Assembly (NCBI RefSeq): GCF_024519435.1
Contig: NZ_JALJRZ010000004.1
Coordinates: 186,001-250,000, forward strand
DNA length: 64,000 nt
Source of the DNA: Terrabacter sp. Ter38
GTDB lineage: Bacteria; Actinomycetota; Actinomycetes; Actinomycetales; Dermatophilaceae
Direction: 5' to 3'
Shown: positions 1 through 64,000 of the stretch, piece by piece
Layout of the letters: every line of letters starts with the position of its first letter
Position numbering within the stretch: position 1 is the first letter of the stretch
Made by a program: the position numbers and the translations under genes
The notes under the pieces: model-generated
Database searches by the model: none
The model's input: the letters and a program-made list of their open reading frames with translations, nothing else
Told to the model about the DNA's origin: nothing

Positions 1-20
1 GACCGGACGAAGGACGCCTC

Positions 21-971
21 GTGACGCCGCCGCCCCTCACCCCGGACCAGCTGCACCGCTTCGGCTACCTCGGACCGCGCGGCACGTTCACGCAGATGGC
101 CCTCGACGCCTGGGACGCGGCCGAGGGCCGCGACCACCTGCCGTTCGGCTCGGTCGACGCGGCGCTCGCGGCGCTGCGGGCCGGCGACATCGACGCGGCG
201 ATGGTCCCGATCGAGAACTCCGTCGAGGGCGGCGTCTCCGCGACCCTCGACTCGCTGGCGACGGGCGAGCCCCTCGTCGTCATCGGCGAGGTGCTCGTCC
301 CGATCACGTTCGTCCTCTGCGCCCGGCCGGGTCTGCCGCTCGACGCGGTCCGCACGGTCGGCACCCACTCGCACGCCTGGGCCCAGGTGCGCCGCTGGAT
401 GGGGGCGCACCTGCCCGACGCGGAGTACCTCCCGACCCTGTCGACGGCTGCGAGCGCCGCCGCGCTCGGGCAGCCGGGCGACGTCATGTTCGACGCCGGT
501 GTCTGCGCGCCCGTCGCGGCCCGCAACGAGGGGCTCGAGATCCTCGCCGACGACATCGGTGACAACGCGTCGGCCGTGACGCGCTTCGTCCTCGTCGCGC
601 GACCGGGCACGCTGCCCGAGCCGACCGGCGCCGACAAGACGACGGTCGTGCTCTTCCAGCGCGACGACCACGCCGGCGGCCTGCTCGAGCTGCTCGAGCA
701 GTTCGCGGTCCGCGGCGTCAACATGACCCGCCTCGAGTCGCGGCCCACGGGCGAGGCCATGGGCTCGTACTGCTTCTCCATCGACTTCGAGGGCCACGTC
801 CTCGACGCGCGCGTCGGGGAGACCCTCATGGGCCTGCGGCGGGTGTGTGCCGAGGTGCGGTTCCTCGGGTCCTACCCGCGCGCCGACGGCGGTCGCCCCG
901 ACGCCCGGCCCGGCACGTCCGACGACGACTTCGACCGGGCGAGGACCTGGCTCGACGACCTGCGCGCCTGA
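21..971 (+). CDS. pheA: Prephenate dehydratase
   Basis: Converts prephenate to phenylpyruvate in phenylalanine synthesis, in the cytosol. At 316 residues it has the usual length of the monofunctional enzyme, with no chorismate mutase domain. The N-terminal part (about residues 15-195) is the periplasmic-binding-like dehydratase fold opening with YLGPRGTFTQMA. It ends in the family's catalytic T-R-F motif (T187-R188-F189, within SAVTRFVLVA). A C-terminal ACT domain follows (from about residue 208), with an ESRP motif (in NMTRLESRP) of the phenylalanine-binding allosteric site, so feedback inhibition is expected. The GTG start at 21 gives a full-length protein. The upstream neighbour lies outside the window; in many actinobacteria serS is nearby, and here serS is about 35 kb away. 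Confidence 0.95.
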   Translation: MTPPPLTPDQLHRFGYLGPRGTFTQMALDAWDAAEGRDHLPFGSVDAALAALRAGDIDAAMVPIENSVEGGVSATLDSLATGEPLVVIGEVLVPITFVLCARPGLPLDAVRTVGTHSHAWAQVRRWMGAHLPDAEYLPTLSTAASAAALGQPGDVMFDAGVCAPVAARNEGLEILADDIGDNASAVTRFVLVARPGTLPEPTGADKTTVVLFQRDDHAGGLLELLEQFAVRGVNMTRLESRPTGEAMGSYCFSIDFEGHVLDARVGETLMGLRRVCAEVRFLGSYPRADGGRPDARPGTSDDDFDRARTWLDDLRA

Positions 972-1005
972 CCGGCACTCCTCGGGAGGTCGGGCCGGCT
1001 CGGCG

Positions 1006-1806
1006 TCAGCCGATCGTCGCGCCCATCTTGAGCAGGAAGAGCGTCTCGTCGCCCACGACACCGTCGTCCCCGAGGCGGTTGGCCTGCTGGAATCGCTGGA
1101 CGGCCTTCTTCGTCTCGGCACCGAAGTCGCCGTCGACGGTGATCCTGGCGCCCGCGGCCCGCAGCGCCCGCTGGAGCGTCACGACGTCGGCTCCCTTCGA
1201 GCCGACCTTGAGCGTGTCGTCCCCGAGTGAGCGCGAGATGAGCAACACCCACATGCCGGCGTCGATGCGTCCCGGCTTGGGCGCCGGCCCCTCGAAGGTC
1301 TCCTCGACCTTGGTCACCGCCGCGCGGGTCTGGGCGCCGTAGACGCCGTCGACCGCTATGGGGCCGTAGTCGGCGTCGTTGAGGAAGCACTGGAGCGCCC
1401 GCACCGCCGCTTCCTTCGCGCCCGGCTCGAGCACGGGGTATGCCGGCAGGGTCCGCTCGCAAGCACCCGCGACGCTCCCCGGGTCGGTCGCCGTCGGCGC
1501 CGGTGTCGTCGGCGCCGGCGTCGTCGGCGTCGGCGTCGCGCTGGGCGTGGCCGACGGACGCGGGGTGGGTTTCGTCGGGGTGAGCGGGGCGGCCCTCACC
1601 GTCGGGATCGGCTCGGTGGAGCCGGGCTGGACGGTGCCCGTCGCCGTCGCCGCCGCCGTCGCCGTGGGCGACTCGACGGCGGACGTCGTCTGTGGCGTCG
1701 TGCCGCTGCAGGCAGCCAGCGTCAGGCCGAGCACGACCATCGTTGCGGCCGAGGCGAACCCGCGCGACCGATCGTGAGTGTTCCGAACGCCTGCCATGCC
1801 CTGCAC
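1006..1806 (-). CDS. Secreted lipoprotein with two peptidoglycan-binding domains
   Basis: A 266-residue envelope protein. The N-terminus has a hydrophobic signal segment ending in the lipobox LAAC-S (Cys near residue 33), so it should be lipidated and held on the outer face of the membrane. Residues about 40-105 are a Pro/Thr/Ala-rich linker likely to span the wall. Two PG_binding_1 repeats follow: the first around residues 120-195 (AVDGVYGAQTRAAV) and the second around 200-262 (TVDGDFGAETKKAVQRFQ). There is no catalytic domain, so it probably anchors to murein or localises a partner. It converges on pheA across a 34-bp gap. M1 or M4 may be the real start. Specific role unknown. Confidence 0.85.
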   Translation of the reverse strand: MQGMAGVRNTHDRSRGFASAATMVVLGLTLAACSGTTPQTTSAVESPTATAAATATGTVQPGSTEPIPTVRAAPLTPTKPTPRPSATPSATPTPTTPAPTTPAPTATDPGSVAGACERTLPAYPVLEPGAKEAAVRALQCFLNDADYGPIAVDGVYGAQTRAAVTKVEETFEGPAPKPGRIDAGMWVLLISRSLGDDTLKVGSKGADVVTLQRALRAAGARITVDGDFGAETKKAVQRFQQANRLGDDGVVGDETLFLLKMGATIG

Positions 1807-2247
1807 CCTGACTCCCCTGAGCTCACGTCGCGCGGTCCCTGACGTCCGCCCACGTTCGAGAAGTATGCGCCGCCCGGAGGGAGCGCGCGAGCCCGACGCG
1901 CGGCGACGGCATACGCGCGCCGTGCCCGGCCGATGGCGGCCTGCGTTGTGGGCAGGGAAGGGGGCGCCGGTGCTGCCAGGCCCGGCGCCCCACGGTCGGG
2001 ACCGCCCCCTGAAGGTCCCGAACCCCTGTGCAGGTCACCCGGCCTGCTGCCCCTCCGCAGTGCCCCGTTGCAGCCCGGTGACCGTTCCCCCTGACCACCC
2101 AGAGTCGTCCCGTCCGGGGTTGATACGTCTCCGGACGAAAAAGTTCGGAAGGCCCGATGTATCAGGAAAACGAGTACGGACACTCAGTCGGGTGTAAGGG
2201 TCTTTCCAACACCATCCGTCCCTCGACCAGCCAGCAGGAGGTTGTCG
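1807..2247. promoter_or_regulatory. Intergenic region with nested inverted repeat, likely promoter of the subtilase-sigma-CHAT unit
   Basis: About 440 bp separate two divergent genes. Most of it is G+C-rich and I see no convincing gene. The part nearest the protease (about 2115-2220) is clearly richer in A+T. It holds a nested dyad: TGATAC at 2121-2126 pairs with GTATCA at 2159-2164, and inside it TCCGGAC at 2130-2136 pairs with GTTCGGA at 2143-2149 with one mismatch. This is a plausible operator or sigma-dependent promoter element for the downstream unit. No -35/-10 pair is clear enough to call. A GGCATAC heptamer lies near 1909. Confidence 0.4.
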
Positions 2248-3792
2248 ATGTCAGAGTCGGGTCCCGACGCCCCACAGGGAGCGACCGGCGAGAACGCGAC
2301 CGGTGGCGCCCGCCGCCCCGAACGTCCGCCCGTCCGCGCCCTCGACCCGGCCACGGCGATGCGCCTGACCGACGGTCGCCCGCCGCTTCCCGCCCTCTAC
2401 CTCTCCGACCGCCTCCTCGTGCGCAACGAGGGCGGTCGGACCCGCGGCCTCGACGACCTCGGTGAGTCGCTCGCGAAGCTCGACCTCGGCTACACGGTGA
2501 CCCCGCGGCAGGACGGCGGCACCCGCGACCTCGACCAGCCCGGCTGGGGCACGAGCATCACGATCCGGCCGCCCCGGTCGCCCATCGAGCCCGTCGACGC
2601 CTGGAGCGTGCTCCAGCGGCTCCGCCAGGAGAACGAACCGATCGCCGAACGCCTGAGTCTCGAGCACGTGCTGCGCCCCGCCGACGGCTACTGGGGCGGC
2701 GTCGGTGGCTACTGGGGTGGCGTGGGTGGCTACTGGGGTGGCGTGGGTGGCTACTGGGGCGGTGTGTCGAACGCCGTCCAGGAGTATGCCGTCCCGGGAC
2801 GCGGGGGCCGGATGCCGGTCGCGCTCGCCCTGCCCGACCCGCGCCTGAGGGCGCGGACGCTCGAACGCAGCCCCGTCGTCGTCGTGCCCGACACGGCCAT
2901 CGCCGGGCACCCGTGGTTCAAGGACGACTCCGGCATCGTGCGCCTCGAGCTCAAGGAGGGCCGGCTCGTCCCGCTGCTCACCGGAGCCCCGGTCGATCCC
3001 CCGGTCTCCGTCCCTGCACCCACCGAGCCGGTGGGGCTGCTGCAGGGGCATGCGACCTTCATCGCGGGCCTGCTCCGGCAGGGCTGCCCCGAGGCGACGA
3101 TCGTCTCGATCCCCGTCATGGGCGACGACGGCGTCGTCGACGAGAGCTACCTGCTCGACGTGCTCCAGGCCCTGCTCGACCGGCACGCGCACGGTCAGCA
3201 GCACGACGCGTCCGAGGTCGTCGACGTGCTCAACCTGTCGATGGGCTACTACGCCGAGGACCGCACGTACACCTCCGGCCCGGTCGCCGACCTGCTCGAC
3301 CGGTTCGCCGAGCACGGCGTCCTCGTCGTCGCGGGCGTCGGCAACGACGGCACCGACGCACCCTTCGTGCCCGCGGCGCTCGCGGCCGAGCCGCCCACGC
3401 GGATCACGGCCAAGTCGATGCCTCCGCTCGCGAGCGTCGGGGCAAGCAATCCCGACGGCGTCACGGTAGCCCTCTTCTCCAACAACCTGCCGGTCGTCAG
3501 CGCGGTGCGCGCAGGCGTCTCGGTCGTCAGCACCTTGCCGCTCACCAACGGCATGGGCCAGCCGTCGTCGCAGGTCTCGGCCGACGGCACGGTGCGCTGC
3601 ACGGTCGACCCCGACGACTACACGGGCGGTTTCGGCGTCTGGAGCGGCACGTCCTTCTCCACCCCGGTCTTCGCGGCAGAGCTTGCGGCGGCCCTCATCG
3701 ACGAGGGCGGCCTGACCGACGTCTCGTCGCCCGTCATGCGCAAGCGCGCCATCCGCGCCCTGCGCTCCTGCATCGGAAGGGCGCGATCATGA
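2248..3792 (+). CDS. S8 family (subtilisin-like) serine protease with GYWGGVG repeats
   Basis: A 514-residue subtilase. An AGGAGG at 2236-2241 abuts a TTG at 2242 but sits 6 nt before ATG 2248, so I chose the ATG. The catalytic triad is readable: Asp215 in VVVVPDTAIAG, His268 in LQGHATFIAGL and Ser469 in SGTSFSTPVFAAE. The NLSMGYY strand (about residue 330) is also typical of the family. There is no signal peptide or membrane segment, unlike most secreted subtilases, which suggests a cytosolic protease. Residues about 1-145 are a non-catalytic N-terminal domain, followed by four tandem GYWGGVG units (147-173) before the catalytic domain. The stop overlaps the sigma factor start (ATGA), implying coupled translation. 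Substrate unknown; a role in a regulatory proteolysis pathway with the neighbouring CHAT protein is inferred. Confidence 0.88.
   Translation: MSESGPDAPQGATGENATGGARRPERPPVRALDPATAMRLTDGRPPLPALYLSDRLLVRNEGGRTRGLDDLGESLAKLDLGYTVTPRQDGGTRDLDQPGWGTSITIRPPRSPIEPVDAWSVLQRLRQENEPIAERLSLEHVLRPADGYWGGVGGYWGGVGGYWGGVGGYWGGVSNAVQEYAVPGRGGRMPVALALPDPRLRARTLERSPVVVVPDTAIAGHPWFKDDSGIVRLELKEGRLVPLLTGAPVDPPVSVPAPTEPVGLLQGHATFIAGLLRQGCPEATIVSIPVMGDDGVVDESYLLDVLQALLDRHAHGQQHDASEVVDVLNLSMGYYAEDRTYTSGPVADLLDRFAEHGVLVVAGVGNDGTDAPFVPAALAAEPPTRITAKSMPPLASVGASNPDGVTVALFSNNLPVVSAVRAGVSVVSTLPLTNGMGQPSSQVSADGTVRCTVDPDDYTGGFGVWSGTSFSTPVFAAELAAALIDEGGLTDVSSPVMRKRAIRALRSCIGRARS
2686..2766 (+). repeat. Four tandem 21-bp units coding GYWGGVG
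   Basis: Inside the subtilase gene, a 21-bp unit (GGC TAC TGG GGY GGY GTS GGT) is repeated four times in frame; the last copy lacks its final Gly codon. The copies are almost identical at the DNA level, differing only at third positions. This indicates recent expansion or homogenisation. The Gly/Tyr/Trp-rich strip sits between the N-terminal domain and the catalytic Asp of the protease. Confidence 0.9.
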
Positions 3793-4370
3793 CGCCGACC
3801 CCCACCGCTCCCGACGGACTCGGGACCCGCGCGGGGAAGGCGTTCGCCGCCTACCGCGCGGGGGAGCGAGAGCGGCTGTCCGAGCTCGTCGACCTCGTGA
3901 CACCGGTCCTCTGGAACGCCGCGCGTTCCCAGGGCGGGGCGCCGGCGACGTGCGAGGACGCCATCCAGACGGCGTTCCTCCAGCTCGTGGACCGGGCCGA
4001 CTCGATCAACGAGCCGGCCGCGGTGCTCGGCTGGCTCGTCGTCGTCGTCAAGCGCGAGGTCTGGCGGCTGGCCCGGGGGGCCCGGCGGGAGTTCGGTGTC
4101 GAGGAGGTGCCGGAGGCGCCGGCGCAGCAGCTCGACCCCGAGGCGCAGTCGATCCTCTCCGAGCGCCAGCGCGTGCTCTGGACGCACGTCTCGACCCTCT
4201 CACCGCGGTGCCAGGAGCTGCTCCGGGTCATCGCCTTCGCCGACCGCCCTGACTACGCCGCCATCGCGGAGTCGCTGGGGATGCCGGTCGGCAGCATCGG
4301 CCCGACCCGTGGCCGCTGCCTCCAGAAGCTGAGGACAACCCTCGGCACCGACCCCGGATGGGCGGTCTGA
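3789..4370 (+). CDS. ECF-type RNA polymerase sigma factor
   Basis: A 193-residue sigma-70 family protein with only regions 2 and 4. Region 2 spans about residues 25-100 (PATCEDAIQTAFLQLVDR, then NEPAAVLGWLVVVVKREVWRL). Region 4 spans about residues 130-185, with a helix-turn-helix around DYAAIAESLGMPVGSIGPTRGRCLQKL. ATG 3789 overlaps the subtilase stop by 4 nt, and the next gene begins 1 nt after its stop, so the three are one operon. The linker between the regions is short and there is no extra SnoaL-like domain. No classical zinc anti-sigma factor is adjacent; the following 168-residue protein occupies that position. The target promoters are unknown. Confidence 0.88.
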   Translation: MTPTPTAPDGLGTRAGKAFAAYRAGERERLSELVDLVTPVLWNAARSQGGAPATCEDAIQTAFLQLVDRADSINEPAAVLGWLVVVVKREVWRLARGARREFGVEEVPEAPAQQLDPEAQSILSERQRVLWTHVSTLSPRCQELLRVIAFADRPDYAAIAESLGMPVGSIGPTRGRCLQKLRTTLGTDPGWAV

Positions 4371-4371
4371 C

Positions 4372-4878
4372 ATGACATCTCACACTGACGCCATCGATGC
4401 CCGCGACATCGCCAACCTGCACCACGTGCGTGACCTCTTCGGGCACGCCGACCCCGTCCCGAGCGACCTCGCCGAGCGAATCAAGTTCGCGATCACCGTC
4501 CACGCCCTGCACGCCGAGGTCGCCGAGCTCATGGACTCGGCCCTGCTGACGACGCGGGGCGCTGACGCCAAGGTCGAGCCGACACCGACCGACTCGGTGA
4601 CCTTCACGGCCGCCTCGGTGAGCCTCATGGTCTCGTCCGGCCCTGCTGACTCCGACGACACGGACGACGCCGACGACCGCGTGCGCGTCGACGGATGGGT
4701 GACGACACCGGGTGCCCAGATCGAGGCCGTGACCACCGAAGGCAGCTCGAGGGTCATTTCGGATGCGAACGGGCGCTTTGTTCTGGATGATCTACCCCAT
4801 GGGCCGGTGCACTTCGTCGTCACCGATCCTGGCAACGAGGACATGCGACCGGTCATCACCCCCACCATCCAGATCTGA
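4372..4878 (+). CDS. Small protein with carboxypeptidase-regulatory-like C-terminus, next to sigma factor
   Basis: A 168-residue soluble acidic protein starting 1 nt after the sigma factor stop. Residues about 10-60 form a helical segment (DIANLHHVRDLFGHADPVPSD, then LAERIKFAITVHALHAEVAEL). The middle (65-100) is Ser/Thr/Asp-rich and looks disordered. Residues about 102-160 resemble a small beta-sandwich of the carboxypeptidase-regulatory-like type (VRVDGWVTTPGAQIEAVTT, then DANGRFVLDDLPHGPVHFVVT). It has no membrane segment and no HxxxCxxC anti-sigma motif. Its position between a sigma factor and a CHAT protease makes it a candidate anti-sigma factor or protease substrate. That role is inferred from position only. 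The name of the fold is a resemblance judged by eye. Confidence 0.7.
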   Translation: MTSHTDAIDARDIANLHHVRDLFGHADPVPSDLAERIKFAITVHALHAEVAELMDSALLTTRGADAKVEPTPTDSVTFTAASVSLMVSSGPADSDDTDDADDRVRVDGWVTTPGAQIEAVTTEGSSRVISDANGRFVLDDLPHGPVHFVVTDPGNEDMRPVITPTIQI

Positions 4879-4983
4879 GGATCTGGCCTGACGTGGTGAC
4901 CGGCCCCTGAGGAGAGGCCGGCGGGAACCATCGATCTGCTCGAGAGTGCACGCACGCTGCGCGAGCAGGGTGCCGCGGACAAC

Positions 4984-7515
4984 ATGGCCGGCCGGCCGGT
5001 CGACGCGGCGCGCTCGCTGACGGCGGCTCTCGACGAGATCGAGCGCGTGGCGGACGCCGCGCCCTCACGGGACCGTCTCGAGCTGCGGTGCAAGACCCTC
5101 ATCACGCTGGCCCTGACCGAGTTCATGCTGTCCGGGGTGGAGGCCGCCCTGGCCCGGCTCGCCGAGGCCGAGACGCTCGTCGACGAGCTCGACGACGACG
5201 CGCTCCGGTCCCGGCTGGACTACCAGCGCGCCAACATCCACGGCCGCGTCGGTGACCTCGCCTCGGCGTGGGACGGGCTCGAAGGGGCGGTGCGCCGCCT
5301 CGACGCCTTCACCGAGCGCGAGCAGTGCTCGGTGCACCTGAGCCGCGGCATGCTCGCCTTCGAGCTGCTGCGGCCGCAGGAGGCGCTCGAGTCCTTCGCC
5401 GAGGCGGCGCGCCTCGCGCACGAGCTCGGCGAGGTCGCCCAGGAGTTCATGGCCCGGCACAACGAGGGGTATGCCGCCTACCTCCTCGGTGACATCCCGC
5501 GCTCCCTCGCCGGTATGGCGCTCGCCGAGGAGCTGGAGTCCGACGTCTTCACGGGACCGGCGCGCCTCGACCGTGCCCAGGTGCTGCTCGAGGCGGGGCT
5601 CGTGCAGGAGGCCGTCGAGGCCCTGCACGGCGGCCTCGAGGCCCTCGAGGGCGACGGCCACGACCAGATGCGGGCCGAGTTCGAGCTCGCCCTGGCCCGC
5701 GCGCACCGGCTCCTCGGCCACCTCGACCTGGCAGCCTCGGCCGCGGCGTCGGCTCGCGAGACGTATGCCCGCATCGGAGCGACCGCCTGGGCGGCCAAGG
5801 CCATGCTCGTCGGCCTGCTCGTCGAGCTGGACCGCCAGCGGCGCGCCCGTCGTGGTCGTGAGCGGGACGGGCTCGAGGGTGGCGCGGACGCCACGGTGGC
5901 GCTCGCCGCGGCTGCGGCTGCGACGGCCGACGAGCTCTCCGAGACGGCGACCGAGCTCGGGGACTCGGAGCTCGCCGACAGCGCTCGGGTCGTCGCCGCT
6001 CAGGCCCTGCTGCTCACCGGTGACCCGGCAGGAGCCAACACGCGGCTACTCAGCCTCGAGAGGGTCTCCACCGGGTCGCTCTCCGACGAGCTCGATGCTG
6101 CGGCCGTCACCGCGATGACGCTCGTCGCCACGGGCGACCTCACGCCGGCCCGACGCATCCTGGCTCGCGCCTCCCGTCGTCTCGCCGCCGGTCAGGAGGG
6201 CAGTGCCAGCCTCGACCTGCGCACTGCTCGTGCGGTCCACGGAGCCCGGCTCTCCGAGCTCGACCTCGAGCTCGCCGTGCCGCGGGGCAGCGGCGCCGTG
6301 CTCGAGGCCCTCGAGCGGTGGCGCAGCGCGACCGACCGTCTGCCGTCGCTCGGGCGACCCGACGACGAGCAGCTCGCGCGGCTCACCGAGCAGCTGCGCG
6401 CCGTCCGGGGGCACCTGCGCGGGGAGAGTGACCCGGAGCAGGCACGCGAGCTGCACGACCACGCCTCCCGCCTCGAGCGGCAGATCCGCGACCGCGACTG
6501 GGCCCTGAGCCGCAGCGGCGGTGCCTCCCGTGCGGTGCCCGTGCGTGTCCGGGCGGCCCGTGAGCACCTGGGCCGCGTCGACCGTGATCTCGTGTGGTTC
6601 TTCCGGCACCGCGGCCGCATCGGCGCGGTCGGGGTCGTCGGAGGCCGGGCGACGCTGCGTGACCTCATGCCGGCCGACCGTGCCGCCGAGCTCGCCCAAC
6701 GCATCCGCGTCGACCTGCGGGCCGCGGCCACGCACCACCTCGGCCCGCTCGGCGGTGCCGTCTGGTCCTCGCTGCGCGCCAGCGCGACCGAGCTGGACGA
6801 CGGACTGCTCCGGCCGTGGCGCACCGACCGCGGCCTCGTCGTCGTGACGTGCCCCGAGCTGTCGGCGCTCCCGTGGGCGCTCCTGCCGTCGATGACGGGG
6901 CGACCGTTCACGGTTGCCCTGTCATTGACGTCGTTCACCCGCCGGGCCTCGTCCCATGACGAGACCCCCCGGCCGGCACCGGTCCACGTCAGCGTCGGCC
7001 CGTCGGTGCCCCGCGCGTCGGGCGAGGGTCGCAGCATCGTCGGCACGTGGGGCGAGGCTGCCCGCCTCGCCGAGCCGTCCCGTCGGATCGAGCTCGTCGA
7101 CGCGCTCGCGCGGCCCGGTGTCGTCCACGTCGCCGCGCACGGGACCCATCAGGTGGAGTCGCCGCTCTTCTCCTCGCTCGTGCTCCACGACGGGCCCGTC
7201 TTCGCGCACGAGCTCCAGCCGACGGGGGTGCGCGCCGACCACGTCGTGCTCTCGGCCTGCGAGGTCGGGCTCACCTCACCCCGACCCGGTCACGAGTCGC
7301 TCGGGCTCGCCCTGTCGCTGCTCTCCCTCGGGGCCCGCTCGGTCGTCGCGGCGGTCTCGCCCGTGCCCGACGACGTCGCCGCGACGACGATGACGCGTCA
7401 CCACGAGCTGCTCGCCTCGGGCCTGCCGAGCGACGAGGCCCTGGCCCGCGCGGTGGCCGAGACCGACGACGTGGCCGCAGCCTTTCTCAACCTCGGTGGC
7501 CAGCACCGCCCCTGA
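4984..7515 (+). CDS. TPR-CHAT protein (caspase-like cysteine protease)
   Basis: An 843-residue protein. The N-terminal two-thirds is Ala/Leu/Glu-rich helical repeats of TPR type, for example AHELGEVAQEFMARHNEGYA. The C-terminus (about 640-843) is a CHAT domain, a clan CD peptidase fold related to caspases. The catalytic dyad is intact: His719 in VVHVAAHGTH and Cys759 in HVVLSACEVGL, followed by the usual SLLSLGARSVVAAVSPVPDD. ATG 4984 is the first conventional start, but the in-frame sequence upstream to the TGA at 4897 reads like the beginning of the same TPR helix (DLLESARTLREQGAADNM). It contains no ATG, GTG or TTG, so a non-canonical start (ATC 4930 or CTG 4936, after GAGGAGAGG at 4909-4917) or a sequence error is possible. 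It belongs to the subtilase-sigma unit, 105 bp after the previous stop. It probably senses a signal through the TPR domain and cleaves a specific protein. Confidence 0.88.
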   Translation: MAGRPVDAARSLTAALDEIERVADAAPSRDRLELRCKTLITLALTEFMLSGVEAALARLAEAETLVDELDDDALRSRLDYQRANIHGRVGDLASAWDGLEGAVRRLDAFTEREQCSVHLSRGMLAFELLRPQEALESFAEAARLAHELGEVAQEFMARHNEGYAAYLLGDIPRSLAGMALAEELESDVFTGPARLDRAQVLLEAGLVQEAVEALHGGLEALEGDGHDQMRAEFELALARAHRLLGHLDLAASAAASARETYARIGATAWAAKAMLVGLLVELDRQRRARRGRERDGLEGGADATVALAAAAAATADELSETATELGDSELADSARVVAAQALLLTGDPAGANTRLLSLERVSTGSLSDELDAAAVTAMTLVATGDLTPARRILARASRRLAAGQEGSASLDLRTARAVHGARLSELDLELAVPRGSGAVLEALERWRSATDRLPSLGRPDDEQLARLTEQLRAVRGHLRGESDPEQARELHDHASRLERQIRDRDWALSRSGGASRAVPVRVRAAREHLGRVDRDLVWFFRHRGRIGAVGVVGGRATLRDLMPADRAAELAQRIRVDLRAAATHHLGPLGGAVWSSLRASATELDDGLLRPWRTDRGLVVVTCPELSALPWALLPSMTGRPFTVALSLTSFTRRASSHDETPRPAPVHVSVGPSVPRASGEGRSIVGTWGEAARLAEPSRRIELVDALARPGVVHVAAHGTHQVESPLFSSLVLHDGPVFAHELQPTGVRADHVVLSACEVGLTSPRPGHESLGLALSLLSLGARSVVAAVSPVPDDVAATTMTRHHELLASGLPSDEALARAVAETDDVAAAFLNLGGQHRP

Positions 7516-7529
7516 GTGCGCCCCCCATC

Positions 7530-7606
7530 CCGAACCGAACGCAGCGTTCGATGGCGAACTCATTGCTCTAACCGTGAGTTCGGGACCGAACGCGGCGTTC
7601 GGTCGG
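7530..7606. repeat. Long nested palindrome between convergent genes
   Basis: A 77-bp imperfect inverted repeat lies between the CHAT gene and a convergent monooxygenase gene. The arms of about 32 nt meet around a 12-nt centre (7563-7574); the inner stem is GAACTCA (7556-7562) with TGAGTTC (7575-7581). Each arm is itself a palindrome: CCGAACGC-A-GCGTTCG at 7535-7550 and CCGAACGC-G-GCGTTCGG at 7586-7602. It could act as a bidirectional terminator or a cruciform/REP-like element. The double dyads would also suit a dimeric protein-binding site. Confidence 0.8.
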
Positions 7607-7638
7607 CTCTGTGGCGGTCGGTGGCGGTCGGTGGCGGG

Positions 7639-8820
7639 TCAGGCGGCCCTGCGGCGGGCCTTGATCTCGCGGCGCTTGCGCAGGGCCATGGCGAGGGCGA
7701 TCTTGCGGGCGTCGATCGACAGCTCGCGGAGCATGCCGGAGATCGGGTTCGTGTAGCCGGTGAACCACAAGCCCTTGGCGCCGCGCGCCGTCCGCCCGCC
7801 GCGCTCGACCGGGCGGCCCTTCCCGTCGAGCACCCCGAGGTGCCCGATGAGGGGCTCGAGCCCCTGGCTGTAGCCGGTCGCGAGCACGACGAGGTCGGGC
7901 GTCAGGCGTGTGCCGTCGGCGAGCACGACGCTGTCGCCGTCGAACTCGCGCAGCGCGGCCACCGGCTCGACGGCGCCGGTCCGGATCGCGTCGATGATGC
8001 CGACGTCCTGCACGGGGATCGCGTTGTCGCGCTCGACCCGGGTCAGCAGTCCGGTGTCGGGACGGGGCATTCCCTGTGCCGACAGGTCAGGGGTCTGCAG
8101 CCGGCCGACGATCGGTGCCACCTTGTCGACGAAGGCCGTGGGCAGGCGCCGCACGGCGATGCCGGTGTACTGCGCGGCATACGGTCCCGTGTTGCGGCGC
8201 AGGATGTGCGGCACCGTGCGCACGGCCAGGCGCACGCGCGCGGCGCCGTGCTCGACGAGGTCGACGGCGAGCTCGGTGCCGGTGTTGCCCGTGCCCACGA
8301 CGAGGGCGTCCTTGCCGGCGTGGGCCGCTCCGTTGCGGTAGTCCCGCGCCAGCACGACCTCACCGGAGTAACCCTGAAGGCCCGGCACGTCCGGCTCGCG
8401 AGCCGTGTGGTTGAAGCCCGTGGCCACGACGGCGTACGGCGCCGTGAGGCTCGTCCCGTCCGCGAGCGTGAGCGTCCACGAGTCACCGTCCGCGGACGGG
8501 TCGACCCGGCTCACCTCGGTGCCGAGGCGCACGTCGAGCCGGTGGTGGGCGGCATACAGCTCGAGGTAGCGCACGACGTCGTCGCGCGCCACCCAGCGGC
8601 CCATCTCCTTCGGGATCGGGAAGCCCGGAAGGCCGGAGAGCTCACGCGGTGTGTGCAGGTGCAGCCGGTCGTAGTGGCTGCGCCACGACGTGCCGACGCC
8701 GTTGCTGCGCTCGAGGACGACGCCGTGCAGCCCGCGGGCCTTGAGGGCGGCGGCGACGGCCAGGCCGCCCGGGCCGGCACCGATGATGTACGCGTCGACC
8801 GGGACGCTGCGCTGGGTCAC
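7639..8820 (-). CDS. FAD/NADPH-dependent monooxygenase-like flavoprotein
   Basis: A 393-residue two-dinucleotide-binding-domain flavoprotein of the flavin-containing monooxygenase / YUCCA-like group. The FAD Rossmann motif is IIGAGPGGLAVAAAL near residue 12. The NADPH motif VVGTGNTGTELAVDL is near residue 165. The C-terminal ATGY signature (VVLATGYSQGLEPL) is near residue 315, and a Trp-rich region (GTSWRSHYDRLHLHT) follows the first motif as usual. It would oxygenate a small N-, S- or carbonyl-containing substrate, which cannot be named from sequence. GTG start at 8820 with a weak ribosome site. It is divergent from the methyltransferase gene 80 bp away and no operon partner is evident. Confidence 0.88.
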   Translation of the reverse strand: MTQRSVPVDAYIIGAGPGGLAVAAALKARGLHGVVLERSNGVGTSWRSHYDRLHLHTPRELSGLPGFPIPKEMGRWVARDDVVRYLELYAAHHRLDVRLGTEVSRVDPSADGDSWTLTLADGTSLTAPYAVVATGFNHTAREPDVPGLQGYSGEVVLARDYRNGAAHAGKDALVVGTGNTGTELAVDLVEHGAARVRLAVRTVPHILRRNTGPYAAQYTGIAVRRLPTAFVDKVAPIVGRLQTPDLSAQGMPRPDTGLLTRVERDNAIPVQDVGIIDAIRTGAVEPVAALREFDGDSVVLADGTRLTPDLVVLATGYSQGLEPLIGHLGVLDGKGRPVERGGRTARGAKGLWFTGYTNPISGMLRELSIDARKIALAMALRKRREIKARRRAA

Positions 8821-8900
8821 CGGCCCAACCTAGTCGCCCACCCTCGACAGTTCTCGGCAAACCCCGCCCCGATCCGAACGGTGGGCAGCATGCTGGAACG

Positions 8901-9764
8901 GTGACCCCTCAGTCGGGTCCGACTCCTCCAGAGGAGCCGGGTGCCGCCCCGAACATGTTCACGCGGGAGCGGATCGGCGAGGGCGGCGCTGCCCGCGTCG
9001 CCACCCTCGTCGCGCTCCTCGACGCGCAGGAGCAGCAGCCTGCGGTCCGACGCCTGCGGGCCTGGGCCTTCGAGGCGCTCGCGCCGGAGCCGGGGGAGTC
9101 GGTCGTCGACGTCGGGGCCGGGCTCGGCACGGAGCTGCGCCGTCTCGCCGAGGCCGTCGCACCGAACGGCCGCGCGGTCGGTGTCGAGCCCAACCCCGGC
9201 CTGCGCGAGGAGGCGTCGCGTCGAGCGGCCCTGCTCGGGTCCGCCGCGACCTTCATCGACGGCGACGCCGCCGACCTGCCCTTCGCCGACGGTGCCGTGC
9301 ACGTGCTGCGCTGCGAGCGCGTCTTCCAGCACCTCGCCGACCCGCAGGCTGCGGCCCACGAGCTCGCACGGGTGCTCGCGCCCGGTGGACGCGCCGCCGT
9401 CCTCGACAGCGACTGGGGCACCCTCATCAGCCACCCGGGCGAACCGGCCCTCGTGCGCCGCTACGCCGAGGCCAACTGGGGACGGATGCCCAACCCGTTC
9501 GCGGCGCGACACCTTCCGAACCAGCTCCGGGCCGCCGGGCTGCTCGTCGATCACGACATCGGCTCGGCCGCGCTGGTCATGCCGCCGCGCGCGCTGCTCG
9601 GCAGCGGTGTGGTCCACCGGAACGCCGACGCCGCGGTGCAGGAGGGCGCGCTGACCCGCGATGAGGCCGACCGGCTCCTCGCCGACCTCATGGCCGCGGC
9701 GCGGGGCGGCACGGCCTTCATCTCCGTGACGATGTTCGGGGTCATCGGTCGCAAGCCCGGCTGA
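8901..9764 (+). CDS. SAM-dependent methyltransferase (class I, UbiE-like)
   Basis: 287 residues. Motif I of the class I fold is VVDVGAGLGTELRRLAEAV (about residue 70), followed by the acidic residue of motif II in [32 protein letters not shown] and LARVLAPGGRAAVLDSDWG match Methyltransf_11 motifs. The substrate is unknown; it is probably a small molecule rather than DNA or RNA. GTG 8901 gives the full ORF but has a poor ribosome site; ATG 8955 (MFTRERIGEGG) is an alternative that keeps the whole fold. The gene converges with the DUF2461 gene across 27 bp. Confidence 0.82.
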   Translation: MTPQSGPTPPEEPGAAPNMFTRERIGEGGAARVATLVALLDAQEQQPAVRRLRAWAFEALAPEPGESVVDVGAGLGTELRRLAEAVAPNGRAVGVEPNPGLREEASRRAALLGSAATFIDGDAADLPFADGAVHVLRCERVFQHLADPQAAAHELARVLAPGGRAAVLDSDWGTLISHPGEPALVRRYAEANWGRMPNPFAARHLPNQLRAAGLLVDHDIGSAALVMPPRALLGSGVVHRNADAAVQEGALTRDEADRLLADLMAAARGGTAFISVTMFGVIGRKPG

Positions 9765-9791
9765 CCGGTGTCGGCCGTGGGTCCCGGCCCG

Positions 9792-10466
9792 TCACCGCCG
9801 GGACGCGGGCTCCTCGTCGCCGACGTGCTCCGCGAGCCAGGCCGTCAGCGGTCGCACGGCCCGCCACGTGTCCCGGACCTCGGTCAGGGTCCGCGTCGTC
9901 GACAGCCACGCCGGCGCGCCGAAGTCGCGGGAGACCATCAGCTCCTTGTGACGCAGCGTGGCGATGCGGGGGTGGTCGGCGGCATACCCCCTCGGAGTGG
10001 TCTTGACCTGCTCGCCCATCAGCTCGAAGTCCTTGCCGCGCAACGTCTCGAGGATGGCTTCGAGCCCGATACCACTGGACGGGGCGTCGACGGCTGCCCG
10101 GAAGCGGGCGGTCTGCGCCGGGCTCACCGCCCGGAAGCCCCCGCCCGCGCGCAGGCCGTCGGCGCTGACCTGCACGTAGTAGCCGAGCACCGTGCCGGAG
10201 CCCACGAGCGCGCCCTGGTGCGTCTTGTAGGGGGACTTGTCGGCGCTGAAGCGCACATCGCGGTTCGGTCGGAACAGCTTGGCCGGGCCGAACTCGTCCT
10301 CGAGGCCGTCGAGCAGGGCGAGCATCGGTTCGCGCACGTCGCGCTCGTAGACCTCCTTGTGGGCGATCCACCAGTCCCGTGAGTTCACGTCCTCGAGCTC
10401 GGCGTAGAAGGACAGGGCGCCGGGAGGGAAGCCGGAGAAGGACGGCGAGGGCTCAGGCGTGCTCAT
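9792..10466 (-). CDS. DUF2461 family protein
   Basis: A 224-residue protein of the DUF2461/TIGR02453 family, found in many bacteria and without a firmly known role. Recognisable features are FPPGALSFYAELEDVNSRDWW near the N-terminus, the RPNRDVRFSADKSPYKTHQGA block and GYYVQVSADGLRAGGGFR. I start at ATG 10466 (MSTPEPSPSFSGFP). The ORF stays open upstream, but that part is not family-like and would overlap the iron-box region. It is divergent from the efe operon, and the iron box lies 30 bp upstream of its start, so iron-linked co-regulation is possible but not shown. Confidence 0.82.
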   Translation of the reverse strand: MSTPEPSPSFSGFPPGALSFYAELEDVNSRDWWIAHKEVYERDVREPMLALLDGLEDEFGPAKLFRPNRDVRFSADKSPYKTHQGALVGSGTVLGYYVQVSADGLRAGGGFRAVSPAQTARFRAAVDAPSSGIGLEAILETLRGKDFELMGEQVKTTPRGYAADHPRIATLRHKELMVSRDFGAPAWLSTTRTLTEVRDTWRAVRPLTAWLAEHVGDEEPASRR

Positions 10467-10495
10467 GTGGCGACTCTGACACCGGGGCCGGGTTG

Positions 10496-10514
10496 TTAGG
10501 CAAGGCTTACCTGT
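10496..10514 (+). promoter_or_regulatory. Iron box (IdeR/DtxR-type operator) before efeUOB
   Basis: TTAGGCAAGGCTTACCTGT matches the actinobacterial IdeR/DtxR consensus TTAGGTTAGSCTAACCTAA at most positions and keeps its dyad (TTAGG, then the ACCT half). It lies about 65 bp before the efeU start and inside the 113-bp divergent region shared with the DUF2461 gene. Fe2+-loaded IdeR would repress efeUOB when iron is plentiful. The match was made by eye. Confidence 0.78.
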
Positions 10515-10579
10515 GCTTTCCTGAATTCCGTCACGTCGCCGTGGCGTAAATGCTGAGAACAACCTGAGAGAAGGCACCC

Positions 10580-11461
10580 GTGCTCGCGAGCAACGCGCTC
10601 ATCGGACTCCGAGAAGGACTCGAGGCGGCCCTCGTGGTCGTCATCCTCGTGGCCTTCCTCGTCAAGACCGACCGCCGCTGGGCCCTGCGTCACGTCTGGA
10701 CCGGGGTCGGCGTCGCCGTCGCACTGTCGGTCGCCCTCGGCGCCCTGCTGACCTACGGCACGAAGCAGCTGACCTTCGAGGCCCAGGAGCTCATCGGCGG
10801 CAGTGCCTCGATCCTCGCGGTCGTCTTCGTGACCTTCATGGTCTTCTGGATGAAGACCGCCTCGCGGACCATCTCGGGCGAGCTCAAGGGCAAGCTCGAC
10901 CGGGCGCTGGACATGGGCCCGCTCGCGATCGCCCTCGTCGCCTTCCTCGGCGTCGGGCGCGAGGGCCTCGAGACGGCGATCTTCTTCTACGCCACGACCG
11001 AAGCTGCCGGCCAGGGCAACAACCAGCCGCTCATCGGCTGGGTCATCGGTCTCGGTGGCGCTGTCGTCCTCGGCTGGCTCATCTACCGGGGCGCGGTCAA
11101 GATCAACCTCGCGAGGTTCTTCCGTTACACCGGCATCCTGCTCGTCCTCGTCGCGGCCGGCATCCTCGCCTACGGCATCCACGACCTCCAGGAGGCCGGC
11201 TTCCTGCCCGGTCTGACGGCGCTCGCCTTCGACGTCAGCGCCACCGTCGACCCGGGCAGCTGGTACGCCACGCTGCTCAAGGGCATCTTCAACTTCACGC
11301 CCGCGACGACCGTGCTCCAGGCCATCGCCTGGGTGCTCTACGTCGGCGTCGTCCTCACCCTCTTCCTGCGCCCGGCCCGCCCGGCCCGCCCGGCCCACCC
11401 GAGCCAGCAGGCTCCGGCCGCGAGCCCGACGAGCGACGCACGTCCCACGGTCGCCGCCTGA
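10580..11461 (+). CDS. efeU: Ferrous/ferric iron permease EfeU (FTR1 family)
   Basis: A 293-residue polytopic membrane protein (about seven helices), the transport subunit of the Efe iron system. Both REGLE iron-coordination motifs are present: IGLREGLEAALVV near the N-terminus and GVGREGLETAIFF near residue 130. The C-terminal tail is a cytosolic Pro/Ala-rich stretch with an RPA repeat. It starts at GTG 10580 after GAGAGAAGG. It is the first gene of efeU-efeO-efeB, downstream of the iron box. EfeB would supply electron or peroxidase chemistry on heme or ferrous iron, EfeO would bind the metal outside, and EfeU would import it. Confidence 0.93.
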   Translation: MLASNALIGLREGLEAALVVVILVAFLVKTDRRWALRHVWTGVGVAVALSVALGALLTYGTKQLTFEAQELIGGSASILAVVFVTFMVFWMKTASRTISGELKGKLDRALDMGPLAIALVAFLGVGREGLETAIFFYATTEAAGQGNNQPLIGWVIGLGGAVVLGWLIYRGAVKINLARFFRYTGILLVLVAAGILAYGIHDLQEAGFLPGLTALAFDVSATVDPGSWYATLLKGIFNFTPATTVLQAIAWVLYVGVVLTLFLRPARPARPAHPSQQAPAASPTSDARPTVAA

Positions 11462-11531
11462 GCCGTCGGCTCCCGACTCGTCCGTCCGGCCCCCCTTCGC
11501 ACTCACACCGAAGCCCTCCAGGAGAACCACC

Positions 11532-12713
11532 ATGTTCCGCCCTGCCCTGCGTCCTGCGGCCCGCGCCGTGCGCGCCGCCGTGCCCGTCGCCGTGTCGCTC
11601 GCCGCGGCCCTCGCCCTGGCCGGCTGCGCCGACAAGCCTGCCGCCACGGCCGGATCCACCGCGGCCGGTGGTGCCGGCGGGCCGATCACCGTCAGCGCCA
11701 CCGACACGGCGTGCACGCTCAGTGCCACGACGGCCAAGGCCGGCACCCTGACCTTCCAGGTCACGAACTCGGGCAGCAAGGTCAACGAGTTCTACCTCTA
11801 CGCCGAGGGCGACCGCATCGTCTCCGAGGTCGAGAACATCACGCCCGGCCTGAGCCGCGAGCTCAAGGTCGAGATCACCGAGCCCGGCACGTTCACGACC
11901 TCGTGCAAGCCCGGCATGGTCGGCGACGGCATCCGCGGCGCGTTCACCGTGACGGGCACGGCGGCGAAGGGTAGCGCCGACTCCAAGGTGGCCCAGGCGA
12001 TCACCGACTACAGGGCCTTCGTCGCCTCCGAGGCCGACGAGTTCGTCGCCGGCACCAAGGAGTTCGTCGCGGCGGTCAAGGCCGGTGACGTCGCGAAGGC
12101 CAAGTCGCTCTACGCCCAGGCTCGCCACCCGTGGGAGGCCATCGAGCCGGTCGCCGAGAGCTTCGGCGACCTCGACCCGAAGATCGACGGCCGCGAGGAC
12201 GTCCTCGCCGACGGCATGGCGTTCACCGGCTACCACCGCCTCGAGAAGGACCTGTGGAAGGACGGCCTCCAGAAGGACTCCGGCGCGATCGCCGACCAGC
12301 TGCTCGCCGACGTCACCGAGATCGCCGCGAAGAGCAAGACCGTCGAGCCGACCGCGCTGTCGATCGCGGGCGGCGCCAAGGCACTGCTCGACGAGGTCGC
12401 GACGGGCAAGATCACGGGCGAGGAGGAGCGCTACTCGCACACCGACCTCTGGGACTTCGACGGCAACCTCGAGGGCTCGCGCCAGGCGCTCGCCGTGCTG
12501 CGTCCCGTCATCGTCGAGCGTGACCCCGCCCTGCAGAAGGCCCTCGACGCCGACTTCGAGGAGCTGTCGAGCCTGCTCGCCAAGCACAAGACCGGTGCCG
12601 ACTACACGAGCTACACCGCGCTCACCCAGGCCGACATCAAGGAGCTGACCGTCTCGCTCGACGCGCTCTCCGAGCAGGTCTCCAAGGTCCCCGGGGTCGT
12701 GGAGGCCAAGTGA
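11532..12713 (+). CDS. efeO: EfeO iron-binding lipoprotein (cupredoxin plus M75/imelysin domain)
   Basis: 393 residues. The signal segment ends in a lipobox (ALALAGC), so the protein is a surface lipoprotein in this Gram-positive-type cell. Residues about 50-145 are the cupredoxin-like EfeO domain (ITVSATDTACTLSATTAKAG and the SCKPGMVGDGIRGAF segment). Residues about 155-390 are the M75 domain with the HxxE metal motif at His199 (ARHPWEAIE) and the conserved FTGYHRLEKDLW. It delivers iron to EfeU. An AGGAG lies just before ATG 11532. Its stop overlaps the efeB start by 4 nt. Confidence 0.93.
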   Translation: MFRPALRPAARAVRAAVPVAVSLAAALALAGCADKPAATAGSTAAGGAGGPITVSATDTACTLSATTAKAGTLTFQVTNSGSKVNEFYLYAEGDRIVSEVENITPGLSRELKVEITEPGTFTTSCKPGMVGDGIRGAFTVTGTAAKGSADSKVAQAITDYRAFVASEADEFVAGTKEFVAAVKAGDVAKAKSLYAQARHPWEAIEPVAESFGDLDPKIDGREDVLADGMAFTGYHRLEKDLWKDGLQKDSGAIADQLLADVTEIAAKSKTVEPTALSIAGGAKALLDEVATGKITGEEERYSHTDLWDFDGNLEGSRQALAVLRPVIVERDPALQKALDADFEELSSLLAKHKTGADYTSYTALTQADIKELTVSLDALSEQVSKVPGVVEAK

Positions 12714-14005
12714 GCCACGAGGGACTCAGCCGCCGTCGGCTCCTCGGTGCCTCGGGCACGGCTGCCGTCGCGGGCGTCGTGGCCGGCGCCGGGACCGTGT
12801 ATGCCGTCTCGCGCGGTGACGACGCCAGTGCCGCAGGTGCCCCGACGTCCAACGCGGCACCCGCCCTCGCGCTCGACGCCGCCATCCCGTTCCGTGGCGA
12901 ACACCAGGCCGGCATCGTCACGCCCGCCCAGGACCGGCTCCACTTCGTCGCGCTCGACGTCGTGACGAAGGACCGCGGGCAGCTGCGCCAGCTCCTGGAG
13001 GACTGGACCCGTGCGGCCGAGCGCATGACCGCCGGAGCCGAGGCGGCGCCCGGCGGACTCGTCGGTGGCGGCCCCAACCGGCCCCCCGAGGACACGGGCG
13101 AGGCATACGGCCTGCCGGCCTCCGGGCTGACGATCACGATCGGCTACGGTCCGTCCCTCTTCGATGACCGGTTCGGCCTCGCCCCGAAGCGCCCGGCCGC
13201 GCTCCAGGACCTCCCCGCCTTCACCGGCGACCAGCTCGACCCGCGTCGAACCGGCGGCGACCTCTGCATCCAGGCGTGCGCCAACGACCCGCAGGTCGCG
13301 GTCCACGCCGTGCGCAACCTCGTGCGCATCGGCTTCGGTGTCGTCGCCGTGCGCTGGTCGCAGCTCGGCTTCGGCCGCACGTCCTCGACGTCGACCGCGC
13401 AGGCCACGCCGCGCAACATGTTCGGCTTCAAGGACGGCACCAACAACGTCAAGGCCGAGGAGCCCGAGGGCCTCGCCCAGCACGTGTGGGTCTCGCCCGA
13501 CGACGAGACCGGCGGCGGCGCGTGGATGGCCGGCGGCTCCTACCTCGTCGCGCGCCGCATCCGCATGCACATCGAGGTCTGGGACCGGACGAGCCTGCAG
13601 GAGCAGGAGGACATCATCGGTCGCGACAAGAAGGAGGGGGCGCCGCTCGGTCAGGCGAAGGAGTTCGACACGCTCGACTTCGCGAAGAAGGGCCCCGACG
13701 GCCAGCCGGCGATCCCCGTCCACGCCCACGTGCGCCTCGCCCACGAGAGCCAGCTCGGCGGCATACGCATCCTGCGGCGCGGCTACAACTTCACCGACGG
13801 CTCCGACGGCGTCGGCCACCTCGACGCGGGCCTCTTCTTCCTCGCCTACATGCGCGACCCGGAGAGGCAGTTCGTGCCGATGCAGCGGGCGCTGGCCAAG
13901 GCCGACGTGCTCAACGAGTACATCGAGCACAACGGCTCTGCCGTCTTCGCCTGCCCACCCGGTCTGCAGGACGGGCAGCACTGGGGCCAGACGCTCTTCG
14001 CCTGA
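12710..14005 (+). CDS. efeB: EfeB DyP-type heme peroxidase, Tat-exported
   Basis: 431 residues. The N-terminal twin-arginine signal (LSRRRLLGASGTAAVAGVV) shows export of the folded, heme-loaded enzyme. The DyP signature GxxDG is present with Asp242 (FGFKDGTNN), and the proximal heme His is likely His345 (HVRLAHESQ). The distal Arg lies in ILRRGYNF. GTG 12710 overlaps the efeO stop (GTGA), so the two are translationally coupled. It works with EfeU and EfeO in iron or heme-iron acquisition and uses peroxide. Full length for the family. Confidence 0.94.
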   Translation: MSHEGLSRRRLLGASGTAAVAGVVAGAGTVYAVSRGDDASAAGAPTSNAAPALALDAAIPFRGEHQAGIVTPAQDRLHFVALDVVTKDRGQLRQLLEDWTRAAERMTAGAEAAPGGLVGGGPNRPPEDTGEAYGLPASGLTITIGYGPSLFDDRFGLAPKRPAALQDLPAFTGDQLDPRRTGGDLCIQACANDPQVAVHAVRNLVRIGFGVVAVRWSQLGFGRTSSTSTAQATPRNMFGFKDGTNNVKAEEPEGLAQHVWVSPDDETGGGAWMAGGSYLVARRIRMHIEVWDRTSLQEQEDIIGRDKKEGAPLGQAKEFDTLDFAKKGPDGQPAIPVHAHVRLAHESQLGGIRILRRGYNFTDGSDGVGHLDAGLFFLAYMRDPERQFVPMQRALAKADVLNEYIEHNGSAVFACPPGLQDGQHWGQTLFA

Positions 14006-14020
14006 CTCGGCCGCGGATCC

Positions 14021-15178
14021 CTACTGGCTGACCCGCACCGTGAGGCAGCCGGGGCGCACGGTAGCGCTGACCTCGGTGGCCTCGCCGATGACGTCACCGT
14101 CGATCTGGACGGGCACGGGCCGGTCGGTGCGCACGCGGATCTCCTTGCACGCCTTGTGGTCCAGGGTCGGGTGACCCTTGCGCTGCCGGGTCGCGACCCG
14201 CGTCGCCACGGGCACCCAGCCGACGACCCCGCGCGGGGACGCGATGACGGCGTCGAGCTGTCCGTCGTCGACGCGGGCGTTCGGCATGAGCACGAGGCCG
14301 CCGAGGAGGCGCCCGCAGTTGCCGATGACGACCATCCTTGCGCGACGGCGGAACTCGAGGTCGTCGTCGACCTTGACGGAGATGCGGAACTCGGGGGAGA
14401 CGAGGTGCTTGAGGCCCGAGACCATGTAGGCGGGCCAGCCGACCTTGGCCTTGAGGTTCTCGTTGGTGCCGGCCATGATCTGCGCGTCCATGCCGACGCC
14501 GCTCATGACGAGGAAGTAGTGCGTCTCGGGCTCGACCGGCTCGGCCGGCTCGACCGCCTCGTCGGCATCGGCGTCGGCGTCGGCGGCGTCGCCCGCGGCC
14601 GCACCCAGGACGAGCTCGCCGACGTCGATGCGCCGGTTGCGGCCCGTCAGCGCGACCGCCACGGCCGTCTCGAGGGAGACGGGCAGGTCGAGGTTGCGCG
14701 CGAGCAGGTTGCCGGTGCCGGCCGGCAGGATGCCGAGGGCCGTCTCGGTGCCGACGAGGGCGGTCGCGACGTTGCGCACGGTGCCGTCGCCGCCGAGCGT
14801 GCACACGAGGTCGACGCCGTCCCGGACGGCCTGCGCGGCCTGCCCCTGACCGGGGTCCTCGACGGTCGTCTCGTAGAAGTGCGGCTCGCCCCAGCCGTTC
14901 GCGAGGCACGTGGCGGTGATCCGCCCGCGCACCGCGGGCAGGTCGGTGAACTTCGTCGGATTGATGACGATCCCGGCCCGCTTGAGCGGCGCTGGGCTCT
15001 CGTCGCCGCTACGGAAGTGGTCGCGCGGCGGGCGGGGACGACGGCGCAGGGTCGCGGTCGCCTCAGGAGCGACGCGGGTCAGGACGACTCCTCCGATGAC
15101 CAGCGCCAGCACGACGAGGCCGGCGATGATCCACGGCAGGTAGTCCTTGAGCACGAAGACATACGGTATCCCCCGCAC
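14021..15178 (-). CDS. Diacylglycerol/lipid kinase-like protein with N-terminal membrane anchor
   Basis: 385 residues. A single membrane helix near the N-terminus (DYLPWIIAGLVVLALVIGGV) precedes a DAGKc catalytic domain. That domain opens with IVINPTKF and carries the nucleotide-binding GGDGTVRNVATAL and the LPAGTGNLLARNLDLP block. It would phosphorylate a lipid such as diacylglycerol, or a related sphingoid or prenol lipid. An acidic low-complexity insert (alternating Asp-Ala followed by EPAEPVEPE) interrupts the domain after GELVLG, which is unusual. I chose GTG 15178 because GGGGAG lies 6 nt upstream; GTG 15217 would add 13 residues. The gene converges with efeB across 15 bp. Confidence 0.85.
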   Translation of the reverse strand: MRGIPYVFVLKDYLPWIIAGLVVLALVIGGVVLTRVAPEATATLRRRPRPPRDHFRSGDESPAPLKRAGIVINPTKFTDLPAVRGRITATCLANGWGEPHFYETTVEDPGQGQAAQAVRDGVDLVCTLGGDGTVRNVATALVGTETALGILPAGTGNLLARNLDLPVSLETAVAVALTGRNRRIDVGELVLGAAAGDAADADADADEAVEPAEPVEPETHYFLVMSGVGMDAQIMAGTNENLKAKVGWPAYMVSGLKHLVSPEFRISVKVDDDLEFRRRARMVVIGNCGRLLGGLVLMPNARVDDGQLDAVIASPRGVVGWVPVATRVATRQRKGHPTLDHKACKEIRVRTDRPVPVQIDGDVIGEATEVSATVRPGCLTVRVSQ

Positions 15179-15235
15179 GGTGGACTCCCCGAACTGCCGC
15201 TCGCCACTGGGCGTCACGGCCCTAGGCTGGGCGCC

Positions 15236-15784
15236 ATGAGCGAGCCCCTCACCGACCCCGGGCCGTCGACGCCGGACGACGCGGACTGGACGTGGGTCCT
15301 GAGCCGACCGTGCCCCGACTGCGGCTTCGACGCCGCGGCCGTCGAGCCCGCCGACGTGCCGGCTCTGCTCCGCGACGCGGGGCAGCGGTATGCCGCCGCG
15401 CTGGGTCGCGACGACGTGCGCCAGCGCCCGGCCGACGGCGTCTGGTCGCCGCTCGAGTACACCTGCCACGTCCGCGACGTCTGCGACGTCATGCGGGGCC
15501 GGCTCGAGCAGATCGTGGCCAGTGGCGGCGCGGTCGTCCGTTTCGCCGACTGGGACCAGGACGAGACCGCCGTCGAGCGGCAGTACTGGCGGTCCGACCC
15601 CGACGTCGTGGCACGCGAGGTCGCGGCGGCGTTCGAGGCGGCGGCGACGGCATACGCCCTCCCTGCGGGTACGCAGTGGGAGTGGCCGGCCCTGCGCAGC
15701 AACGGCTCGGAGTTCACGGCCCGCACCCTCGCGCTCTACTTCACCCACGACATACGCCACCACCTCTGGGATGTGAACGCATGA
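15236..15784 (+). CDS. DinB-like metal-binding four-helix protein
   Basis: 182 residues of the DinB/mycothiol-dependent enzyme-like superfamily. The His triad expected for metal binding can be placed at the HV of LEYTCHVRDVCDV and the two His of THDIRHHLWDVNA. A CPDCGFD motif near residue 26 is a common extra in actinobacterial members and may bind a metal. Such proteins are thiol S-transferases or of unknown activity. Its ATGA overlap with the next gene makes a two-gene operon with a MocA-type oxidoreductase. Substrate unknown. Confidence 0.75.
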   Translation: MSEPLTDPGPSTPDDADWTWVLSRPCPDCGFDAAAVEPADVPALLRDAGQRYAAALGRDDVRQRPADGVWSPLEYTCHVRDVCDVMRGRLEQIVASGGAVVRFADWDQDETAVERQYWRSDPDVVAREVAAAFEAAATAYALPAGTQWEWPALRSNGSEFTARTLALYFTHDIRHHLWDVNA

Positions 15785-16836
15785 CCCTGCCCATCGACGT
15801 GCCCCTCCAGCTGCCCGAGCCGCGCACGCCCGACCCGCACGACGCCCCCGCCATCCGGTGGGGCGTCCTCGCGCCGGGCGGTATCGCGCACGCCTTCGCC
15901 GACGCCGTGGCGGTCGGGACGTCGTCGTCGGTCGTCGCCGTCGGCTCGCGCAGCCGCGAGCGGGCTCAGGACTTCGCCGACGAGTTCTCGGTCCCGCGGG
16001 CCCACGGCTCCTACGAGGAGCTCGTCGCCGACCCGGAGGTGGACGCGATCTACGTGGCGTCGCCTCACTCCGAGCACCGCGACCACGCGCTGCTCGCTCT
16101 CGAGGCCGGCAAGCCGGTCCTCGTCGAGAAGGCCTTCACCCGCAGTGCCGCCGAAGGCCGCGAGGTGTTCGCGGCCGCCGAGGCACGGAACCTGCTCGTC
16201 GTCGAGGCGATGTGGAGCCGCTTCCTGCCGCATTACGACGTCGTGCGGCGCGTCGTCGAGACGGGTCTCATGGGCGAGCTCGTCGCCGTCTTCGCGGACC
16301 ACGGGCAGCGCCTCTACCCCGGCGGCCCGGCGCGCCTCTCGCAGCCCGAGCTCGCGGGCGGTTCCCTGCTCGACCTCGGGGTCTACCCCGTGTCGTTCGC
16401 CGACCTCGTGCTCGGCGCACCGTCCTCCGTCGCGGCCACAGGCACGCTGACCGACCTCGGCGTCGACGCGACGACGACGATCACCGTCACGGGCGCCGGG
16501 GGAGCCCATGGCGTGCTCTCGTGCACGATGGCCGCCGTCACACCGGTCGCCGCGGTGGTCGCCGGCACGCTGGCCCGCCTCGAGCTGTCCGGCGCCTTCT
16601 ACGGTCCGGGCTCGACGATCCGGCTCGTCGGCCCCGACAACGAGGTCATCGACGAGCGGCCCGGTGGCCTCACCGAGGACGTGCGCGGCTTCTCCTACGA
16701 GGCGGCCGAGTTCGCCCGCTGCCTCGTCGCCGGCGAGACCGAGTCGCCGCTCATGCCGCACGCCACGACGCTGCGCGTCATGGAGACGATGGATGCCGTA
16801 CGCCGTCAGGTCGGGGTCGTCTACCCCGGCGAGTGA
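15781..16836 (+). CDS. Gfo/Idh/MocA family NAD(P)-dependent oxidoreductase
   Basis: 351 residues. The Rossmann N-terminal domain starts with IRWGVLAPGGIAHAFADAV (about residue 22). The family's EKP-like motif reads VLVEKAFTRSAAEG. The C-terminal dehydrogenase domain contains GGSLLDLGVYPVSFADLVLG, resembling the trans-dihydrodiol / 1,5-anhydrofructose reductase group. It would oxidise or reduce a sugar or cyclitol with NAD(P). ATG 15781 overlaps the DinB-like stop. It resembles the product of the gene at 37066-38109 and is more distant from the inositol dehydrogenases at 42.8 and 52 kb. Confidence 0.87.
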   Translation: MTLPIDVPLQLPEPRTPDPHDAPAIRWGVLAPGGIAHAFADAVAVGTSSSVVAVGSRSRERAQDFADEFSVPRAHGSYEELVADPEVDAIYVASPHSEHRDHALLALEAGKPVLVEKAFTRSAAEGREVFAAAEARNLLVVEAMWSRFLPHYDVVRRVVETGLMGELVAVFADHGQRLYPGGPARLSQPELAGGSLLDLGVYPVSFADLVLGAPSSVAATGTLTDLGVDATTTITVTGAGGAHGVLSCTMAAVTPVAAVVAGTLARLELSGAFYGPGSTIRLVGPDNEVIDERPGGLTEDVRGFSYEAAEFARCLVAGETESPLMPHATTLRVMETMDAVRRQVGVVYPGE

Positions 16837-16842
16837 GGTGGG

Positions 16843-16875
16843 GGTGGGCATCACCCCCAACAGGTGATGCCCACC
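16843..16875 (+). terminator. Hairpin terminator after oxidoreductase gene
   Basis: GGTGGGCATCACC (16843-16855) pairs perfectly with GGTGATGCCCACC (16863-16875) around a 7-nt loop, 6 nt after the stop. There is no T-tract, as is common in high-G+C actinomycetes. Confidence 0.75.
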
Positions 16876-16903
16876 GACGTCGGCGCGACGAGGATCGAGT
16901 GCC

Positions 16904-17401
16904 ATGACGACGACGACATCGCTCACGGCGGACCAGGCCGACCTCGTCCGCGAGACCGAGCCGGCCCGCCTCGCCCAGCTCTCCGAGGACGAGCTCATCG
17001 AGCTGCACCAGAGAGTGCGTCGGGCCCGCACCAAGCACGTCGGTCTCTACCGGCGTCAGGCCAGCGCGCGAGTCGCGGCCAAGGGGGCCCGCGGCGCCGC
17101 CCGGCCGGCCAACCGGCTCAACGCCGACCGGGCCGAGGTGTTCGAGCTGGCGCTAGCGCGAGTCAGCGCGCGACTCGGCGTCGTCGCGCGGGCTGCCGCA
17201 GCCGACCTCAAGGCCGAGCGCCTCGCCGCCGCACGCGAGGTGAAGGCCGGGACGGGCCCTGGATCAGCGGCGTCGTCGACCGGCGCCGCGTCGCTGCCCT
17301 CCGGCAAGCGGCGCGCGACGAAGACGACGGGCGGCCTCAAGCGGGACGCCTCGTCGCAGTCGCAGGGCGCCCGCCGACAGGCCAAGAAGGACGCTCGCTA
17401 G
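16904..17401 (+). CDS. Basic, Ala/Arg-rich hypothetical protein
   Basis: 165 residues; I do not recognise a family. The first half is helical (LSEDELIELHQRVRRARTKHV) and may form a coiled coil. The second half is low-complexity with many Lys, Arg, Ala and Ser, ending in RRQAKKDAR, and would be highly basic. This composition suits nucleic-acid or polyphosphate binding, but that is only a guess. ATG 16904 is the start. Conservation of the N-terminal part in related actinomycetes seems likely but was not checked. Confidence 0.65.
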   Translation: MTTTTSLTADQADLVRETEPARLAQLSEDELIELHQRVRRARTKHVGLYRRQASARVAAKGARGAARPANRLNADRAEVFELALARVSARLGVVARAAAADLKAERLAAAREVKAGTGPGSAASSTGAASLPSGKRRATKTTGGLKRDASSQSQGARRQAKKDAR

Positions 17402-17490
17402 GCCGAGACCATCACGGGCGTCTCGCAGTGGCGGGCCGGCGAGGCCGGCGCGCCATCCCTGACCGGTCGTGCGCGTCCGCGGAACGGTGG

Positions 17491-17527
17491 CCCCGGCGAA
17501 CCGGCCTCAGTCGGTCGATCGCCGGGG
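17491..17527. terminator. Hairpin between convergent genes
   Basis: CCCCGGCGA (17491-17499) pairs with TCGCCGGGG (17519-17527), with an inner ACCG/CGGT pairing. It lies in the 159-bp gap between the basic hypothetical gene and the cupin gene, which face each other. It could stop transcription from both sides. Nothing else is visible in this gap. Confidence 0.55.
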
Positions 17528-17560
17528 TGCATCCGTGCGGTGCCGGGCCAGACCTCGGCC

Positions 17561-18091
17561 TCAGCTGGGGCAGATGGCCGGGTTGGGATTCGGCTTGTCG
17601 ATACGTCGAGCGAACCCAGCCGGCACGAACGAAACCACGTAGACGTCGTCGACCACCGTGGTGTTGTTGCGCACCACGTGCAGATCGCCACCTTCGTCGA
17701 CGAAGGTCGAGCCGAGGGGTGAACCAGGCCCGTACTCCTGGGGCGTGCAGTCGGGTGCGTGGTAGACGCTCAGGGTGCCTGACTTGACGATGACCAGGCT
17801 GGGACCCGGATGGCTGTGCCATCCGAAGGTGCCCCCCGGCGCGATGATGTTCTCGAGGATGTGGACGTCGGTGGCTCCCTTGGCAGAGATGCTCACCTTC
17901 CAGAAGGCTGTGGCGGTGCCGGCGTCGACATCTGTCTTGGCCTTGGCATCGATCCCGCCCTGGAAGCGGCCGACGACCGGCGACCACGGTGGGTTGCTGA
18001 TGCCCGAGGGTGGGGTCGCGCTGGCGGCCCCGCCGTAGAGGGCGGCGCCCGAGAGCCCCAGAACAGCCGCCACGATCAGTTTCCGTCTCAT
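17561..18091 (-). CDS. Secreted cupin-domain protein
   Basis: 176 residues with a Sec signal peptide (MRRKLIVAAVLGLSGAALYG, cleavage near ASA). A single conserved beta-barrel follows: cupin motif 1 is GTFGWHSHPGPSLVIVKSG and motif 2 lies around STFVDEGGDLHVVRN. Two His of motif 1 and one of motif 2 would hold a metal. The function is unknown; an extracytoplasmic dioxygenase-like or binding role is possible. ATG 18091 overlaps the stop of the upstream 90-residue gene by 4 nt, so the two are one transcript, probably with the LAL regulator further upstream. Confidence 0.82.
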   Translation of the reverse strand: MRRKLIVAAVLGLSGAALYGGAASATPPSGISNPPWSPVVGRFQGGIDAKAKTDVDAGTATAFWKVSISAKGATDVHILENIIAPGGTFGWHSHPGPSLVIVKSGTLSVYHAPDCTPQEYGPGSPLGSTFVDEGGDLHVVRNNTTVVDDVYVVSFVPAGFARRIDKPNPNPAICPS

Positions 18092-18360
18092 TGTTCCGTC
18101 CCTTTCGACGTGAGGGCCTCGACCACGCGGATCGCGACGAGCCCGGCATCCTGCGCGGCGAGCGCAGAGTGGTGTGCCGACGGCGCGTGGAAGACGTAGA
18201 AGGAGGTCTCGTCCTCGGGTACGTGGATCACGAACTCGAATCGGACGGTCGTGCCCTCCCGCGTCAGCTTCGCCGCAGCCGCGCGGACCCGGTCCTCGTG
18301 GGCAGAGCGCTCTCGCGTCTGCTCCCGGGAGAGATAGGTCTCGACGACGTAGTTCGGCAT
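18088..18360 (-). CDS. Small DUF4242-like protein
   Basis: 90 residues, MPNYVVETYLSR at the start and FVIHVPEDETSFYVFHAPSA in the middle. The layout of an N-terminal strand, a helix and two strands resembles DUF4242/SCO4226-like ferredoxin-fold proteins, some of which bind nickel. The similarity is weak and judged by eye. It sits between the LAL regulator and the cupin gene in the same orientation and is coupled to the latter. The 60 bp before it contain CCTGAC/GTCAGG inverted half-sites (about 18362-18389). Confidence 0.6.
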   Translation of the reverse strand: MPNYVVETYLSREQTRERSAHEDRVRAAAAKLTREGTTVRFEFVIHVPEDETSFYVFHAPSAHHSALAAQDAGLVAIRVVEALTSKGTEQ

Positions 18361-18420
18361 GCCTGACGGTAGGGCCGCGGCCGGTCAGGAGGAATCGCCA
18401 GAACCCCTCGACATTGCGCT

Positions 18421-21144
18421 CTATGGCTGGTCAGCGGTGTGGAACCGGCCGGCGAGCTCCGTGCGCGACCGCACGCCGAGCTTGAGGTAGATGTGGGTCA
18501 GGTGGCTCGCCACGGTGCGCTCCGCGAGGAACAGGGCGGCTGCGATCTCGCGGTTGGTCCGACCCTCAGCCACGAGCGAGGCGACGCGCTGCTCGGCCGG
18601 TGACAGTCCGTCCGCGCGCGTGCGCCCACCGATGTGGCCGAGCTCGGCGCGCGCCGTGTCGGCCCAGCACCCGGCGCCGAGCGCCTCGAAGGTCTCGAGA
18701 GCGGCCGCGGTCGCCGCTCGGGCCGGGCTCTTCTGCCGGGCGCGCCGCCTGACCGTGCCGAGCATCAGCTGCGCACGGGCGCGGCCGAAGGGATCGCCGA
18801 CATCACCATGAGCGGTGACGGCCTGCCCCAGCAGCGCCAAGGCAGTCTCGACCTCCCCCATGGCCGCCGCGACGAATCCGCGACACCGGGTCACGTGAGC
18901 GAGCGTCCACTCACGGGCGGTCCGGGTTGCGTCCGTGGCCCAGAGGTCGAGGAGGTCGACGGCGTCGTCGACGCGGCCGTGCTCCAGGAGGAGCTCGACG
19001 TGGTCCGGCGTCCACCACCGCACGCTCGGCTCGCCCCAGCCCAGCATGGCTGCCGTCCGATCGGCCTGGGCGAGATGGCCGAGAGCGGCGGAAGGATCCC
19101 CACTCCACCGGGCCGCGATGCCCAGCACCGCCACATGCTGGGGCGGGTGGAAGCCGAACTGCTCGTCGGCCAGGACCATCGCCCGCTCGGTGTGCTCGCG
19201 GGCCAGCTCCAGCTCACCTCGATGCACGGCGATGACGGCGATCGGCAGGTGGTCCTGCGGCACCTCGTGGCCGTACTGGCTGGCGATCTCGTGCGCGTGG
19301 GCGGCATGCTGCCCAGCGAGCTCCCAGTGCCCGGACCAGAACTCGACCCAGGCGAGGCCCCACAGTGCGCGGGCGCTGCGCGGCTCGTCCCGCTCGGACC
19401 ATTCGGCATGTTCGCGTTCGAGCAGGCTGCGGGCCAGTCCCCTTCTGGAGACCGGCGCCAGGGTGTGCACGATCGCCAGCGTCGCCTCCTGCACCAGCCG
19501 TTCCCCTCCCAGGGCGCTGGGCAGGTGCTCGACCAGGGCCTCCAGATCGCCCGGGGTGGGAGCCGTGCCGGCGAACCAGTCGAGGATTGCCTGGACGGCA
19601 CGGGCGCGCGCTCGAAGCTCGGCGTCGCCCAACCCCTCGGCGAGCTCGAGGGCCGCAGCAGCATGGTCGAATCCCGGCTGAAAGCGCATCGCCCAGGCCA
19701 GCCGGCAATGGATCATCGACTGGAGCGCGGGTGAGCTCGTCTCCCTCAACGCCGCGAGGAGGAACTCGGCGACCCTGTCGACGCTCAGCTCGGCCAGGAG
19801 AACCAGGGCCTCCGCGCGCCAGGAGCCAAGTTCCGTCTGCTTCATGAGGTCGGTGGCCATGGTCCTGGCCCGCGTCCACTCGCCGGCGACCTGATGGGTA
19901 CGAGCCGATGTCAGTGTTCGGCGACATCGCGCCTCGGACTGGTCCGACGGGGTCAGCCTCAGGGCATGCTCGGCGAGCTCTGCCGCGGCCGCCACGGCCC
20001 CGCGCTCGCGCGCCAGCACCACCGCTTCGTCGAGCACGGCCGCCACCTCGGCGTTCGCGTGGTCCTTTGACAGGGCGAGGTGACGGGCCCGGACCAGAGG
20101 ATCCTCGGACAGCCGAGCGACCGTCGCGTGAACGCGCCACCGGGTTTCGCCGAGGTCGCGGTACACGACCGATGCCAGAAGCGGATGGGTGAACCGGATC
20201 GTCCCGTCGATCAGCTCGATGACGTGCGCTGCGACGGCTGGCTGGACCACGCCGGGCTCGATCCCCGTCCCCCGCAGCATCGACTCCGTGAGCGAGCCGA
20301 AAGCCGCCACGAAGGACAAGGCCTGCAAGGTGGGGCCGGGCAGCCCGGCGATCCTGGCACCGAGCAGGTCCTCGAGCGTCTTCGGAACCGGGAACGGTTC
20401 TGATGGTGTGCGGTCCGTACCCAGGATGCGCGCCAGCTCCATCGCGAAGAACGGGTTCCCGCGCGACTGCTCCCGGATCCGCAGCAAGGTCTGCCGGCCG
20501 AAGCTCGTTCCGAGTCGGTCGAGGAGCAGACGGTGCAGGGCTCCGGCACTCAGCGGCCCGACCGGCACACGCAGCAGGTGATCTGGGGGGAGTGCCCCCT
20601 CAACAGTGTGGGGCTGCGGTCCGTCGAGCGGTCGCCGAGCGAGCAGCACCAGAACGGGACTGGTCGGGAGCCTGCGGAACGCAAAGGCGAGCGCGGCGCC
20701 TGAGGACGCATCCAGCCACTGGACGTCATCGACGGCAACCAGGATCGGTGCGTGCTCGCCGAGCTGCTGGAGCACATCGCGCACCGCGAGGGCGACGGCA
20801 CGGTGGTCCACCGGGGCGCCGGAGGCCGGGTCGCGGAGCATCGCGACACCGAGCGCACTCCGTCGGGGGGACGCCAAGGTCGGAAGGGCCTCGTCGAGGA
20901 CCTCTTCGAGCAGGTCGCCGAGGCCGACGTGGACGAGAGCCCGCTCCGCCTCGGCCGGCCGCGACGAGAGCACCCTGAGCCCACGAGCGCGAGCCAGGGC
21001 CACGCCCTCGAGCCAGAGCGTCGACTTGCCGATGCCCGCTTCGCCCTCCAGCACCAACGCGGACGGTGAGTCGGGCACCCCAGCGACGAACGCGGAGACA
21101 GACGCGCGCTCCCCGTCCCGCCCGACGGTCTCCGACCCCGACAT
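18421..21144 (-). CDS. LAL-family transcriptional regulator (AAA ATPase plus LuxR HTH)
   Basis: 907 residues, the size typical of large ATP-binding LuxR regulators (MalT-like). The N-terminal ATPase has Walker A LEGEAGIGKSTLW (about residue 35) and Walker B ILVAVDDVQWLD (about residue 125). The long middle is helical-repeat. The C-terminus is a LuxR helix-turn-helix (LSPAEQRVASLVAEGRTNRE, then RTVASHLTHIYLKLGVRSRTEL). AGGAGG 6 nt upstream fixes ATG 21144; the open frame before it is not family-like. It probably controls the downstream small protein and secreted cupin genes, which follow in the same direction, but the ligand and target are unknown. Confidence 0.88.
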   Translation of the reverse strand: MSGSETVGRDGERASVSAFVAGVPDSPSALVLEGEAGIGKSTLWLEGVALARARGLRVLSSRPAEAERALVHVGLGDLLEEVLDEALPTLASPRRSALGVAMLRDPASGAPVDHRAVALAVRDVLQQLGEHAPILVAVDDVQWLDASSGAALAFAFRRLPTSPVLVLLARRPLDGPQPHTVEGALPPDHLLRVPVGPLSAGALHRLLLDRLGTSFGRQTLLRIREQSRGNPFFAMELARILGTDRTPSEPFPVPKTLEDLLGARIAGLPGPTLQALSFVAAFGSLTESMLRGTGIEPGVVQPAVAAHVIELIDGTIRFTHPLLASVVYRDLGETRWRVHATVARLSEDPLVRARHLALSKDHANAEVAAVLDEAVVLARERGAVAAAAELAEHALRLTPSDQSEARCRRTLTSARTHQVAGEWTRARTMATDLMKQTELGSWRAEALVLLAELSVDRVAEFLLAALRETSSPALQSMIHCRLAWAMRFQPGFDHAAAALELAEGLGDAELRARARAVQAILDWFAGTAPTPGDLEALVEHLPSALGGERLVQEATLAIVHTLAPVSRRGLARSLLEREHAEWSERDEPRSARALWGLAWVEFWSGHWELAGQHAAHAHEIASQYGHEVPQDHLPIAVIAVHRGELELAREHTERAMVLADEQFGFHPPQHVAVLGIAARWSGDPSAALGHLAQADRTAAMLGWGEPSVRWWTPDHVELLLEHGRVDDAVDLLDLWATDATRTAREWTLAHVTRCRGFVAAAMGEVETALALLGQAVTAHGDVGDPFGRARAQLMLGTVRRRARQKSPARAATAAALETFEALGAGCWADTARAELGHIGGRTRADGLSPAEQRVASLVAEGRTNREIAAALFLAERTVASHLTHIYLKLGVRSRTELAGRFHTADQP

Positions 21145-21330
21145 CTCCCGCCTCCTCTGGAAGGGGGCCCTCGCGCCGGACGGCGCCATGCCTGGCCGGG
21201 CAGGCGGCCCTCGCGGAGCCACAGCCCAGTATCCGTGAAGCCGTGCGTGTGCGGCGACCGAACGAGGATCATCGGCGGGACCAGACGTGGTGCGCGAGCG
21301 TAGCCCGACGCATACGCCTCGCGGTGTGGC

Positions 21331-22764
21331 TCAGGCTCCGGTCGTGTTGGGGTCGCGCCAGCGTCGCTCGAAGGGGAGCCGCCACGTGAAGGGCGCGACG
21401 AGCTGGTGGATCTGGTTCGGGCCCCACGTACCGGGGTCGTACGGGCGCACGATCGGCGGGCTGTCGAGGAGGGGCTGGCTGATCTCCCAGAGGCGCTCGA
21501 TGCCCTCGGCCGACGTGAAGAGGGTGCGGTCGCCACGCGCCGCGTCGTAGATGAGCCGCTCATAGGCCTCGAGCACGGCACCCGCCCAGCTCGTCTCGCC
21601 CATGGAGAACTGCATCGACAGCTTGTCGAGCTTCATCCCCGGACCCGGTCGCTTGCCGTAGAAGGACAGCGACATGCGCGCCTTGTCGGCGAGGTCGAAG
21701 GTCAGGTGGTCGGGCCCGTTGTCACCGACGCCCGAGCCCGGCGGGAACATCGAGCGGGGCGGCTCCTTGAACGCGATCGAGATGATCCGTGCGCTGTCGG
21801 CCAGGCGCTTGCCGGTGCGCAGGTAGAAGGGGACGCCCGCCCATCGCCAGTTGTCGACGTAGCACTTGAGGGCGATGAACGTCTCGGTCTGGCTCTCGGG
21901 CGCGACACCCGGCTCGGCGCGGTAGCCGACGTACTGCCCGCGCACGACGTCGTGCGGCTCGATCGGCGACATCGACCGGAAGACCTTGTTCTTCTCCTCG
22001 CTGATGGCGTGCGGCTCGAGAGCGGTCGGCGGCTCCATCGCCGTGAAGGCCAGCACCTGGAAGAGGTGCGTGACGACCATGTCGCGGTACGCGCCGGTGC
22101 TCTCGTAGAAGTCGGCCCGCTGCGCGAGGCCCAGCGTCTCGGGCACGTCGATCTGGACGTGGTCGATGTGGTTGCGGTGCCAGATCGGCTCGAAGAGCCC
22201 GTTGGCGAAGCGGAAGGCGAGGATGTTCTGGGCAGCCTCCTTGCCGAGGAAGTGGTCGATGCGGAAGATCTGCTCCTCCCGGAACACCTGGTGCAGCTCG
22301 GCATTGAGGGCGCGGGCGCTCTCGAGGTCGGTGCCGAAGGGTTTCTCCATGATGATCCGGCTGCGCTCGACGAGCTTGGCCTGCTCGAGCTGATGCACGA
22401 CGGCGAGCGCCGCCTTGGGCGGCACCGACAGGTAGTGCAGGCGCCACGCCTCGGGCCCGAGGATCGCCTCGGACTCGTCGACGGCATCCCGGATGCCTTG
22501 CGGCCCGGCGCTGCCCGGCACCCAGTGGATCCGGTCGGCGAACTCGCGCAGGTCCTCGTCGGTGACGTCGTGGCTCGAGTGCTCGCGGATCGAGGCGAAC
22601 ACGAGGTCGAGGAACTCGTCACGGGTCAGCTCGTCGAGCGAGGTCGCAACGACGCGCAACCCCTCGAGGAGCTGGGACTGGTGCAGGTGCAACATCCCCG
22701 GGAGCAGCTTGCGCTTGGACAGGTCTCCCGTGGCGCCGAAGAGGACGACCGTGGTGGCTGGCAT
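21331..22764 (-). CDS. zwf: Glucose-6-phosphate 1-dehydrogenase
   Basis: 477 residues. It oxidises glucose 6-phosphate to 6-phosphogluconolactone, the entry to the oxidative pentose phosphate path. The NADP-binding motif is VVLFGATGDLSKRKL at the N-terminus. The active-site signature is RIDHFLGKEAAQNILAFRF, and EKPFG lies before it. It stands alone, without tal, tkt, opcA or pgl neighbours as in the usual actinobacterial cluster. It may therefore be a second copy, but that cannot be judged from this window. The next gene downstream in the same direction is the LAL regulator, 186 bp away. Confidence 0.93.
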   Translation of the reverse strand: MPATTVVLFGATGDLSKRKLLPGMLHLHQSQLLEGLRVVATSLDELTRDEFLDLVFASIREHSSHDVTDEDLREFADRIHWVPGSAGPQGIRDAVDESEAILGPEAWRLHYLSVPPKAALAVVHQLEQAKLVERSRIIMEKPFGTDLESARALNAELHQVFREEQIFRIDHFLGKEAAQNILAFRFANGLFEPIWHRNHIDHVQIDVPETLGLAQRADFYESTGAYRDMVVTHLFQVLAFTAMEPPTALEPHAISEEKNKVFRSMSPIEPHDVVRGQYVGYRAEPGVAPESQTETFIALKCYVDNWRWAGVPFYLRTGKRLADSARIISIAFKEPPRSMFPPGSGVGDNGPDHLTFDLADKARMSLSFYGKRPGPGMKLDKLSMQFSMGETSWAGAVLEAYERLIYDAARGDRTLFTSAEGIERLWEISQPLLDSPPIVRPYDPGTWGPNQIHQLVAPFTWRLPFERRWRDPNTTGA

Positions 22765-22848
22765 GGGTCCAGCGTGGCGCAGATCCGCCGCCAGCGGGAG
22801 GTGCGGTCCGGTCCGAACGTGCGAAGCCTTACCACGGAGGCATCAGCC

Positions 22849-23934
22849 GTGGGAACCTCAGCCATGGCACATGGGGCCGGGCACGACGCAGACCTGCCCG
22901 CCGACAGGGGGACGGCGGAGCTGTCGTCGGGGCGCCTGGCACGTCTGCGGTCGCGCGGCGAGGACACCGCCACCCGGTATGCCCGGAAGTACATGGAGCT
23001 GTCCCGTCGCCTTCCCGCGGTCAAGGTCCCGCTCGAGATGGCGGCCCTCTACGTCGCCCGTCAGGGGATGCTGCTCGCGAGTGCCGTCGCGTTCCGCACC
23101 TTCCTGTGGCTGCTCCCCCTGGCACTGCTCGCCGCCGGCCTCGTGTCCGGGCTCAGCACCCTGATGCCCGGCGCTGCGGACGACACCGTCGACCTCGCCG
23201 GCGTGACCGGCGCGGTGCGCCACGAGATCGCGGGGGCCCTCGACCAGTCTCGTGGGTCATGGCTGGTGGCGGTCTTGGTCGGGCTCGTCCTGTCGCTGTG
23301 GACGACACGCACCCTCATGCGCAACCTCGTCATCGTCAACGCGCACGTCTGGGACGCCCAGGTGCCCCGTCGCACGCAGCGCGAGCTGCTCGGCGCGACG
23401 TTGGTCTTCGGTGCGGCGTGGCTGGGCATCTTCCTCGGTGCGGCGCTCGTCGTGAGGCTGGACAACTTCCTGCCGGGCGGCGTCCTGCTGTCGTTCGTCA
23501 GCCAGGCGGCGATCTCCGGCGCAGGCTGGGTGCTCATCACCCTGCACCTGCCCGACCGGCGTCGGTCGTGGACGGACCTGCTGCCCGGGGGACTGTTGTT
23601 CGGAGTGGGTCTCGCCACGCTGCACGTCGTCAGCCGCGTCTACCTGCCGGCCAAGATCGAGCACTCCTCGGCGCTCTACGGCTCTCTCGGCGTCGCCGGC
23701 GCCGTCCTCGTCTGGCTCCTCGTCGCCGGCCACCTCATCGTGGGCTGCGCTGTCCTCAACCGGGTGTGGCTGCGCCACCAGGACCCGACCTTCGACCCGG
23801 ACTTCGACGCGTCGCTGATGCTGTTCATCGAGCGGGTCGAGCAGTTCGAGCAGGCCGCGGCACCGTCCGTGCGTGTGACGGCCGACCCGGCCGGGGTTCC
23901 GTCCGCGGAGGATTCGGGCGACAACCGCGCCTGA
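22849..23934 (+). CDS. YihY/BrkB-family inner membrane protein
   Basis: 361 residues with about six membrane helices. It fits the YihY/virulence-factor-BrkB family: an early VARQGMLLASAVAFRTFLWL helix, a central ISGAGWVLITLHLPDRR segment and a late SALYGSLGVAGAVLVWLLV helix. The role of the family is not settled (once thought to be RNase BN). GTG 22849 is preferred because CGGAGG lies 8 nt before it; ATG 22864 has no ribosome site. Divergent from zwf. Confidence 0.82.
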   Translation: MGTSAMAHGAGHDADLPADRGTAELSSGRLARLRSRGEDTATRYARKYMELSRRLPAVKVPLEMAALYVARQGMLLASAVAFRTFLWLLPLALLAAGLVSGLSTLMPGAADDTVDLAGVTGAVRHEIAGALDQSRGSWLVAVLVGLVLSLWTTRTLMRNLVIVNAHVWDAQVPRRTQRELLGATLVFGAAWLGIFLGAALVVRLDNFLPGGVLLSFVSQAAISGAGWVLITLHLPDRRRSWTDLLPGGLLFGVGLATLHVVSRVYLPAKIEHSSALYGSLGVAGAVLVWLLVAGHLIVGCAVLNRVWLRHQDPTFDPDFDASLMLFIERVEQFEQAAAPSVRVTADPAGVPSAEDSGDNRA

Positions 23935-23962
23935 GCCGGCTCGGTGGGCCTATGCTCGGCCC

Positions 23963-24226
23963 ATGCTCATCATCGGCATGATCCTCTTCGGCATGCTCGT
24001 CGGCGCCGCCGCCCAGCTCATCCTGGGACGCGAGGGCAAGAGCGTCGACTGGACGATGGCCATCGTCGCGGGACTCGTCGGTTCCTTCGTCGGTGGTCTC
24101 CTCGCGAGCCTCCTCGCAGGCGACGGCCTCACACTGCGCCCGAGCGGCATCCTCGGCTCGATCGTCGGCGCGGTCATCGTGACGGCCGTGTGGCGTTGGA
24201 GCCGCACCCGCAGCGTCACCCGCTGA
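23963..24226 (+). CDS. GlsB/YeaQ/YmgE-family small membrane protein
   Basis: 87 residues with three hydrophobic segments and the glycine pattern of the transglycosylase-associated / GlsB family (LFGMLVGAAAQLILGREGK, then GLVGSFVGGLLASLL). The family is often stress-induced and despite its name has no proven transglycosylase activity. It follows the YihY gene by 28 bp in the same direction and converges with the ABC-F gene. Confidence 0.85.
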   Translation: MLIIGMILFGMLVGAAAQLILGREGKSVDWTMAIVAGLVGSFVGGLLASLLAGDGLTLRPSGILGSIVGAVIVTAVWRWSRTRSVTR

Positions 24227-24238
24227 CCCCACGCGGGC

Positions 24239-25897
24239 TCAGAGCGCCTCCACCCGGACGCGACCCTGCCCGACGACCCACCGGTGGGTGAGGCGTATGC
24301 CGTCGAGCAGGCTCTCGTCGTGACTGACGACGAGCACCGTCCCCCCGAACGCCGCCACGGCGGCCTGGAGCTGCTCGATCGCGTCGACATCGAGGTGGTT
24401 CGTCGGCTCGTCGAGCACGAGGACGTTGACCTCGCGGCCCTGGAAGAGGGCCATGAGCGCCCGCGTCCGCTCGCCCATCGACAGGCTCCGCGCCGGACGT
24501 GACACGTGCTCGGACCCGAGCCCGAACTTCGCGAGGAGGGTGCGCACCTCGGCGACCGGCCACTCGCTCCCCGACCTCGGGTGGGTCCCGAGCTCGCGCC
24601 GCACGACGTCGAGCACCGAGGCATCGTCGTCGAGCAGGTGCCGACGCTGGTCGATGGTGCCGACGGCCACCCGCGTGCCGAGGCTCTGGCGACCGGATGC
24701 GAGCGGCAGGTCTCCGAGCAGGGCACCGAGGAGCGTCGTCTTGCCCGAGCCGTTGTCGCCGACGAGCGCGATCCGGTCACCCCGACCGACGACGAGACTG
24801 ACCGGGCCGAGCCGGAAGCCGTGGCGCTCGACGACCGCGTCGGACAGGGTGGCGACGACGTCGGCGGAGGGTCGGCCCTCGGTGATCGCATAGCGCAGCT
24901 GCCACTCCTTGCGGGGCTGCTCCACCGCGTCGAGGCGGTCGGCGGCCCGTTCGAGCCGGCCGCCCTTCGCCGCCTGGCGGTCGGCCCGGGCCTTGTGCTT
25001 CTCGCGGATGTGTTTGTCGGGCTCCTTGCCGAGGGCGACGTTGCGCCGCCCCCGGTCGGCCCAGTCGTGCCGCTGCCGGGACTGCGCGAGCAGCGAGTCC
25101 CGCTCGGCGGCATACCCCTCGTACGCCTCCCACGCGTGCGCGCGGGCGAGCTCGCGCTGCGAGACGAAGCTGCTCCAGCCGCCGGCGTAGTGGCCGATCC
25201 GCCGCTGCTTGACGTCGAGCTCGACGACGCTCGTCGCGACGGCGTCGAGGAAGGCCCGGTCGTGGCTGGCCACGAGGATCGGGCCCTCGTGCGCAGCGAC
25301 GAAGTCGGCCATCAGGGTCAGTCCGCGGGCGTCGAGGTCGTTGGTCGGCTCGTCGAGGAGGAGCACGTCGTACTGGCTGAGCAGGACGGCGACGAGGCAG
25401 GCTCGCGCGGCCTGCCCCCCGGACAGGGTGCCGAGCGGACGATCCGACGCGATGTCGAGCCCGACGCGGGCTGCGACCTCGGGCAGCCGCTCGTCGAGGT
25501 CGGCGGCACCGAGGGCCAGCCAGCGCTCGAGCGCCTCGGCGTAACGGTCCTCGCTGCCGTCGTCCCCCGCGGCGAGCGCGGCGGACGCGGTCTCCAGCTC
25601 GAGCTCGGCGGCCGTGACGCCGGTCCGGCGACGGGCATACGTCAGGAGGGTCTCCGACGGGTCGGGCACGACCTGGGGGAGCCAGCCGATGGTGGCGTCG
25701 CGCGGGGCGAGACGGATCGTCCCGGCCTCGACGGGCAGCTCGCCGACGATGATGCGCATCAGGGTCGACTTGCCGGACCCGTTGGGGCCGACGACGGCGG
25801 TCACGTCGCCGTCGGCCAGGGTCAGGTCGAGACCGGAGAAGAGGGTGCGCGCCCCGAAGGCGACGTCGAGGCCCGAGATGGTGAGGGTGGATGACAT
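24239..25897 (-). CDS. ABC-F family ATPase
   Basis: 552 residues with two nucleotide-binding domains and no membrane segments, the ABC-F layout. NBD1 has GPNGSGKSTLM, LSGGQAARACLVA and DVLLLDEPTNDLD. NBD2 has GDNGSGKTTLLG, a SMGERTRALMAL signature and NVLVLDEPTNHLD. A charged linker of about 80 residues (with DKHIREKHKARADRQ) joins them and would reach into the ribosome. ABC-F proteins act on translation; some protect ribosomes from antibiotics. The TetR gene lies upstream in the same direction, which could make this a regulated resistance gene, but that is inference. Confidence 0.9.
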   Translation of the reverse strand: MSSTLTISGLDVAFGARTLFSGLDLTLADGDVTAVVGPNGSGKSTLMRIIVGELPVEAGTIRLAPRDATIGWLPQVVPDPSETLLTYARRRTGVTAAELELETASAALAAGDDGSEDRYAEALERWLALGAADLDERLPEVAARVGLDIASDRPLGTLSGGQAARACLVAVLLSQYDVLLLDEPTNDLDARGLTLMADFVAAHEGPILVASHDRAFLDAVATSVVELDVKQRRIGHYAGGWSSFVSQRELARAHAWEAYEGYAAERDSLLAQSRQRHDWADRGRRNVALGKEPDKHIREKHKARADRQAAKGGRLERAADRLDAVEQPRKEWQLRYAITEGRPSADVVATLSDAVVERHGFRLGPVSLVVGRGDRIALVGDNGSGKTTLLGALLGDLPLASGRQSLGTRVAVGTIDQRRHLLDDDASVLDVVRRELGTHPRSGSEWPVAEVRTLLAKFGLGSEHVSRPARSLSMGERTRALMALFQGREVNVLVLDEPTNHLDVDAIEQLQAAVAAFGGTVLVVSHDESLLDGIRLTHRWVVGQGRVRVEAL

Positions 25898-25997
25898 GGG
25901 GGGTCCTTGATGGTCGGCAGGGCCCCGCGGGTGACGTCAGACGGTCGTCGACAGGTCAGCGGCGGGCGGGCACGAGGCATCAGGAGATCCACACGGG

Positions 25998-26816
25998 TCA
26001 GACCGTATGCGGTGTGGCCGGGCGACGTCCACCGCTTTTGTCGCGCTCGTGGGGCCGGCAGTCCCCGGCTGCGACGACCCTCGCGGTGGCCGGGGCCGCC
26101 GCGACGACCTCGATGCCGCCGACGAGAGTGTCGAGGCCTGTCCGGTAGTAGTCGTCCACGTGTGGCTCCCTCACGAGGCTGGCAGCGGCAGCGCGGACGT
26201 TGGGAAACTCGGTCGGGTCGAGGTCGCGCAATGACGCCTCCACCACGGCACGCTCGATGGCCTCCGTTTCGGGGACGACCTTCGGCGGCTCGTGGTCGAC
26301 GAGGCCGACGACGGTCTGCACCGACTGCTGAACCACCATGGCGGCGAGGTCCGGTGCCAGCCCGGCGACCCTCAGGCTGTCGAGCATCGTCTCCAGCGCG
26401 GCGAGGTAGCTGGGCAGCAGCACGACGCGCTCGATGACGAGGCGGCCCATCCACGAGTGAGCATGCAGCAGGTCGACGAGTGCGGCGAGCACGTTGCGGT
26501 AGCGGTCGCGCCAGTCCGCGGTGGGGTCGTCGTCGAAGTGGGTCTCGAGGATGACCTGCTCGGCCATGGCGCCGAGCAGGGCGCGCTTGTCGGCGAAGTG
26601 CCAGTAGAGCGCCATGGGGGTGACGCCGAGCTCGCGGGCGATGCGGCGCATCGACACCGCGGCCTCGCCTCCCGCGTCGGCGAGGGTCACGGCCACGCGA
26701 AGAATGCGCTCCGGTGACAGCCTCCCGGCTGGTCGGCCGGCTGGTCGGCCGGCTGGTCCGCCGGCTGGTCCGCCGACTGGTCCGCCGACTGGTCCGGATG
26801 GGTTCACATCGGTCAC
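25998..26816 (-). CDS. TetR-family transcriptional regulator with N-terminal tetrapeptide repeats
   Basis: About 272 residues. A helix-turn-helix (SMRRIARELGVTPMALYWHF) and a C-terminal domain of the TetR_C_1 type (MGRLVIERVVLLPSYLAALE) are clear. The N-terminus is odd: six tandem tetrapeptides (GPVG twice, GPAG twice, RPAG twice) precede the HTH. GTG 26816 or GTG 26807 is the likely start; neither has a ribosome site, so a leaderless message is possible. The adjoining direct repeats at 26817-26855 are the probable operator. It is divergent from the esterase gene and upstream of the ABC-F gene. Confidence 0.8.
   Translation of the reverse strand: MTDVNPSGPVGGPVGGPAGGPAGRPAGRPAGRLSPERILRVAVTLADAGGEAAVSMRRIARELGVTPMALYWHFADKRALLGAMAEQVILETHFDDDPTADWRDRYRNVLAALVDLLHAHSWMGRLVIERVVLLPSYLAALETMLDSLRVAGLAPDLAAMVVQQSVQTVVGLVDHEPPKVVPETEAIERAVVEASLRDLDPTEFPNVRAAAASLVREPHVDDYYRTGLDTLVGGIEVVAAAPATARVVAAGDCRPHERDKSGGRRPATPHTV
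26725..26797 (-). repeat. Six tandem 12-bp units in the TetR gene
   Basis: A 12-bp unit close to GGTCGGCCGGCT is repeated six times in the coding region for the TetR N-terminus, giving the Gly/Arg-Pro-Ala/Val-Gly repeats. Paired identical neighbours suggest slippage or duplication. Copy number may vary between strains. Confidence 0.8.
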
Positions 26817-26855
26817 TGTACGCCGTATGGTGATCGGACCTGTACGCCGTATGGT
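26817..26855. promoter_or_regulatory. Direct-repeat operator between TetR and esterase genes
   Basis: TGTACGCCGTATGGT occurs at 26817-26831 and again at 26841-26855, a period of 24 bp. Each copy contains a near-palindrome (TACGCCGTA). The pair lies between the TetR start and an AGGAGGG ribosome site (26859-26865) for the esterase at ATG 26871. It is the most likely binding site for the TetR protein, which would then control itself and the esterase. Confidence 0.72.
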
Positions 26856-26870
26856 TACAGGAGGGAAGGC

Positions 26871-28031
26871 ATGGTCGGATACGTCATCTCCGTCCTGATC
26901 GTCACCTCGGGGATGCTGCTGTCGCTCGTCCCGCTGGCCCGGTCGGGTATCTGGGGCACCACGAGCTGGCTGCTGAGCGAGCTGTTCAACGAGTCCCCGT
27001 TCCTCGCAGCCGGCTACCTCTTCCTCGCCACCGCGCCCGCGCTGCTCTCGGACGAGCCGGTGGGGCCCGAGGTAGGCGCCTGGTTCTCGCTCGGGTGCGC
27101 CAGTCTGCTGGTCACTCCGGTGCTGCTGCGCCGCAGCGCCCGGGCCGGTGTCGTGCTGGACCGCGCGCTCGAGGACGGCTTCGGCAGTGCACGGCAGGCG
27201 CCACCCGACCCAGGACCGGTTTGGCGGACGCGCCTGCCGTGGCTGCGTATCGTGCTGCTGCCGGTCCCCGTCCTGCCGCTCGGGGTGCGAGCCAGGCGCG
27301 GACTGAGATACGGCTCTGCGCGTCGCCAGCGCCTCGACCTCTACGGGGGGAGCGGCCAAGGGCGAGGCGACGTCAGGAGTGGGGCCCGCGGACGCCCCAT
27401 CCTCATCCACCTCCACGGCGGCGCCTTCCGCACCGGACGCAAGAGCCTCTACGCTCGGCCCCTGCTCCACGCCTTCGCCCGGCACGGCTGGGTCTGCATC
27501 AGCGCGGGCTACCGCCTGCGTCCGGGGGCGACCTACGACGACATCCTCACCGACGTGAAGCGCGTCGTCGCGTGGGCGCGGGAGCACGCGCCCGACCACG
27601 GCGCGGACCCTTCGTGCATCGTGCTGTCCGGCAGCTCCGCCGGCGCCCACCTGGCGATCACCGCGGCCCTCACCGCGGACGACCCGGCTCTCCAGCCCGG
27701 CTTCGAAGGGGCCGACACGAGCGTCACGGCGGCCATCGGTCTCTACGGCTACTACGGCCCGGTCGACCGGGGCGGGCGAGCGTCGCGACCAGTGGCCTAC
27801 GCGCGTCCCGACGCGCCGCCGCTCATGATCGTGCACGGCGGACAGGACACGCTCCTGCCCGCCGGCCCCGCGCGACACCTCGCCGCAGCGCTGGGGGCCG
27901 TCTCGGCGAGCCCGGTCGTCTATGCGGAGCTGCCCGGAGCGCAGCACACGTTCGACCTGCTCCACTCGCTGCGGTTCGAGCTGGTGGTCGACGCGCTGTG
28001 GTCGTTCTGTGCGCACGTGCGCGCCGGATGA
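26871..28031 (+). CDS. Membrane-anchored alpha/beta-hydrolase (HSL-type esterase)
   Basis: 386 residues. Three hydrophobic segments occupy about residues 1-85. The catalytic domain follows with the oxyanion motif HLHGGAF (about residue 178), nucleophile elbow LSGSSAGAHLAI (about residue 255), Asp in HGGQDTLLP and His in PGAQHTFDLL. This is the hormone-sensitive-lipase-like / BD-FAE pattern. Its active site would face one side of the membrane; which side is not clear. It is controlled in all likelihood by the divergent TetR. An ester-containing drug or lipid could be the substrate, which is unproven. Confidence 0.85.
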   Translation: MVGYVISVLIVTSGMLLSLVPLARSGIWGTTSWLLSELFNESPFLAAGYLFLATAPALLSDEPVGPEVGAWFSLGCASLLVTPVLLRRSARAGVVLDRALEDGFGSARQAPPDPGPVWRTRLPWLRIVLLPVPVLPLGVRARRGLRYGSARRQRLDLYGGSGQGRGDVRSGARGRPILIHLHGGAFRTGRKSLYARPLLHAFARHGWVCISAGYRLRPGATYDDILTDVKRVVAWAREHAPDHGADPSCIVLSGSSAGAHLAITAALTADDPALQPGFEGADTSVTAAIGLYGYYGPVDRGGRASRPVAYARPDAPPLMIVHGGQDTLLPAGPARHLAAALGAVSASPVVYAELPGAQHTFDLLHSLRFELVVDALWSFCAHVRAG

Positions 28032-28034
28032 GAC

Positions 28035-28745
28035 TCAGGTGAGGGCGGCGTCGTGGACGACGATGGCGATCTGGACGCGGTTGTCGGCGCCGAGCTTGTC
28101 GAGGACGCGCGACACGTGGGCCTTGACGGTCGGGACGGAGAGGTAGAGCTCGCGCGAGATGTCGGCGTTGGACAGTCCGCGGCCGATGGCGAGCGCCACC
28201 TCGCGCTCACGGTCGGTGAGCCTCGCCAGACGGTCCTCGGCGTCGGAGCGGCGACGGTCGCCCGCGTCGGAGCCTGCGCGGCCGGTCGCGACGTGGGCCA
28301 TGAGGGTCGCGGTGACGCTCGGCGAGAGGATCGGCTCGCCGGCGGCGACGAGCCGCACCGCCTCGACGAGCCGGCGCGGCTCGGTGTCCTTGAGCAGGAA
28401 GCCGTGCGCGCCGGCCCGCAGCGCCTGCACGACCATGTCGTCGGCGTCGAAGGTCGTCAGGACGATGACCTTGAGGTCGTCGCCGCGGGCACCACGGACG
28501 GCCCGGGCGCCTTCGGACAGCAGCGATGTCGTCGTCTCGAGCCCGTCCCGGCGCGGCATCCGGATGTCCATGAGGACGACGTCGGGCCGGTGCTCGTCGA
28601 CGACCCGCTCACCCTCGATGCCGTCACCCGCCTCCGCGACGACGTCGAGGTCGGGTGCCCCACCGAGGATCATCCTCAGCCCGGCACGCACGAGCGCGTC
28701 GTCGTCGACGATCACGACACGCGTACGCCCTGTGTCCCCGGTCAT
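28035..28745 (-). CDS. NarL/LuxR-type response regulator
   Basis: 236 residues. The receiver domain has VVIVDDDALVRAG, phosphoacceptor Asp in DVVLMDIRMP, and Lys in AHGFLLKDTEP. The C-terminal LuxR helix-turn-helix is LTDREREVALAIGRGLSNAD followed by SVPTVKAHVSRVLDKLGADN. ATG 28745 overlaps the kinase stop (ATGA), so the pair is coupled; GTG 28754 is an alternative. It likely regulates the divergent ABC exporter. Confidence 0.92.
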   Translation of the reverse strand: MTGDTGRTRVVIVDDDALVRAGLRMILGGAPDLDVVAEAGDGIEGERVVDEHRPDVVLMDIRMPRRDGLETTTSLLSEGARAVRGARGDDLKVIVLTTFDADDMVVQALRAGAHGFLLKDTEPRRLVEAVRLVAAGEPILSPSVTATLMAHVATGRAGSDAGDRRRSDAEDRLARLTDREREVALAIGRGLSNADISRELYLSVPTVKAHVSRVLDKLGADNRVQIAIVVHDAALT

Positions 28746-30013
28746 CGCGACCACGGTAGCCGGGCCGTGAGGACGAAGTCGCCCGCGCGGTCGGGGCCGT
28801 AGGTCAGCTCGCCACCGGCGAGGACGGCCCGTTCCGTGAGCCCGAGCAGTCCCAGGCCGGCTCCCACCGTGACGTCCGGGCGTATGCCGTCCGCCGTGCC
28901 GCTGCCCGCGCGCGGGACCGTGTTGCGCACCGTCACGCGGACCGCCTCGTCGTCGAGGGAGCCCTCCGGGGTGGTGGAGACGATGACCCGGACGGTCGCG
29001 CCCGACGCGTGCTTGCGGGCATTCGTCAGCCCCTCCTGCACGATCCGGTAGGCGCCGCGCGACACCTGCTCGGGCACGCGCTCGAGGTCACCCGACCGGT
29101 CGAGCCGGACGGTCGTCCCGCCCGAGCGTGCCTCGGTGACGAGCGCGTCGAGGTCGGCGAGCGTCGGCTGAGGGGGCTGCGGCGTGCCGTCGGCCGGAGC
29201 CCCTGATCCGGGCACGTCGCGCAGCACCCCGAGCACGGCGCGCAGCTCGGTCAGGGCCTCGTTCGCACTCGCGCGGACCACCTCGGCCGTCTCGGAGACC
29301 TGCTCGGGTGTCAGGTCGGTGCGGTAGGCCAGGGCGCCGGAGTGCATGGCCACGAGGGAGATCCGGTGCGCCAGGACGTCGTGCATCTCGCGCGCGATCC
29401 TGGCCCGCTCGGCCACCTGCGCCTGGACGACGCGCATTGCCTGCTCGCGCTCGGCCGTCAGGGCCCGTTCGTGGAGGGACGCGACGAACGCCCGACGCTC
29501 GCCGACGGCCCACCCGATGGCGACGCTGACGGCATAGCTGAGCAGGCCGATGATGACGTTCGGCAGGGTGACGACCTGGTCCTCGGTCGGGTAGAGCATG
29601 GAGTGCGACCAACCCGCCACCATCCACGGCACGAGGACGACGGCGATCTCGCGCCACCGCCGCCGGGTCGAGAGGGACACGAGCGCCACGACCGAGGCCC
29701 CGATCGCGACCGAGGAGACGCCGGAGAGTACGGCCGTCACGAGGGCGACGCCCAGCGGCCACCGGCGCCTCCACAGCAGCAGCACCGTCGAGCCGAGCCC
29801 GATCGCGAGGTCGGCGAGGAGCCAGTCCTTGCCGAACGCCGGTTCCACGTGGCGGTGGTCGAGCTGCGCCTGGACGGCGCCCCAGATCGCGAGCCCGAAG
29901 AGGAAGGCGACCCCGAGCCGCCACGTCTCGCCCCACACGTGGCCCCGTCGGGTGCGGGCGATCCGGGGCAGCGGCACCCGGCCAGCGTAGGCGCGGACCG
30001 GGCGTGACGGCAT
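28742..30013 (-). CDS. Sensor histidine kinase (HisKA_3, NarX/LiaS-like)
   Basis: 423 residues. Four to five membrane helices in the first 190 residues leave little extracellular sensor, suggesting intramembrane sensing. The dimerisation/phosphoacceptor segment is RARIAREMHDVLAHRISLVA (His near residue 215). The HATPase domain includes QEGLTNARKHA and GAGLGLLGLTERA. Its stop overlaps the response regulator start. The neighbouring ABC exporter suggests detection of an antibiotic or envelope stress. Confidence 0.9.
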   Translation of the reverse strand: MPSRPVRAYAGRVPLPRIARTRRGHVWGETWRLGVAFLFGLAIWGAVQAQLDHRHVEPAFGKDWLLADLAIGLGSTVLLLWRRRWPLGVALVTAVLSGVSSVAIGASVVALVSLSTRRRWREIAVVLVPWMVAGWSHSMLYPTEDQVVTLPNVIIGLLSYAVSVAIGWAVGERRAFVASLHERALTAEREQAMRVVQAQVAERARIAREMHDVLAHRISLVAMHSGALAYRTDLTPEQVSETAEVVRASANEALTELRAVLGVLRDVPGSGAPADGTPQPPQPTLADLDALVTEARSGGTTVRLDRSGDLERVPEQVSRGAYRIVQEGLTNARKHASGATVRVIVSTTPEGSLDDEAVRVTVRNTVPRAGSGTADGIRPDVTVGAGLGLLGLTERAVLAGGELTYGPDRAGDFVLTARLPWSR

Positions 30014-30063
30014 CCGACCAAGGTCTCGTCCGCGACCGCCGACGTGGTCCGACCCCGAGGACG

Positions 30064-30085
30064 GACCCTGACTCCGGTCAGGGTC
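30064..30085. promoter_or_regulatory. Inverted repeat between kinase and ABC exporter genes
   Basis: GACCCTGA (30064-30071) and TCAGGGTC (30078-30085) form a perfect 8-bp dyad with a 6-bp centre in the 150-bp divergent region. It is a good candidate for the response regulator binding site and could also be a promoter-proximal hairpin. Confidence 0.55.
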
Positions 30086-30163
30086 GGGTGCGACCTAGGT
30101 AGGGGTCGGAATCAGGCTTGTGACGGATGTGCGGGCCCCTCGTGACCCGGCAGGGTGGAGCCC

Positions 30164-31063
30164 ATGATCACAGTGGAACGACTCACCAAGCGCTACGGCC
30201 CGTTCACGGCCGTCGACGACGTCTCGTTCGAGGTCAAGCCGGGCCTCGTCACCGGCTTCCTCGGGCCGAACGGTGCCGGCAAGACGACCGCGATGCGCGT
30301 CATGGCCGGCCTCACCCCCGCCACCTCGGGGCGGGCCACGGTGCTCGGCAAGCCGTATGCCGCCCTGCCGAACCCGGGCCGCCACGTCGGCCTCCTGCTC
30401 GACGCCTCCGCGCAGCACGCCGGCCGCACCGGCCGCGAGGTTCTGACGCTCGGCGCGATCCTCATGGGTGTCGGGAAGCACCGCGTCGACGAGATGGTCG
30501 AGCTCGTCGGCCTCACCGAGAAGGAGGCGAACCGCCGGGTGCGCAACTACTCCCTCGGCATGCGCCAGCGGCTCGGCATCGCCCACGCGCTGCTCGGTGA
30601 CCCCGAGGTGCTCATCCTCGACGAGCCCGCCAACGGGCTCGACCCCGCCGGGATCCGCTGGATGCGTGACCTGCTCCGTGGCTACGCCAACGAGGGCGGC
30701 ACCGTGCTGCTCAGCTCGCACCTGCTCAACGAGATCGAGCGCGTCGCCGACGAGATCATCGTCATCGGCCACGGCAAGATCGTCGCCCAGGGCACCAAGG
30801 ACGAGCTCCTCGCCGGGGCCGGCACGTACACGCGCTCCACCGACGACGAGGCGCTCATGGCCGCGCTCGCCGAGGCCTCGATCGTCGCCCAGCGCACCCC
30901 GACCGGAGGCCTGCAGGTGGAGGCCGAGCCGATCGCCGTCGGCCGCGTCGCGCTTGCCCACCAGATCGTCCTGACCGAGCTGCGCGGCGCCGACAGCCGG
31001 GGGCTCGAGGAGATGTTCCTCGACCTCACGGCCGGTGCCGCCCGAGAGGAGGTGGCGGCATGA
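30164..31063 (+). CDS. ABC exporter ATP-binding protein
   Basis: 299 residues. Walker A is GPNGAGKTTAM, the signature is YSLGMRQRLGIAHALL and Walker B is VLILDEPANGLDPAG; a C-terminal extension follows as in drug or bacitracin ABC-2 systems (DrrA/BcrA-like). ATG 30164 is chosen with GGTGGAG close upstream; GTG 30155 would add three residues. It partners with the permease whose ATG overlaps its stop. The substrate is unknown; antibiotic or peptide export is likely given the divergent two-component system. Confidence 0.9.
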   Translation: MITVERLTKRYGPFTAVDDVSFEVKPGLVTGFLGPNGAGKTTAMRVMAGLTPATSGRATVLGKPYAALPNPGRHVGLLLDASAQHAGRTGREVLTLGAILMGVGKHRVDEMVELVGLTEKEANRRVRNYSLGMRQRLGIAHALLGDPEVLILDEPANGLDPAGIRWMRDLLRGYANEGGTVLLSSHLLNEIERVADEIIVIGHGKIVAQGTKDELLAGAGTYTRSTDDEALMAALAEASIVAQRTPTGGLQVEAEPIAVGRVALAHQIVLTELRGADSRGLEEMFLDLTAGAAREEVAA

Positions 31064-31911
31064 CCGCCACGACCACGACCCAGGTGCCCGGCGGGGCGCC
31101 CGTCTCCAAGAACGCCGAGTCGGCGCTGCCGACGCACGCCAAGGTGCCGAGCCGCATCGCCGGCCCGCGTCCCACGACCGGGGTGCCTTTCGGCCGTCTT
31201 GTCCACGTCGAGCTGCGCAAGATGCTCGACACCCGCGCCGGCCGCTGGCTCCTCATCGGCATCGGCGCCATCATCGCGATCGCGCTGACGATCATGTTCT
31301 TCAACGAGGGCGGCCAGCACGCCTTCGGCGAGTACCTCCAGGCCACGACGATGCCGATGGCGCTCATCCTCCCGGTCGTCGGCATCCTCGCCGTGACGTC
31401 CGAGTGGAGCCAGCGCACCGGGCTCGTCACCTTCGGTCTCGAGCCGCGTCGCATCCGGGTCGCGTGGGCCAAGCTCCTCTCGGCCCTCTTCGTCGGCGTC
31501 TGTGCCTTCGCGTTGGCCCTCGTCCTCGCTGCCCTCGCGCACCAGGCCGCGATCACCTTCCGTGGCATCACCGGCGACTGGTCCACGGACGCCCTCGTGC
31601 TCCTCGGCGCCGGGGGCTACGTGCTGCTCGGCATCGCCCAGGGTGTCGGGTTCGGCATGCTCTTCAAGAACACCCCGGCCGCAGTGGTCGTCTTCTTCGT
31701 CCTGCCGACCGCGTGGTCGATCCTCGGCTCCATGGTCTCCTGGCTGTCCGACGCCGCGACGTGGCTCGACATGAACCAGACGATGCAGCCGCTCTTCGAA
31801 GGCTCCCTGACGGGTGCTCAGTGGGCTCACCTCGCCACCTCGGTCGCCGTATGGGTCGTCGCACCTCTTGCCGTCGGCATCTGGCGCCTGACCCGGGCCG
31901 AGGTCAAGTAA
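31060..31911 (+). CDS. ABC-2 type transporter permease
   Basis: 283 residues. A 45-residue hydrophilic N-terminus precedes about six membrane helices, starting with GRWLLIGIGAIIAIALTIMF and ending with LATSVAVWVVAPLAVGIW. It matches small ABC-2 permeases that pair with BcrA-like ATPases. ATG 31060 overlaps the ATPase stop. The 45-bp palindrome 31 bp after its stop may end the transcript. Confidence 0.86.
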   Translation: MTATTTTQVPGGAPVSKNAESALPTHAKVPSRIAGPRPTTGVPFGRLVHVELRKMLDTRAGRWLLIGIGAIIAIALTIMFFNEGGQHAFGEYLQATTMPMALILPVVGILAVTSEWSQRTGLVTFGLEPRRIRVAWAKLLSALFVGVCAFALALVLAALAHQAAITFRGITGDWSTDALVLLGAGGYVLLGIAQGVGFGMLFKNTPAAVVVFFVLPTAWSILGSMVSWLSDAATWLDMNQTMQPLFEGSLTGAQWAHLATSVAVWVVAPLAVGIWRLTRAEVK

Positions 31912-31942
31912 CGTCGGGAGTCCCAGCTTCACCGCTGGTGCC

Positions 31943-31987
31943 GGTCGAGTGGCCGCGGATCGCTGTGCGAACCGCGGCCACTCGACC
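31943..31987. repeat. 45-bp palindrome, copy 1 (REP-like)
   Basis: A 21-nt left arm (31943-31963, starting GGTCGAGTGGCCGCGG) pairs with a right arm (31967-31987) at 20 of 21 positions around a TGT loop. The right arm is identical to that of the copy at 33297-33341. A further half-arm, GTGGCCACTCGAC, follows at 32002-32014. It lies after the ABC permease stop and could terminate transcription. Confidence 0.85.
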
Positions 31988-32147
31988 TGGGGCCGCACAA
32001 CGTGGCCACTCGACGGCGTCAGATGGGTCCGCCTGCGGTTGGCCGGGCGCAAAACGGGACACTCCGACCACTTCAGTGGTTCTGCTGACCGGGCGCCCCG
32101 GTGGTCCTAGCGTGGCGGGGTCAGGGGATGACCGAACAGGGAAGTCC

Positions 32148-33281
32148 ATGATCACGAAATCCCTTATCCGTTGTCTTGCCGGAGTCGGTGCCGTGACGGT
32201 TGCCGCCAGCTTGTCTGGGGTGAATGCCGTTGCTGCACAGACGAGTTCGTATTCGCCGCACGCACCGAAGGTCGTTGCCTCCGGTCTCAACAGCCCCCGA
32301 CAGCTGAACTTCAGCCCGGGTGGCTCGCTCTACGTCGCCGAAGCGGGCACGACGGGAACGAGCGGCTGCCAACCCAGCCCGCTCGACCCCACGGTGCAGG
32401 CCTGCGTCGGCCTCACCGGCTCCGTGTCCCGCATCGGGGAGGAAGGTCACGTCACGCGCGTGGTCACCGGGCTCCCCTCCGCCGGGACGCCGGATGAACC
32501 GCTCGGCCCCGCCGACCTCGTCTTCACCGGTGACCACACCTTCGCGCTGACCATCGGTCTCGGTGGGTCTGTGGCCTACCGGACCGGATTCGGTCCTGAG
32601 GGCGCTCGTCTCGGCACGCTCGTGCAGGTGAACCTACGGGGCCACCACCGTTCGCCACGCGTGACGGAGATCGCCGACCTCGCGGGCTACGAGGCCCGCG
32701 TCAACCCGGAGCCGACCGACATCGACAGTGACCCCACGGGCCTGGCCCGTTCGGGGCGAGGCTTCGTCTACGCCGATGCAGGCGGGAACGCCGTCAACTC
32801 GACCCGGCACGGAGGCTCGACGATCGCCGTGCTCCCCGCCGTGCCCACGATGCAGGACACGCCACACGGTCCGCCGGCGGGCTTCCCGGCCGACTCCGTC
32901 CCCACCGACGTCGTCAAGGGCCCCGACGGGGCTTGGTACGTCTCACAGCTCGTCGGTTTCCCGTTCGAGAAGGGATCATCGACGATCTGGCGGATCGTTC
33001 CAGGTCACGCGCCGACGGCATACGCGACCGGGTTCACCAACGTCACCTCACTGGCCTTCGACCCCCGCGGCCACCTGTACGCCGTGGAGATCGCCGCCGA
33101 CGGGTTGCTGTCCGGTCCCATCGGGGCGCTGGTGCGGGTCCGTGCCGGCGCCACCTCCCCCGAGGTCGTCACGGGTGGTCTGTTCGCCCCGTACGGGCTC
33201 GCCATCCGCGGGCACCACGCCTACGTCACGACCCACAGCACGGAGGCCAATGCGGGATCGGTCGTGAAGATCGACCTCTGA
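32148..33281 (+). CDS. Secreted ScyD/ScyE-family protein (beta-propeller-like)
   Basis: 377 residues with a Sec signal peptide (hydrophobic stretch to about residue 30, AVAA near the end). Repeating blade-like motifs follow (NSPRQLNFSPGGSLYVAEAG, then SLAFDPRGHLYAVEI and APYGLAIRGHHAYVTTHS), typical of the ScyD/ScyE family. Its function is not established; the name comes from scytonemin-cluster homologues. An AGGGAAG precedes ATG 32148. A 236-bp leader region contains a small dyad, ACCACT-TC-AGTGGT at 32067-32080, that might be an operator. The gene is bracketed by two copies of the same 45-bp palindrome. Confidence 0.85.
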   Translation: MITKSLIRCLAGVGAVTVAASLSGVNAVAAQTSSYSPHAPKVVASGLNSPRQLNFSPGGSLYVAEAGTTGTSGCQPSPLDPTVQACVGLTGSVSRIGEEGHVTRVVTGLPSAGTPDEPLGPADLVFTGDHTFALTIGLGGSVAYRTGFGPEGARLGTLVQVNLRGHHRSPRVTEIADLAGYEARVNPEPTDIDSDPTGLARSGRGFVYADAGGNAVNSTRHGGSTIAVLPAVPTMQDTPHGPPAGFPADSVPTDVVKGPDGAWYVSQLVGFPFEKGSSTIWRIVPGHAPTAYATGFTNVTSLAFDPRGHLYAVEIAADGLLSGPIGALVRVRAGATSPEVVTGGLFAPYGLAIRGHHAYVTTHSTEANAGSVVKIDL

Positions 33282-33296
33282 GTCGCCGGCCGGCAT

Positions 33297-33341
33297 GGTC
33301 GGGTGGCCGCAGTTCGCCTCGCGAACCGCGGCCACTCGACC
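33297..33341. repeat. 45-bp palindrome, copy 2 (REP-like)
   Basis: Left arm 33297-33317 (starting GGTCGGGTGGCCGC) and right arm 33321-33341 pair at 19 of 21 positions around CTC. The right arm is identical to copy 1, so the two arose from one element. It sits 16 bp after the ScyD/ScyE-type gene and before the convergent catalase gene, where it could act as a bidirectional terminator. Confidence 0.85.
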
Positions 33342-33392
33342 GGTGCTGCATCGCCCGTCGTGGCCTCTCGAACCCAGGAGAGGGCGGGACGG

Positions 33393-34979
33393 TCAGTGGG
33401 CGGCGTTCGTGTCCGTCTCGACGATCGGGTCGTTGACGACCTTGGCGTCGTCGGCATCGCCGCCCGGGTTGGCGCCCCCGAGACCGGCGCGGACGAGCTC
33501 CTCGATCTGCTTGCCGGTCTCGGCGTCCACGCTCTTCCAGTAGTCGAAGGCGCGCTCGAGCACCGGCGACTTCACGCCGCCGAGCAGGTGGCCGGCGACC
33601 GTCTCGGTGAACATCTGGCGCTGGGCGTCGTCCCAGACCTCGCGAACGAGCAGGCCCGCCTGGCCGAAGTCGTCGTCGTCCTCGCGCAGCGTGTAGGCCT
33701 GGCGCACCATCGCGCCGTCGGTCTCCCAGCCCTCCTCGGCCTCACCCACCTCGTCGGCGTAGCCGCGGCCCTCGCTGTTGGGGGCGTAGACGGGCAGGTC
33801 GCCGTGGTGGTCGTAGGCCATCGGGCCGTCCTGGGTGTACGTGTTGAGGCCCTCGACGCGGGGACGGTTGACGGGCAGCTGGAGGTAGTTCGGGCCGATG
33901 CGGTAGCGGTGCGTGTCGCTGTAGGCGAAGACGCGGCCGAGCAGCATCTTGTCGGGGGAGAAGCCGATCCCCGGTACGACCGCCGACGGCTCGAAGGCGG
34001 CCTGCTCGATCTGCGCGAAGAAGTTGTCCGGGTTGCGGTGCAGCGTCATCGTGCCGACCTTGATGAGCGGGTAGTCGCTGTGCGGCCACACCTTCGTCAG
34101 GTCGAACGGGTTGAGGTGGTAGGTCTTCGCGTCCTCGTAGGGCATCGCCTGGACCGACAGCGTCCAGCTCGGGAAGTCGCCCGCCTCGATCGCGTCGTGG
34201 AGGTCACGCCGGTGATGGTCGGCGTCCTGGCCGGCGATGCGCTCGGCCTCGGCCCCGGTCAGGCCCTCGACACCCTGGTTGCTGTGGAAGTGGTACTTGA
34301 CCCAGTGCTTCTCACCGGCCTCGTTGATCCAGAGGAAGGTGTGGCTGCCGTAGCCGTTCATGTGGCGGAACGTCTTCGGGATGCCGCGGTCGCCCATGAG
34401 GTAGGTGACCTGGTGCGCCGACTCGGGGTTGAGGCTCCAGAAGTCCCACTGCATGTGGTTGTCGCGCAGGCCCGAGCCGCCGCGGCGCTTCTGGCTGCGG
34501 ATGAAGTGCGGGAACTTCATCGTGTCGCGGATGAAGAAGACCGGGGTGTTGTTGCCGACGAGGTCGTAGTTGCCCTCGGTCGTGTAGAACTTCAGCGCGA
34601 AGCCGCGAGGGTCGCGCCACGTGTCGGGGCTGCCCTGCTCGCCGGCGACCGTCGAGAAGCGCGCGAGCATCTCGGTGCTGGCGCCCTTCTGGAAGAGCGC
34701 GGCCTTGGTGTAGGCCGACACGTCCTCGGTCGTCTCGAAGGTGCCGAACGCGCCGGAGCCCTTCGCGTGGACGTTGCGCTCCGGGATCCGCTCGCGGTTG
34801 AAGTGCGCCATCTGGTTGAGGAAGTGGTGGTCGTGCAGCAGGATCGGGCCGTCCGGGCCGACGGTGAGCGAGTTGCGGTCACTCGGCGCCGGCGCCCCCG
34901 TCTCGGTGTGCGACCCGAGCCGCGCCTCCTCGCTCGGTGCCGTCTCGATCGACTCGCGGGACTTCGTGCTCTCACTCAT
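33393..34979 (-). CDS. katA: Catalase (monofunctional heme, small-subunit type)
   Basis: 528 residues; breaks down hydrogen peroxide. The distal His region is [16 protein letters not shown]. The family block [20 protein letters not shown] and the proximal heme ligand Tyr in [17 protein letters not shown] are intact. Length and motifs fit clade 3. ATG 34979 has AAGGAG 6 nt upstream; the longer ORF is not real. It converges with the ScyD/ScyE-type gene and is divergent from a small lipoprotein gene. Cytosolic. The gene symbol follows common use. Confidence 0.95.
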
Positions 34980-35045
34980 GTCTGCTCCTTCGACGTCTGT
35001 ACGGGTGCCATACCCAGTCGGCTCGGTCGGTCCTAGAGTCGGGTC

Positions 35046-35576
35046 ATGAGGCTGCGCCGTGTCGTCGAGGCAGCGCCGGTGCTGCTCGTGGTGACCTGGG
35101 TGGTGCTGGCGGCCGGGTGCACGACCGGGGACGTTCGCGTGTCGCCCACCGTCGGCGTGTCCGCGGGGACCGCGACGCCCGAGGTCTCCCTGACCCCCGT
35201 GGACCCCGGACCGCCTCCCGTCGTGACGGTGCCTCCGCCGGTGGCCGGTGAGGTGGCGCGGGTCGTCGTGACCAGGCAGGGCCCGGGCAAGGCGTTCCGC
35301 AACGTCCCCGGAGTGCCGGTCGCCGAGGGTCGCACCTACACGGTCGAGGTCGCCTGCGCCGCCGGTCGGGCCACGGGGGGCTCGAGCTACGCCGTCTACG
35401 ACGCCGCGCCCGGCACGTGGGGCCACGGCGAGCCGCTCTACTCCCGCCCCTTCGCGTGCGACGGCGCCGTCCAGCGGACCGTGCACCTCGGGCTGCCGTC
35501 GGGACGCGTCCAGATCGACGTCCGCGGCCTCCCGTCCGACGCCGTGACGGCATACGCCCTCATCCGCCCCGAGTAG
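35046..35576 (+). CDS. Hypothetical lipoprotein
   Basis: 176 residues. A signal segment with lipobox VLAAGC (Cys near residue 25) is followed by a Pro/Val-rich linker (about 40-65) and a small beta-rich C-terminal domain with two cysteines ([13 protein letters not shown] and [10 protein letters not shown]) that may form a disulfide. I do not recognise a family. It stands alone between the catalase and serS genes. Confidence 0.72.
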
Positions 35577-35692
35577 TCGACTGACCTCGTAGCCCACCCC
35601 GTCCACGCCGATGCCACTCGAGGTGGGAGGGCGGACCGGGGTGGCGGGATCTCGGTCGTGGGTCTGCGCAGCGCGCGGATAGGCTGGCCCGC

Positions 35693-37018
35693 GTGATCGA
35701 CATCAAGCTCGTGCGCGACGAACCCGACCGGGTCCGCGCCTCGCAACAGGCCCGTGGTGAGGACCCGGGGATCGTGGACGCGATCCTCGCTGCCGACGAG
35801 CGGCGTCGATCGTCCCTCGGCGAGTTCGAGAAGCTGCGCGCCGAGCAGAAGACCGTCAGCAAGTCGGTCGGCGCGGCCATGGGTGCCTTCCAGAAGGCGA
35901 AGAAGTCGGGCGCCGACGATGCCGCGCACCTGGAGAAGGTGGCGCACGAGGCGCGGGCGCACGCCGGCACGCTGAGCGAGCAGGTCAAGGCGCTCGAGAG
36001 CGACGCCGACGAGGCCGGGGCCGAGCTCGAGCGCCTGCTCCGCCGGGTCGGCAACGTCATCATCGACGGTGTGCCCGTCGGAGGAGAGGACGACTACGTC
36101 GTGCTCGAGACCGTCGGAACGCCAAGGGATTTCGCGGCCGAGGGCTTCGAGCCGCTCGACCACCTCGCGCTCGGCGAGAGGCTCGGCGCCATCGACATGG
36201 AACGCGGGGCCAAGGTCGGCGGTGCTCGCTTCTACTACCTCACGGGCGTCGGCGCCCTGCTCGAGCTGGCGCTGCTCAACATGGCGATGGCCCAGGCGAC
36301 CGCGGCCGGCTTCACGCCGATGATCACGCCGACGCTCGCGCGCCCCGAGGTCATGGTCGGCGCCGGCTTCATGGACGCGCACGCCGACGAGGTCTACCAC
36401 CTCGAGGCTGACGACCTCTATCTCACCGGCACGTCGGAGGTCGCCCTCGCGGGCTACCACTCCGACGAGATCATCGACCTGTCGTCGGGCCCCAGGAGGT
36501 ATGCCGGGTGGTCGGCCTGCTACCGCCGCGAGGCCGGGTCGCACGGCAAGGACACCCGCGGCATCATCCGCGTGCACCAGTTCCACAAGGTCGAGATGTT
36601 CAGCTACTGCCGTCCCGAGGACGCCGAGGCCGAGCACCAGCGCCTGCTCGCGTGGGAGCGCGAGATGCTCGCCAAGATCGAGGTGCCCTACCGGATCATC
36701 GACACGGCGGCCGGCGATCTCGGTGGCCCCGCGGCCCGCAAGTTCGACTGCGAGGCGTGGGTGCCGACACAGGGCAAGTTCCGCGAGCTGTCGTCGACGT
36801 CGAACTGCACGACCTACCAGGCGCGCCGGCTCAACACCCGCGAGCGCGACCCGAACGGCTCGGGCACCCGCGCCGTCGCGACGCTCAACGGCACGCTCGG
36901 CACGACGCGCTGGCTCGTCGCGATCCTCGAGAACCACCAGCAGGCCGACGGCTCGGTCCGCGTGCCCGAGGCGCTGCGCCCCTTCATCGGCATGGACGTC
37001 CTGGCCCCGCTCTCCTGA
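35693..37018 (+). CDS. serS: Seryl-tRNA synthetase
   Basis: 441 residues; charges tRNA-Ser with serine. The N-terminal antiparallel coiled-coil arm (about residues 30-105) contacts the tRNA. Class II motif 2 is [20 protein letters not shown] and motif 3 is [18 protein letters not shown]. The GTG start at 35693 begins the conserved [17 protein letters not shown] and has no clear ribosome site, so the message may be leaderless. Normal length. Confidence 0.97.
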
Positions 37019-37065
37019 TCACCCGGTCGAGGTGGGCACGCCGCAGGAACGAGCACGCACGTACC

Positions 37066-38109
37066 TCACCCGGGTGCGGTGGCGATGCCGAGCTGTCTCG
37101 TGACCTCGTCCAGCGCTCTCATGTTGGCCTGGACCGACTCTGCCGTGTGCAGGGGAGACCCGAGCAGGCCGTCGCCGATGCAGCGGGCCACCTCGAGGGC
37201 GGAGTGGAAGAGCGCGCCGTGACCGAACGGCTCGGGGTCGGTCCACGTCACCGCCCGGGACCCGTCGGCGGAGGTGACGACGACGTCGCCGGGCATGAAG
37301 AAGGGCCCGGGCAGGGTCAGCGTGGCCTCCGTGCCGGCGATGGTCGCGGACGTGGGCGTACGCGTGAGCAGCGTCGAGTGCAGCACGCTCGTCGCGTCGT
37401 TGGCATGGGTCAGGAGCATCGCGGCCTGCCCGTTGACGCCGGACGCCGTCGTCTCGCCGGTCGCCAGGACGCGCAGCGCCGGCCCGAGCGCCCACGTCGC
37501 GAGCGTCGTGACGTAGGTGCCGAGGTCGAGCAGCGAGCCGCCGGCCATGGCCGGGTCGAGGATGCGGTGCGGCGGGTCGAAGTGCTCCCCGTGGTCGGCG
37601 ATGACGGTACGCACGTCGCCGAGCAACCCGGCCTCGAGGACCTGCCGCACGACGTCGAACCGCGGCAGGAAGAGCGTCCACATCGCCTCCATGCAGAAGA
37701 CGCCGGCGGACCTGGCAGCGGCCGAGATCGACCGTGCCTCAGTCGCATCGAGACCCAGTGGCTTCTCGACGAGGACGTGTTTGCCGGCCCCGACGGCCAG
37801 GAGCGCGCTCGCGAGATGCGCATGGTGCGGCGTCGCGACGTACACGACGTCGACGTCCGGGTCGCTCACCAGCGCCTCGTGGCTCGGATGCGCCCGCAGT
37901 CCGCCCTTTCTCCGGGCGAAGGCGTCGGCCGAGGCCTGCGACCGTGACCCCACGGCCACGACCTGCTGCGTCGTCGAGGCGCGGAGGGACGCGACGAAGC
38001 GCGACGCGATCCAGCCCGTGCCGAGGACGCCCCAGCGGAGGACGGGCACGCTATCGGGCGACGGACGGCGTGGGGCAGGGAGGGCGCTGGGCAGCGAAAG
38101 GGTCGACAC
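37066..38109 (-). CDS. Gfo/Idh/MocA family oxidoreductase near inositol regulator
   Basis: 347 residues. Rossmann motif LRWGVLGTGWIASRFVASL (about residue 25), catalytic-region EKP (VLVEKPLGLDATEA) and GGSLLDLGTYVTTLATWALG. It resembles the protein at 15781-16836. The GTG start at 38109 has GAGAAGG with a TATGCC spacer in front; the spacer completes a GTATGCC heptamer. It follows the GntR gene by 46 bp in the same direction, so it may act on an inositol or related cyclitol. Confidence 0.87.
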   Translation of the reverse strand: MSTLSLPSALPAPRRPSPDSVPVLRWGVLGTGWIASRFVASLRASTTQQVVAVGSRSQASADAFARRKGGLRAHPSHEALVSDPDVDVVYVATPHHAHLASALLAVGAGKHVLVEKPLGLDATEARSISAAARSAGVFCMEAMWTLFLPRFDVVRQVLEAGLLGDVRTVIADHGEHFDPPHRILDPAMAGGSLLDLGTYVTTLATWALGPALRVLATGETTASGVNGQAAMLLTHANDATSVLHSTLLTRTPTSATIAGTEATLTLPGPFFMPGDVVVTSADGSRAVTWTDPEPFGHGALFHSALEVARCIGDGLLGSPLHTAESVQANMRALDEVTRQLGIATAPG

Positions 38110-38155
38110 GGCATACCTTCTCGGTCGTCGGGCGCCGCGACGGACCCCGGCGCGG

Positions 38156-38896
38156 TCAGCGCTCGTCGAGCATGACCTCGATGGAGTAGTCCTGGGCGCG
38201 GTAGCAGTGGTCGCCGTACTCGACCGGGCCGCCGACGGCGTCGAACGCGGTGCGCGACATCGTCAGGACCGGCTGGGACGGCGTGAGGTTCAGGTGCTTG
38301 CGCTCGGATGTCGACGGCTGTCGCGCACCGATGCGCTGGTGCGCGACGACGGGCTTGCCCCCTCGCGCGCGGAGGAGGGCGTAGAGCCCGTCGCGCTCGA
38401 GGTCCTCCCGGCTGATGTCGGAGTAGGCGGGGGGCAGCCAGTTGCGCAGGATCGCGAGCGGTCGGTCCCCGTCGAGCCGCAGCCGGACGAGGCGCAGCAT
38501 CGGGGTGTCGACCGGCAGGCCGAGGGCGGCGGCCGCGACCTCGTCGGTCGTCATCTCGTGCGTCAGCACCTGGGTGCGAGGGTCCCCCGAGCCCTCGCGC
38601 CGCAGGTCGTCGTAGAGGCTCGTCAGCTCGGCCCGCCGGTGGATCTGGCGGCCCGCCACCGTCGTGCCGAGACCCCGTCGGCGGAGCAGCAGGCCCTGCC
38701 CGACGAGCTCCTGGATGGCCCGTCGCACCGTCGGTCGCGAGAGGCCGAGCCGGTCGGCCATCGCGACCTCGTTCTCGAACGAGTCGCCCGGCTGGAGGTC
38801 GCCGTTCGCGATCGCCGCGCTCAGCTGCTCGGCCAGCTGGTGGTAGAGCGGGACCGGCGTCTCGCGGTCGATGCGGACGTCAACGGGCTTGGGCAT
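38156..38896 (-). CDS. GntR-family regulator, HutC/UTRA type (probable inositol regulator)
   Basis: 246 residues. The N-terminal winged helix-turn-helix (VAMADRLGLSRPTVRRAIQEL) is followed by a UTRA ligand-binding domain (about residues 90-240, with LLRARGGKPVVAHQRIGAR and PVEYGDHCYRAQDYS). Its place at the head of an inositol locus suggests an IolR-like repressor, as GntR proteins regulate iol genes in several actinobacteria. The probable operator is the dyad cluster at 42602-42650. Ligand not known. Confidence 0.87.
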   Translation of the reverse strand: MPKPVDVRIDRETPVPLYHQLAEQLSAAIANGDLQPGDSFENEVAMADRLGLSRPTVRRAIQELVGQGLLLRRRGLGTTVAGRQIHRRAELTSLYDDLRREGSGDPRTQVLTHEMTTDEVAAAALGLPVDTPMLRLVRLRLDGDRPLAILRNWLPPAYSDISREDLERDGLYALLRARGGKPVVAHQRIGARQPSTSERKHLNLTPSQPVLTMSRTAFDAVGGPVEYGDHCYRAQDYSIEVMLDER

Positions 38897-38938
38897 GGCC
38901 GCAGACTAGCGAGAGGGTCCGGCCATGCACGCACATGT

Positions 38939-39376
38939 TCATGTCAGCACACCCTCGTGTCCTCCCCTCGGGCTCTTGACGACGAGCACGGGGACGTCGG
39001 CGTCGAGGATGATGTTCTGGGCCACGCTGCCGAGGAAGGCCTTGCCCATCGGCGAACGACGGCGGGCCCCGATGACGAGCAGGTCCGGACCGAGCTCGCG
39101 CACGGTGGCGAGGATCGCCTCCGACACGTCCGCGATGTCCCGGCCGCCGGGGACGAGGCGCACGTCCCACTGGAGGTCGGGCAGGCACGCCGCCTCGAGG
39201 GCGTTCTCGACGGCATCGGAGATGCCGGCCTTGTTCGCCTCCGCGATGTCGTTGTCGAGCGACTCGACGACGTGGACGACGAGGAGATGGGTCCCGCGGT
39301 ATGCCGCCTGGCGGGCGCCCTCCTGGAGCGCGAGCGCGCTCGAGCTGCGGGTGTGGTGGGCGACGGCGACGCTCAT
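38939..39376 (-). CDS. Universal stress protein (single domain) in importer operon
   Basis: 145 residues. The C-terminal ATP-binding pattern is recognisable (GARRRSPMGKAFLGSVAQNI, then PVLVVK). ATG 39376 starts MSVAVAHHTRSS, 13 bp after the importer ATPase stop; the longer ORF upstream is a shadow of that gene. It is the last gene of the importer operon. A modulating role on transport or stress response is a guess. Confidence 0.82.
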   Translation of the reverse strand: MSVAVAHHTRSSSALALQEGARQAAYRGTHLLVVHVVESLDNDIAEANKAGISDAVENALEAACLPDLQWDVRLVPGGRDIADVSEAILATVRELGPDLLVIGARRRSPMGKAFLGSVAQNIILDADVPVLVVKSPRGGHEGVLT

Positions 39377-39389
39377 GACGCCACCCCGC

Positions 39390-40205
39390 TCACTTCTGCA
39401 GCTCGTGCGAGAGCTCGGTGAGCTCGTCGCCGCCGGCCATCTGGCGCGTGAGCTCGTCGAGACCCACGTCGGCGCGCTTCTTGTCGAGCACGGCCTGGCC
39501 GAGCTTGAGGATGACGAAGTGGTTGCCGACGAGGTAGGCGTGGTGCGGGTTGTGGGTGATGAAGACGACGCCGAGGCCGGCGTCGCGGGCCGCCGCCGTG
39601 TACTTGAGCACGACGCCGGACTGCTTGACGCCGAGGGCCGCCGTCGGCTCGTCGAGGATGAGCACCCGGGCGCCGAAGTAGACGGCCCGGGCGATCGCGA
39701 CGCACTGGCGCTGGCCACCCGAGAGGGTGCCGATGGGCTGGTTGATGTCCTTGACGACGACGCCCATCTTGCGCAGCTCCTCGTCGGCGATGCGCTTCAT
39801 GTCGGCGATCCGGAGGGTGGCGAACGGGCCCCTGCCGCTCGTCAGCTCGGAGCCGAGGAAGAAGTTGCGCCACACCTCCATGAGCGAGACGACGGCGAGG
39901 TCCTGGTAGACGGTCGCGATGCCGTGGTCGAGGGACTCGCGGGGCGAGGAGAAGCTGACCTCCTTGCCGTCGACCTTCATGGTGCCCTCGTTGTGCGGGT
40001 GCAGGCCGGCCATGATCTTGATCAGGGTCGACTTGCCGGCGCCGTTGTCGCCGAGGACGCACGTCACCTCGCCGGCGCGCACCGTGAGGTTGATGCCCTT
40101 GAGGGCGCGGATGGCGCCGTACGTCTTGCCGACGTCCTTCATCTCGATGAGCGGCTCCCCCGAGTGGAGCTCCGGGTCCGCGTGCTCGGACAGGGTGTCA
40201 GTCAT
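39390..40205 (-). CDS. Sugar/inositol ABC importer ATPase (single NBD)
   Basis: 271 residues. One nucleotide-binding domain: Walker [15 protein letters not shown], signature [15 protein letters not shown], Walker [13 protein letters not shown]. Most ribose-type importers have a fused double ATPase of about 500 residues, so here two copies would pair. It starts at ATG 40205, one base after the permease stop. With the permease and lipoprotein it forms a CUT2-type importer, probably for myo-inositol by context. Confidence 0.9.
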
Positions 40206-40206
40206 G

Positions 40207-41268
40207 TCAGCCCACCTTTCGGGCGGTCGAGAGCTTCTTGACGTAGAGGTTGACCATCACGGCGAGCAGGAGCATGACGCCGAGGAAGGCGCGGAACCAG
40301 TTGGGGTCCCAGCCGGCGTAGACGATGCAGAGGCTCGTCATGCCGAAGATGAACGCACCGATGGCGACACCGATCGCGTTGCCGTAGCCGCCGGTGAGCA
40401 GCGTGCCGCCCACGACCGCGGCGATGATGTAGAGGAACTCGTTGCCGATGCCGTTGCCGGCCTGGAGCGTGTCGAACTTGTAGAGCGTGTGCATGCCGAC
40501 GAACCAGCCGAGGAACGAGACCGACATGAAGAGGCCGATCTTGACGGCCTTGACCGGGACGCCGACGGCGCGCGCCGAGTCGGCGTTGCCGCCGACGGCG
40601 TAGATCCAGTTGCCGATCCTGGTGCGCTGGAGGATGAAGGCCGACAGGGCGACGAAGAGGAACCACCAGAGCACGGTGATCTCGACGGTGACGCTGCCGA
40701 CCTTGAAGCTCGAGGCGAAGATCGCGTCGAGGGTCTTGTAGCCGTCCATCTGGTTGATGTTGGGCGTCGAGACCGAGCCCGTGACGAGCTTCGTGACCCC
40801 GAGGTTGGCGCCCTGCAGCACGAAGAAGGTGCCCAGGGTGATGAGGAAGCTCGGTATGCCGGTCCTCACCACCAGGTAGCCGTTGAGGAAGCCGATGGCG
40901 AGGCAGAAGACGAGCGAGAGCACGGCGCCGACGATGAGGTTGATGCCGAGCTGGTAGCAGAACATCGCGTTGACGAGCCCCGCCGTGGTGACGATGACGC
41001 CGGCGGAGAGGTCGAACTCGCCGCCGATCATGAGCATTCCCACGGCGACCGCGACGATGCCGATGGTGGAGGACTGGTAGAGCACGGTGAAGAACGACGC
41101 GGGTGACCGGAAGGCCGGGGCGACGATGAGGAAGAAGACGAAGATGACGATCGCCGCGACGAGCGCCCCGACCTCGGGGCGGGCGAGCAGGCGGTTCGAC
41201 CAGCCGAGCGTGACCCGGTTCGACGCCTCGGCTGGTGCCGAGGGTGGAGTCTTGGTGGTTTGACTCAT
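40207..41268 (-). CDS. Sugar/inositol ABC importer permease (RbsC-like)
   Basis: 353 residues with about nine to ten membrane helices, and RbsC-like signatures ([40 protein letters not shown], and [20 protein letters not shown]). The first 35 residues are cytosolic. It pairs with the single-NBD ATPase directly downstream and the lipoprotein upstream. Confidence 0.92.
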
Positions 41269-41331
41269 GGACCTCTCCGATCCGTTTGACGTGCGAGGAG
41301 TGAGGTGCGAGGGGCGGCCCGTCCTGGTGGC

Positions 41332-41348
41332 CCGGGCGGGCCGCCCGG
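41332..41348 (-). promoter_or_regulatory. Hairpin between binding-protein and permease genes
   Basis: CCGGGCGG-G-CCGCCCGG forms a compact dyad just after the binding-protein stop, within the 84-bp gap before the permease. Such hairpins often protect or attenuate the transcript so that the binding protein is made in excess over the membrane parts. Confidence 0.55.
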
Positions 41349-41352
41349 TGGG

Positions 41353-42354
41353 TCAGCGCGTGTTGTTCTTGGCGAACGGGAGGATCACGGCGATGTTCTT
41401 GTTGTCGACGAACGAGGGGCCGGTCAGGACGGCAAGGCCGCCGCCGATGTCGTTGCCGTTCTTCTTGTTGAGGTAGAGGGACTGGATGGCGAGGTAGCCC
41501 TGGACGTAGGGCTGCTGGTCGACCGAGAACTGGATCTTGCCGTCCTGGATCGCCTGGGCCGCGTCGACGTTGAGGTCGAAGGTGGCGAGTTTGGCCTTGC
41601 TGCTGGCTGCGTCCATCGCCTTGAGGGCGTCGAGTGCGATCGGTGCCCCGAGCGTGACGATCCAGTCGATCGAGCTGTCCTGGGCGAGCTTGGCCTGCAG
41701 GGCCGAGACGACCGAGGGGTCGTCGGCGCCGTTGACCTGGATGTTCTCGGTCGCCGGGATGCCCTTCTTGACGCCGGCGCACCGGGCCTCGAGCGCGACC
41801 GAGCCCGCGGCCTGGATGACGCAGAGGACCTTCTTGCCGCCGGCGGCCGCGATGCGCTTGCCGGTCGCCTCACCGGCGAGGTTCTCGTCGGAGCCGAAGT
41901 ACATCTTGGCGCCGACCTCCTGGTACTGGTCGATGCCGGAGTTGAAGGCGACGACCGGGATGCCGGCGTCGTTGGCCGACTTGACCGCACCGGCGAGTGC
42001 ATCTGGCGTGGCGAGGGTCGTGGCGATGCCGTCGACCTTGGAGTCGACCGCATTCTGGATCAGCGTGGCCTGCTTGGCCGGGTCGGGGTCGTTGGAGTAC
42101 TTGAGCGTGATGCCGCTGTTCTTCGCTGCCTGGGTGGCGCCGGCCTTGATCTTGTCCCAGAACGTGTCGCCCGGGGTCTCGTGGGTGACCATGGCGAACG
42201 TGTAGCCGGAGTTGTCGCCGGCTCCGCTGCCGCTCCCGGCGTTGGCGGTGCTGGCGGGGGCACCGCCGCTGCTGCACGCCGCGAGGGCGAGGGCGGCAGC
42301 CGTGGCCATGCCGGCTGCGACGGTCAGGCTCTTGCGAGTCCGAGTCGGAGTCAT
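41353..42354 (-). CDS. Sugar/inositol ABC importer substrate-binding lipoprotein
   Basis: 333 residues of the periplasmic-binding protein family 4 (RbsB/XylF-like). The signal ends in lipobox LALAAC-S (Cys near residue 27). The bilobed domain has YTFAMVTHETPGDTFWDKIK, IPVVAFNSGI and a second-lobe motif DWIVTLGAPIALDAL. It would catch a sugar or inositol outside the cell. First gene of the importer operon, read from the divergent promoter region at 42.4-42.7 kb. Confidence 0.92.
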   Translation of the reverse strand: MTPTRTRKSLTVAAGMATAAALALAACSSGGAPASTANAGSGSGAGDNSGYTFAMVTHETPGDTFWDKIKAGATQAAKNSGITLKYSNDPDPAKQATLIQNAVDSKVDGIATTLATPDALAGAVKSANDAGIPVVAFNSGIDQYQEVGAKMYFGSDENLAGEATGKRIAAAGGKKVLCVIQAAGSVALEARCAGVKKGIPATENIQVNGADDPSVVSALQAKLAQDSSIDWIVTLGAPIALDALKAMDAASSKAKLATFDLNVDAAQAIQDGKIQFSVDQQPYVQGYLAIQSLYLNKKNGNDIGGGLAVLTGPSFVDNKNIAVILPFAKNNTR

Positions 42355-42601
42355 CGTTGATTCCTTTCGTTGCGTCGCGGTGGCCCGGTCGCCGAAGTGG
42401 CGCGACGTTTCTCTGACGGTGGATCCCGCCGATCAGCTGTTGCGGGAGGGGTTTCGCGGAAGCTCCGGGTGCGAATCCATCGCACGTGGCCCGGCGGGTC
42501 CGCGTGGCTCGTCTCTTCAGATCTGGCGGCCCTCTGCCGGAGGCGGTTCGCGGTCCCGGCGTCGGTGCCAGCGATTGGAGAATGCTCCCCCGACGGGCGT
42601 C

Positions 42602-42650
42602 ATGTCAAGACATTGATCAAACATCAGAATGTCCTAACATTTGCTTGACA
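42602..42650. promoter_or_regulatory. Divergent iol promoter/operator with inverted repeats
   Basis: A markedly A+T-rich island in the 422-bp gap between the importer and catabolic operons. It has TGTCAAG (42603-42609) opposite CTTGACA (42644-42650), GACATT (42609-42614) opposite AATGTC (42628-42633) and the palindrome TTGATCAA (42613-42620). The outermost arms are TTGACA-like -35 boxes pointing outward: the minus-strand one is followed after 18 bp by CATTCT. This suits two divergent promoters under one operator, perhaps bound by the GntR protein. The rest of the gap (42355-42600 and 42660-42776) shows no gene. Confidence 0.7.
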
Positions 42651-42776
42651 CGGCATGGTGCTCGGCACGACCATCGTTCTCGTAGGGACGACGACGTCGA
42701 GGCGCTCGCCGACCGGAACCTGCGGCGACCACCCCCACCGGACCGCCGCCCACCGCGAAGATCCAAGGGAGTGCAC

Positions 42777-43781
42777 ATGCGCATCGGACTGGCCGGAGTC
42801 GGCCGCATCGGGGCGTTCCACGCCGAGACCCTCCGGGACCTGTCCGACGTCGACGAGGTCGTCGTCTCCGACCTGGACGCCGACGCCGCCCGCGCCGTCG
42901 CGGACAAGCTCGAGGTCGGCTTCGCCGCCTCGCCGGCCGAGCTGCTCGCCCAGGGCGTCGACGGCTTCGTCATCGCGACGGCGACGCCGGGACACGCGCC
43001 GCTCATCCGTCTCGGTCTCGAGGCCGGCGTCCCCACCTTCTGCGAGAAGCCCGTCGCGGCAACGCTCGACGAGACGCTGGACCTCGCACGGCTCGTGCGC
43101 ACGACGACCACGCCCGTCCACGTCGGCTTCCAGCGACGCTTCGACCGCGGATACCAGCGCGCCCAGCAGGCGGTGGCGGGCGGCGAGCTCGGCTTCGTCC
43201 ACAGCATCCGGGCGCAGACGCACGACCAGGCGCCGCCCCACGCCGCCTACATCCCGACGAGCGGTGGCCTCTTCCGCGACTGCTCGATCCACGACTTCGA
43301 CATCATCCGCTTCGTCACCGGACGCGAGGTCGCCTCGGTCTACGCGACCGGCGCCAACAAGGGCGCCGCATTCTTCTCCGAGGCCGGCGACGTCGACACC
43401 GCCGCGGCCGTCCTGACGCTCGACGACGGCACGCTCGTCAACCTCTCCGCGACGCGCTACAACGGCGCTGGCCATGACGTGCGCATGGAGGTCCTCGGCA
43501 GCGACGCCACGATCGGCGTCGGCTACGACGACTCGCTCGCCGTCACCTCCGCCGAGCCCGGTGCCACCTACCCGGTCGGCCCTCGCCACTGGTCGTTCAT
43601 GGAGCGTTTCCTGCCGGCCTACCGCGCCGAGCTCACGGCCTTCGCGGCCGTCGCCCGCGGGGCGCTGGCCTCGCCGTGCACCGTCGACGACGCGCTCCAG
43701 GCGTTCCGCGTCGCCGATGCCTGCGAGCTCTCCCGGCGCGAGGGTCGCGTCGTCTCGCTCGACGAGATCCCGAGCCTGTGA
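42777..43781 (+). CDS. Inositol 2-dehydrogenase-like oxidoreductase (Gfo/Idh/MocA)
   Basis: 334 residues. The NAD motif GLAGVGRIGAFHAETL starts the protein; CEKPVAATLDE follows, and the catalytic region reads GGLFRDCSIHDFDIIRFVTG with the Asp and His used in proton relay. It is first in the catabolic operon and probably oxidises myo-inositol or a stereoisomer to an inosose. AAGGGA lies 7 nt before ATG 42777. A second dehydrogenase at 52042 may share or split the substrate range. Confidence 0.88.
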   Translation: MRIGLAGVGRIGAFHAETLRDLSDVDEVVVSDLDADAARAVADKLEVGFAASPAELLAQGVDGFVIATATPGHAPLIRLGLEAGVPTFCEKPVAATLDETLDLARLVRTTTTPVHVGFQRRFDRGYQRAQQAVAGGELGFVHSIRAQTHDQAPPHAAYIPTSGGLFRDCSIHDFDIIRFVTGREVASVYATGANKGAAFFSEAGDVDTAAAVLTLDDGTLVNLSATRYNGAGHDVRMEVLGSDATIGVGYDDSLAVTSAEPGATYPVGPRHWSFMERFLPAYRAELTAFAAVARGALASPCTVDDALQAFRVADACELSRREGRVVSLDEIPSL

Positions 43782-44809
43782 GCGACGTGGACGCCATGGA
43801 CACCACGACCCCCGCGGCCGGCGACACGGCATACGACGTCGTCGCGATCGGTCGCACCGGCGTCGACATCTACCCGCTCCAGCACGGCGTGGGGCTCGAG
43901 AAGGTACGCACGTTCGAGAAGTTCCTCGGGGGCAGCGCGACGAACGTCGCGGTGGCGGCGGCCCGCCACGGGCACCGGACCGCGCTCGTCACACGGACCG
44001 GGCAGGACGCGTTCGGCCGCTACATCCACGAGGCGCTGCGCGACTTCGGCGTCGACGACGCCTTCGTCTCTGCCGTTGCCGGGCCGCCCACGCCCGTCAC
44101 CTTCTGCGAGGTCTTCCCGCCCGACGACTTCCCGCTGTACTTCTACCGCTACCCGACGGCTCCCGACCTCATGATCGAGCCGCACGAGCTGCCGCTCGAC
44201 GCGATCCGTGACGCCGGCGTCTACTGGGCGACGGTCACAGGGCTGTCTCAGGAGCCGAGCCGCGCCGCGCACTTCCGGGCCTGGGAGGCCCGGGCCCGCC
44301 GGACCCACACGGTGCTCGACCTCGACTACCGCCCGATGTTCTGGTCCGACCCGGCCGAGGCGAGCGCGCAGGTCGGGCGCGCGCTCGACCACGTGACCGT
44401 CGCCGTCGGCAACCGCGAGGAGTGCGAGGTCGCCGTCGGCGAGACCGACCCCCAGCGGGCGGCCGACGCGCTGCTCGAGCGCGGCGTCGAGCTCGCCGTC
44501 GTCAAACAAGGCCCCAGGGGGGTGCTCGCCGCGACCCGCGACGAGCGGCTCGAGGTCCCGCCCTTCCCCGTCGACGTCGTCAACGGCCTCGGTGCCGGTG
44601 ACGCGTTCGGCGGCGCCCTCTGCCACGGCCTGCTCGGGGGCTGGGACCTGCGGCGCGTCCTCGAGTTCGCGAACGTCGCAGGTGCGATCGTCGCCAGCAA
44701 GCTCGAGTGCTCCACAGCGATGCCGACCTCCGCCGAGGTCGACGAGCGCCTGGCCGCCGCCGGCCCGCAGGCCTCACCGTTCGCCACCACCGCCGAGGAG
44801 GCGCGATGA
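43778..44809 (+). CDS. iolC: 5-dehydro-2-deoxygluconokinase
   Basis: 343 residues of the PfkB sugar kinase family. It phosphorylates 2-deoxy-5-keto-D-gluconate in the inositol path. Features: VVAIGRTGVDIYP near the N-terminus, FEKFLGGSATNVAVAAARHG, and the ATP/active-site motif NGLGAGDAFGGALCHGLLGG with catalytic Asp. GTG 43778 overlaps the stop of the preceding gene (GTGA). Confidence 0.94.
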   Translation: MSDVDAMDTTTPAAGDTAYDVVAIGRTGVDIYPLQHGVGLEKVRTFEKFLGGSATNVAVAAARHGHRTALVTRTGQDAFGRYIHEALRDFGVDDAFVSAVAGPPTPVTFCEVFPPDDFPLYFYRYPTAPDLMIEPHELPLDAIRDAGVYWATVTGLSQEPSRAAHFRAWEARARRTHTVLDLDYRPMFWSDPAEASAQVGRALDHVTVAVGNREECEVAVGETDPQRAADALLERGVELAVVKQGPRGVLAATRDERLEVPPFPVDVVNGLGAGDAFGGALCHGLLGGWDLRRVLEFANVAGAIVASKLECSTAMPTSAEVDERLAAAGPQASPFATTAEEAR

Positions 44810-45729
44810 CCACCACGCAGCACGAGCCCGCCGTCAGCCCGACCGTCCGGGTCGCAGACCTGACCGAGATCCGCGTGCGCGAACCCGGGCGCATCGCCGC
44901 CGCGTGGGCCGCGCGCCGCCGTCGCCCACTCGTCCGTGAGGACGGCCGGATGCTCCTCGTCGCCGCCGACCACCCCGCCCGTGGCGCCCTCGGCGTGCGG
45001 GGTGCCGGCGCCGCCATGGCGAGCCGCAGCGACCTGCTCGAGCGCCTCGTCACGGCCCTCCAGCGGCCCGGCGTCGACGGCGTGCTCGGCACGCCCGACG
45101 TCCTCGACGACCTGCTCCTGCTCGGCGCCCTCGACGACAAGGTCGCCATCGGCTCGATGAACCGGGGCGGCCTCCAGGGCGCGACCTTCGAGCTCGACGA
45201 CCGCTTCACCGCCTACACGGCGGCCGAGATCGCGGCACGTGGCATCGACGGCGGCAAGATGCTGACGCGCATCTGCCTCGACGACCTGGGCACGGTGGCC
45301 ACCCTCGAGGCGAGCGCCAAGGCGGTCACCGACCTCGCCGAGCACCAGCTCATGGCCATGGTGGAGCCGTTCCTGTCGACGCGTGAGGGCGGGCGGGTCG
45401 TCAACCAGCTCGACCCCGACTCGACCATCAAGTCGGTCCACATCGCCGCGGGGCTCGGTGCCTCGAGCGCCTACACGTGGCTCAAGCTGCCCGTCGTCGA
45501 CGAGCTCGACCGCGTCATGGACGCGACCACCCTGCCGACGCTTCTCCTCGGCGGGGACCCCCAAGGCGATCCGCAGGACACCTACGCCTCGTGGGCCCAC
45601 GCGCTCGACCTGCCTGCCGTGCGCGGTCTCGTCGTCGGACGCGCCCTGCTCTTCCCGCCCGGCGGTGACGTCGCCGCAGCCGTCGACATCGCTGCGGAGC
45701 TGGTGCACGGGAGCGGGGTCGGCGCGTGA
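44806..45729 (+). CDS. Cgl0159-like aldolase of inositol catabolism
   Basis: 307 residues, a TIM-barrel aldolase-like protein of the type named after Corynebacterium Cgl0159, which sits in the iol cluster of that genus. The barrel shows LLVAADHPARGALG, KMLTRICLDDL and VRGLVVGRALLFPPGGDV. No iolJ gene is present in the window, so this is the probable enzyme splitting 2-deoxy-5-keto-D-gluconate 6-phosphate into DHAP and malonate semialdehyde. That role is inferred from context. ATGA overlap with iolC and GTGA overlap with iolB. Confidence 0.82.
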   Translation: MTTTQHEPAVSPTVRVADLTEIRVREPGRIAAAWAARRRRPLVREDGRMLLVAADHPARGALGVRGAGAAMASRSDLLERLVTALQRPGVDGVLGTPDVLDDLLLLGALDDKVAIGSMNRGGLQGATFELDDRFTAYTAAEIAARGIDGGKMLTRICLDDLGTVATLEASAKAVTDLAEHQLMAMVEPFLSTREGGRVVNQLDPDSTIKSVHIAAGLGASSAYTWLKLPVVDELDRVMDATTLPTLLLGGDPQGDPQDTYASWAHALDLPAVRGLVVGRALLFPPGGDVAAAVDIAAELVHGSGVGA

Positions 45730-46646
45730 GCGACAACGAGCGCTGGGTGCGCCCCCGGGGGAGCGCCGGCACATCGGAGTGGTCGGTGGCCATCGACGAC
45801 GCCGTCGACGGGTGGTCGCACACCCGGTTGTATGCCGCCCAGCTGGCTGCCGGTGAGAGGCGCACCGTCGCGGCCGGGGAGTGGGAGCACGTCGTCGTGC
45901 CGCTCTCGGGATCCGTCGCCGTCACCGCCGTCGACCCGGAGGGCCTCGAGCACGAGGCCGTCCTCGCCGGTCGGGCCTCGGTCTTCGCCGGGCCCACCGA
46001 CGTCGCCTACGCCACGCGCGACTGCGACGTCACGGTGACCGCCCAGGGCGGTCCCGCCTCGGTCGCCGTCTGCGGCGCCCGCGCGGCGCGACGGCACACG
46101 CCGCCGTTCCGTCACGTGGGCGTCGCAGACGTGCCCGTCGAGCTGCGCGGCGCCGGCGTCGCGTCCCGCGAGGTCCGCAACTTCGCGATCCCGGGCGTCC
46201 TCGCCGCCGACTCGATCATCGCCTGCGAGGTCATCACCCCCGGCGGCAACTGGAGCTCCTACCCGCCGCACAAGCACGACGAGGAGCGGCCGGGGGTCGA
46301 GACGGAGCTCGAGGAGATCTACTACTTCGAGGTCGCCCCGTCGGCTGGTGCTCCGGAGGCTGCAGGCACGAGCCCGGTCGGCTACCAGCGGGTCTACGGC
46401 ACCGACGACCGGCCGATCGACGTGCTCGCCGAGGTGCGCTCGGGCGACGTCGTCCTCGTGCCGCACGGCTGGCACGGCCCGGCGATGGCCGCCCCCGGCT
46501 ACGACCTCTACTACCTCAACGTCATGGCCGGCCCGGGTGCCGAGCGGGCCTGGCTCATCTGCGACGACCCCGCACACGGCTGGGTCCGCGACACGTGGTC
46601 CGGCCAGCCGGTCGACCCCCGACTTCCCCTTGGAGGTGCTCGATGA
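45726..46646 (+). CDS. iolB: 5-deoxy-glucuronate isomerase
   Basis: 306 residues with two cupin-like halves. It isomerises 5-deoxy-glucuronate to 2-deoxy-5-keto-gluconate. Metal-binding motifs are YPPHKHDEERPGVETELEEI and DVVLVPHGWHGP. The typical phrase GYDLYYLNVMAGP near the C-terminus is present. GTG 45726 overlaps the previous stop. Confidence 0.94.
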   Translation: MSDNERWVRPRGSAGTSEWSVAIDDAVDGWSHTRLYAAQLAAGERRTVAAGEWEHVVVPLSGSVAVTAVDPEGLEHEAVLAGRASVFAGPTDVAYATRDCDVTVTAQGGPASVAVCGARAARRHTPPFRHVGVADVPVELRGAGVASREVRNFAIPGVLAADSIIACEVITPGGNWSSYPPHKHDEERPGVETELEEIYYFEVAPSAGAPEAAGTSPVGYQRVYGTDDRPIDVLAEVRSGDVVLVPHGWHGPAMAAPGYDLYYLNVMAGPGAERAWLICDDPAHGWVRDTWSGQPVDPRLPLGGAR

Positions 46647-48613
46647 CGAGCGACACCCACGCGGCCGGGACGGTGCGTCTGACCGTGGCCCAGGCCGTGG
46701 TGCGCTTCCTCGCCAACCAGTGGAGCGAGCGCGACGGCGAGCGGCAGAAGCTCTTCGCCGGCTGCTTCGGGATCTTCGGCCACGGCAACGTCGCCGGGAT
46801 CGGCCAGGCGCTGCTGCAGAACGAGCTCGCCGACGGGGAGGAGCACCTTCCGTACGTGCTCGCCCGCAACGAGCAGGCGATGGTCCACACGTCCGTCGCC
46901 TATGCCCGCCAGAAGGACCGCCTCCAGACGTGGGCGTGCACCGCATCCGTCGGTCCCGGCTCGACGAACATGCTGACCGGTGCGGCGCTCGCGACGATCA
47001 ACCGTCTGCCCGTGCTGCTCCTCCCGTCCGGCACCTTCGCGACACGGGTGTCGTCCCCGGTGCTCCAGGAGCTCGAGCTGCCGTATGCCGCCGACGTGAC
47101 GGTCAACGACGCCTTCCGCCCGCTGTCGAGGTTCTTCGACCGGGTCAGCCGTCCCGAGCAGCTGCCGTCGGCGCTGCTCGGCGCGATGCGGGTGCTCACC
47201 GACCCCGTCGAGACGGGCGCTGTGACGATCTCGCTGCCGCAGGACGTGCAGGCGGAGGCGCACGACTGGCCCGTCGAGCTCTTCGCACCGCGCACGTGGC
47301 GGGTGGCACGTCCGCTGCCCGAGGCCGTCGACGTCGCCGACGCCGCTGCGGTCATCCGGTCGGCGCGCCGTCCGTTCGTCGTAGCCGGTGGCGGCGTGCA
47401 CTACAGCGGCGCCGAGGAGGCGCTGCGCGCGTTCTGCGAGGCCACCGGCATCCCCGTCGGTGAGTCTCAGGCCGGCAAGGGGTCCCTCCCGCACGGGCAT
47501 CCGCAGGAGATGGGTGCGGTCGGCTCGACCGGCACGACGGCCGCCAACGCGCTCGCCGCCGAGGCCGATGTCGTCATCGGCATCGGCACGCGCTGGAGCG
47601 ACTTCACCACGGCGTCGCGGACGGCCTTCCAGGACAACGGGGTCCGCTTCGTCAACATCAACGTCGGGCGCTTCGATGCCGGCAAGCACTCCGGGCTCTC
47701 CATCGTCGCCGACGCCCGGGAGGCGCTCGTCGCGCTGACCTCGGCCCTGGACGGGTATGCCGTCGACGACGCCTACCGGTCGCGCCAGGCCGCGCTGTGG
47801 GCCGAGTGGGACGCCTCGGTCGAGTCGGCCTTCCACCCGGCTCCGGAGGTCACCGACCGGCTGGCCGACGGCCTGCTGACCCAGGGCCAGGTGCTCGGCG
47901 CGGTCAACGAGCTGACCGATCCCCGCGACGTCGTCCTCTGTGCGGCGGGCTCGATGCCGGGCGACATCCACAAGCTGTGGCGGGTGCGCGACCGCAAGGC
48001 CTACCACGTCGAGTACGGCTACTCCTGCATGGGCTACGAGGTGCCGGCCTCGCTCGGCATCCGTCTCGCCGACGAGTCGCGCGACGTCTTCGCCATGGTC
48101 GGCGACGGCGGCTACCTCATGATGCCGACCGAGCTCGTCACGGCGGTCCAGGAGCGCATCAAGGTCATCGTCGTGCTCGTGCAGAACCACGGCTTCCACT
48201 CGATCGGGTCGCTGTCGGAGTCGCTGGGCTCGCAGCGCTTCGGCACGAGCTACCGCTTCCGCGGTGAGTCGTCCGGGCGGCTCGACGGCGACGTGTTGCC
48301 CGTTGACCTCGCGGCCAACGCGCGGTCCCTCGGCGCGCACGTCATCGAGGTGCACTCCCTCGACGAGCTGCACCAGGCGATCAAGGAGGCCAAGGCCGCT
48401 CCGGCCGACGGTGGCCCCGTCGTCATCCACGTCGAGACCGACCCGCTCGTCCACGCACCCGACAGCGCGTCGTGGTGGGACGTGCCGGTCTCGGCGGTCA
48501 GCGACCTCGACACGACGCGCACGGCGTACGCGGAGTACGTCGACCACAAGGCCACCCAGCGTCCGCTCATCACTCCCGTCGGCACCCCCTCTCACCCGGA
48601 GTCCGCGTCATGA
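46643..48613 (+). CDS. iolD: 3D-(3,5/4)-trihydroxycyclohexane-1,2-dione hydrolase
   Basis: 656 residues of the thiamine-diphosphate enzyme superfamily; it opens the trione ring of the inositol-derived dione. The ThDP-binding region is MVGDGGYLMMPTELV, running on to VLVQNHGF, and the catalytic Glu lies in LARNEQAMVHTSVAYARQ. GGAGG precedes ATG 46643, which overlaps the iolB stop. Full length for the family. Confidence 0.95.
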   Translation: MTSDTHAAGTVRLTVAQAVVRFLANQWSERDGERQKLFAGCFGIFGHGNVAGIGQALLQNELADGEEHLPYVLARNEQAMVHTSVAYARQKDRLQTWACTASVGPGSTNMLTGAALATINRLPVLLLPSGTFATRVSSPVLQELELPYAADVTVNDAFRPLSRFFDRVSRPEQLPSALLGAMRVLTDPVETGAVTISLPQDVQAEAHDWPVELFAPRTWRVARPLPEAVDVADAAAVIRSARRPFVVAGGGVHYSGAEEALRAFCEATGIPVGESQAGKGSLPHGHPQEMGAVGSTGTTAANALAAEADVVIGIGTRWSDFTTASRTAFQDNGVRFVNINVGRFDAGKHSGLSIVADAREALVALTSALDGYAVDDAYRSRQAALWAEWDASVESAFHPAPEVTDRLADGLLTQGQVLGAVNELTDPRDVVLCAAGSMPGDIHKLWRVRDRKAYHVEYGYSCMGYEVPASLGIRLADESRDVFAMVGDGGYLMMPTELVTAVQERIKVIVVLVQNHGFHSIGSLSESLGSQRFGTSYRFRGESSGRLDGDVLPVDLAANARSLGAHVIEVHSLDELHQAIKEAKAAPADGGPVVIHVETDPLVHAPDSASWWDVPVSAVSDLDTTRTAYAEYVDHKATQRPLITPVGTPSHPESAS

Positions 48614-49491
48614 AGCTCGCCCTCGATCCCTACATGTTCCGTGAGACGCCGCTGCTCGAGCTGCCCTCTCTCGTGGCCGATCTCGGCTACGAGTGGATCG
48701 AGCTCTCGCCCCGCGACGACTTCATCCCGTTCTTCAACCACCCTCGCGTCGACGACGCGGGCGTCGCGGCCTTCCGCACGGCGTTGCGCTCGGCCGGTGT
48801 CGGGGTGTCGTCGGTGCTGCCGCTCTTCCGGTGGTCGGGTCCCGACGAGGACGACCGCAAGGCCGCCGTGCGCTACTGGACGCGCGCCATCCAGATCGCC
48901 AGCGACCTCGGCGTCGACACGATGAACTCCGAGTTCAACGGCAACCCGCGCGAGGCGGCCGTGTGCGAGCGGATGTTCTGGCAGTCGATGGAGGAGCTGC
49001 TGCCCGTCTTCGAGAAGGAGGGGATCCGGCTCGTGCTCGAGCCGCACCCCGACGACTGGGAGGAGGACGGCAAGCGTGCGGTCGACCTCATCAAGGGGAT
49101 CAACAGCCCCAACGTGTCGTTCCTCTACTGCGCGCCGCACACCTTCCACCAGGGCAACGATCCCGACGGGATCATGGACAAGGCCGGCGACCTGCTGACG
49201 ATGGTCCACGTCGCCGACGCCTACGACCACACCGCGTCGTCCGGGCTGCGCTACATCGTCAACCCGCCCGGGTCGCAGGTCACGGTGCACCAGCACCTCG
49301 ACATCGGGCAGGGCGAGGTCGACTTCGGCCAGTTCTTCGCCGGCCTGGAGCGCATCGGCTTCGACGGCATCGTCACCTCCTGCGTCTTCGCCTGGGAGGA
49401 CCGCGCGCGTGAGTCGAGCACCTACATGCGCGACACCATCCGCTCCTACCTCGACAAGTGGTCGACGCCCCCCACGCTCGTCTCTCCCTGA
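48610..49491 (+). CDS. iolH: IolH-like sugar phosphate isomerase/epimerase
   Basis: 293 residues, AP endonuclease 2-type TIM barrel. The start MKLALDPYMFRETPLLELP and the ELSPRDDFIPFFNHPRV block are characteristic of IolH. Metal ligands can be placed at Glu in LVLEPHPDDW, His in MVHVADAYDH and the later HQHLDIGQGEVDF. The exact reaction of IolH is not settled. ATG 48610 overlaps the iolD stop. Confidence 0.88.
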   Translation: MKLALDPYMFRETPLLELPSLVADLGYEWIELSPRDDFIPFFNHPRVDDAGVAAFRTALRSAGVGVSSVLPLFRWSGPDEDDRKAAVRYWTRAIQIASDLGVDTMNSEFNGNPREAAVCERMFWQSMEELLPVFEKEGIRLVLEPHPDDWEEDGKRAVDLIKGINSPNVSFLYCAPHTFHQGNDPDGIMDKAGDLLTMVHVADAYDHTASSGLRYIVNPPGSQVTVHQHLDIGQGEVDFGQFFAGLERIGFDGIVTSCVFAWEDRARESSTYMRDTIRSYLDKWSTPPTLVSP

Positions 49492-49543
49492 AGGCCGCCA
49501 CGCGGCATACCCCTGAACCAGTTTGCAAGAGAAGGAAATCCTC

Positions 49544-51043
49544 ATGAGCACGCCTACCCGCATCACCCACCTCATCGACGGACAGCCGTGGAGCGGCACC
49601 GCCGAGCGCACGTCGCCCGTCTTCAACCCCGCGACGGGGGAGCAGTCGGGGGTGCTCGACCTGGCCTCGGCCTCGCTCGTCGACGAGGTCGTGAAGTCCG
49701 CCGCCTCCGCGTGGGAGGAGTGGGCCGACGCCTCGCTCGCCAAGCGGTCGGGCGTGCTCTTCGCCTTCCGCGAGCTGCTCAACGACCGCAAGCAGGACAT
49801 CGCCGCGCTCATCACCGCCGAGCACGGCAAGGTCCTCTCCGACGCGCTCGGCGAGGTGACGCGCGGTCTCGAGGTCGCCGAGTTCGCCTGTGGCATCCCG
49901 CACCTGATGCGCGGTGGCTTCTCGGAGAACGCCTCGACGAACGTCGACGTCTACTCGATCCGTCAGCCGCTGGGCGTCGTCGCGGTCATCTCGCCCTTCA
50001 ACTTCCCGGCCATGGTGCCGATGTGGTTCATCCCCATCGCCATCGCGTGCGGCAACGCCGTGATCCTCAAGCCGTCCGAGAAGGACCCCTCGGCCGCGAT
50101 CGCGGTCGCGGCGCTGTGGAAGGAAGCAGGGCTGCCCGACGGCGTCATGCAGGTCGTCAACGGCGACAAGGAGGCCGTCGACGCGCTGCTGACCCACCCC
50201 GACGTGAAGTCGGTGTCGTTCGTCGGCTCGACGCCGATCGCGAAGTACGTCTACGAGACGGGCACCGCGCACGGCAAGCGCGTGCAGGCCCTCGGCGGCG
50301 CCAAGAACCACATGCTCGTCCTGCCGGACGCCGACCTCGACCTCGCCGCGGACGCCGCGGTCAACGCCGGCTTCGGCTCGGCGGGGGAGCGGTGCATGGC
50401 GATCTCGGCGCTCGTCGCCGTCGAACCCATCGCGGACGAGCTGATCTCGAAGATCAAGGACCGCATGGGCAAGCTCGTCACCGGTGACGGCACCCGCGGC
50501 TGCGACATGGGTCCGCTCGTCACGTCGCAGCACCGCGACAAGGTGACGTCCTACCTCGACGCCGGGGTGTCGGAGGGCGCGACGCTCGTCGTCGACGGCC
50601 GCCAGGACTCCTACGAGTCCGACGGTGAGGGCTACTTCCTCGCGCCGACCCTCTTCGACCACGTCAAGCCGGGCATGTCGCTCTACGACGACGAGATCTT
50701 CGGCCCCGTGCTGTCAGTCGTGCGCGTCGGGTCCTACGACGAGGGTCTCACGCTCATCAACAGCAACCCCTACGGCAACGGCACGGCGATCTTCACCAAC
50801 GACGGCGGCGCGGCCCGCACGTTCCAGCGCAAGGTCGAGGTCGGCATGGTCGGCGTCAACGTGCCGATCCCGGTGCCGGTGTCGTACTACTCCTTCGGCG
50901 GGTGGAAGAACTCCCTCTTCGGCGACACCCACGCTCACGGCATGGAGGGCGTGCACTTCTTCACCCGCGGCAAGGTCGTCACGTCTCGCTGGCTCGACCC
51001 GAGCCACGGCGGCCTCAACCTCGGCTTCCCCCAGAACGACTGA
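49544..51043 (+). CDS. iolA: Methylmalonate/malonate-semialdehyde dehydrogenase (CoA-acylating)
   Basis: 499 residues. It converts malonate semialdehyde to acetyl-CoA and CO2 in the last step of the path, and can serve in valine breakdown. Catalytic Cys284 lies in GSAGERCMAISALV, the NAD region in GNAVILKPSEKDPS. ATG 49544 is preferred with GAAGGA 7 nt upstream; a TTG 21 nt earlier would add seven residues. A GGCATAC heptamer lies just before it at 49504. Confidence 0.94.
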   Translation: MSTPTRITHLIDGQPWSGTAERTSPVFNPATGEQSGVLDLASASLVDEVVKSAASAWEEWADASLAKRSGVLFAFRELLNDRKQDIAALITAEHGKVLSDALGEVTRGLEVAEFACGIPHLMRGGFSENASTNVDVYSIRQPLGVVAVISPFNFPAMVPMWFIPIAIACGNAVILKPSEKDPSAAIAVAALWKEAGLPDGVMQVVNGDKEAVDALLTHPDVKSVSFVGSTPIAKYVYETGTAHGKRVQALGGAKNHMLVLPDADLDLAADAAVNAGFGSAGERCMAISALVAVEPIADELISKIKDRMGKLVTGDGTRGCDMGPLVTSQHRDKVTSYLDAGVSEGATLVVDGRQDSYESDGEGYFLAPTLFDHVKPGMSLYDDEIFGPVLSVVRVGSYDEGLTLINSNPYGNGTAIFTNDGGAARTFQRKVEVGMVGVNVPIPVPVSYYSFGGWKNSLFGDTHAHGMEGVHFFTRGKVVTSRWLDPSHGGLNLGFPQND

Positions 51044-51075
51044 TCCGCAACACTTTTCGAGAGGAACGACTGACC

Positions 51076-52008
51076 ATGGCCGAGTCCAAGGCCCGCAACA
51101 CCGACGACCGCTACAGCAAGCTGACGATCGGTGTCTGTCCAGACCAGTGGGGTGTCTGGTTCCCCGAGGACGAGAAGCAGATCCACTGGGAGACCGCCCT
51201 CGACGAGATGGCGCAGGCCGGCTTCTCGGTCATGGAGACGGGGCCGTTCGGCTACTTCCCCAAGGACCCGAAACGCCTGCAGGAGGAGATGGACCAGCGC
51301 GGCTTCCAGGTCGTCGCCGGCACCGGTTGGGGCGTCCTGCACAAGCCGGAGGCCTGGGCCGACACGGAGAAGACCTTCCGGGAGATCGCCGAGACGCACG
51401 CCGCCGTCGGGGCGGAGTACATCGTGCACCTGCCGCCGCTCTTCCGTGACGACAAGACGTGGGAGTTCACCGACGACCGCGTGCTGTCGACGGAGGCGTG
51501 GAACGCCTACATCTCCAATGCGGACAAGCTCGGTCGCATCATGAAGGAGGACTACGGCCTCACGATGGTCCTGCACCCGCACGGCGACAGCCACATCGAG
51601 ACGCCCGAGGACATCGATCGCGTCTTCCAGGCGACCGACCCCGACTACGTCGGCTTCTGCCTCGACACCGGCCACATCGTCTACGGAGGCGGGGACCCGA
51701 TGGAGCTGTGCCGCAAGTACCCCGAGCGCATCTCCTACGTCCACATCAAGGCGATGGACGAAGGCCTCGTCAGGCAGGCCCACGACGAGGACTGGCCCTT
51801 CGGTCTCGCTGTCGCCAAAGGCTGCTCGGTCGCGCCGCCGGCCGGCGCGCCGGACATGCCGTCACTCATCGAGGCCCTGGCCGACCTCGACAAGGAGCTC
51901 TACGTCGTGTGCGAGCAGGACATGTACCCGTGCGAGCCGTCCTACCCGCTGCCGAACGCCATCCAGACCCGCGAGTACCTCGCGTCCATCGGCCTCGGCC
52001 TCCGCTGA
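51076..52008 (+). CDS. iolE: Inosose dehydratase
   Basis: 310 residues, TIM barrel of the AP endonuclease 2 type. It dehydrates scyllo-inosose to the dione used by IolD. Motifs: LTIGVCPDQWGVWFPEDEKQ at the N-terminus, MVLHPHGDSHIETPEDIDRV, and GFCLDTGHIVYGGGDP with metal-binding Glu, Asp and His. GAGAGGAACGACTGACC leads to ATG 51076. Confidence 0.94.
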   Translation: MAESKARNTDDRYSKLTIGVCPDQWGVWFPEDEKQIHWETALDEMAQAGFSVMETGPFGYFPKDPKRLQEEMDQRGFQVVAGTGWGVLHKPEAWADTEKTFREIAETHAAVGAEYIVHLPPLFRDDKTWEFTDDRVLSTEAWNAYISNADKLGRIMKEDYGLTMVLHPHGDSHIETPEDIDRVFQATDPDYVGFCLDTGHIVYGGGDPMELCRKYPERISYVHIKAMDEGLVRQAHDEDWPFGLAVAKGCSVAPPAGAPDMPSLIEALADLDKELYVVCEQDMYPCEPSYPLPNAIQTREYLASIGLGLR

Positions 52009-52041
52009 GCCCCTGTTCTCGCTGACGAAGGAGTCACACCC

Positions 52042-53046
52042 ATGACCGTACGCATCGGCATGATCGGCCCGGGCGGCATGGGCCAGGCCCACATCGACCG
52101 GATCCACACCGTCATCGCGGGCGCCCGGGTCGTCGCCGTCTCCGACGTCGACCCGGCGCGCGCGGCCGAGGTGGCGTCGCGGATCGACGGGACGGCATAC
52201 GCGTCCTCGGCCGAGCTGATCGCCGCCGACGAGGTCGACGCGGTCATGATCTGCAGCTACGGGCCGGCGCACGAGGTGGACGTCCTCGCGGCCATCGCGG
52301 CGGGCAAGCCCGTCTTCTGCGAGAAGCCACTCACGCCGACGGCGGAGGCGGCGCTGCGGATCATGGAGGCCGAGCAGGCCGCCGGTCGGCGGCTCGTGAC
52401 GGTCGGGTTCATGCGTCGCTTCGACCGGAGCTACCGCGAGATGAAGGCGCTGCTCGACTCGGGCCGGCTGGGCGAGACGCTCATGGTCCACTGCGCGCAC
52501 CGCAACCCGACCGTGCCCGAGCACTACACGTGGGACATGGCCATCAACGACACCGCGATCCACGAGGTCGACACCATGCGCTGGCTGCTCGGCGAGGAGT
52601 TCGTCTCGGCGCGCGTCGACAAGCCCAAGAAGACGTCGCTGCGCTTCGAGCACCTCCAGGACCCGCTCGTGCTCATCCTCGAGACCGAGTCGGGGGTGCG
52701 CGTCGACGACGAGATCTTCGTCAACTGCCAGTTCGGCTACGACATCCGCTGCGAGGCCGTCGCCGAGAAGGGCACGGTGTCGTTGGGCGACCAGAACGCC
52801 ATCGTCGTGCGCGACGGCGTCGGGGTGCGCAACGCCATCGCCCGTGACCACAACGACCGCTTCTGGGGCGCGTTCGTCACGGAGGTGCAGGAGTGGATCT
52901 CAGCGGTCGCGCGGGGCGAGCACACGGGGTCGACCTCGTGGGACGGGTATGCCGCCGCGTGCGTCTGTGACGCCGGTGTCCGCGCGCTCACGGACGAGGG
53001 CGTCGTCAAGGTCGAGATGATCGCCAAGCCCGACTTCTACGCCTGA
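52042..53046 (+). CDS. iolG: myo-Inositol 2-dehydrogenase-like
   Basis: 334 residues. Motif [16 protein letters not shown] for [16 protein letters not shown], and the catalytic Asp/His in [18 protein letters not shown] match the IolG group better than the first dehydrogenase of the operon does. It produces scyllo-inosose for IolE. Last gene of the operon; GAAGGAG lies before ATG 52042. Confidence 0.9.
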
Positions 53047-53120
53047 CGAACCACCTCCGGCTCACCCGGGGACAACGCACGAAGCACGCGGGGGACGACC
53101 CGGGCGTCGATCCCCGCCGG

Positions 53121-53693
53121 TCATTCGCGGGAATGGTGCCCGTCCGGTGCATCGACGCGGGACAGCGGACCGACGTCGCGTACGTGCACCGGCTGCCAGG
53201 GCGAGACGGCATACAGCCCTCCGCCGAGCAGGACGAGCACCGTCCCGACCGAGCACACCCGGAGCATCACCGTTGTCGTCCTGGCAGAGAGCCCGCGCCG
53301 GGCGACGGCCAGCAGGCCGAGTCCGGCGAGACCACCCGCGGTGTTGGCGATGACGTCGGTGGTGTCCGACCTGCCGACCGCGAGGACGTACTGGGCGACC
53401 TCGAGGGCGAGGCTTGCCCCCGCCATGACGATCACGGGCGCCCACCACGGGCGGCTCGGCGCGAGGAGGCCGAGGTAGACGCCGAAGGGGACGAAGAGGG
53501 CGAGGTTGACGAAGACCTCGACCGGGGCGCTCGGGCCCGCCTCGTGGGTGCGCACGAACGGTACGAGCTTGACCATCGTGTCTCCGCCGACCCACGGGAC
53601 CTCGAGCTTCCACAGCACCGTCCACACGAGGAGCACGAGGTAGACGGCGAACAGCACGACGAGGGACCGCGACCGTGCGGGCGGGCGGGTCAC
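53121..53693 (-). CDS. VanZ-family membrane protein
   Basis: 190 residues with about five membrane helices. It fits the VanZ family: an early aromatic helix (LVVLFAVYLVLLVWTVLWKL), NLALFVPFGVYLGL and SDTTDVIANTAGGLAGLG. VanZ proteins give low-level teicoplanin resistance in some settings. GTG 53693 overlaps the VanY-like stop (GTGA), so the two are coupled. Confidence 0.87.
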   Translation of the reverse strand: MTRPPARSRSLVVLFAVYLVLLVWTVLWKLEVPWVGGDTMVKLVPFVRTHEAGPSAPVEVFVNLALFVPFGVYLGLLAPSRPWWAPVIVMAGASLALEVAQYVLAVGRSDTTDVIANTAGGLAGLGLLAVARRGLSARTTTVMLRVCSVGTVLVLLGGGLYAVSPWQPVHVRDVGPLSRVDAPDGHHSRE

Positions 53694-54400
53694 TGCTGCA
53701 TCCTCGGGTCGTGCGTCGGGTCGAGGTACATGGCCGGGCAGCCCCGGCTCGAGGCGTGGGGGCGCAGCTCGTAGTGCCACGGCTCGTTGGCATAGACCTG
53801 ACACAGGCCGTAGGCCGCCCCGTGCTCTGACAGCCAGGTCGTCGCGCCTGCGTCACCGACGTCGACCGCGTCGCCCGACACGTGGGGAGAGGTGCCGACA
53901 CCGGCGACCCACCGGGCGGCGTCGTCGCCGCCGCCGTACGTCGAGTCGGCCTCGTCGAGCAGCCGCCGCTGGTAGGCCGACGAGCGCCAGCCGCTGTTGA
54001 CGTGGATGGTGACATCGTCGCGTCCGGCGGCCCGGGCCGCTTCACGTAGGGCCCCGAGCAGCGCGGGGTCGAGCCTCGTCAGGGCCGGGTAGCGGTCGTC
54101 GAACGGTTCGACGCCGTCAGGGAGCCGGCCGTCGGCGACGCCTGACGAGGCTCGCCCGGAGCCGGTGGGCGAGTCGCGGAGGGGACCGGGATCCTCGCCG
54201 GGCGGGTGCGGGGGAGCGACGCAGCGCGTCCCCTCCGGCGAGGCGGACGCAGGGGGCTTTGCGAAGCTGGGAGGTGCCGTTGACGCCTCCTTCGACGAAC
54301 AGCTGCTGAGGACGCCGACCACCGCGATGGCGGCGCCGACCACGGTCACGAGGGTCGCTCGGGTGTGGGGTCGGGACGCAGGGAGCTGCAGAGGGAACAT
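53690..54400 (-). CDS. VanY-like D-alanyl-D-alanine carboxypeptidase (M15B)
   Basis: 236 residues. A signal anchor or lipoprotein signal (VVGVLSSC) is followed by a linker and the zinc peptidase domain (about residues 100-230). The zinc motif SPHVSGDAVDVG and the EPWHYEL motif are present, as is IHVNSGWRSSAYQRRLLDEA. It trims the terminal D-Ala of peptidoglycan precursors. ATG 54400 (MFPLQL) is chosen; TTG 54412 is possible. Divergent from the VanR-like gene by 87 bp. Confidence 0.9.
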   Translation of the reverse strand: MFPLQLPASRPHTRATLVTVVGAAIAVVGVLSSCSSKEASTAPPSFAKPPASASPEGTRCVAPPHPPGEDPGPLRDSPTGSGRASSGVADGRLPDGVEPFDDRYPALTRLDPALLGALREAARAAGRDDVTIHVNSGWRSSAYQRRLLDEADSTYGGGDDAARWVAGVGTSPHVSGDAVDVGDAGATTWLSEHGAAYGLCQVYANEPWHYELRPHASSRGCPAMYLDPTHDPRMQQ

Positions 54401-54487
54401 GCCCCCAGCCAAGACGGGGCGGCGTTGCCAGCACGTATGCCGTTTTCCTTACACGGACGATATGGCTCCCCTCCCTATCCTTGGGTC

Positions 54488-55216
54488 ATGCGCGTGTTGG
54501 TCGTCGAGGACGAGCCCCTGCTCGCAGGCGCCATCCGGGACGGCCTGCGGCTGGAGGCGATCGCGGCCGACACCGCGGGAGACGGCGAGACCGCGCTGGA
54601 GCTGCTCGGCCTCAACACGTACGACATCGCCGTCCTCGACCGCGACGTCCCGGGGCCCTCGGGTGACGAGATCGCCAGCCAGATCGTGGCATCCGGCTCG
54701 GGCATGCCCATCCTGATGCTGACGGCCGCCGACCGGATCGAGGACAAGACCTCGGGCTTCGAGCTCGGCGCCGACGACTACCTCACCAAGCCGTTCGAGC
54801 TGCGGGAGCTCGTGCTGCGCCTGCGGGCGCTCGACCGCAGGCGCGGCCACAACCGGCCACCCGTCCGCGAGATCGCGGGACTGAGGCTCGACCCCTTCCG
54901 ACGCGAGGTCTTCCGCGACGGCAGGTACGTCGGCCTGACCCGCAAGCAGTTCGCGGTGCTCGAGGTGCTCGTCGCCGCCGACGGTGGCGTGGTCAGCGCC
55001 GAGGAGCTGCTCCAGCGTGCCTGGGACGAGCACGCGGACCCCTTCACCAACGCGGTCCGCATCACCGTCTCGGCACTGCGCAAGCGGCTCGGCGAACCGT
55101 GGGCCATCGCGACCGTTCCCGGAGTCGGCTACCGCATCGACGGCGCGCCAGGCAGCGGTCGGGGCGGCGCCGGTGGCGAGGGCGGCCGACCTGCGGAACG
55201 GGTAGACGGTGGTTAG
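54488..55216 (+). CDS. OmpR/VanR-like response regulator
   Basis: 242 residues. Receiver domain: VLVVEDEPLLAGAIRDGL, phosphoacceptor Asp in IAVLDRDVPGPSGD, Lys in DDYLTKPFELREL. The C-terminal winged helix is LTRKQFAVLEVLVAADGGVV and ITVSALRKRLG, then VPGVGYRI. The last 20 residues are a Gly-rich tail. Its ATG is close to the promoter (TATCCT near 54475) and may be leaderless. It probably controls the divergent VanY-VanZ pair, though this is not shown. Confidence 0.93.
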   Translation: MRVLVVEDEPLLAGAIRDGLRLEAIAADTAGDGETALELLGLNTYDIAVLDRDVPGPSGDEIASQIVASGSGMPILMLTAADRIEDKTSGFELGADDYLTKPFELRELVLRLRALDRRRGHNRPPVREIAGLRLDPFRREVFRDGRYVGLTRKQFAVLEVLVAADGGVVSAEELLQRAWDEHADPFTNAVRITVSALRKRLGEPWAIATVPGVGYRIDGAPGSGRGGAGGEGGRPAERVDGG

Positions 55217-56294
55217 GAGACCCGGCCCGAGCGTCCGCCTCAAGCTCACCCTCAGCTATGCGAGCTTCCTCATGGTCGCGGGCATCCTGCTCCTCGCCAC
55301 CGTGTGGGTGTTCCTGCTGCGCTACGTGCCCGAGCGGACCCGCACCGGGCCGGGTCTTCCCGGGCCCTTCAGCCCCACCCGCTCCGACCTGCTGGACGCC
55401 TTCGCGCCACGAGCCTTCCAGGCGCTGGGGATCCTGCTGGCCGTCGGCCTCGTCGGCGGCTGGCTCCTCGCCGAACGGATGCTCGCACCGCTCACGAGGA
55501 TCACCGAGGCCACCCGCGCAGCAGCGGCCGGCTCGCTCTCGCACCGGATCCGGCTGGAGGGTCGCAATGACGAGTTCCGCGAGCTCGCAGACGCGTTCGA
55601 CGCGATGCTCGCGCGTCTCGAGGCGCACGTCGCGGAGCAGCGGAGGTTCGCGGCGAATGCCTCGCACGAGCTGCGCACCCCGCTCGCGATCACCCAGACC
55701 CTGCTCGACGTGGCGCGCCAGGACCCCGACCGCGACCACGCGGAGCTGGTCGGCCGCCTCCACGACGTCAACGCCCGCGCGATCGGCCTGACCGAGGCCC
55801 TGCTCCTGCTCAGCCGTGCCGACCAGCGCTCCTTCACGCCCGAACGCGTCGACCTGTCGCTGTGCGCAGAGGACGCAGCGGAGACTCTCCTGCCACTGGC
55901 CGAGAAGCGCGGGGTCACCATCGTGACATCCGGCGAACCCAGTCCCACCCGCGGCTCGGTGACGCTCCTGCAGCAGCTGACGACGAACCTGCTGCACAAC
56001 GCGATCGTCCACAACCTGCCCGATGGGGGCACCGCGTGGATCACGACCACTGCACGCCCGGACGGCGTGGTTCTCGCCGTGGAGAACACCGGCGAGCTCC
56101 TCGCCGCACCCTTCGTCGCCACGCTCACCGAGCCCTTCCAGCGGGGCGCCGGGCGCACCCGCACCCACGACGCGGGCGTCGGCCTCGGCCTCGCCATCGT
56201 GGACAGCATCACCCGGGCCCACGACGGGACGCTCACCCTCACCACGAGGCCGAGCGGCGGGCTCCGAGTCACGGTGCGGCTGCCCCTCGCCTGA
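55209..56294 (+). CDS. Sensor histidine kinase, VanS-like
   Basis: 361 residues. Two membrane helices enclose a short outer loop of about 40 residues. A HAMP domain (LAERMLAPLTRITEATRAAA) precedes HisKA (AANASHELRTPLAITQTLLD, His phosphoacceptor) and the HATPase (GVGLGLAIVDSITRAHDG). GTG 55209 overlaps the response regulator stop. The VanY-VanZ context suggests sensing of cell-wall stress or glycopeptides. Confidence 0.92.
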   Translation: MVRRPGPSVRLKLTLSYASFLMVAGILLLATVWVFLLRYVPERTRTGPGLPGPFSPTRSDLLDAFAPRAFQALGILLAVGLVGGWLLAERMLAPLTRITEATRAAAAGSLSHRIRLEGRNDEFRELADAFDAMLARLEAHVAEQRRFAANASHELRTPLAITQTLLDVARQDPDRDHAELVGRLHDVNARAIGLTEALLLLSRADQRSFTPERVDLSLCAEDAAETLLPLAEKRGVTIVTSGEPSPTRGSVTLLQQLTTNLLHNAIVHNLPDGGTAWITTTARPDGVVLAVENTGELLAAPFVATLTEPFQRGAGRTRTHDAGVGLGLAIVDSITRAHDGTLTLTTRPSGGLRVTVRLPLA

Positions 56295-56427
56295 CCGCAG
56301 TCATGGCGGCTCCGACCTGATCCGGTCGACGTTCGTCTCGCGTGGACAGATGGTCAGGGCGTGGCTACTTTGGGCAGATCGTCGCGGGGGCGGTCAGCCT
56401 CCGCGGTCCGATCGAGAGGGCTGTCCC

Positions 56428-56481
56428 ATGTCTCGTCACGTGAACCCCTTGGCATCTGCCATCACGGATCGGACGGCCTGA
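56428..56481 (+). CDS. 17-codon leader ORF before permease
   Basis: ATG 56428 starts MSRHVNPLASAITDRTA, stopping at TGA 56479-56481, one base before the permease GTG 56483. GAGAGGG at 56413-56419 gives it a good ribosome site, while the permease itself has none. It likely couples permease translation or acts as a regulatory upstream ORF. The peptide contains no run of one amino acid, so classical attenuation is not obvious. Confidence 0.6.
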   Translation: MSRHVNPLASAITDRTA

Positions 56482-56482
56482 C

Positions 56483-58300
56483 GTGGCCGGCGCGGGGCCG
56501 GAGCTCAAGCGGTCGCTCAACCAGCGGCAGCTGACGATGATCGCCATGGGCGGGGTCATCGGGGCGGGCCTGTTCGTCGGGTCGGGCACCGTCATCCACG
56601 ACACCGGCCCGGCGGCATTCATCACCTACGCCCTGTGCGGCGTCCTCATCATCATGGTGATGCGGATGCTGGCCGAGATGGCCGTGGCCAACCCGTCCAC
56701 GGGCTCCTTCGCCGACTACTCCCGCAAGGCACTCGGTGACTGGGCCGGCTTCTCCGTCGGCTGGCTCTACTGGTACTTCTGGGTCATCGTCGTGGGCTTC
56801 GAGGCCGTCGCCGGCGCCAAGGTCATCAACTTCTGGCTGCCAGGGGTGCCGACGTGGGTGCTGAGCCTCCTGCTCATGCTCCTCATGACGGGCACCAACC
56901 TCATCTCGGTCTCGTCCTTCGGGGAGTTCGAGTTCTGGTTCGCCGGGATCAAGGTCGCGGCGATCATCGTCTTCCTCGCCTGCGGAGCCCTCTTCGTGTT
57001 CGGGATCTGGCCCAACGCCGACCTCGACTTCAGCAACCTCACCGCGCACGGCGGCTTCTTCCCCAACGGCGGGCTGGCGGTCACCGCGGGTGTCGTGACG
57101 GTGATCTTCTCGATGGTGGGCGCCGAGATCGCGACGATCGCCGCGGCAGAGTCGGACAACCCGGAGCGGGCCGTCTCCAAGGCTGCGAACTCCGTCATCA
57201 CCCGCATCGCGATCTTCTTCGTCGGATCGATCTTCCTGCTCGCGGTGATCCTGCCGTGGAACTCGGCCACCCTCGAGGCGTCGCCCTACGTCGCGGCCTT
57301 CCAGGAGATGGGAATCCCGTATGCCGACCACGTGATGAACGCGGTGGTGCTGACGGCCGTGCTCTCGTGCCTCAACTCCGGCCTCTACACGGCGTCCCGG
57401 ATGCTCTTCGTGCTGGCCGCTCGCCGTGAGGCGCCCGCGTCGATGGTCTCGGTCAACTCCCGTGGCGTGCCGATGGTCGCCATCCTCGCCTCGTCGGTCG
57501 TCGGCTTCCTCGCCGTCATCATGGCCGCCGTGTCGCCCGACACCGTCTTCTCGTTCCTGCTCAACTCGTCCGGCGCCGTCATCCTCTTCGTCTACCTGCT
57601 CATCGCCGTCTCGCAGATCATCCTGCGCCACCGGGCCGACGCGTCGACGCTCAAGGTGAAGATGTGGTGGTTCCCCGCCCTGTCGGTCATCACCGCTCTG
57701 GGCATCATCCTCGTGCTCGTCCAGATGGGCCTGACGGAGGACGTGCGCATCCAGCTGGTTCTGAGCCTCGTGTCGTTCGGCATCGTGCTCATCCTCTTCT
57801 TCATCAACCGCGCCCGCATCGCGCGCCTGCCCGAGCGGGTCGCGCCCGACCACACGGGTGAGGCGCGTCGCGTGCTCGTGCTCGCCAACCAGACCCTCGA
57901 GGCCGACGAGCTGATGCGCGAGCTGCAGCGCATCGACGCGATGGGCAAGGCCACCTACTACGTGTGCGTCCCGGCCAGCGCCGTGGAGACGGGGACGGCC
58001 TCGACGCACGGCGCGGTGTCCGTCGCCGAGGCGACGACCGAGGCGGCCCAGGCGCGGCTGGACCGGACGCTCGACGCGCTCACCGCACATGACCTCGACG
58101 CCACCGGCGGGCTCGGCGACTACCGGCCGCTCCGCGCTCTCCGGGCGGCGGTCAACCACTTCGACCCTGACCAGATCGTCATCGTGACCCTGCCCGCCTC
58201 GGACTCGATCTGGCAGCGCTTCGAGGTCGTCGACCGGGCCGGCGAGCTCGGCCTGCCGGTGACCCACGTCGAGGCCGCCTCGCTCGTCACGCAGGCGTGA
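56483..58300 (+). CDS. APC-superfamily amino acid permease with C-terminal USP-like domain
   Basis: 605 residues. The first about 440 form the 12-helix AAT-type permease (LTMIAMGGVIGAGLFVGSGT and SMVGAEIATIAAAESDNPER). The C-terminal 150 residues (RRVLVLANQTLEADELMREL onward, ending VTHVEAASL) are soluble and resemble a USP-like domain, an unusual fusion. GTG 56483 lies one base after the leader ORF. It is followed by a USP gene, which hints at joint regulation of transport. Confidence 0.87.
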   Translation: MAGAGPELKRSLNQRQLTMIAMGGVIGAGLFVGSGTVIHDTGPAAFITYALCGVLIIMVMRMLAEMAVANPSTGSFADYSRKALGDWAGFSVGWLYWYFWVIVVGFEAVAGAKVINFWLPGVPTWVLSLLLMLLMTGTNLISVSSFGEFEFWFAGIKVAAIIVFLACGALFVFGIWPNADLDFSNLTAHGGFFPNGGLAVTAGVVTVIFSMVGAEIATIAAAESDNPERAVSKAANSVITRIAIFFVGSIFLLAVILPWNSATLEASPYVAAFQEMGIPYADHVMNAVVLTAVLSCLNSGLYTASRMLFVLAARREAPASMVSVNSRGVPMVAILASSVVGFLAVIMAAVSPDTVFSFLLNSSGAVILFVYLLIAVSQIILRHRADASTLKVKMWWFPALSVITALGIILVLVQMGLTEDVRIQLVLSLVSFGIVLILFFINRARIARLPERVAPDHTGEARRVLVLANQTLEADELMRELQRIDAMGKATYYVCVPASAVETGTASTHGAVSVAEATTEAAQARLDRTLDALTAHDLDATGGLGDYRPLRALRAAVNHFDPDQIVIVTLPASDSIWQRFEVVDRAGELGLPVTHVEAASLVTQA

Positions 58301-58303
58301 GCC

Positions 58304-59200
58304 GTGACCATCGTCGTCGCCTACACGGCGCAGGACAGCGGCACGTCGGCGCTCGAGCTGGCCGCCGTGCTGTCACGGTCGACGGGCGAGTCCCTCACCG
58401 TGGCCGTCGTCGTGACGACCCCTCACGCGGCCGGGGCCGCAGCGTTCGTCGACGGGGACTATCTCGCACCGCTCCGTGAGTGGGGCGAGTCGGTCCTCGA
58501 GCAGGCCCGGACGGCGCTGCCTCCGGACGTCGAGGCGAGCTTCGTCGTGCGGGCGGCATCGTCGATCCCTGCCGGTCTGCTCGAGCTCGCGGCCGAGGTC
58601 GACGCGGCCGCGCTCGTGCTCGGTTCGTCGAGCAAGGGTGCGCTGGGTCGCATCTCCTTCGGCAGCGTGACCGACCGGCTCGTGCACTCCGCACCTCTGC
58701 CGGTGCTCCTGGCCCCCCTCGGTTACCGACCCACTCCGGGCTCTCGCATCCGCCGGGTGAGCGTCGGCTTCGGCGGGTCAGCGGATGCGTCGCACGTCGC
58801 GGCCGCGGGGGCTCGAGTCGCAGAGGGCTTCGGTGCGAGCCTGCGGGCGGTGTCGTTCGCCGTCCGGCCGCCCAAGCGGATCTACGGCAGCGTCGAGGAG
58901 TCGGCCGACGACCTCGTCGTCGACCGGTGGGTGGCTCGCACGACGAGTGCACTCCGGGCCCAGGTGGGAGCCCACGACGCAGCCCTGGCCGAGCGTCTCG
59001 TCCGGTCGCTCGTCATCGGGGAGGGCGTCTCGTGGAGCACGGCGATCTGGGACGTCCAGTGGAGCGACGGCGACCTGCTCGTCGTCGGGCCGAGCTCGAC
59101 CGCACCGGCAGCCCGGCTCTTCCTCGGCTCCCGCGCCTCGAAGATCATCCGGTCGGCACCGGTGCCGGTCTACCTCGTGCCGGCCCCCCGCGCCAGCTGA
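58304..59200 (+). CDS. Tandem universal stress protein
   Basis: 298 residues with two USP domains. Domain 1 shows VLGSSSKGALGRISFGSVTD and PVLLAPLG; domain 2 shows DGDLLVVGPSSTAPAARLFLG and VYLVPAP. The GTG start 58304 follows the permease stop by 3 nt, so they share an mRNA. Role probably in nucleotide-dependent regulation of the permease; unproven. Confidence 0.85.
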   Translation: MTIVVAYTAQDSGTSALELAAVLSRSTGESLTVAVVVTTPHAAGAAAFVDGDYLAPLREWGESVLEQARTALPPDVEASFVVRAASSIPAGLLELAAEVDAAALVLGSSSKGALGRISFGSVTDRLVHSAPLPVLLAPLGYRPTPGSRIRRVSVGFGGSADASHVAAAGARVAEGFGASLRAVSFAVRPPKRIYGSVEESADDLVVDRWVARTTSALRAQVGAHDAALAERLVRSLVIGEGVSWSTAIWDVQWSDGDLLVVGPSSTAPAARLFLGSRASKIIRSAPVPVYLVPAPRAS

Positions 59201-59230
59201 GTTGCCAACGGCGTCAGAGGGATCCGGCTG

Positions 59231-61717
59231 CTACCGAGCTGCGTGCGAGGTGAGCTGGCCGGCGAGGTAGGGCGCCGTCGCGCTCTCCTCGACGCCCGCG
59301 ACCTGCTCGGGGGTGCCCGTCGCCACGACACGACCTCCGGCGTCGCCGCCGCCCGGGCCGAGGTCGATGACCCAGTCGGCGCTGATGATCGTGTCGAGGT
59401 CGTGCTCGACCAGGACGACGGTGTTGCCGGCGTCGACGAGCCGATGGAGCTGACGCAGCAGCAGGGCGATGTCCGCCGGGTGCAGCCCGGCCGTGGGCTC
59501 GTCGAGGAGGTAGAGGGCGTGCCCGCGTCGGGCCCGCTGCAGCTCGGTCGCCAGCTTGATCCGCTGGGCTTCCCCGCCGCTCAGCTCGGTGGCGGGCTGA
59601 CCGAGACGCAGGTAGCCGAGCCCCACCTCGGTCAGGGTCGTGAGGCTGCGCGCGGCGGCCGGCACGTCGGCGAGGAAGTCGGCGGCCTCGTCGACGGAGA
59701 GGGCCAGCACGTCGGCGACGTTCTTGCCGCGGTAGGTGATCTCGAGGGTCTCGGCGTTGTAGCGCGCCCCGTGGCAGGTCGGGCACGGCGCATACGTCCC
59801 GGGCAGGAAGAGCAGCTCGACGGAGACGAAGCCCTCGCCCTGGCACGTCTCGCAGCGTCCTTCGGCGACGTTGAAGGAGAAGCGGCCCGCGCCGTAGCCG
59901 CGCTCGCGCGCCTCGGGGGTGGCGGCATACAGCCTGCGCACGGCGTCGAAGAGTCCGGTGTACGTGGCGAGGTTGGAGCGCGGGGTACGCCCGATGGGGC
60001 GCTGGTCGACGCGGACCAGCCGGTCGAAGGACTCGAGGCCGGTGGCGTCGTCGACGTCGATCTCGAGCTCCGTCTCCTCGGGGTCGTCGGGGCTCTGGCC
60101 GAGGTGGCGGCGCACGAGCTCGGAGAGCACCTGCGTGACGAGCGTCGACTTGCCCGACCCCGAGACGCCGGTGACGGCCGTCAGGACGCAGAGCGGGACG
60201 TCGACGGAGACGTCGTCGAGGTTGTGTCGGCTGATGCCGCGCAGGTGCAGCCATCCCTGGGGTTCGCGCTGCGGACGTGGGGGTCGTTCGGCGCGGCCGA
60301 ACAGATGCTGCCCGGTCACGGATGCCTCGACGTGCTCGAGCCCGTCGACCGGGCCCGAGTAGAGCACGTGGCCGCCCTGCTCGCCCGCGCCCGGGCCGAT
60401 GTCGACGACCCAGTCGGCTCGGCGGACGATGTCGAGGTCGTGCTCGACGACGAACAGCGAGTTGCCCGAGCGCTTGAGCGCGTCGAGCACCTCGAGCAAC
60501 GGCGCGGCGTCCGCCGGGTGCAGTCCCGCAGACGGCTCGTCGAGGACGTAGACGACGCCGAAGAGACCCGACCGCAGCTGCGACGCGATGCGCAGGCGCT
60601 GCGCCTCGCCGGGTGAGAGCGTCGTCGAGCTGCGCCCGAGAGAGAGGTAGCCGAGCCCGAGGTCGAGCAGCACCTGGACGCGCGCGACGAGGTCGCTGCA
60701 GAGGCGTACCGCAACCTCGGTGGCCTCGCCGGACGCGGCGGACGACGTCGCCGCGCCGGCCTCGGTCAGCTCGGCGACCGGGCGGAGCAGCGTCGCGAGG
60801 TCGGTGAACGACAGCGCGTTGGTATGCGCGATGCTCAGTCCCCGGAAGGTGACCGCGAGGGCGTCCTCCCGCAGTCCCGTGCCGTGGCACGACGGGCACC
60901 GGACGCTGCGGACGAAGCGCAGGGCCTTGTCGCGCATCATCTGGCTCTTCGTGTCGGCGAGCGTGTGGCGGATGTGCTTGCGGGCGCTCCAGAAGGTGCC
61001 GTGGTAGTCGCGACCGGTGGTGTCGTCGGCCTCACCGCGACGGTCGATGAGCACCCGCGGCTGCTCGTCGGTGTAGAGCAGCCAGTCGCGGTCCGTGCGG
61101 GGGAGGTCGCGCCACGGCGTGTCGACGTCGATCCCGAGGGTCCTCGTGACGCGCACGAGGTTCTTGCCCTGCCAGGCGCCCGGCCACGCCGCGATCGCGC
61201 CGTCGCGGATGCTGAGCGACGTGTCGGGGACGAGCAGGTCCTCGGCCACGTCGTGGGCCTCGCCCAGCCCGTGGCACTGGGGGCACGCGCCGGCGGCCGT
61301 GTTGGGGGAGAACGCCTCGGCCTCGAGGCGGGTCGCGCCGTCGGGGTAGGTTCCGGCGCGCGAGTAGAGCATCCGCACGAGGTTGGAGAGAGTCGTCAGC
61401 GTGCCGACGGTCGAGCGTGAGCTCGGGGCGCCGCGGCGCTGCTGGAGCGCGACGGCCGGGGGCAGGCCGGTGATCTCCTGCACGTGCGGGGCGCCGACCT
61501 GCTGGAGCAGCCGGCGGGCGTAGGGCGCCACCGACTCGAAGTAGCGCCGCTGCGCCTCGGCATAGAGGGTGCCGAAGGCGAGGGAGGACTTGCCCGAGCC
61601 CGAGACACCGGTGAAGGCCACCATCGCGTCGCGCGGTAGGTCGACGTCGACGGTCTTGAGGTTGTGCTCGCTGGCTCCGCGGACGTGGACGAAGTGGTCG
61701 GTCGGGTCGAGGTGCAC
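59231..61717 (-). CDS. UvrA2-type excinuclease ABC subunit A paralogue
   Basis: 828 residues, shorter than UvrA (about 950). Two ATPase domains: Walker A GVSGSGKSSLAFGTLYAEAQ and GVSGSGKSTLVTQVL; signatures LSPGEAQRLRIASQL and LSGGEAQRIKLATEL. Three CxxC zinc modules are visible (CPQCHGLG, CPSCHGTG, CETCQGEG) and a fourth, CPTCHGA. The segment between them is short, consistent with absence of the UvrB-binding domain. UvrA2 proteins are linked to drug or DNA-lesion tolerance. GTG 61717 start. Confidence 0.88.
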   Translation of the reverse strand: MHLDPTDHFVHVRGASEHNLKTVDVDLPRDAMVAFTGVSGSGKSSLAFGTLYAEAQRRYFESVAPYARRLLQQVGAPHVQEITGLPPAVALQQRRGAPSSRSTVGTLTTLSNLVRMLYSRAGTYPDGATRLEAEAFSPNTAAGACPQCHGLGEAHDVAEDLLVPDTSLSIRDGAIAAWPGAWQGKNLVRVTRTLGIDVDTPWRDLPRTDRDWLLYTDEQPRVLIDRRGEADDTTGRDYHGTFWSARKHIRHTLADTKSQMMRDKALRFVRSVRCPSCHGTGLREDALAVTFRGLSIAHTNALSFTDLATLLRPVAELTEAGAATSSAASGEATEVAVRLCSDLVARVQVLLDLGLGYLSLGRSSTTLSPGEAQRLRIASQLRSGLFGVVYVLDEPSAGLHPADAAPLLEVLDALKRSGNSLFVVEHDLDIVRRADWVVDIGPGAGEQGGHVLYSGPVDGLEHVEASVTGQHLFGRAERPPRPQREPQGWLHLRGISRHNLDDVSVDVPLCVLTAVTGVSGSGKSTLVTQVLSELVRRHLGQSPDDPEETELEIDVDDATGLESFDRLVRVDQRPIGRTPRSNLATYTGLFDAVRRLYAATPEARERGYGAGRFSFNVAEGRCETCQGEGFVSVELLFLPGTYAPCPTCHGARYNAETLEITYRGKNVADVLALSVDEAADFLADVPAAARSLTTLTEVGLGYLRLGQPATELSGGEAQRIKLATELQRARRGHALYLLDEPTAGLHPADIALLLRQLHRLVDAGNTVVLVEHDLDTIISADWVIDLGPGGGDAGGRVVATGTPEQVAGVEESATAPYLAGQLTSHAAR

Positions 61718-61773
61718 GTGACCTGTCTAGTCGCTCGGGCCCGGGCGGGCACCATCGGCCGTGGTCGGTCGGG

Positions 61774-62238
61774 TCAGTACTCGCCCTTGATGACGAAGTA
61801 GGAGCCTCGGATCGTGCCGGCGAGCTTCGACTTCTGGCGGGCGAACTTGAACCGGGAGGCGAGCTCCTCGGGGACCTCCATGCCGTCGGAGAGCTTGAAC
61901 CCGACGGCGCGCTTGCCGGCCGGGTCGATCGCGTACATGACGTTGATCGCCAGCCCGGACTCGTAGAAGACGTAGGCCATCTTGAGCCCGTCGACCTCGA
62001 ACGCCGTGGCCTCGAGGGGTCGCGACTCGATGGTGAGGTCACGCTCCTCCGCGAGGACGTGGTGGACGTAGTCGACGATCTCGCTCGCGTCTGCAGCGGG
62101 CTCGACGGTGAGGACGTGGTCGTACTTGTTCCTGTAGTAGCGCGCCTCGTTGGCCCGGAGGCCCGCCAGCGCCTCCGCGACGGGGGAGCTCTCGAGCCCC
62201 TCGGTGGACACGTCAACGAAGTCGACGACGTACGACAC
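61774..62238 (-). CDS. Hypothetical protein
   Basis: 154 residues; no family recognised. GTG 62238 has a strong AGGAGG (62245-62250) with TATGCC as the spacer; an ATG inside the spacer is out of frame. The protein starts SYVVDFVDVSTEGLESSPV and ends TIRGSYFVIKGEY; it is soluble with mixed helices and strands. It follows uvrA2 upstream in the same direction (36 bp before the uvrA2 start), so it may share a transcript. Confidence 0.72.
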   Translation of the reverse strand: MSYVVDFVDVSTEGLESSPVAEALAGLRANEARYYRNKYDHVLTVEPAADASEIVDYVHHVLAEERDLTIESRPLEATAFEVDGLKMAYVFYESGLAINVMYAIDPAGKRAVGFKLSDGMEVPEELASRFKFARQKSKLAGTIRGSYFVIKGEY

Positions 62239-62289
62239 GGCATACCTCCTGGTCTCGGGGCTTCGTCGCCACAGTAGCGCCGTGCCCAC

Positions 62290-62334
62290 GGGATGACCCC
62301 TCCACCGGACCGAGTCCGGTGGAGGGGTCATCCC
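62290..62334 (-). terminator. Perfect 21-bp hairpin terminator
   Basis: A 21-nt arm (62290-62310, from GGGATGACCCCTCC) pairs without mismatch with 62314-62334 around CGA. It lies 20 nt after the DUF2383-like gene stop and before the next gene in the same direction. No T-tract. The strongest hairpin in the window. Confidence 0.85.
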
Positions 62335-62354
62335 GGGTCGTGCTCGGGAGCCCG

Positions 62355-62798
62355 TCAGTCGGCGATCTGGAGGGCCTTGATCTCGTCGCGGGCAGCCACG
62401 ATCGCGGCGCGCTGGCGGGACACGACGGCACGGAAGCCGTCGCTGAGGTCGGCCTTCTCGGCCTTCTCGTACTCCGAGACCGCGTGGTCCTCGCCGGTCA
62501 CGGCCGCTCCGAGGACGCCGCCTGCGTCGTCGCCGGTCAGGGCGTCCTTGAGCGAGATCCAGCCACGGTGCACGGTTGCTGCGACCGAGCCGCTCTCGTC
62601 GACGTCGTCGCCGTACTCGTGGCCCATCTCGACGATCTCGCGGCGGAAGCCCGCGCGCTGCTCGGAGAGCCGCTGCAGGGTGGTGGCCCACTCGGCGCGG
62701 TCGCTGTCCCGCAGTTTCTCTGCAGCCGAGGCGAATCCGCGCTCGCCGTCCTTCAGCGTCTCCACGAGGTCCTTGGCGACCTTCTCGTCATCCGACAT
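62355..62798 (-). CDS. DUF2383/PA2169-like ferritin-type protein
   Basis: 147 residues. Helical throughout, with the PA2169-family pattern (VAKDLVETLKDGERGFASAA, then EHAVSEYEKAEKADLS-like GEDHAVSEYEKAEKA and SRQRAAIVAARDEIKAL). Family members are four-helix proteins of unknown role, often stress-related. GAAGGAG 6 nt before ATG 62798 supports the start. Divergent from the GAF-ANTAR gene. Confidence 0.75.
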   Translation of the reverse strand: MSDDEKVAKDLVETLKDGERGFASAAEKLRDSDRAEWATTLQRLSEQRAGFRREIVEMGHEYGDDVDESGSVAATVHRGWISLKDALTGDDAGGVLGAAVTGEDHAVSEYEKAEKADLSDGFRAVVSRQRAAIVAARDEIKALQIAD

Positions 62799-63005
62799 GT
62801 GCACTCCTTCGGTCAGGTTGCTGGTCCTCCGAGTCCTACCCGACGGTGGTGCGGCCCAACCGCGGGCGGGCCCGCATCCGCATCTGCGTCGGGCGCGCCG
62901 CGAGTCGGTTCGCGCGGTGGGTGCTTCACGCGTAGCGATCTGATCCACACGCCTCGACGCGTAGAGTCGAAGAAGCATCCGGGCGTCTGGGAGGAGGCCA
63001 CGACG

Positions 63006-64000
63006 ATGACATCGGAATCGGTCGAGGACGAGCGCCAGTGGGCGGCCGAGAAGCGCGACTTCGTCGCTGCCCGACGTGATGAGCTCGCAGCGGAGCGCGA
63101 CGCCGTCGCGGACGCGATGGACGCGCTCGCGGACGCGCGACAAGCTCGGCTGGACGAGCGAGAACGGCAGCTTGACGTCCGCGCGGCCGAGCTCGGATCT
63201 ACAGGTGACAGTGTTGAATCGGCTGTTTCACGGGTTGCCGACCGGGCCGGCCGGGCGCGGGCGCGCCAGCACCGTGAGGAGATGGCCGCCGCACGCGATG
63301 CCTCCGAGGTCGACCGGGACCAGGCTGGCGAGCGACGGCTCGCTGCCAATCCGACGACCAGGTTGGCCGCTGCGTTCGCCGAGGTCGCCGAGCACCTCTA
63401 CGCCGCCGACTCCTTCGACGAGGTCCTGTCGCGGATCGCCCAGGCTGCGGTGAGCACCGTCGCGGGATGCCAGATGGCCAGCGTGACCCTCAAGCAGGGA
63501 GGAGCGTTCCGGACGGCGGCGACCACGGCCCTGGCGGCATCGGCCGTCGACGAGGCGCAGTACGACGCACGCGAGGGCCCCTGCCTCGACGCGGTGGATG
63601 AAGCCCTCGTGTACGCGCGGGCCTTCCCCGACACCCGCTGGCCGACGCTGGCGTCACGTCCGGTCGACCACGGCGTCGAGTCCGCCGCCTCCTACCGCCT
63701 GGCCGCGCCGAGACTGTGGACCGACGGCGGAGGGGGATCGTTGAACACGTACGGGACCGAACCGGATGCGTTCAACGACGACGCGCGGAACATCGGTCTC
63801 ATCCTGGCTGCGCACGCGGGCCTGGCCGCGGGAGCAGCCCACGACCGTCGCGACCTCACAGCTCTGGCCGGCGGGCTGCAGCAGGCACTCATGTCCAGGG
63901 ACGTCATCGGTCAGGCCAAGGGGATCCTCATGGAGCGGCTGAAGCTCACCCCGGAGGATGCGTTCGACGTCCTGCGACGGACGTCCCAGCGGCTGAACGA
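63006..64000 (+). CDS. GAF-ANTAR domain regulator (truncated by window end)
   Basis: The ORF opens at ATG 63006 (MTSESVEDERQWAAEKR) after GGAGGAGG and stays open to the window edge (about 331 residues read). The first 110 residues are charged and helical, with the look of a coiled coil. Residues about 120-280 form a GAF domain (LYAADSFDEVLSRIAQAAVS and DAREGPCLDAVDEAL). The C-terminus begins an ANTAR RNA-binding domain (SRDVIGQAKGILMERLKLTP, then EDAFDVLRRTSQRLN). ANTAR proteins bind paired hexanucleotide hairpins in mRNA leaders and prevent termination. The ligand is unknown. Incomplete at 64000. Confidence 0.86.
   Translation, partial: MTSESVEDERQWAAEKRDFVAARRDELAAERDAVADAMDALADARQARLDERERQLDVRAAELGSTGDSVESAVSRVADRAGRARARQHREEMAAARDASEVDRDQAGERRLAANPTTRLAAAFAEVAEHLYAADSFDEVLSRIAQAAVSTVAGCQMASVTLKQGGAFRTAATTALAASAVDEAQYDAREGPCLDAVDEALVYARAFPDTRWPTLASRPVDHGVESAASYRLAAPRLWTDGGGGSLNTYGTEPDAFNDDARNIGLILAAHAGLAAGAAHDRRDLTALAGGLQQALMSRDVIGQAKGILMERLKLTPEDAFDVLRRTSQRLN

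Follow-up and report, generated by a model that had tools for sequence, protein, structure and literature searches.

The question raised by this locus is whether four adjacent genes, for a subtilase (S8), an ECF-type sigma factor (SIG), a small protein (SML) and a CHAT protease, form a regulatory switch that is operated by proteolysis and is independent of CRISPR. The window, i.e. the whole stretch of 64,000 nucleotides that was analysed, is contig C43 of a source genome of 4.83 Mb, and the nearest named relatives among the matches listed in a sigma-profile scan belonged to Terracoccus and Terrabacter. The four ORFs were found as the first-pass annotation had described them, all on the plus strand and in the order S8, sigma, SML, CHAT (Table 1). 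The S8 and sigma genes share an ATGA overlap at 3789-3792, and a gap of 1 nt at 4371 separates the sigma and SML genes.

Table 1. Features of the four-gene module and its upstream region (positions in the window)
Feature	Position	Strand	Basis
Promoter-like motif, left: GTATCA-N16-CTCTG, toward lipoprotein-like gene 1006-1806	2100..2126	-	Exact match, kept in relatives
Promoter-like motif, right: GTATCA-N18-CTCAG, one mismatch, toward S8	2159..2187	+	Same form in L085-L090
S8 subtilase, 514 aa, zymogen-like	2248..3792	+	ORF, Pfam, alignment, AF2 model, Foldseek
N-terminal domain of S8 (residues 29-142), probably a prodomain, elements ordered beta-alpha-beta-beta-alpha-beta	2332..2673	+	AF2 model, Foldseek
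S8 tandem repeat (GYWGGVG)n, residues 147-173, low-confidence/disordered, at junction of N-domain and catalytic domain	2686..2766	+	Sequence, AF2 model
ECF-type sigma factor, 193 aa	3789..4370	+	Pfam, NCBIfam
SML, 168 aa: helices 10-26 and 33-59, linker, beta-sandwich 75-151	4372..4878	+	AlphaFold2 model
Arg62 codon (invariant residue of the SML linker, predicted to be cut)	4555..4557	+	115/115 distinct SMLs; pLDDT <50 at 58-70
Inverted repeat CCGGCC-N10-GGCCGG just before CHAT start	4900..4921	+	Sequence
CHAT protease, 861 aa from ATC 4930 (843 aa from ATG 4984)	4930..7515	+	Pfam, alignment, substitution pattern

Pfam analysis detected Peptidase_S8 in the first protein (1.3e-9) and a CHAT domain in the last (E 1.2e-28, 100.9 bits against a cut-off of 24). 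The second protein is an ECF sigma factor, as it matched both Sigma70_r2 (E 2.8e-7, 30.7 bits, cut-off 24) and the NCBIfam model sigma70-ECF TIGR02937 (1.3e-17, 64 bits, cut-off 42.9); its region 4 scored under the Pfam cut-off (12.3 against 24.1). The fourth protein had been described as a TPR-CHAT protease with an intact His/Cys dyad. The CHAT assignment and the dyad were borne out: His719/Cys759 in the numbering from ATG 4984 correspond to H737/C777 when ATC 4930 is taken as the start, and both residues are invariant in all 81 ungapped rows of an alignment of 86 proteins. The TPR part was not recovered in the window protein, where the signal was sub-threshold (TPR_2, E 0.19); TPR models reached cut-off in two of eight relatives scanned (L110, L140).

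The linkage of the genes was analysed in the best 80 of at least 573 relatives, among at least 593 stretches matched in the sigma-profile scan of named genomes. The exact order S8-SIG-SML-CHAT recurred in 67 of these 80 loci, which upheld the proposal of a conserved unit. Three loci were SIG-SML-CHAT without S8 and three were S8-SIG-SML without CHAT, some of them at contig ends. SML directly followed sigma in 80/80 sigma-found loci; since the sets were found via either sigma or SML, this pairing is informative only where SML was the starting point. There, SML exceeded the cut-off used in 23 of the 24 stretches around SML matches in relatives; each of these 23 had SIG-SML, and 18 had the full order. 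In the phylum search, which comprised 19 stretches with varied gene orders (S8 and CHAT can lie on opposite strands), 18 of 22 SMLs were preceded by sigma. SML was present in 25 of 58 kin-set genomes, source genome included, and its profile matched in 28 of 396 genomes sampled across the phylum.

The source genome carries a second, diverged set of the four genes (module B; L194 5135-10260, C22:254001-272000), which was also found in L268 and L269. Its S8, which has no repeats, and its CHAT gene are divergent, with SML-SIG opposite. A pair of WXG100 genes lies next to module B, along with a large gene for an FHA/FtsK-SpoIIIE ATPase, presumably a type-VII-secretion-like setting.

The small protein had been proposed as the inhibitor or target within the switch, and it is still the best candidate for this role, given its place after sigma in nearly all loci and an invariant Arg in its linker. 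In the AlphaFold2 model (mean pLDDT 81, pTM 0.52) a two-helix domain is connected to a beta-sandwich via a linker that appears disordered (residues 58-70 have a pLDDT below 50). We aligned 115 distinct SMLs drawn from 131 matches. Every one of them has an Arg at the position of R62, mostly as [VTAS]-R-[GSAT], with V, T, A or S at P2 in 104/115 and G, S, A or T at P1' in 108/115. The linkers are 16-34 residues long, and from composition 82% of them would carry at least one Arg by chance. A single Arg is present in just 37/115 linkers; 78/115 have more than one, so that in those 78 the aligner had a choice of Arg. Because an invariant residue within a flexible linker is best explained as a protease site, R62 is a likely cleavage site.

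By reading, the SML sequence contains no Cys and no evident hydrophobic or membrane segment, and SML is therefore no known zinc-type or membrane anti-sigma. A fold search of the PDB gave no significant match. The SML profile retrieved three PDB sequences at E up to 1, none of them named Csx30, from a set that may lack Csx30. The partnership of sigma and SML is supported by adjacency and not by coupling analysis, which gave no signal among 127 pairs (Neff 85; top-20 mean 2.59 versus 2.30-2.86 in six clade-wise permutations). Operon position, and only that, suggests the two-helix domain of SML as the part that binds sigma.

SML could instead act on the proteases, as their adaptor or inhibitor, in which case it would not be an anti-sigma and sigma would only drive expression of the set. 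The null coupling result fits such a role. So do L195 and L196, where two S8, two CHAT and two or three SML genes surround a single detected sigma gene and three SMLs lie beside S8 and CHAT without a preceding sigma; these extra copies indicate that SML travels with the proteases too. However, SML directly follows sigma in 103/103 loci of two close sets, and SIG-SML occurs with no S8 or CHAT in the stretch examined in L202, L203 (at a contig end), L205, L207 and L209 of the phylum set. We consider an adaptor role improbable and retain SML as a putative anti-sigma in what follows.

The first protein of the module is a subtilase on its sequence: residues D215, H268 and S469 of the triad and the oxyanion N366 are invariant in 68/68 aligned proteins. 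In its AF2 model (pLDDT 84, pTM 0.87) an N-domain is followed by a low-confidence segment (147-173, pLDDT below 50), which is the tandem repeat, and then by the catalytic domain. The best Foldseek matches of the whole model were pro-subtilisins (458-524 alignment columns, gaps included, in the top seven), among them ProN-Tk-SP 3afg (E 9e-13) and pro-Tk-subtilisin 2e1p (2e-12), which likewise have an N-terminal and a catalytic domain. As modelled, S8 thus looks zymogen-like. It differs from these enzymes in that the TM-score is about 0.4 by query length, no signal peptide is evident and lineage-specific repeats are present. From the reading of its N-terminus the protein looks cytosolic. At least three similar repeat units were found in 65 of 87 S8s, the unit depending on lineage (GGYWGGV, PYWDPV, TSGHPV, APYLAG and others) and being homogeneous within each protein (S8 genes of L085-L164). 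None of seven module-B S8s has repeats, and (GYWGGVG)n is unique to this S8 within the source genome. From its position, the repeat may serve as a gate for autoprocessing or as a tag for recognition.

With two proteases in one operon, either might cut SML. The subtilase could be the cutter, with CHAT acting as a downstream effector induced by sigma: S8 comes first in the operon in 67/80 loci, a zymogen-like enzyme suits a triggered cascade, and one target of the motif described below is a CHAT gene. The three loci without S8 are nevertheless matched by the three without CHAT, so the pattern does not decide, and in the closest analogue that has been studied the CHAT enzyme is the one used, according to the sections of PMC10028731 drawn on here. 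We regard cutting by the subtilase as unlikely. By analogy with Csx29, CHAT would be the most likely cutter of SML.

The dyad positions given in the first-pass annotation count from ATG 4984, but the CHAT frame opens earlier and this ATG is not conserved. The conserved N-terminus, IDLLESARTLREQG, begins at ATC 4930, and a start at the first ATG (4984) would drop 18 conserved residues. ATC occupies this position in the window, L085-L091 and L095-L098; it is not at that place in Intrasporangium (L093, L094). In 12 sequences, picked by their ATC motif, the variable columns by codon position 1/2/3 numbered 3/3/12 from ATC on and 8/8/6 in the preceding 30 nt. On this pattern and the alignment, ATC 4930 is the likely start. 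No ATG, GTG or TTG was found near the aligned N-terminus in 30 of 74 CHAT genes (the window and 29/73 relatives), a count that leaves out 7/81 loci because of no match, an unaligned N-terminus or a contig end. The same test gave 1/79 sigma and 1/81 SML genes. Elsewhere in the family ATC also stands behind an SD-like sequence, e.g. GAGGAGGTACCC-ATC in L162 and its counterpart L046. CHAT genes seemingly starting at ATC behind SD-like sequences were seen in the window (4930), L099, L104, L117, L119, L155 and L162, and one at ACG in L160. Annotation from ATG would truncate genes with these apparent non-ATG starts. A short 5′ hairpin precedes CHAT in 11 of 12 close sequences folded. Stop readthrough or frameshifting from SML into CHAT was rejected as a general route, as the reading-frame offset between SML and CHAT varies even among close relatives. 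A rare start codon would be expected to lower CHAT output.

The region upstream of S8 contains a promoter-like motif in two copies (Table 1). The left copy is the single match in the 64-kb window, against 0.01 expected. Close relatives have two back-to-back copies of GTATCA-N16-CTCTG upstream of S8, and in Terrabacter the S8-facing copy is the one-mismatch form with N18. We scored this region with at most one mismatch in 68 of the 80 loci. The motif pointed toward S8 in 29/68 (6 exact) and away from it in 27/68 (19 exact), and by our count both orientations occurred in 21/68; 39/68 had no S8-facing copy. The expectation is 0.002 per 450 nt of one strand, and elsewhere in the same loci 10 such matches occurred in 2.15 million strand-positions. 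In seven loci (L109, L110, L111, L113, L116, L141 and L148) the S8-facing copy is near-fixed at -74 to -80.

Searching with the motif written in reverse, CAGAGN{15,18}TGATAC, produced five matches in the source genome (control 0) and 65 in 10 relatives (control 1), all of them genomes that carry the close form of the module. The exact motif was not enriched in 13 genomes with more distant modules (5 matches, control 5). We read 35 sites in detail, the five of the source genome and 30 of the 65 in relatives. Their spacers are N16 in 22, N17 in 11 and N15 in two, which is sigma-like spacing. Seven of the 35 precede a gene of 137 aa, whose product looks membrane-bound and has no Pfam match; others precede S8, the divergent lipoprotein-like gene (3/35) and further proteins. 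Five sites are inside called genes (L214, L223, L231, L238, L247), while downstream of some others a gene is not evident. Motif matches also adjoin module B in L264 and L212.

A CTCTA form of the motif lies in the source genome 43 nt before a CHAT gene with the domains DUF7362-DUF7379-DUF7363-CHAT, which is followed by two Peptidase_C14 genes. The product of this CHAT gene begins MPS[AT]SF. A CTCTA site 39-49 nt before a gene with that beginning was present in 9/11 genomes and was not found in G004 and G034; in relatives the start of the gene was read, the CHAT domain and the caspases being established in the source genome alone. Matches to the CTCTW pattern in 10 relatives numbered 11, against 4 in the control.

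In L215, L219, L224, L225, L232, L236 and L248 (about 1501-1700) what comes after the motif is a conserved stretch rich in hairpins, in which no gene is evident; it is located near another ECF-like sigma gene where read (L215, L248). This stretch is possibly a small RNA. Rfam searches gave no match at five motif loci and none in L215, L219 and L248.

Gene starts by themselves do not fix the direction of the motif. In the direction chosen here it precedes the 137-aa gene, the lipoprotein-like gene, the MPS[AT]SF gene in 9 genomes and S8 at the near-fixed spot in seven loci. In reverse it also precedes similar genes (of 35 sites, S8 at 5 and genes of 129 aa at 3, of 191/187 aa at 2 and of 82/98 aa at 2). 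The reverse direction, with CAGAG-N-TGATAC as the promoter, is disfavoured, as the two copies upstream of S8 would then face each other.

The motif may be a promoter read by this sigma. It is tied to it by position only, and other sigmas could share it. One could suppose that it belongs to another regulator and that the module is merely a member of that regulon. Some sites have no gene behind them, gene starts are compatible with either direction, and G023, which has lost most of the first module, still has motif sites. There (L266 9752-10364) a short S8 remnant has a promoter-like motif on either side and adjoins the prephenate dehydratase gene that also neighbours the module (84% identical); it is apparently what is left of a lost module, and G023 also carries module B elsewhere in its genome. 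Against this, members of several families have the motif upstream of the module itself, with sigma-like spacing. Moreover, among 15 family genomes without an SML match the motif occurred in four (3, 4, 1 and 5 matches, total 13, control 9), and in three of these four, module genes are present in diverged or partial form. No module was seen in the other 12 of the 15 (module B is possible there), and these 12 have a single motif match between them, control 8. Control by another regulator seems to us unlikely, and we proceed with the motif as a candidate promoter for the sigma of the module.

The switch had been proposed to be CRISPR-free. As far as RAMP-family proteins go, this part of the claim is supported: Pfam RAMPs (PF03787) had no match in the source genome at E 0.001, against matches in 4 of 14 control genomes, so no RAMP-family Cas7 was detected. 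The curated Csx29 model NF041237 scored 25.9 bits against a cut-off of 300, no PDB chain matched at E 0.01 or better, and NCBIfam and PDB searches found no homology to Csx29 or Csx30 beyond the CHAT domain. By these Cas7 and Csx29 tests, the module does not belong to the type III-E CRISPR CASP systems.

We propose a CRISPR-independent, proteolysis-gated ECF sigma switch with autoregulation, and judge the chances for and against it to be evenly balanced. The model builds on what was observed, namely the gene set and its linkage, the invariant residues of the active sites, the motif with its downstream genes, the linker Arg and the lack of a canonical CHAT start in 30/74 loci. To these it would add binding of sigma by SML, cleavage and its order, promoter use, a cue and a cell fate, either a stress response or regulated death. 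At rest, the N-terminal two-helix domain of SML would hold sigma, and the non-AUG start would keep the CHAT protease scarce. The trigger would be either a cue sensed by the TPR part of CHAT or activation of CHAT by the matured subtilase zymogen. CHAT would then cut SML after Arg62 in the disordered linker, and the freed sigma would fire GTATCA-N16-CTCT(G/A/T) promoters. Its targets would be its own operon, giving positive feedback, the divergent gene and other proteins; in the Terrabacter group they would include the CHAT gene that is followed, in the source genome, by the two caspase genes. More tentatively, and with the balance somewhat against it, both proteases may cut a dedicated anti-sigma at the invariant Arg, the freed sigma amplifying the operon and switching on a caspase/CHAT regulon while the S8 repeats serve as gate or tag. 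On this reading the module would be a CRISPR-independent counterpart, in logic, of Csx29-Csx30-sigma that has spread through actinobacteria, with an actinobacterial caspase cascade under transcriptional control.

Proteolysis of an inhibitor of the RseA or RsiW type frees an ECF sigma factor, and these anti-sigmas are membrane proteins. The pairs RseA/RpoE and RsiW/SigW are named in PMC10028731. SML differs in having no evident membrane segment, and both proteases of the module look cytosolic. Type III-E CASP (Craspase) comprises Cas7-11, the TPR-CHAT protease Csx29, Csx30 and CASP-sigma, as set out in the sections of PMC10028731 used here. The likeness to that system lies in a TPR-CHAT protease, an ECF-like sigma and a protein that is possibly both inhibitor and substrate. 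In contrast, the present module is without a RAMP-family Cas7, has a subtilase added, is actinobacterial and has its own conserved upstream motif, and in place of the 565-aa Csx30 of that source it has the 168-aa SML. Nearest in concept are the EACC2 caspase systems with an ECF sigma and a DUF1822 TPR protein, for which coupling of a caspase-like protease, TPR and ECF sigma is a prediction and not an experiment (PMC8195603). The family names and partners differ from ours, and PMC8195603 nowhere uses the word subtilisin. We recognised no description of the S8-sigma-SML-CHAT set in the PMC literature searched.

A prephenate dehydratase gene (Pfam PDT 8e-43) adjoins the module and is kept in 10/11 of L031-L041 and 16/20 of L085-L104, which indicates that the module occupies a fixed place in Terrabacter and its near kin. 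A mobile element was considered and rejected: SML had one plasmid match, in an 11.8-Mb Nonomuraea record that is probably a chromosome, and one phage match. The latter, MT838002.1 (L286), is labelled Bacteriophage sp. and has all four module genes and a PALP-type enzyme gene; it looks like bacterial DNA. The PADLOC models gave no strong match of the module to any anti-phage system, the module proteins matching partially (IetS 5e-5 for S8, BovA 1.5e-4 for CHAT) and a module-B S8 matching the 'subtilase' model at 9e-8. The fixed neighbourhood and the weak PADLOC matches speak for a core programme of stress response or death more than for a mobile island of defence genes, with defence the less probable role.

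If the proposed switch is correct, control of a sigma factor by a CHAT protease, described so far for CRISPR type III-E in the sections of PMC10028731 used here, would be a widespread layer of actinobacterial signalling. The analysis supplies candidates that can be examined directly in soil actinobacteria, with R62 of SML as substrate site, the motif as promoter and caspase-linked genes as targets. The switch would make the activation of bacterial metacaspases and CHAT proteases directly testable.
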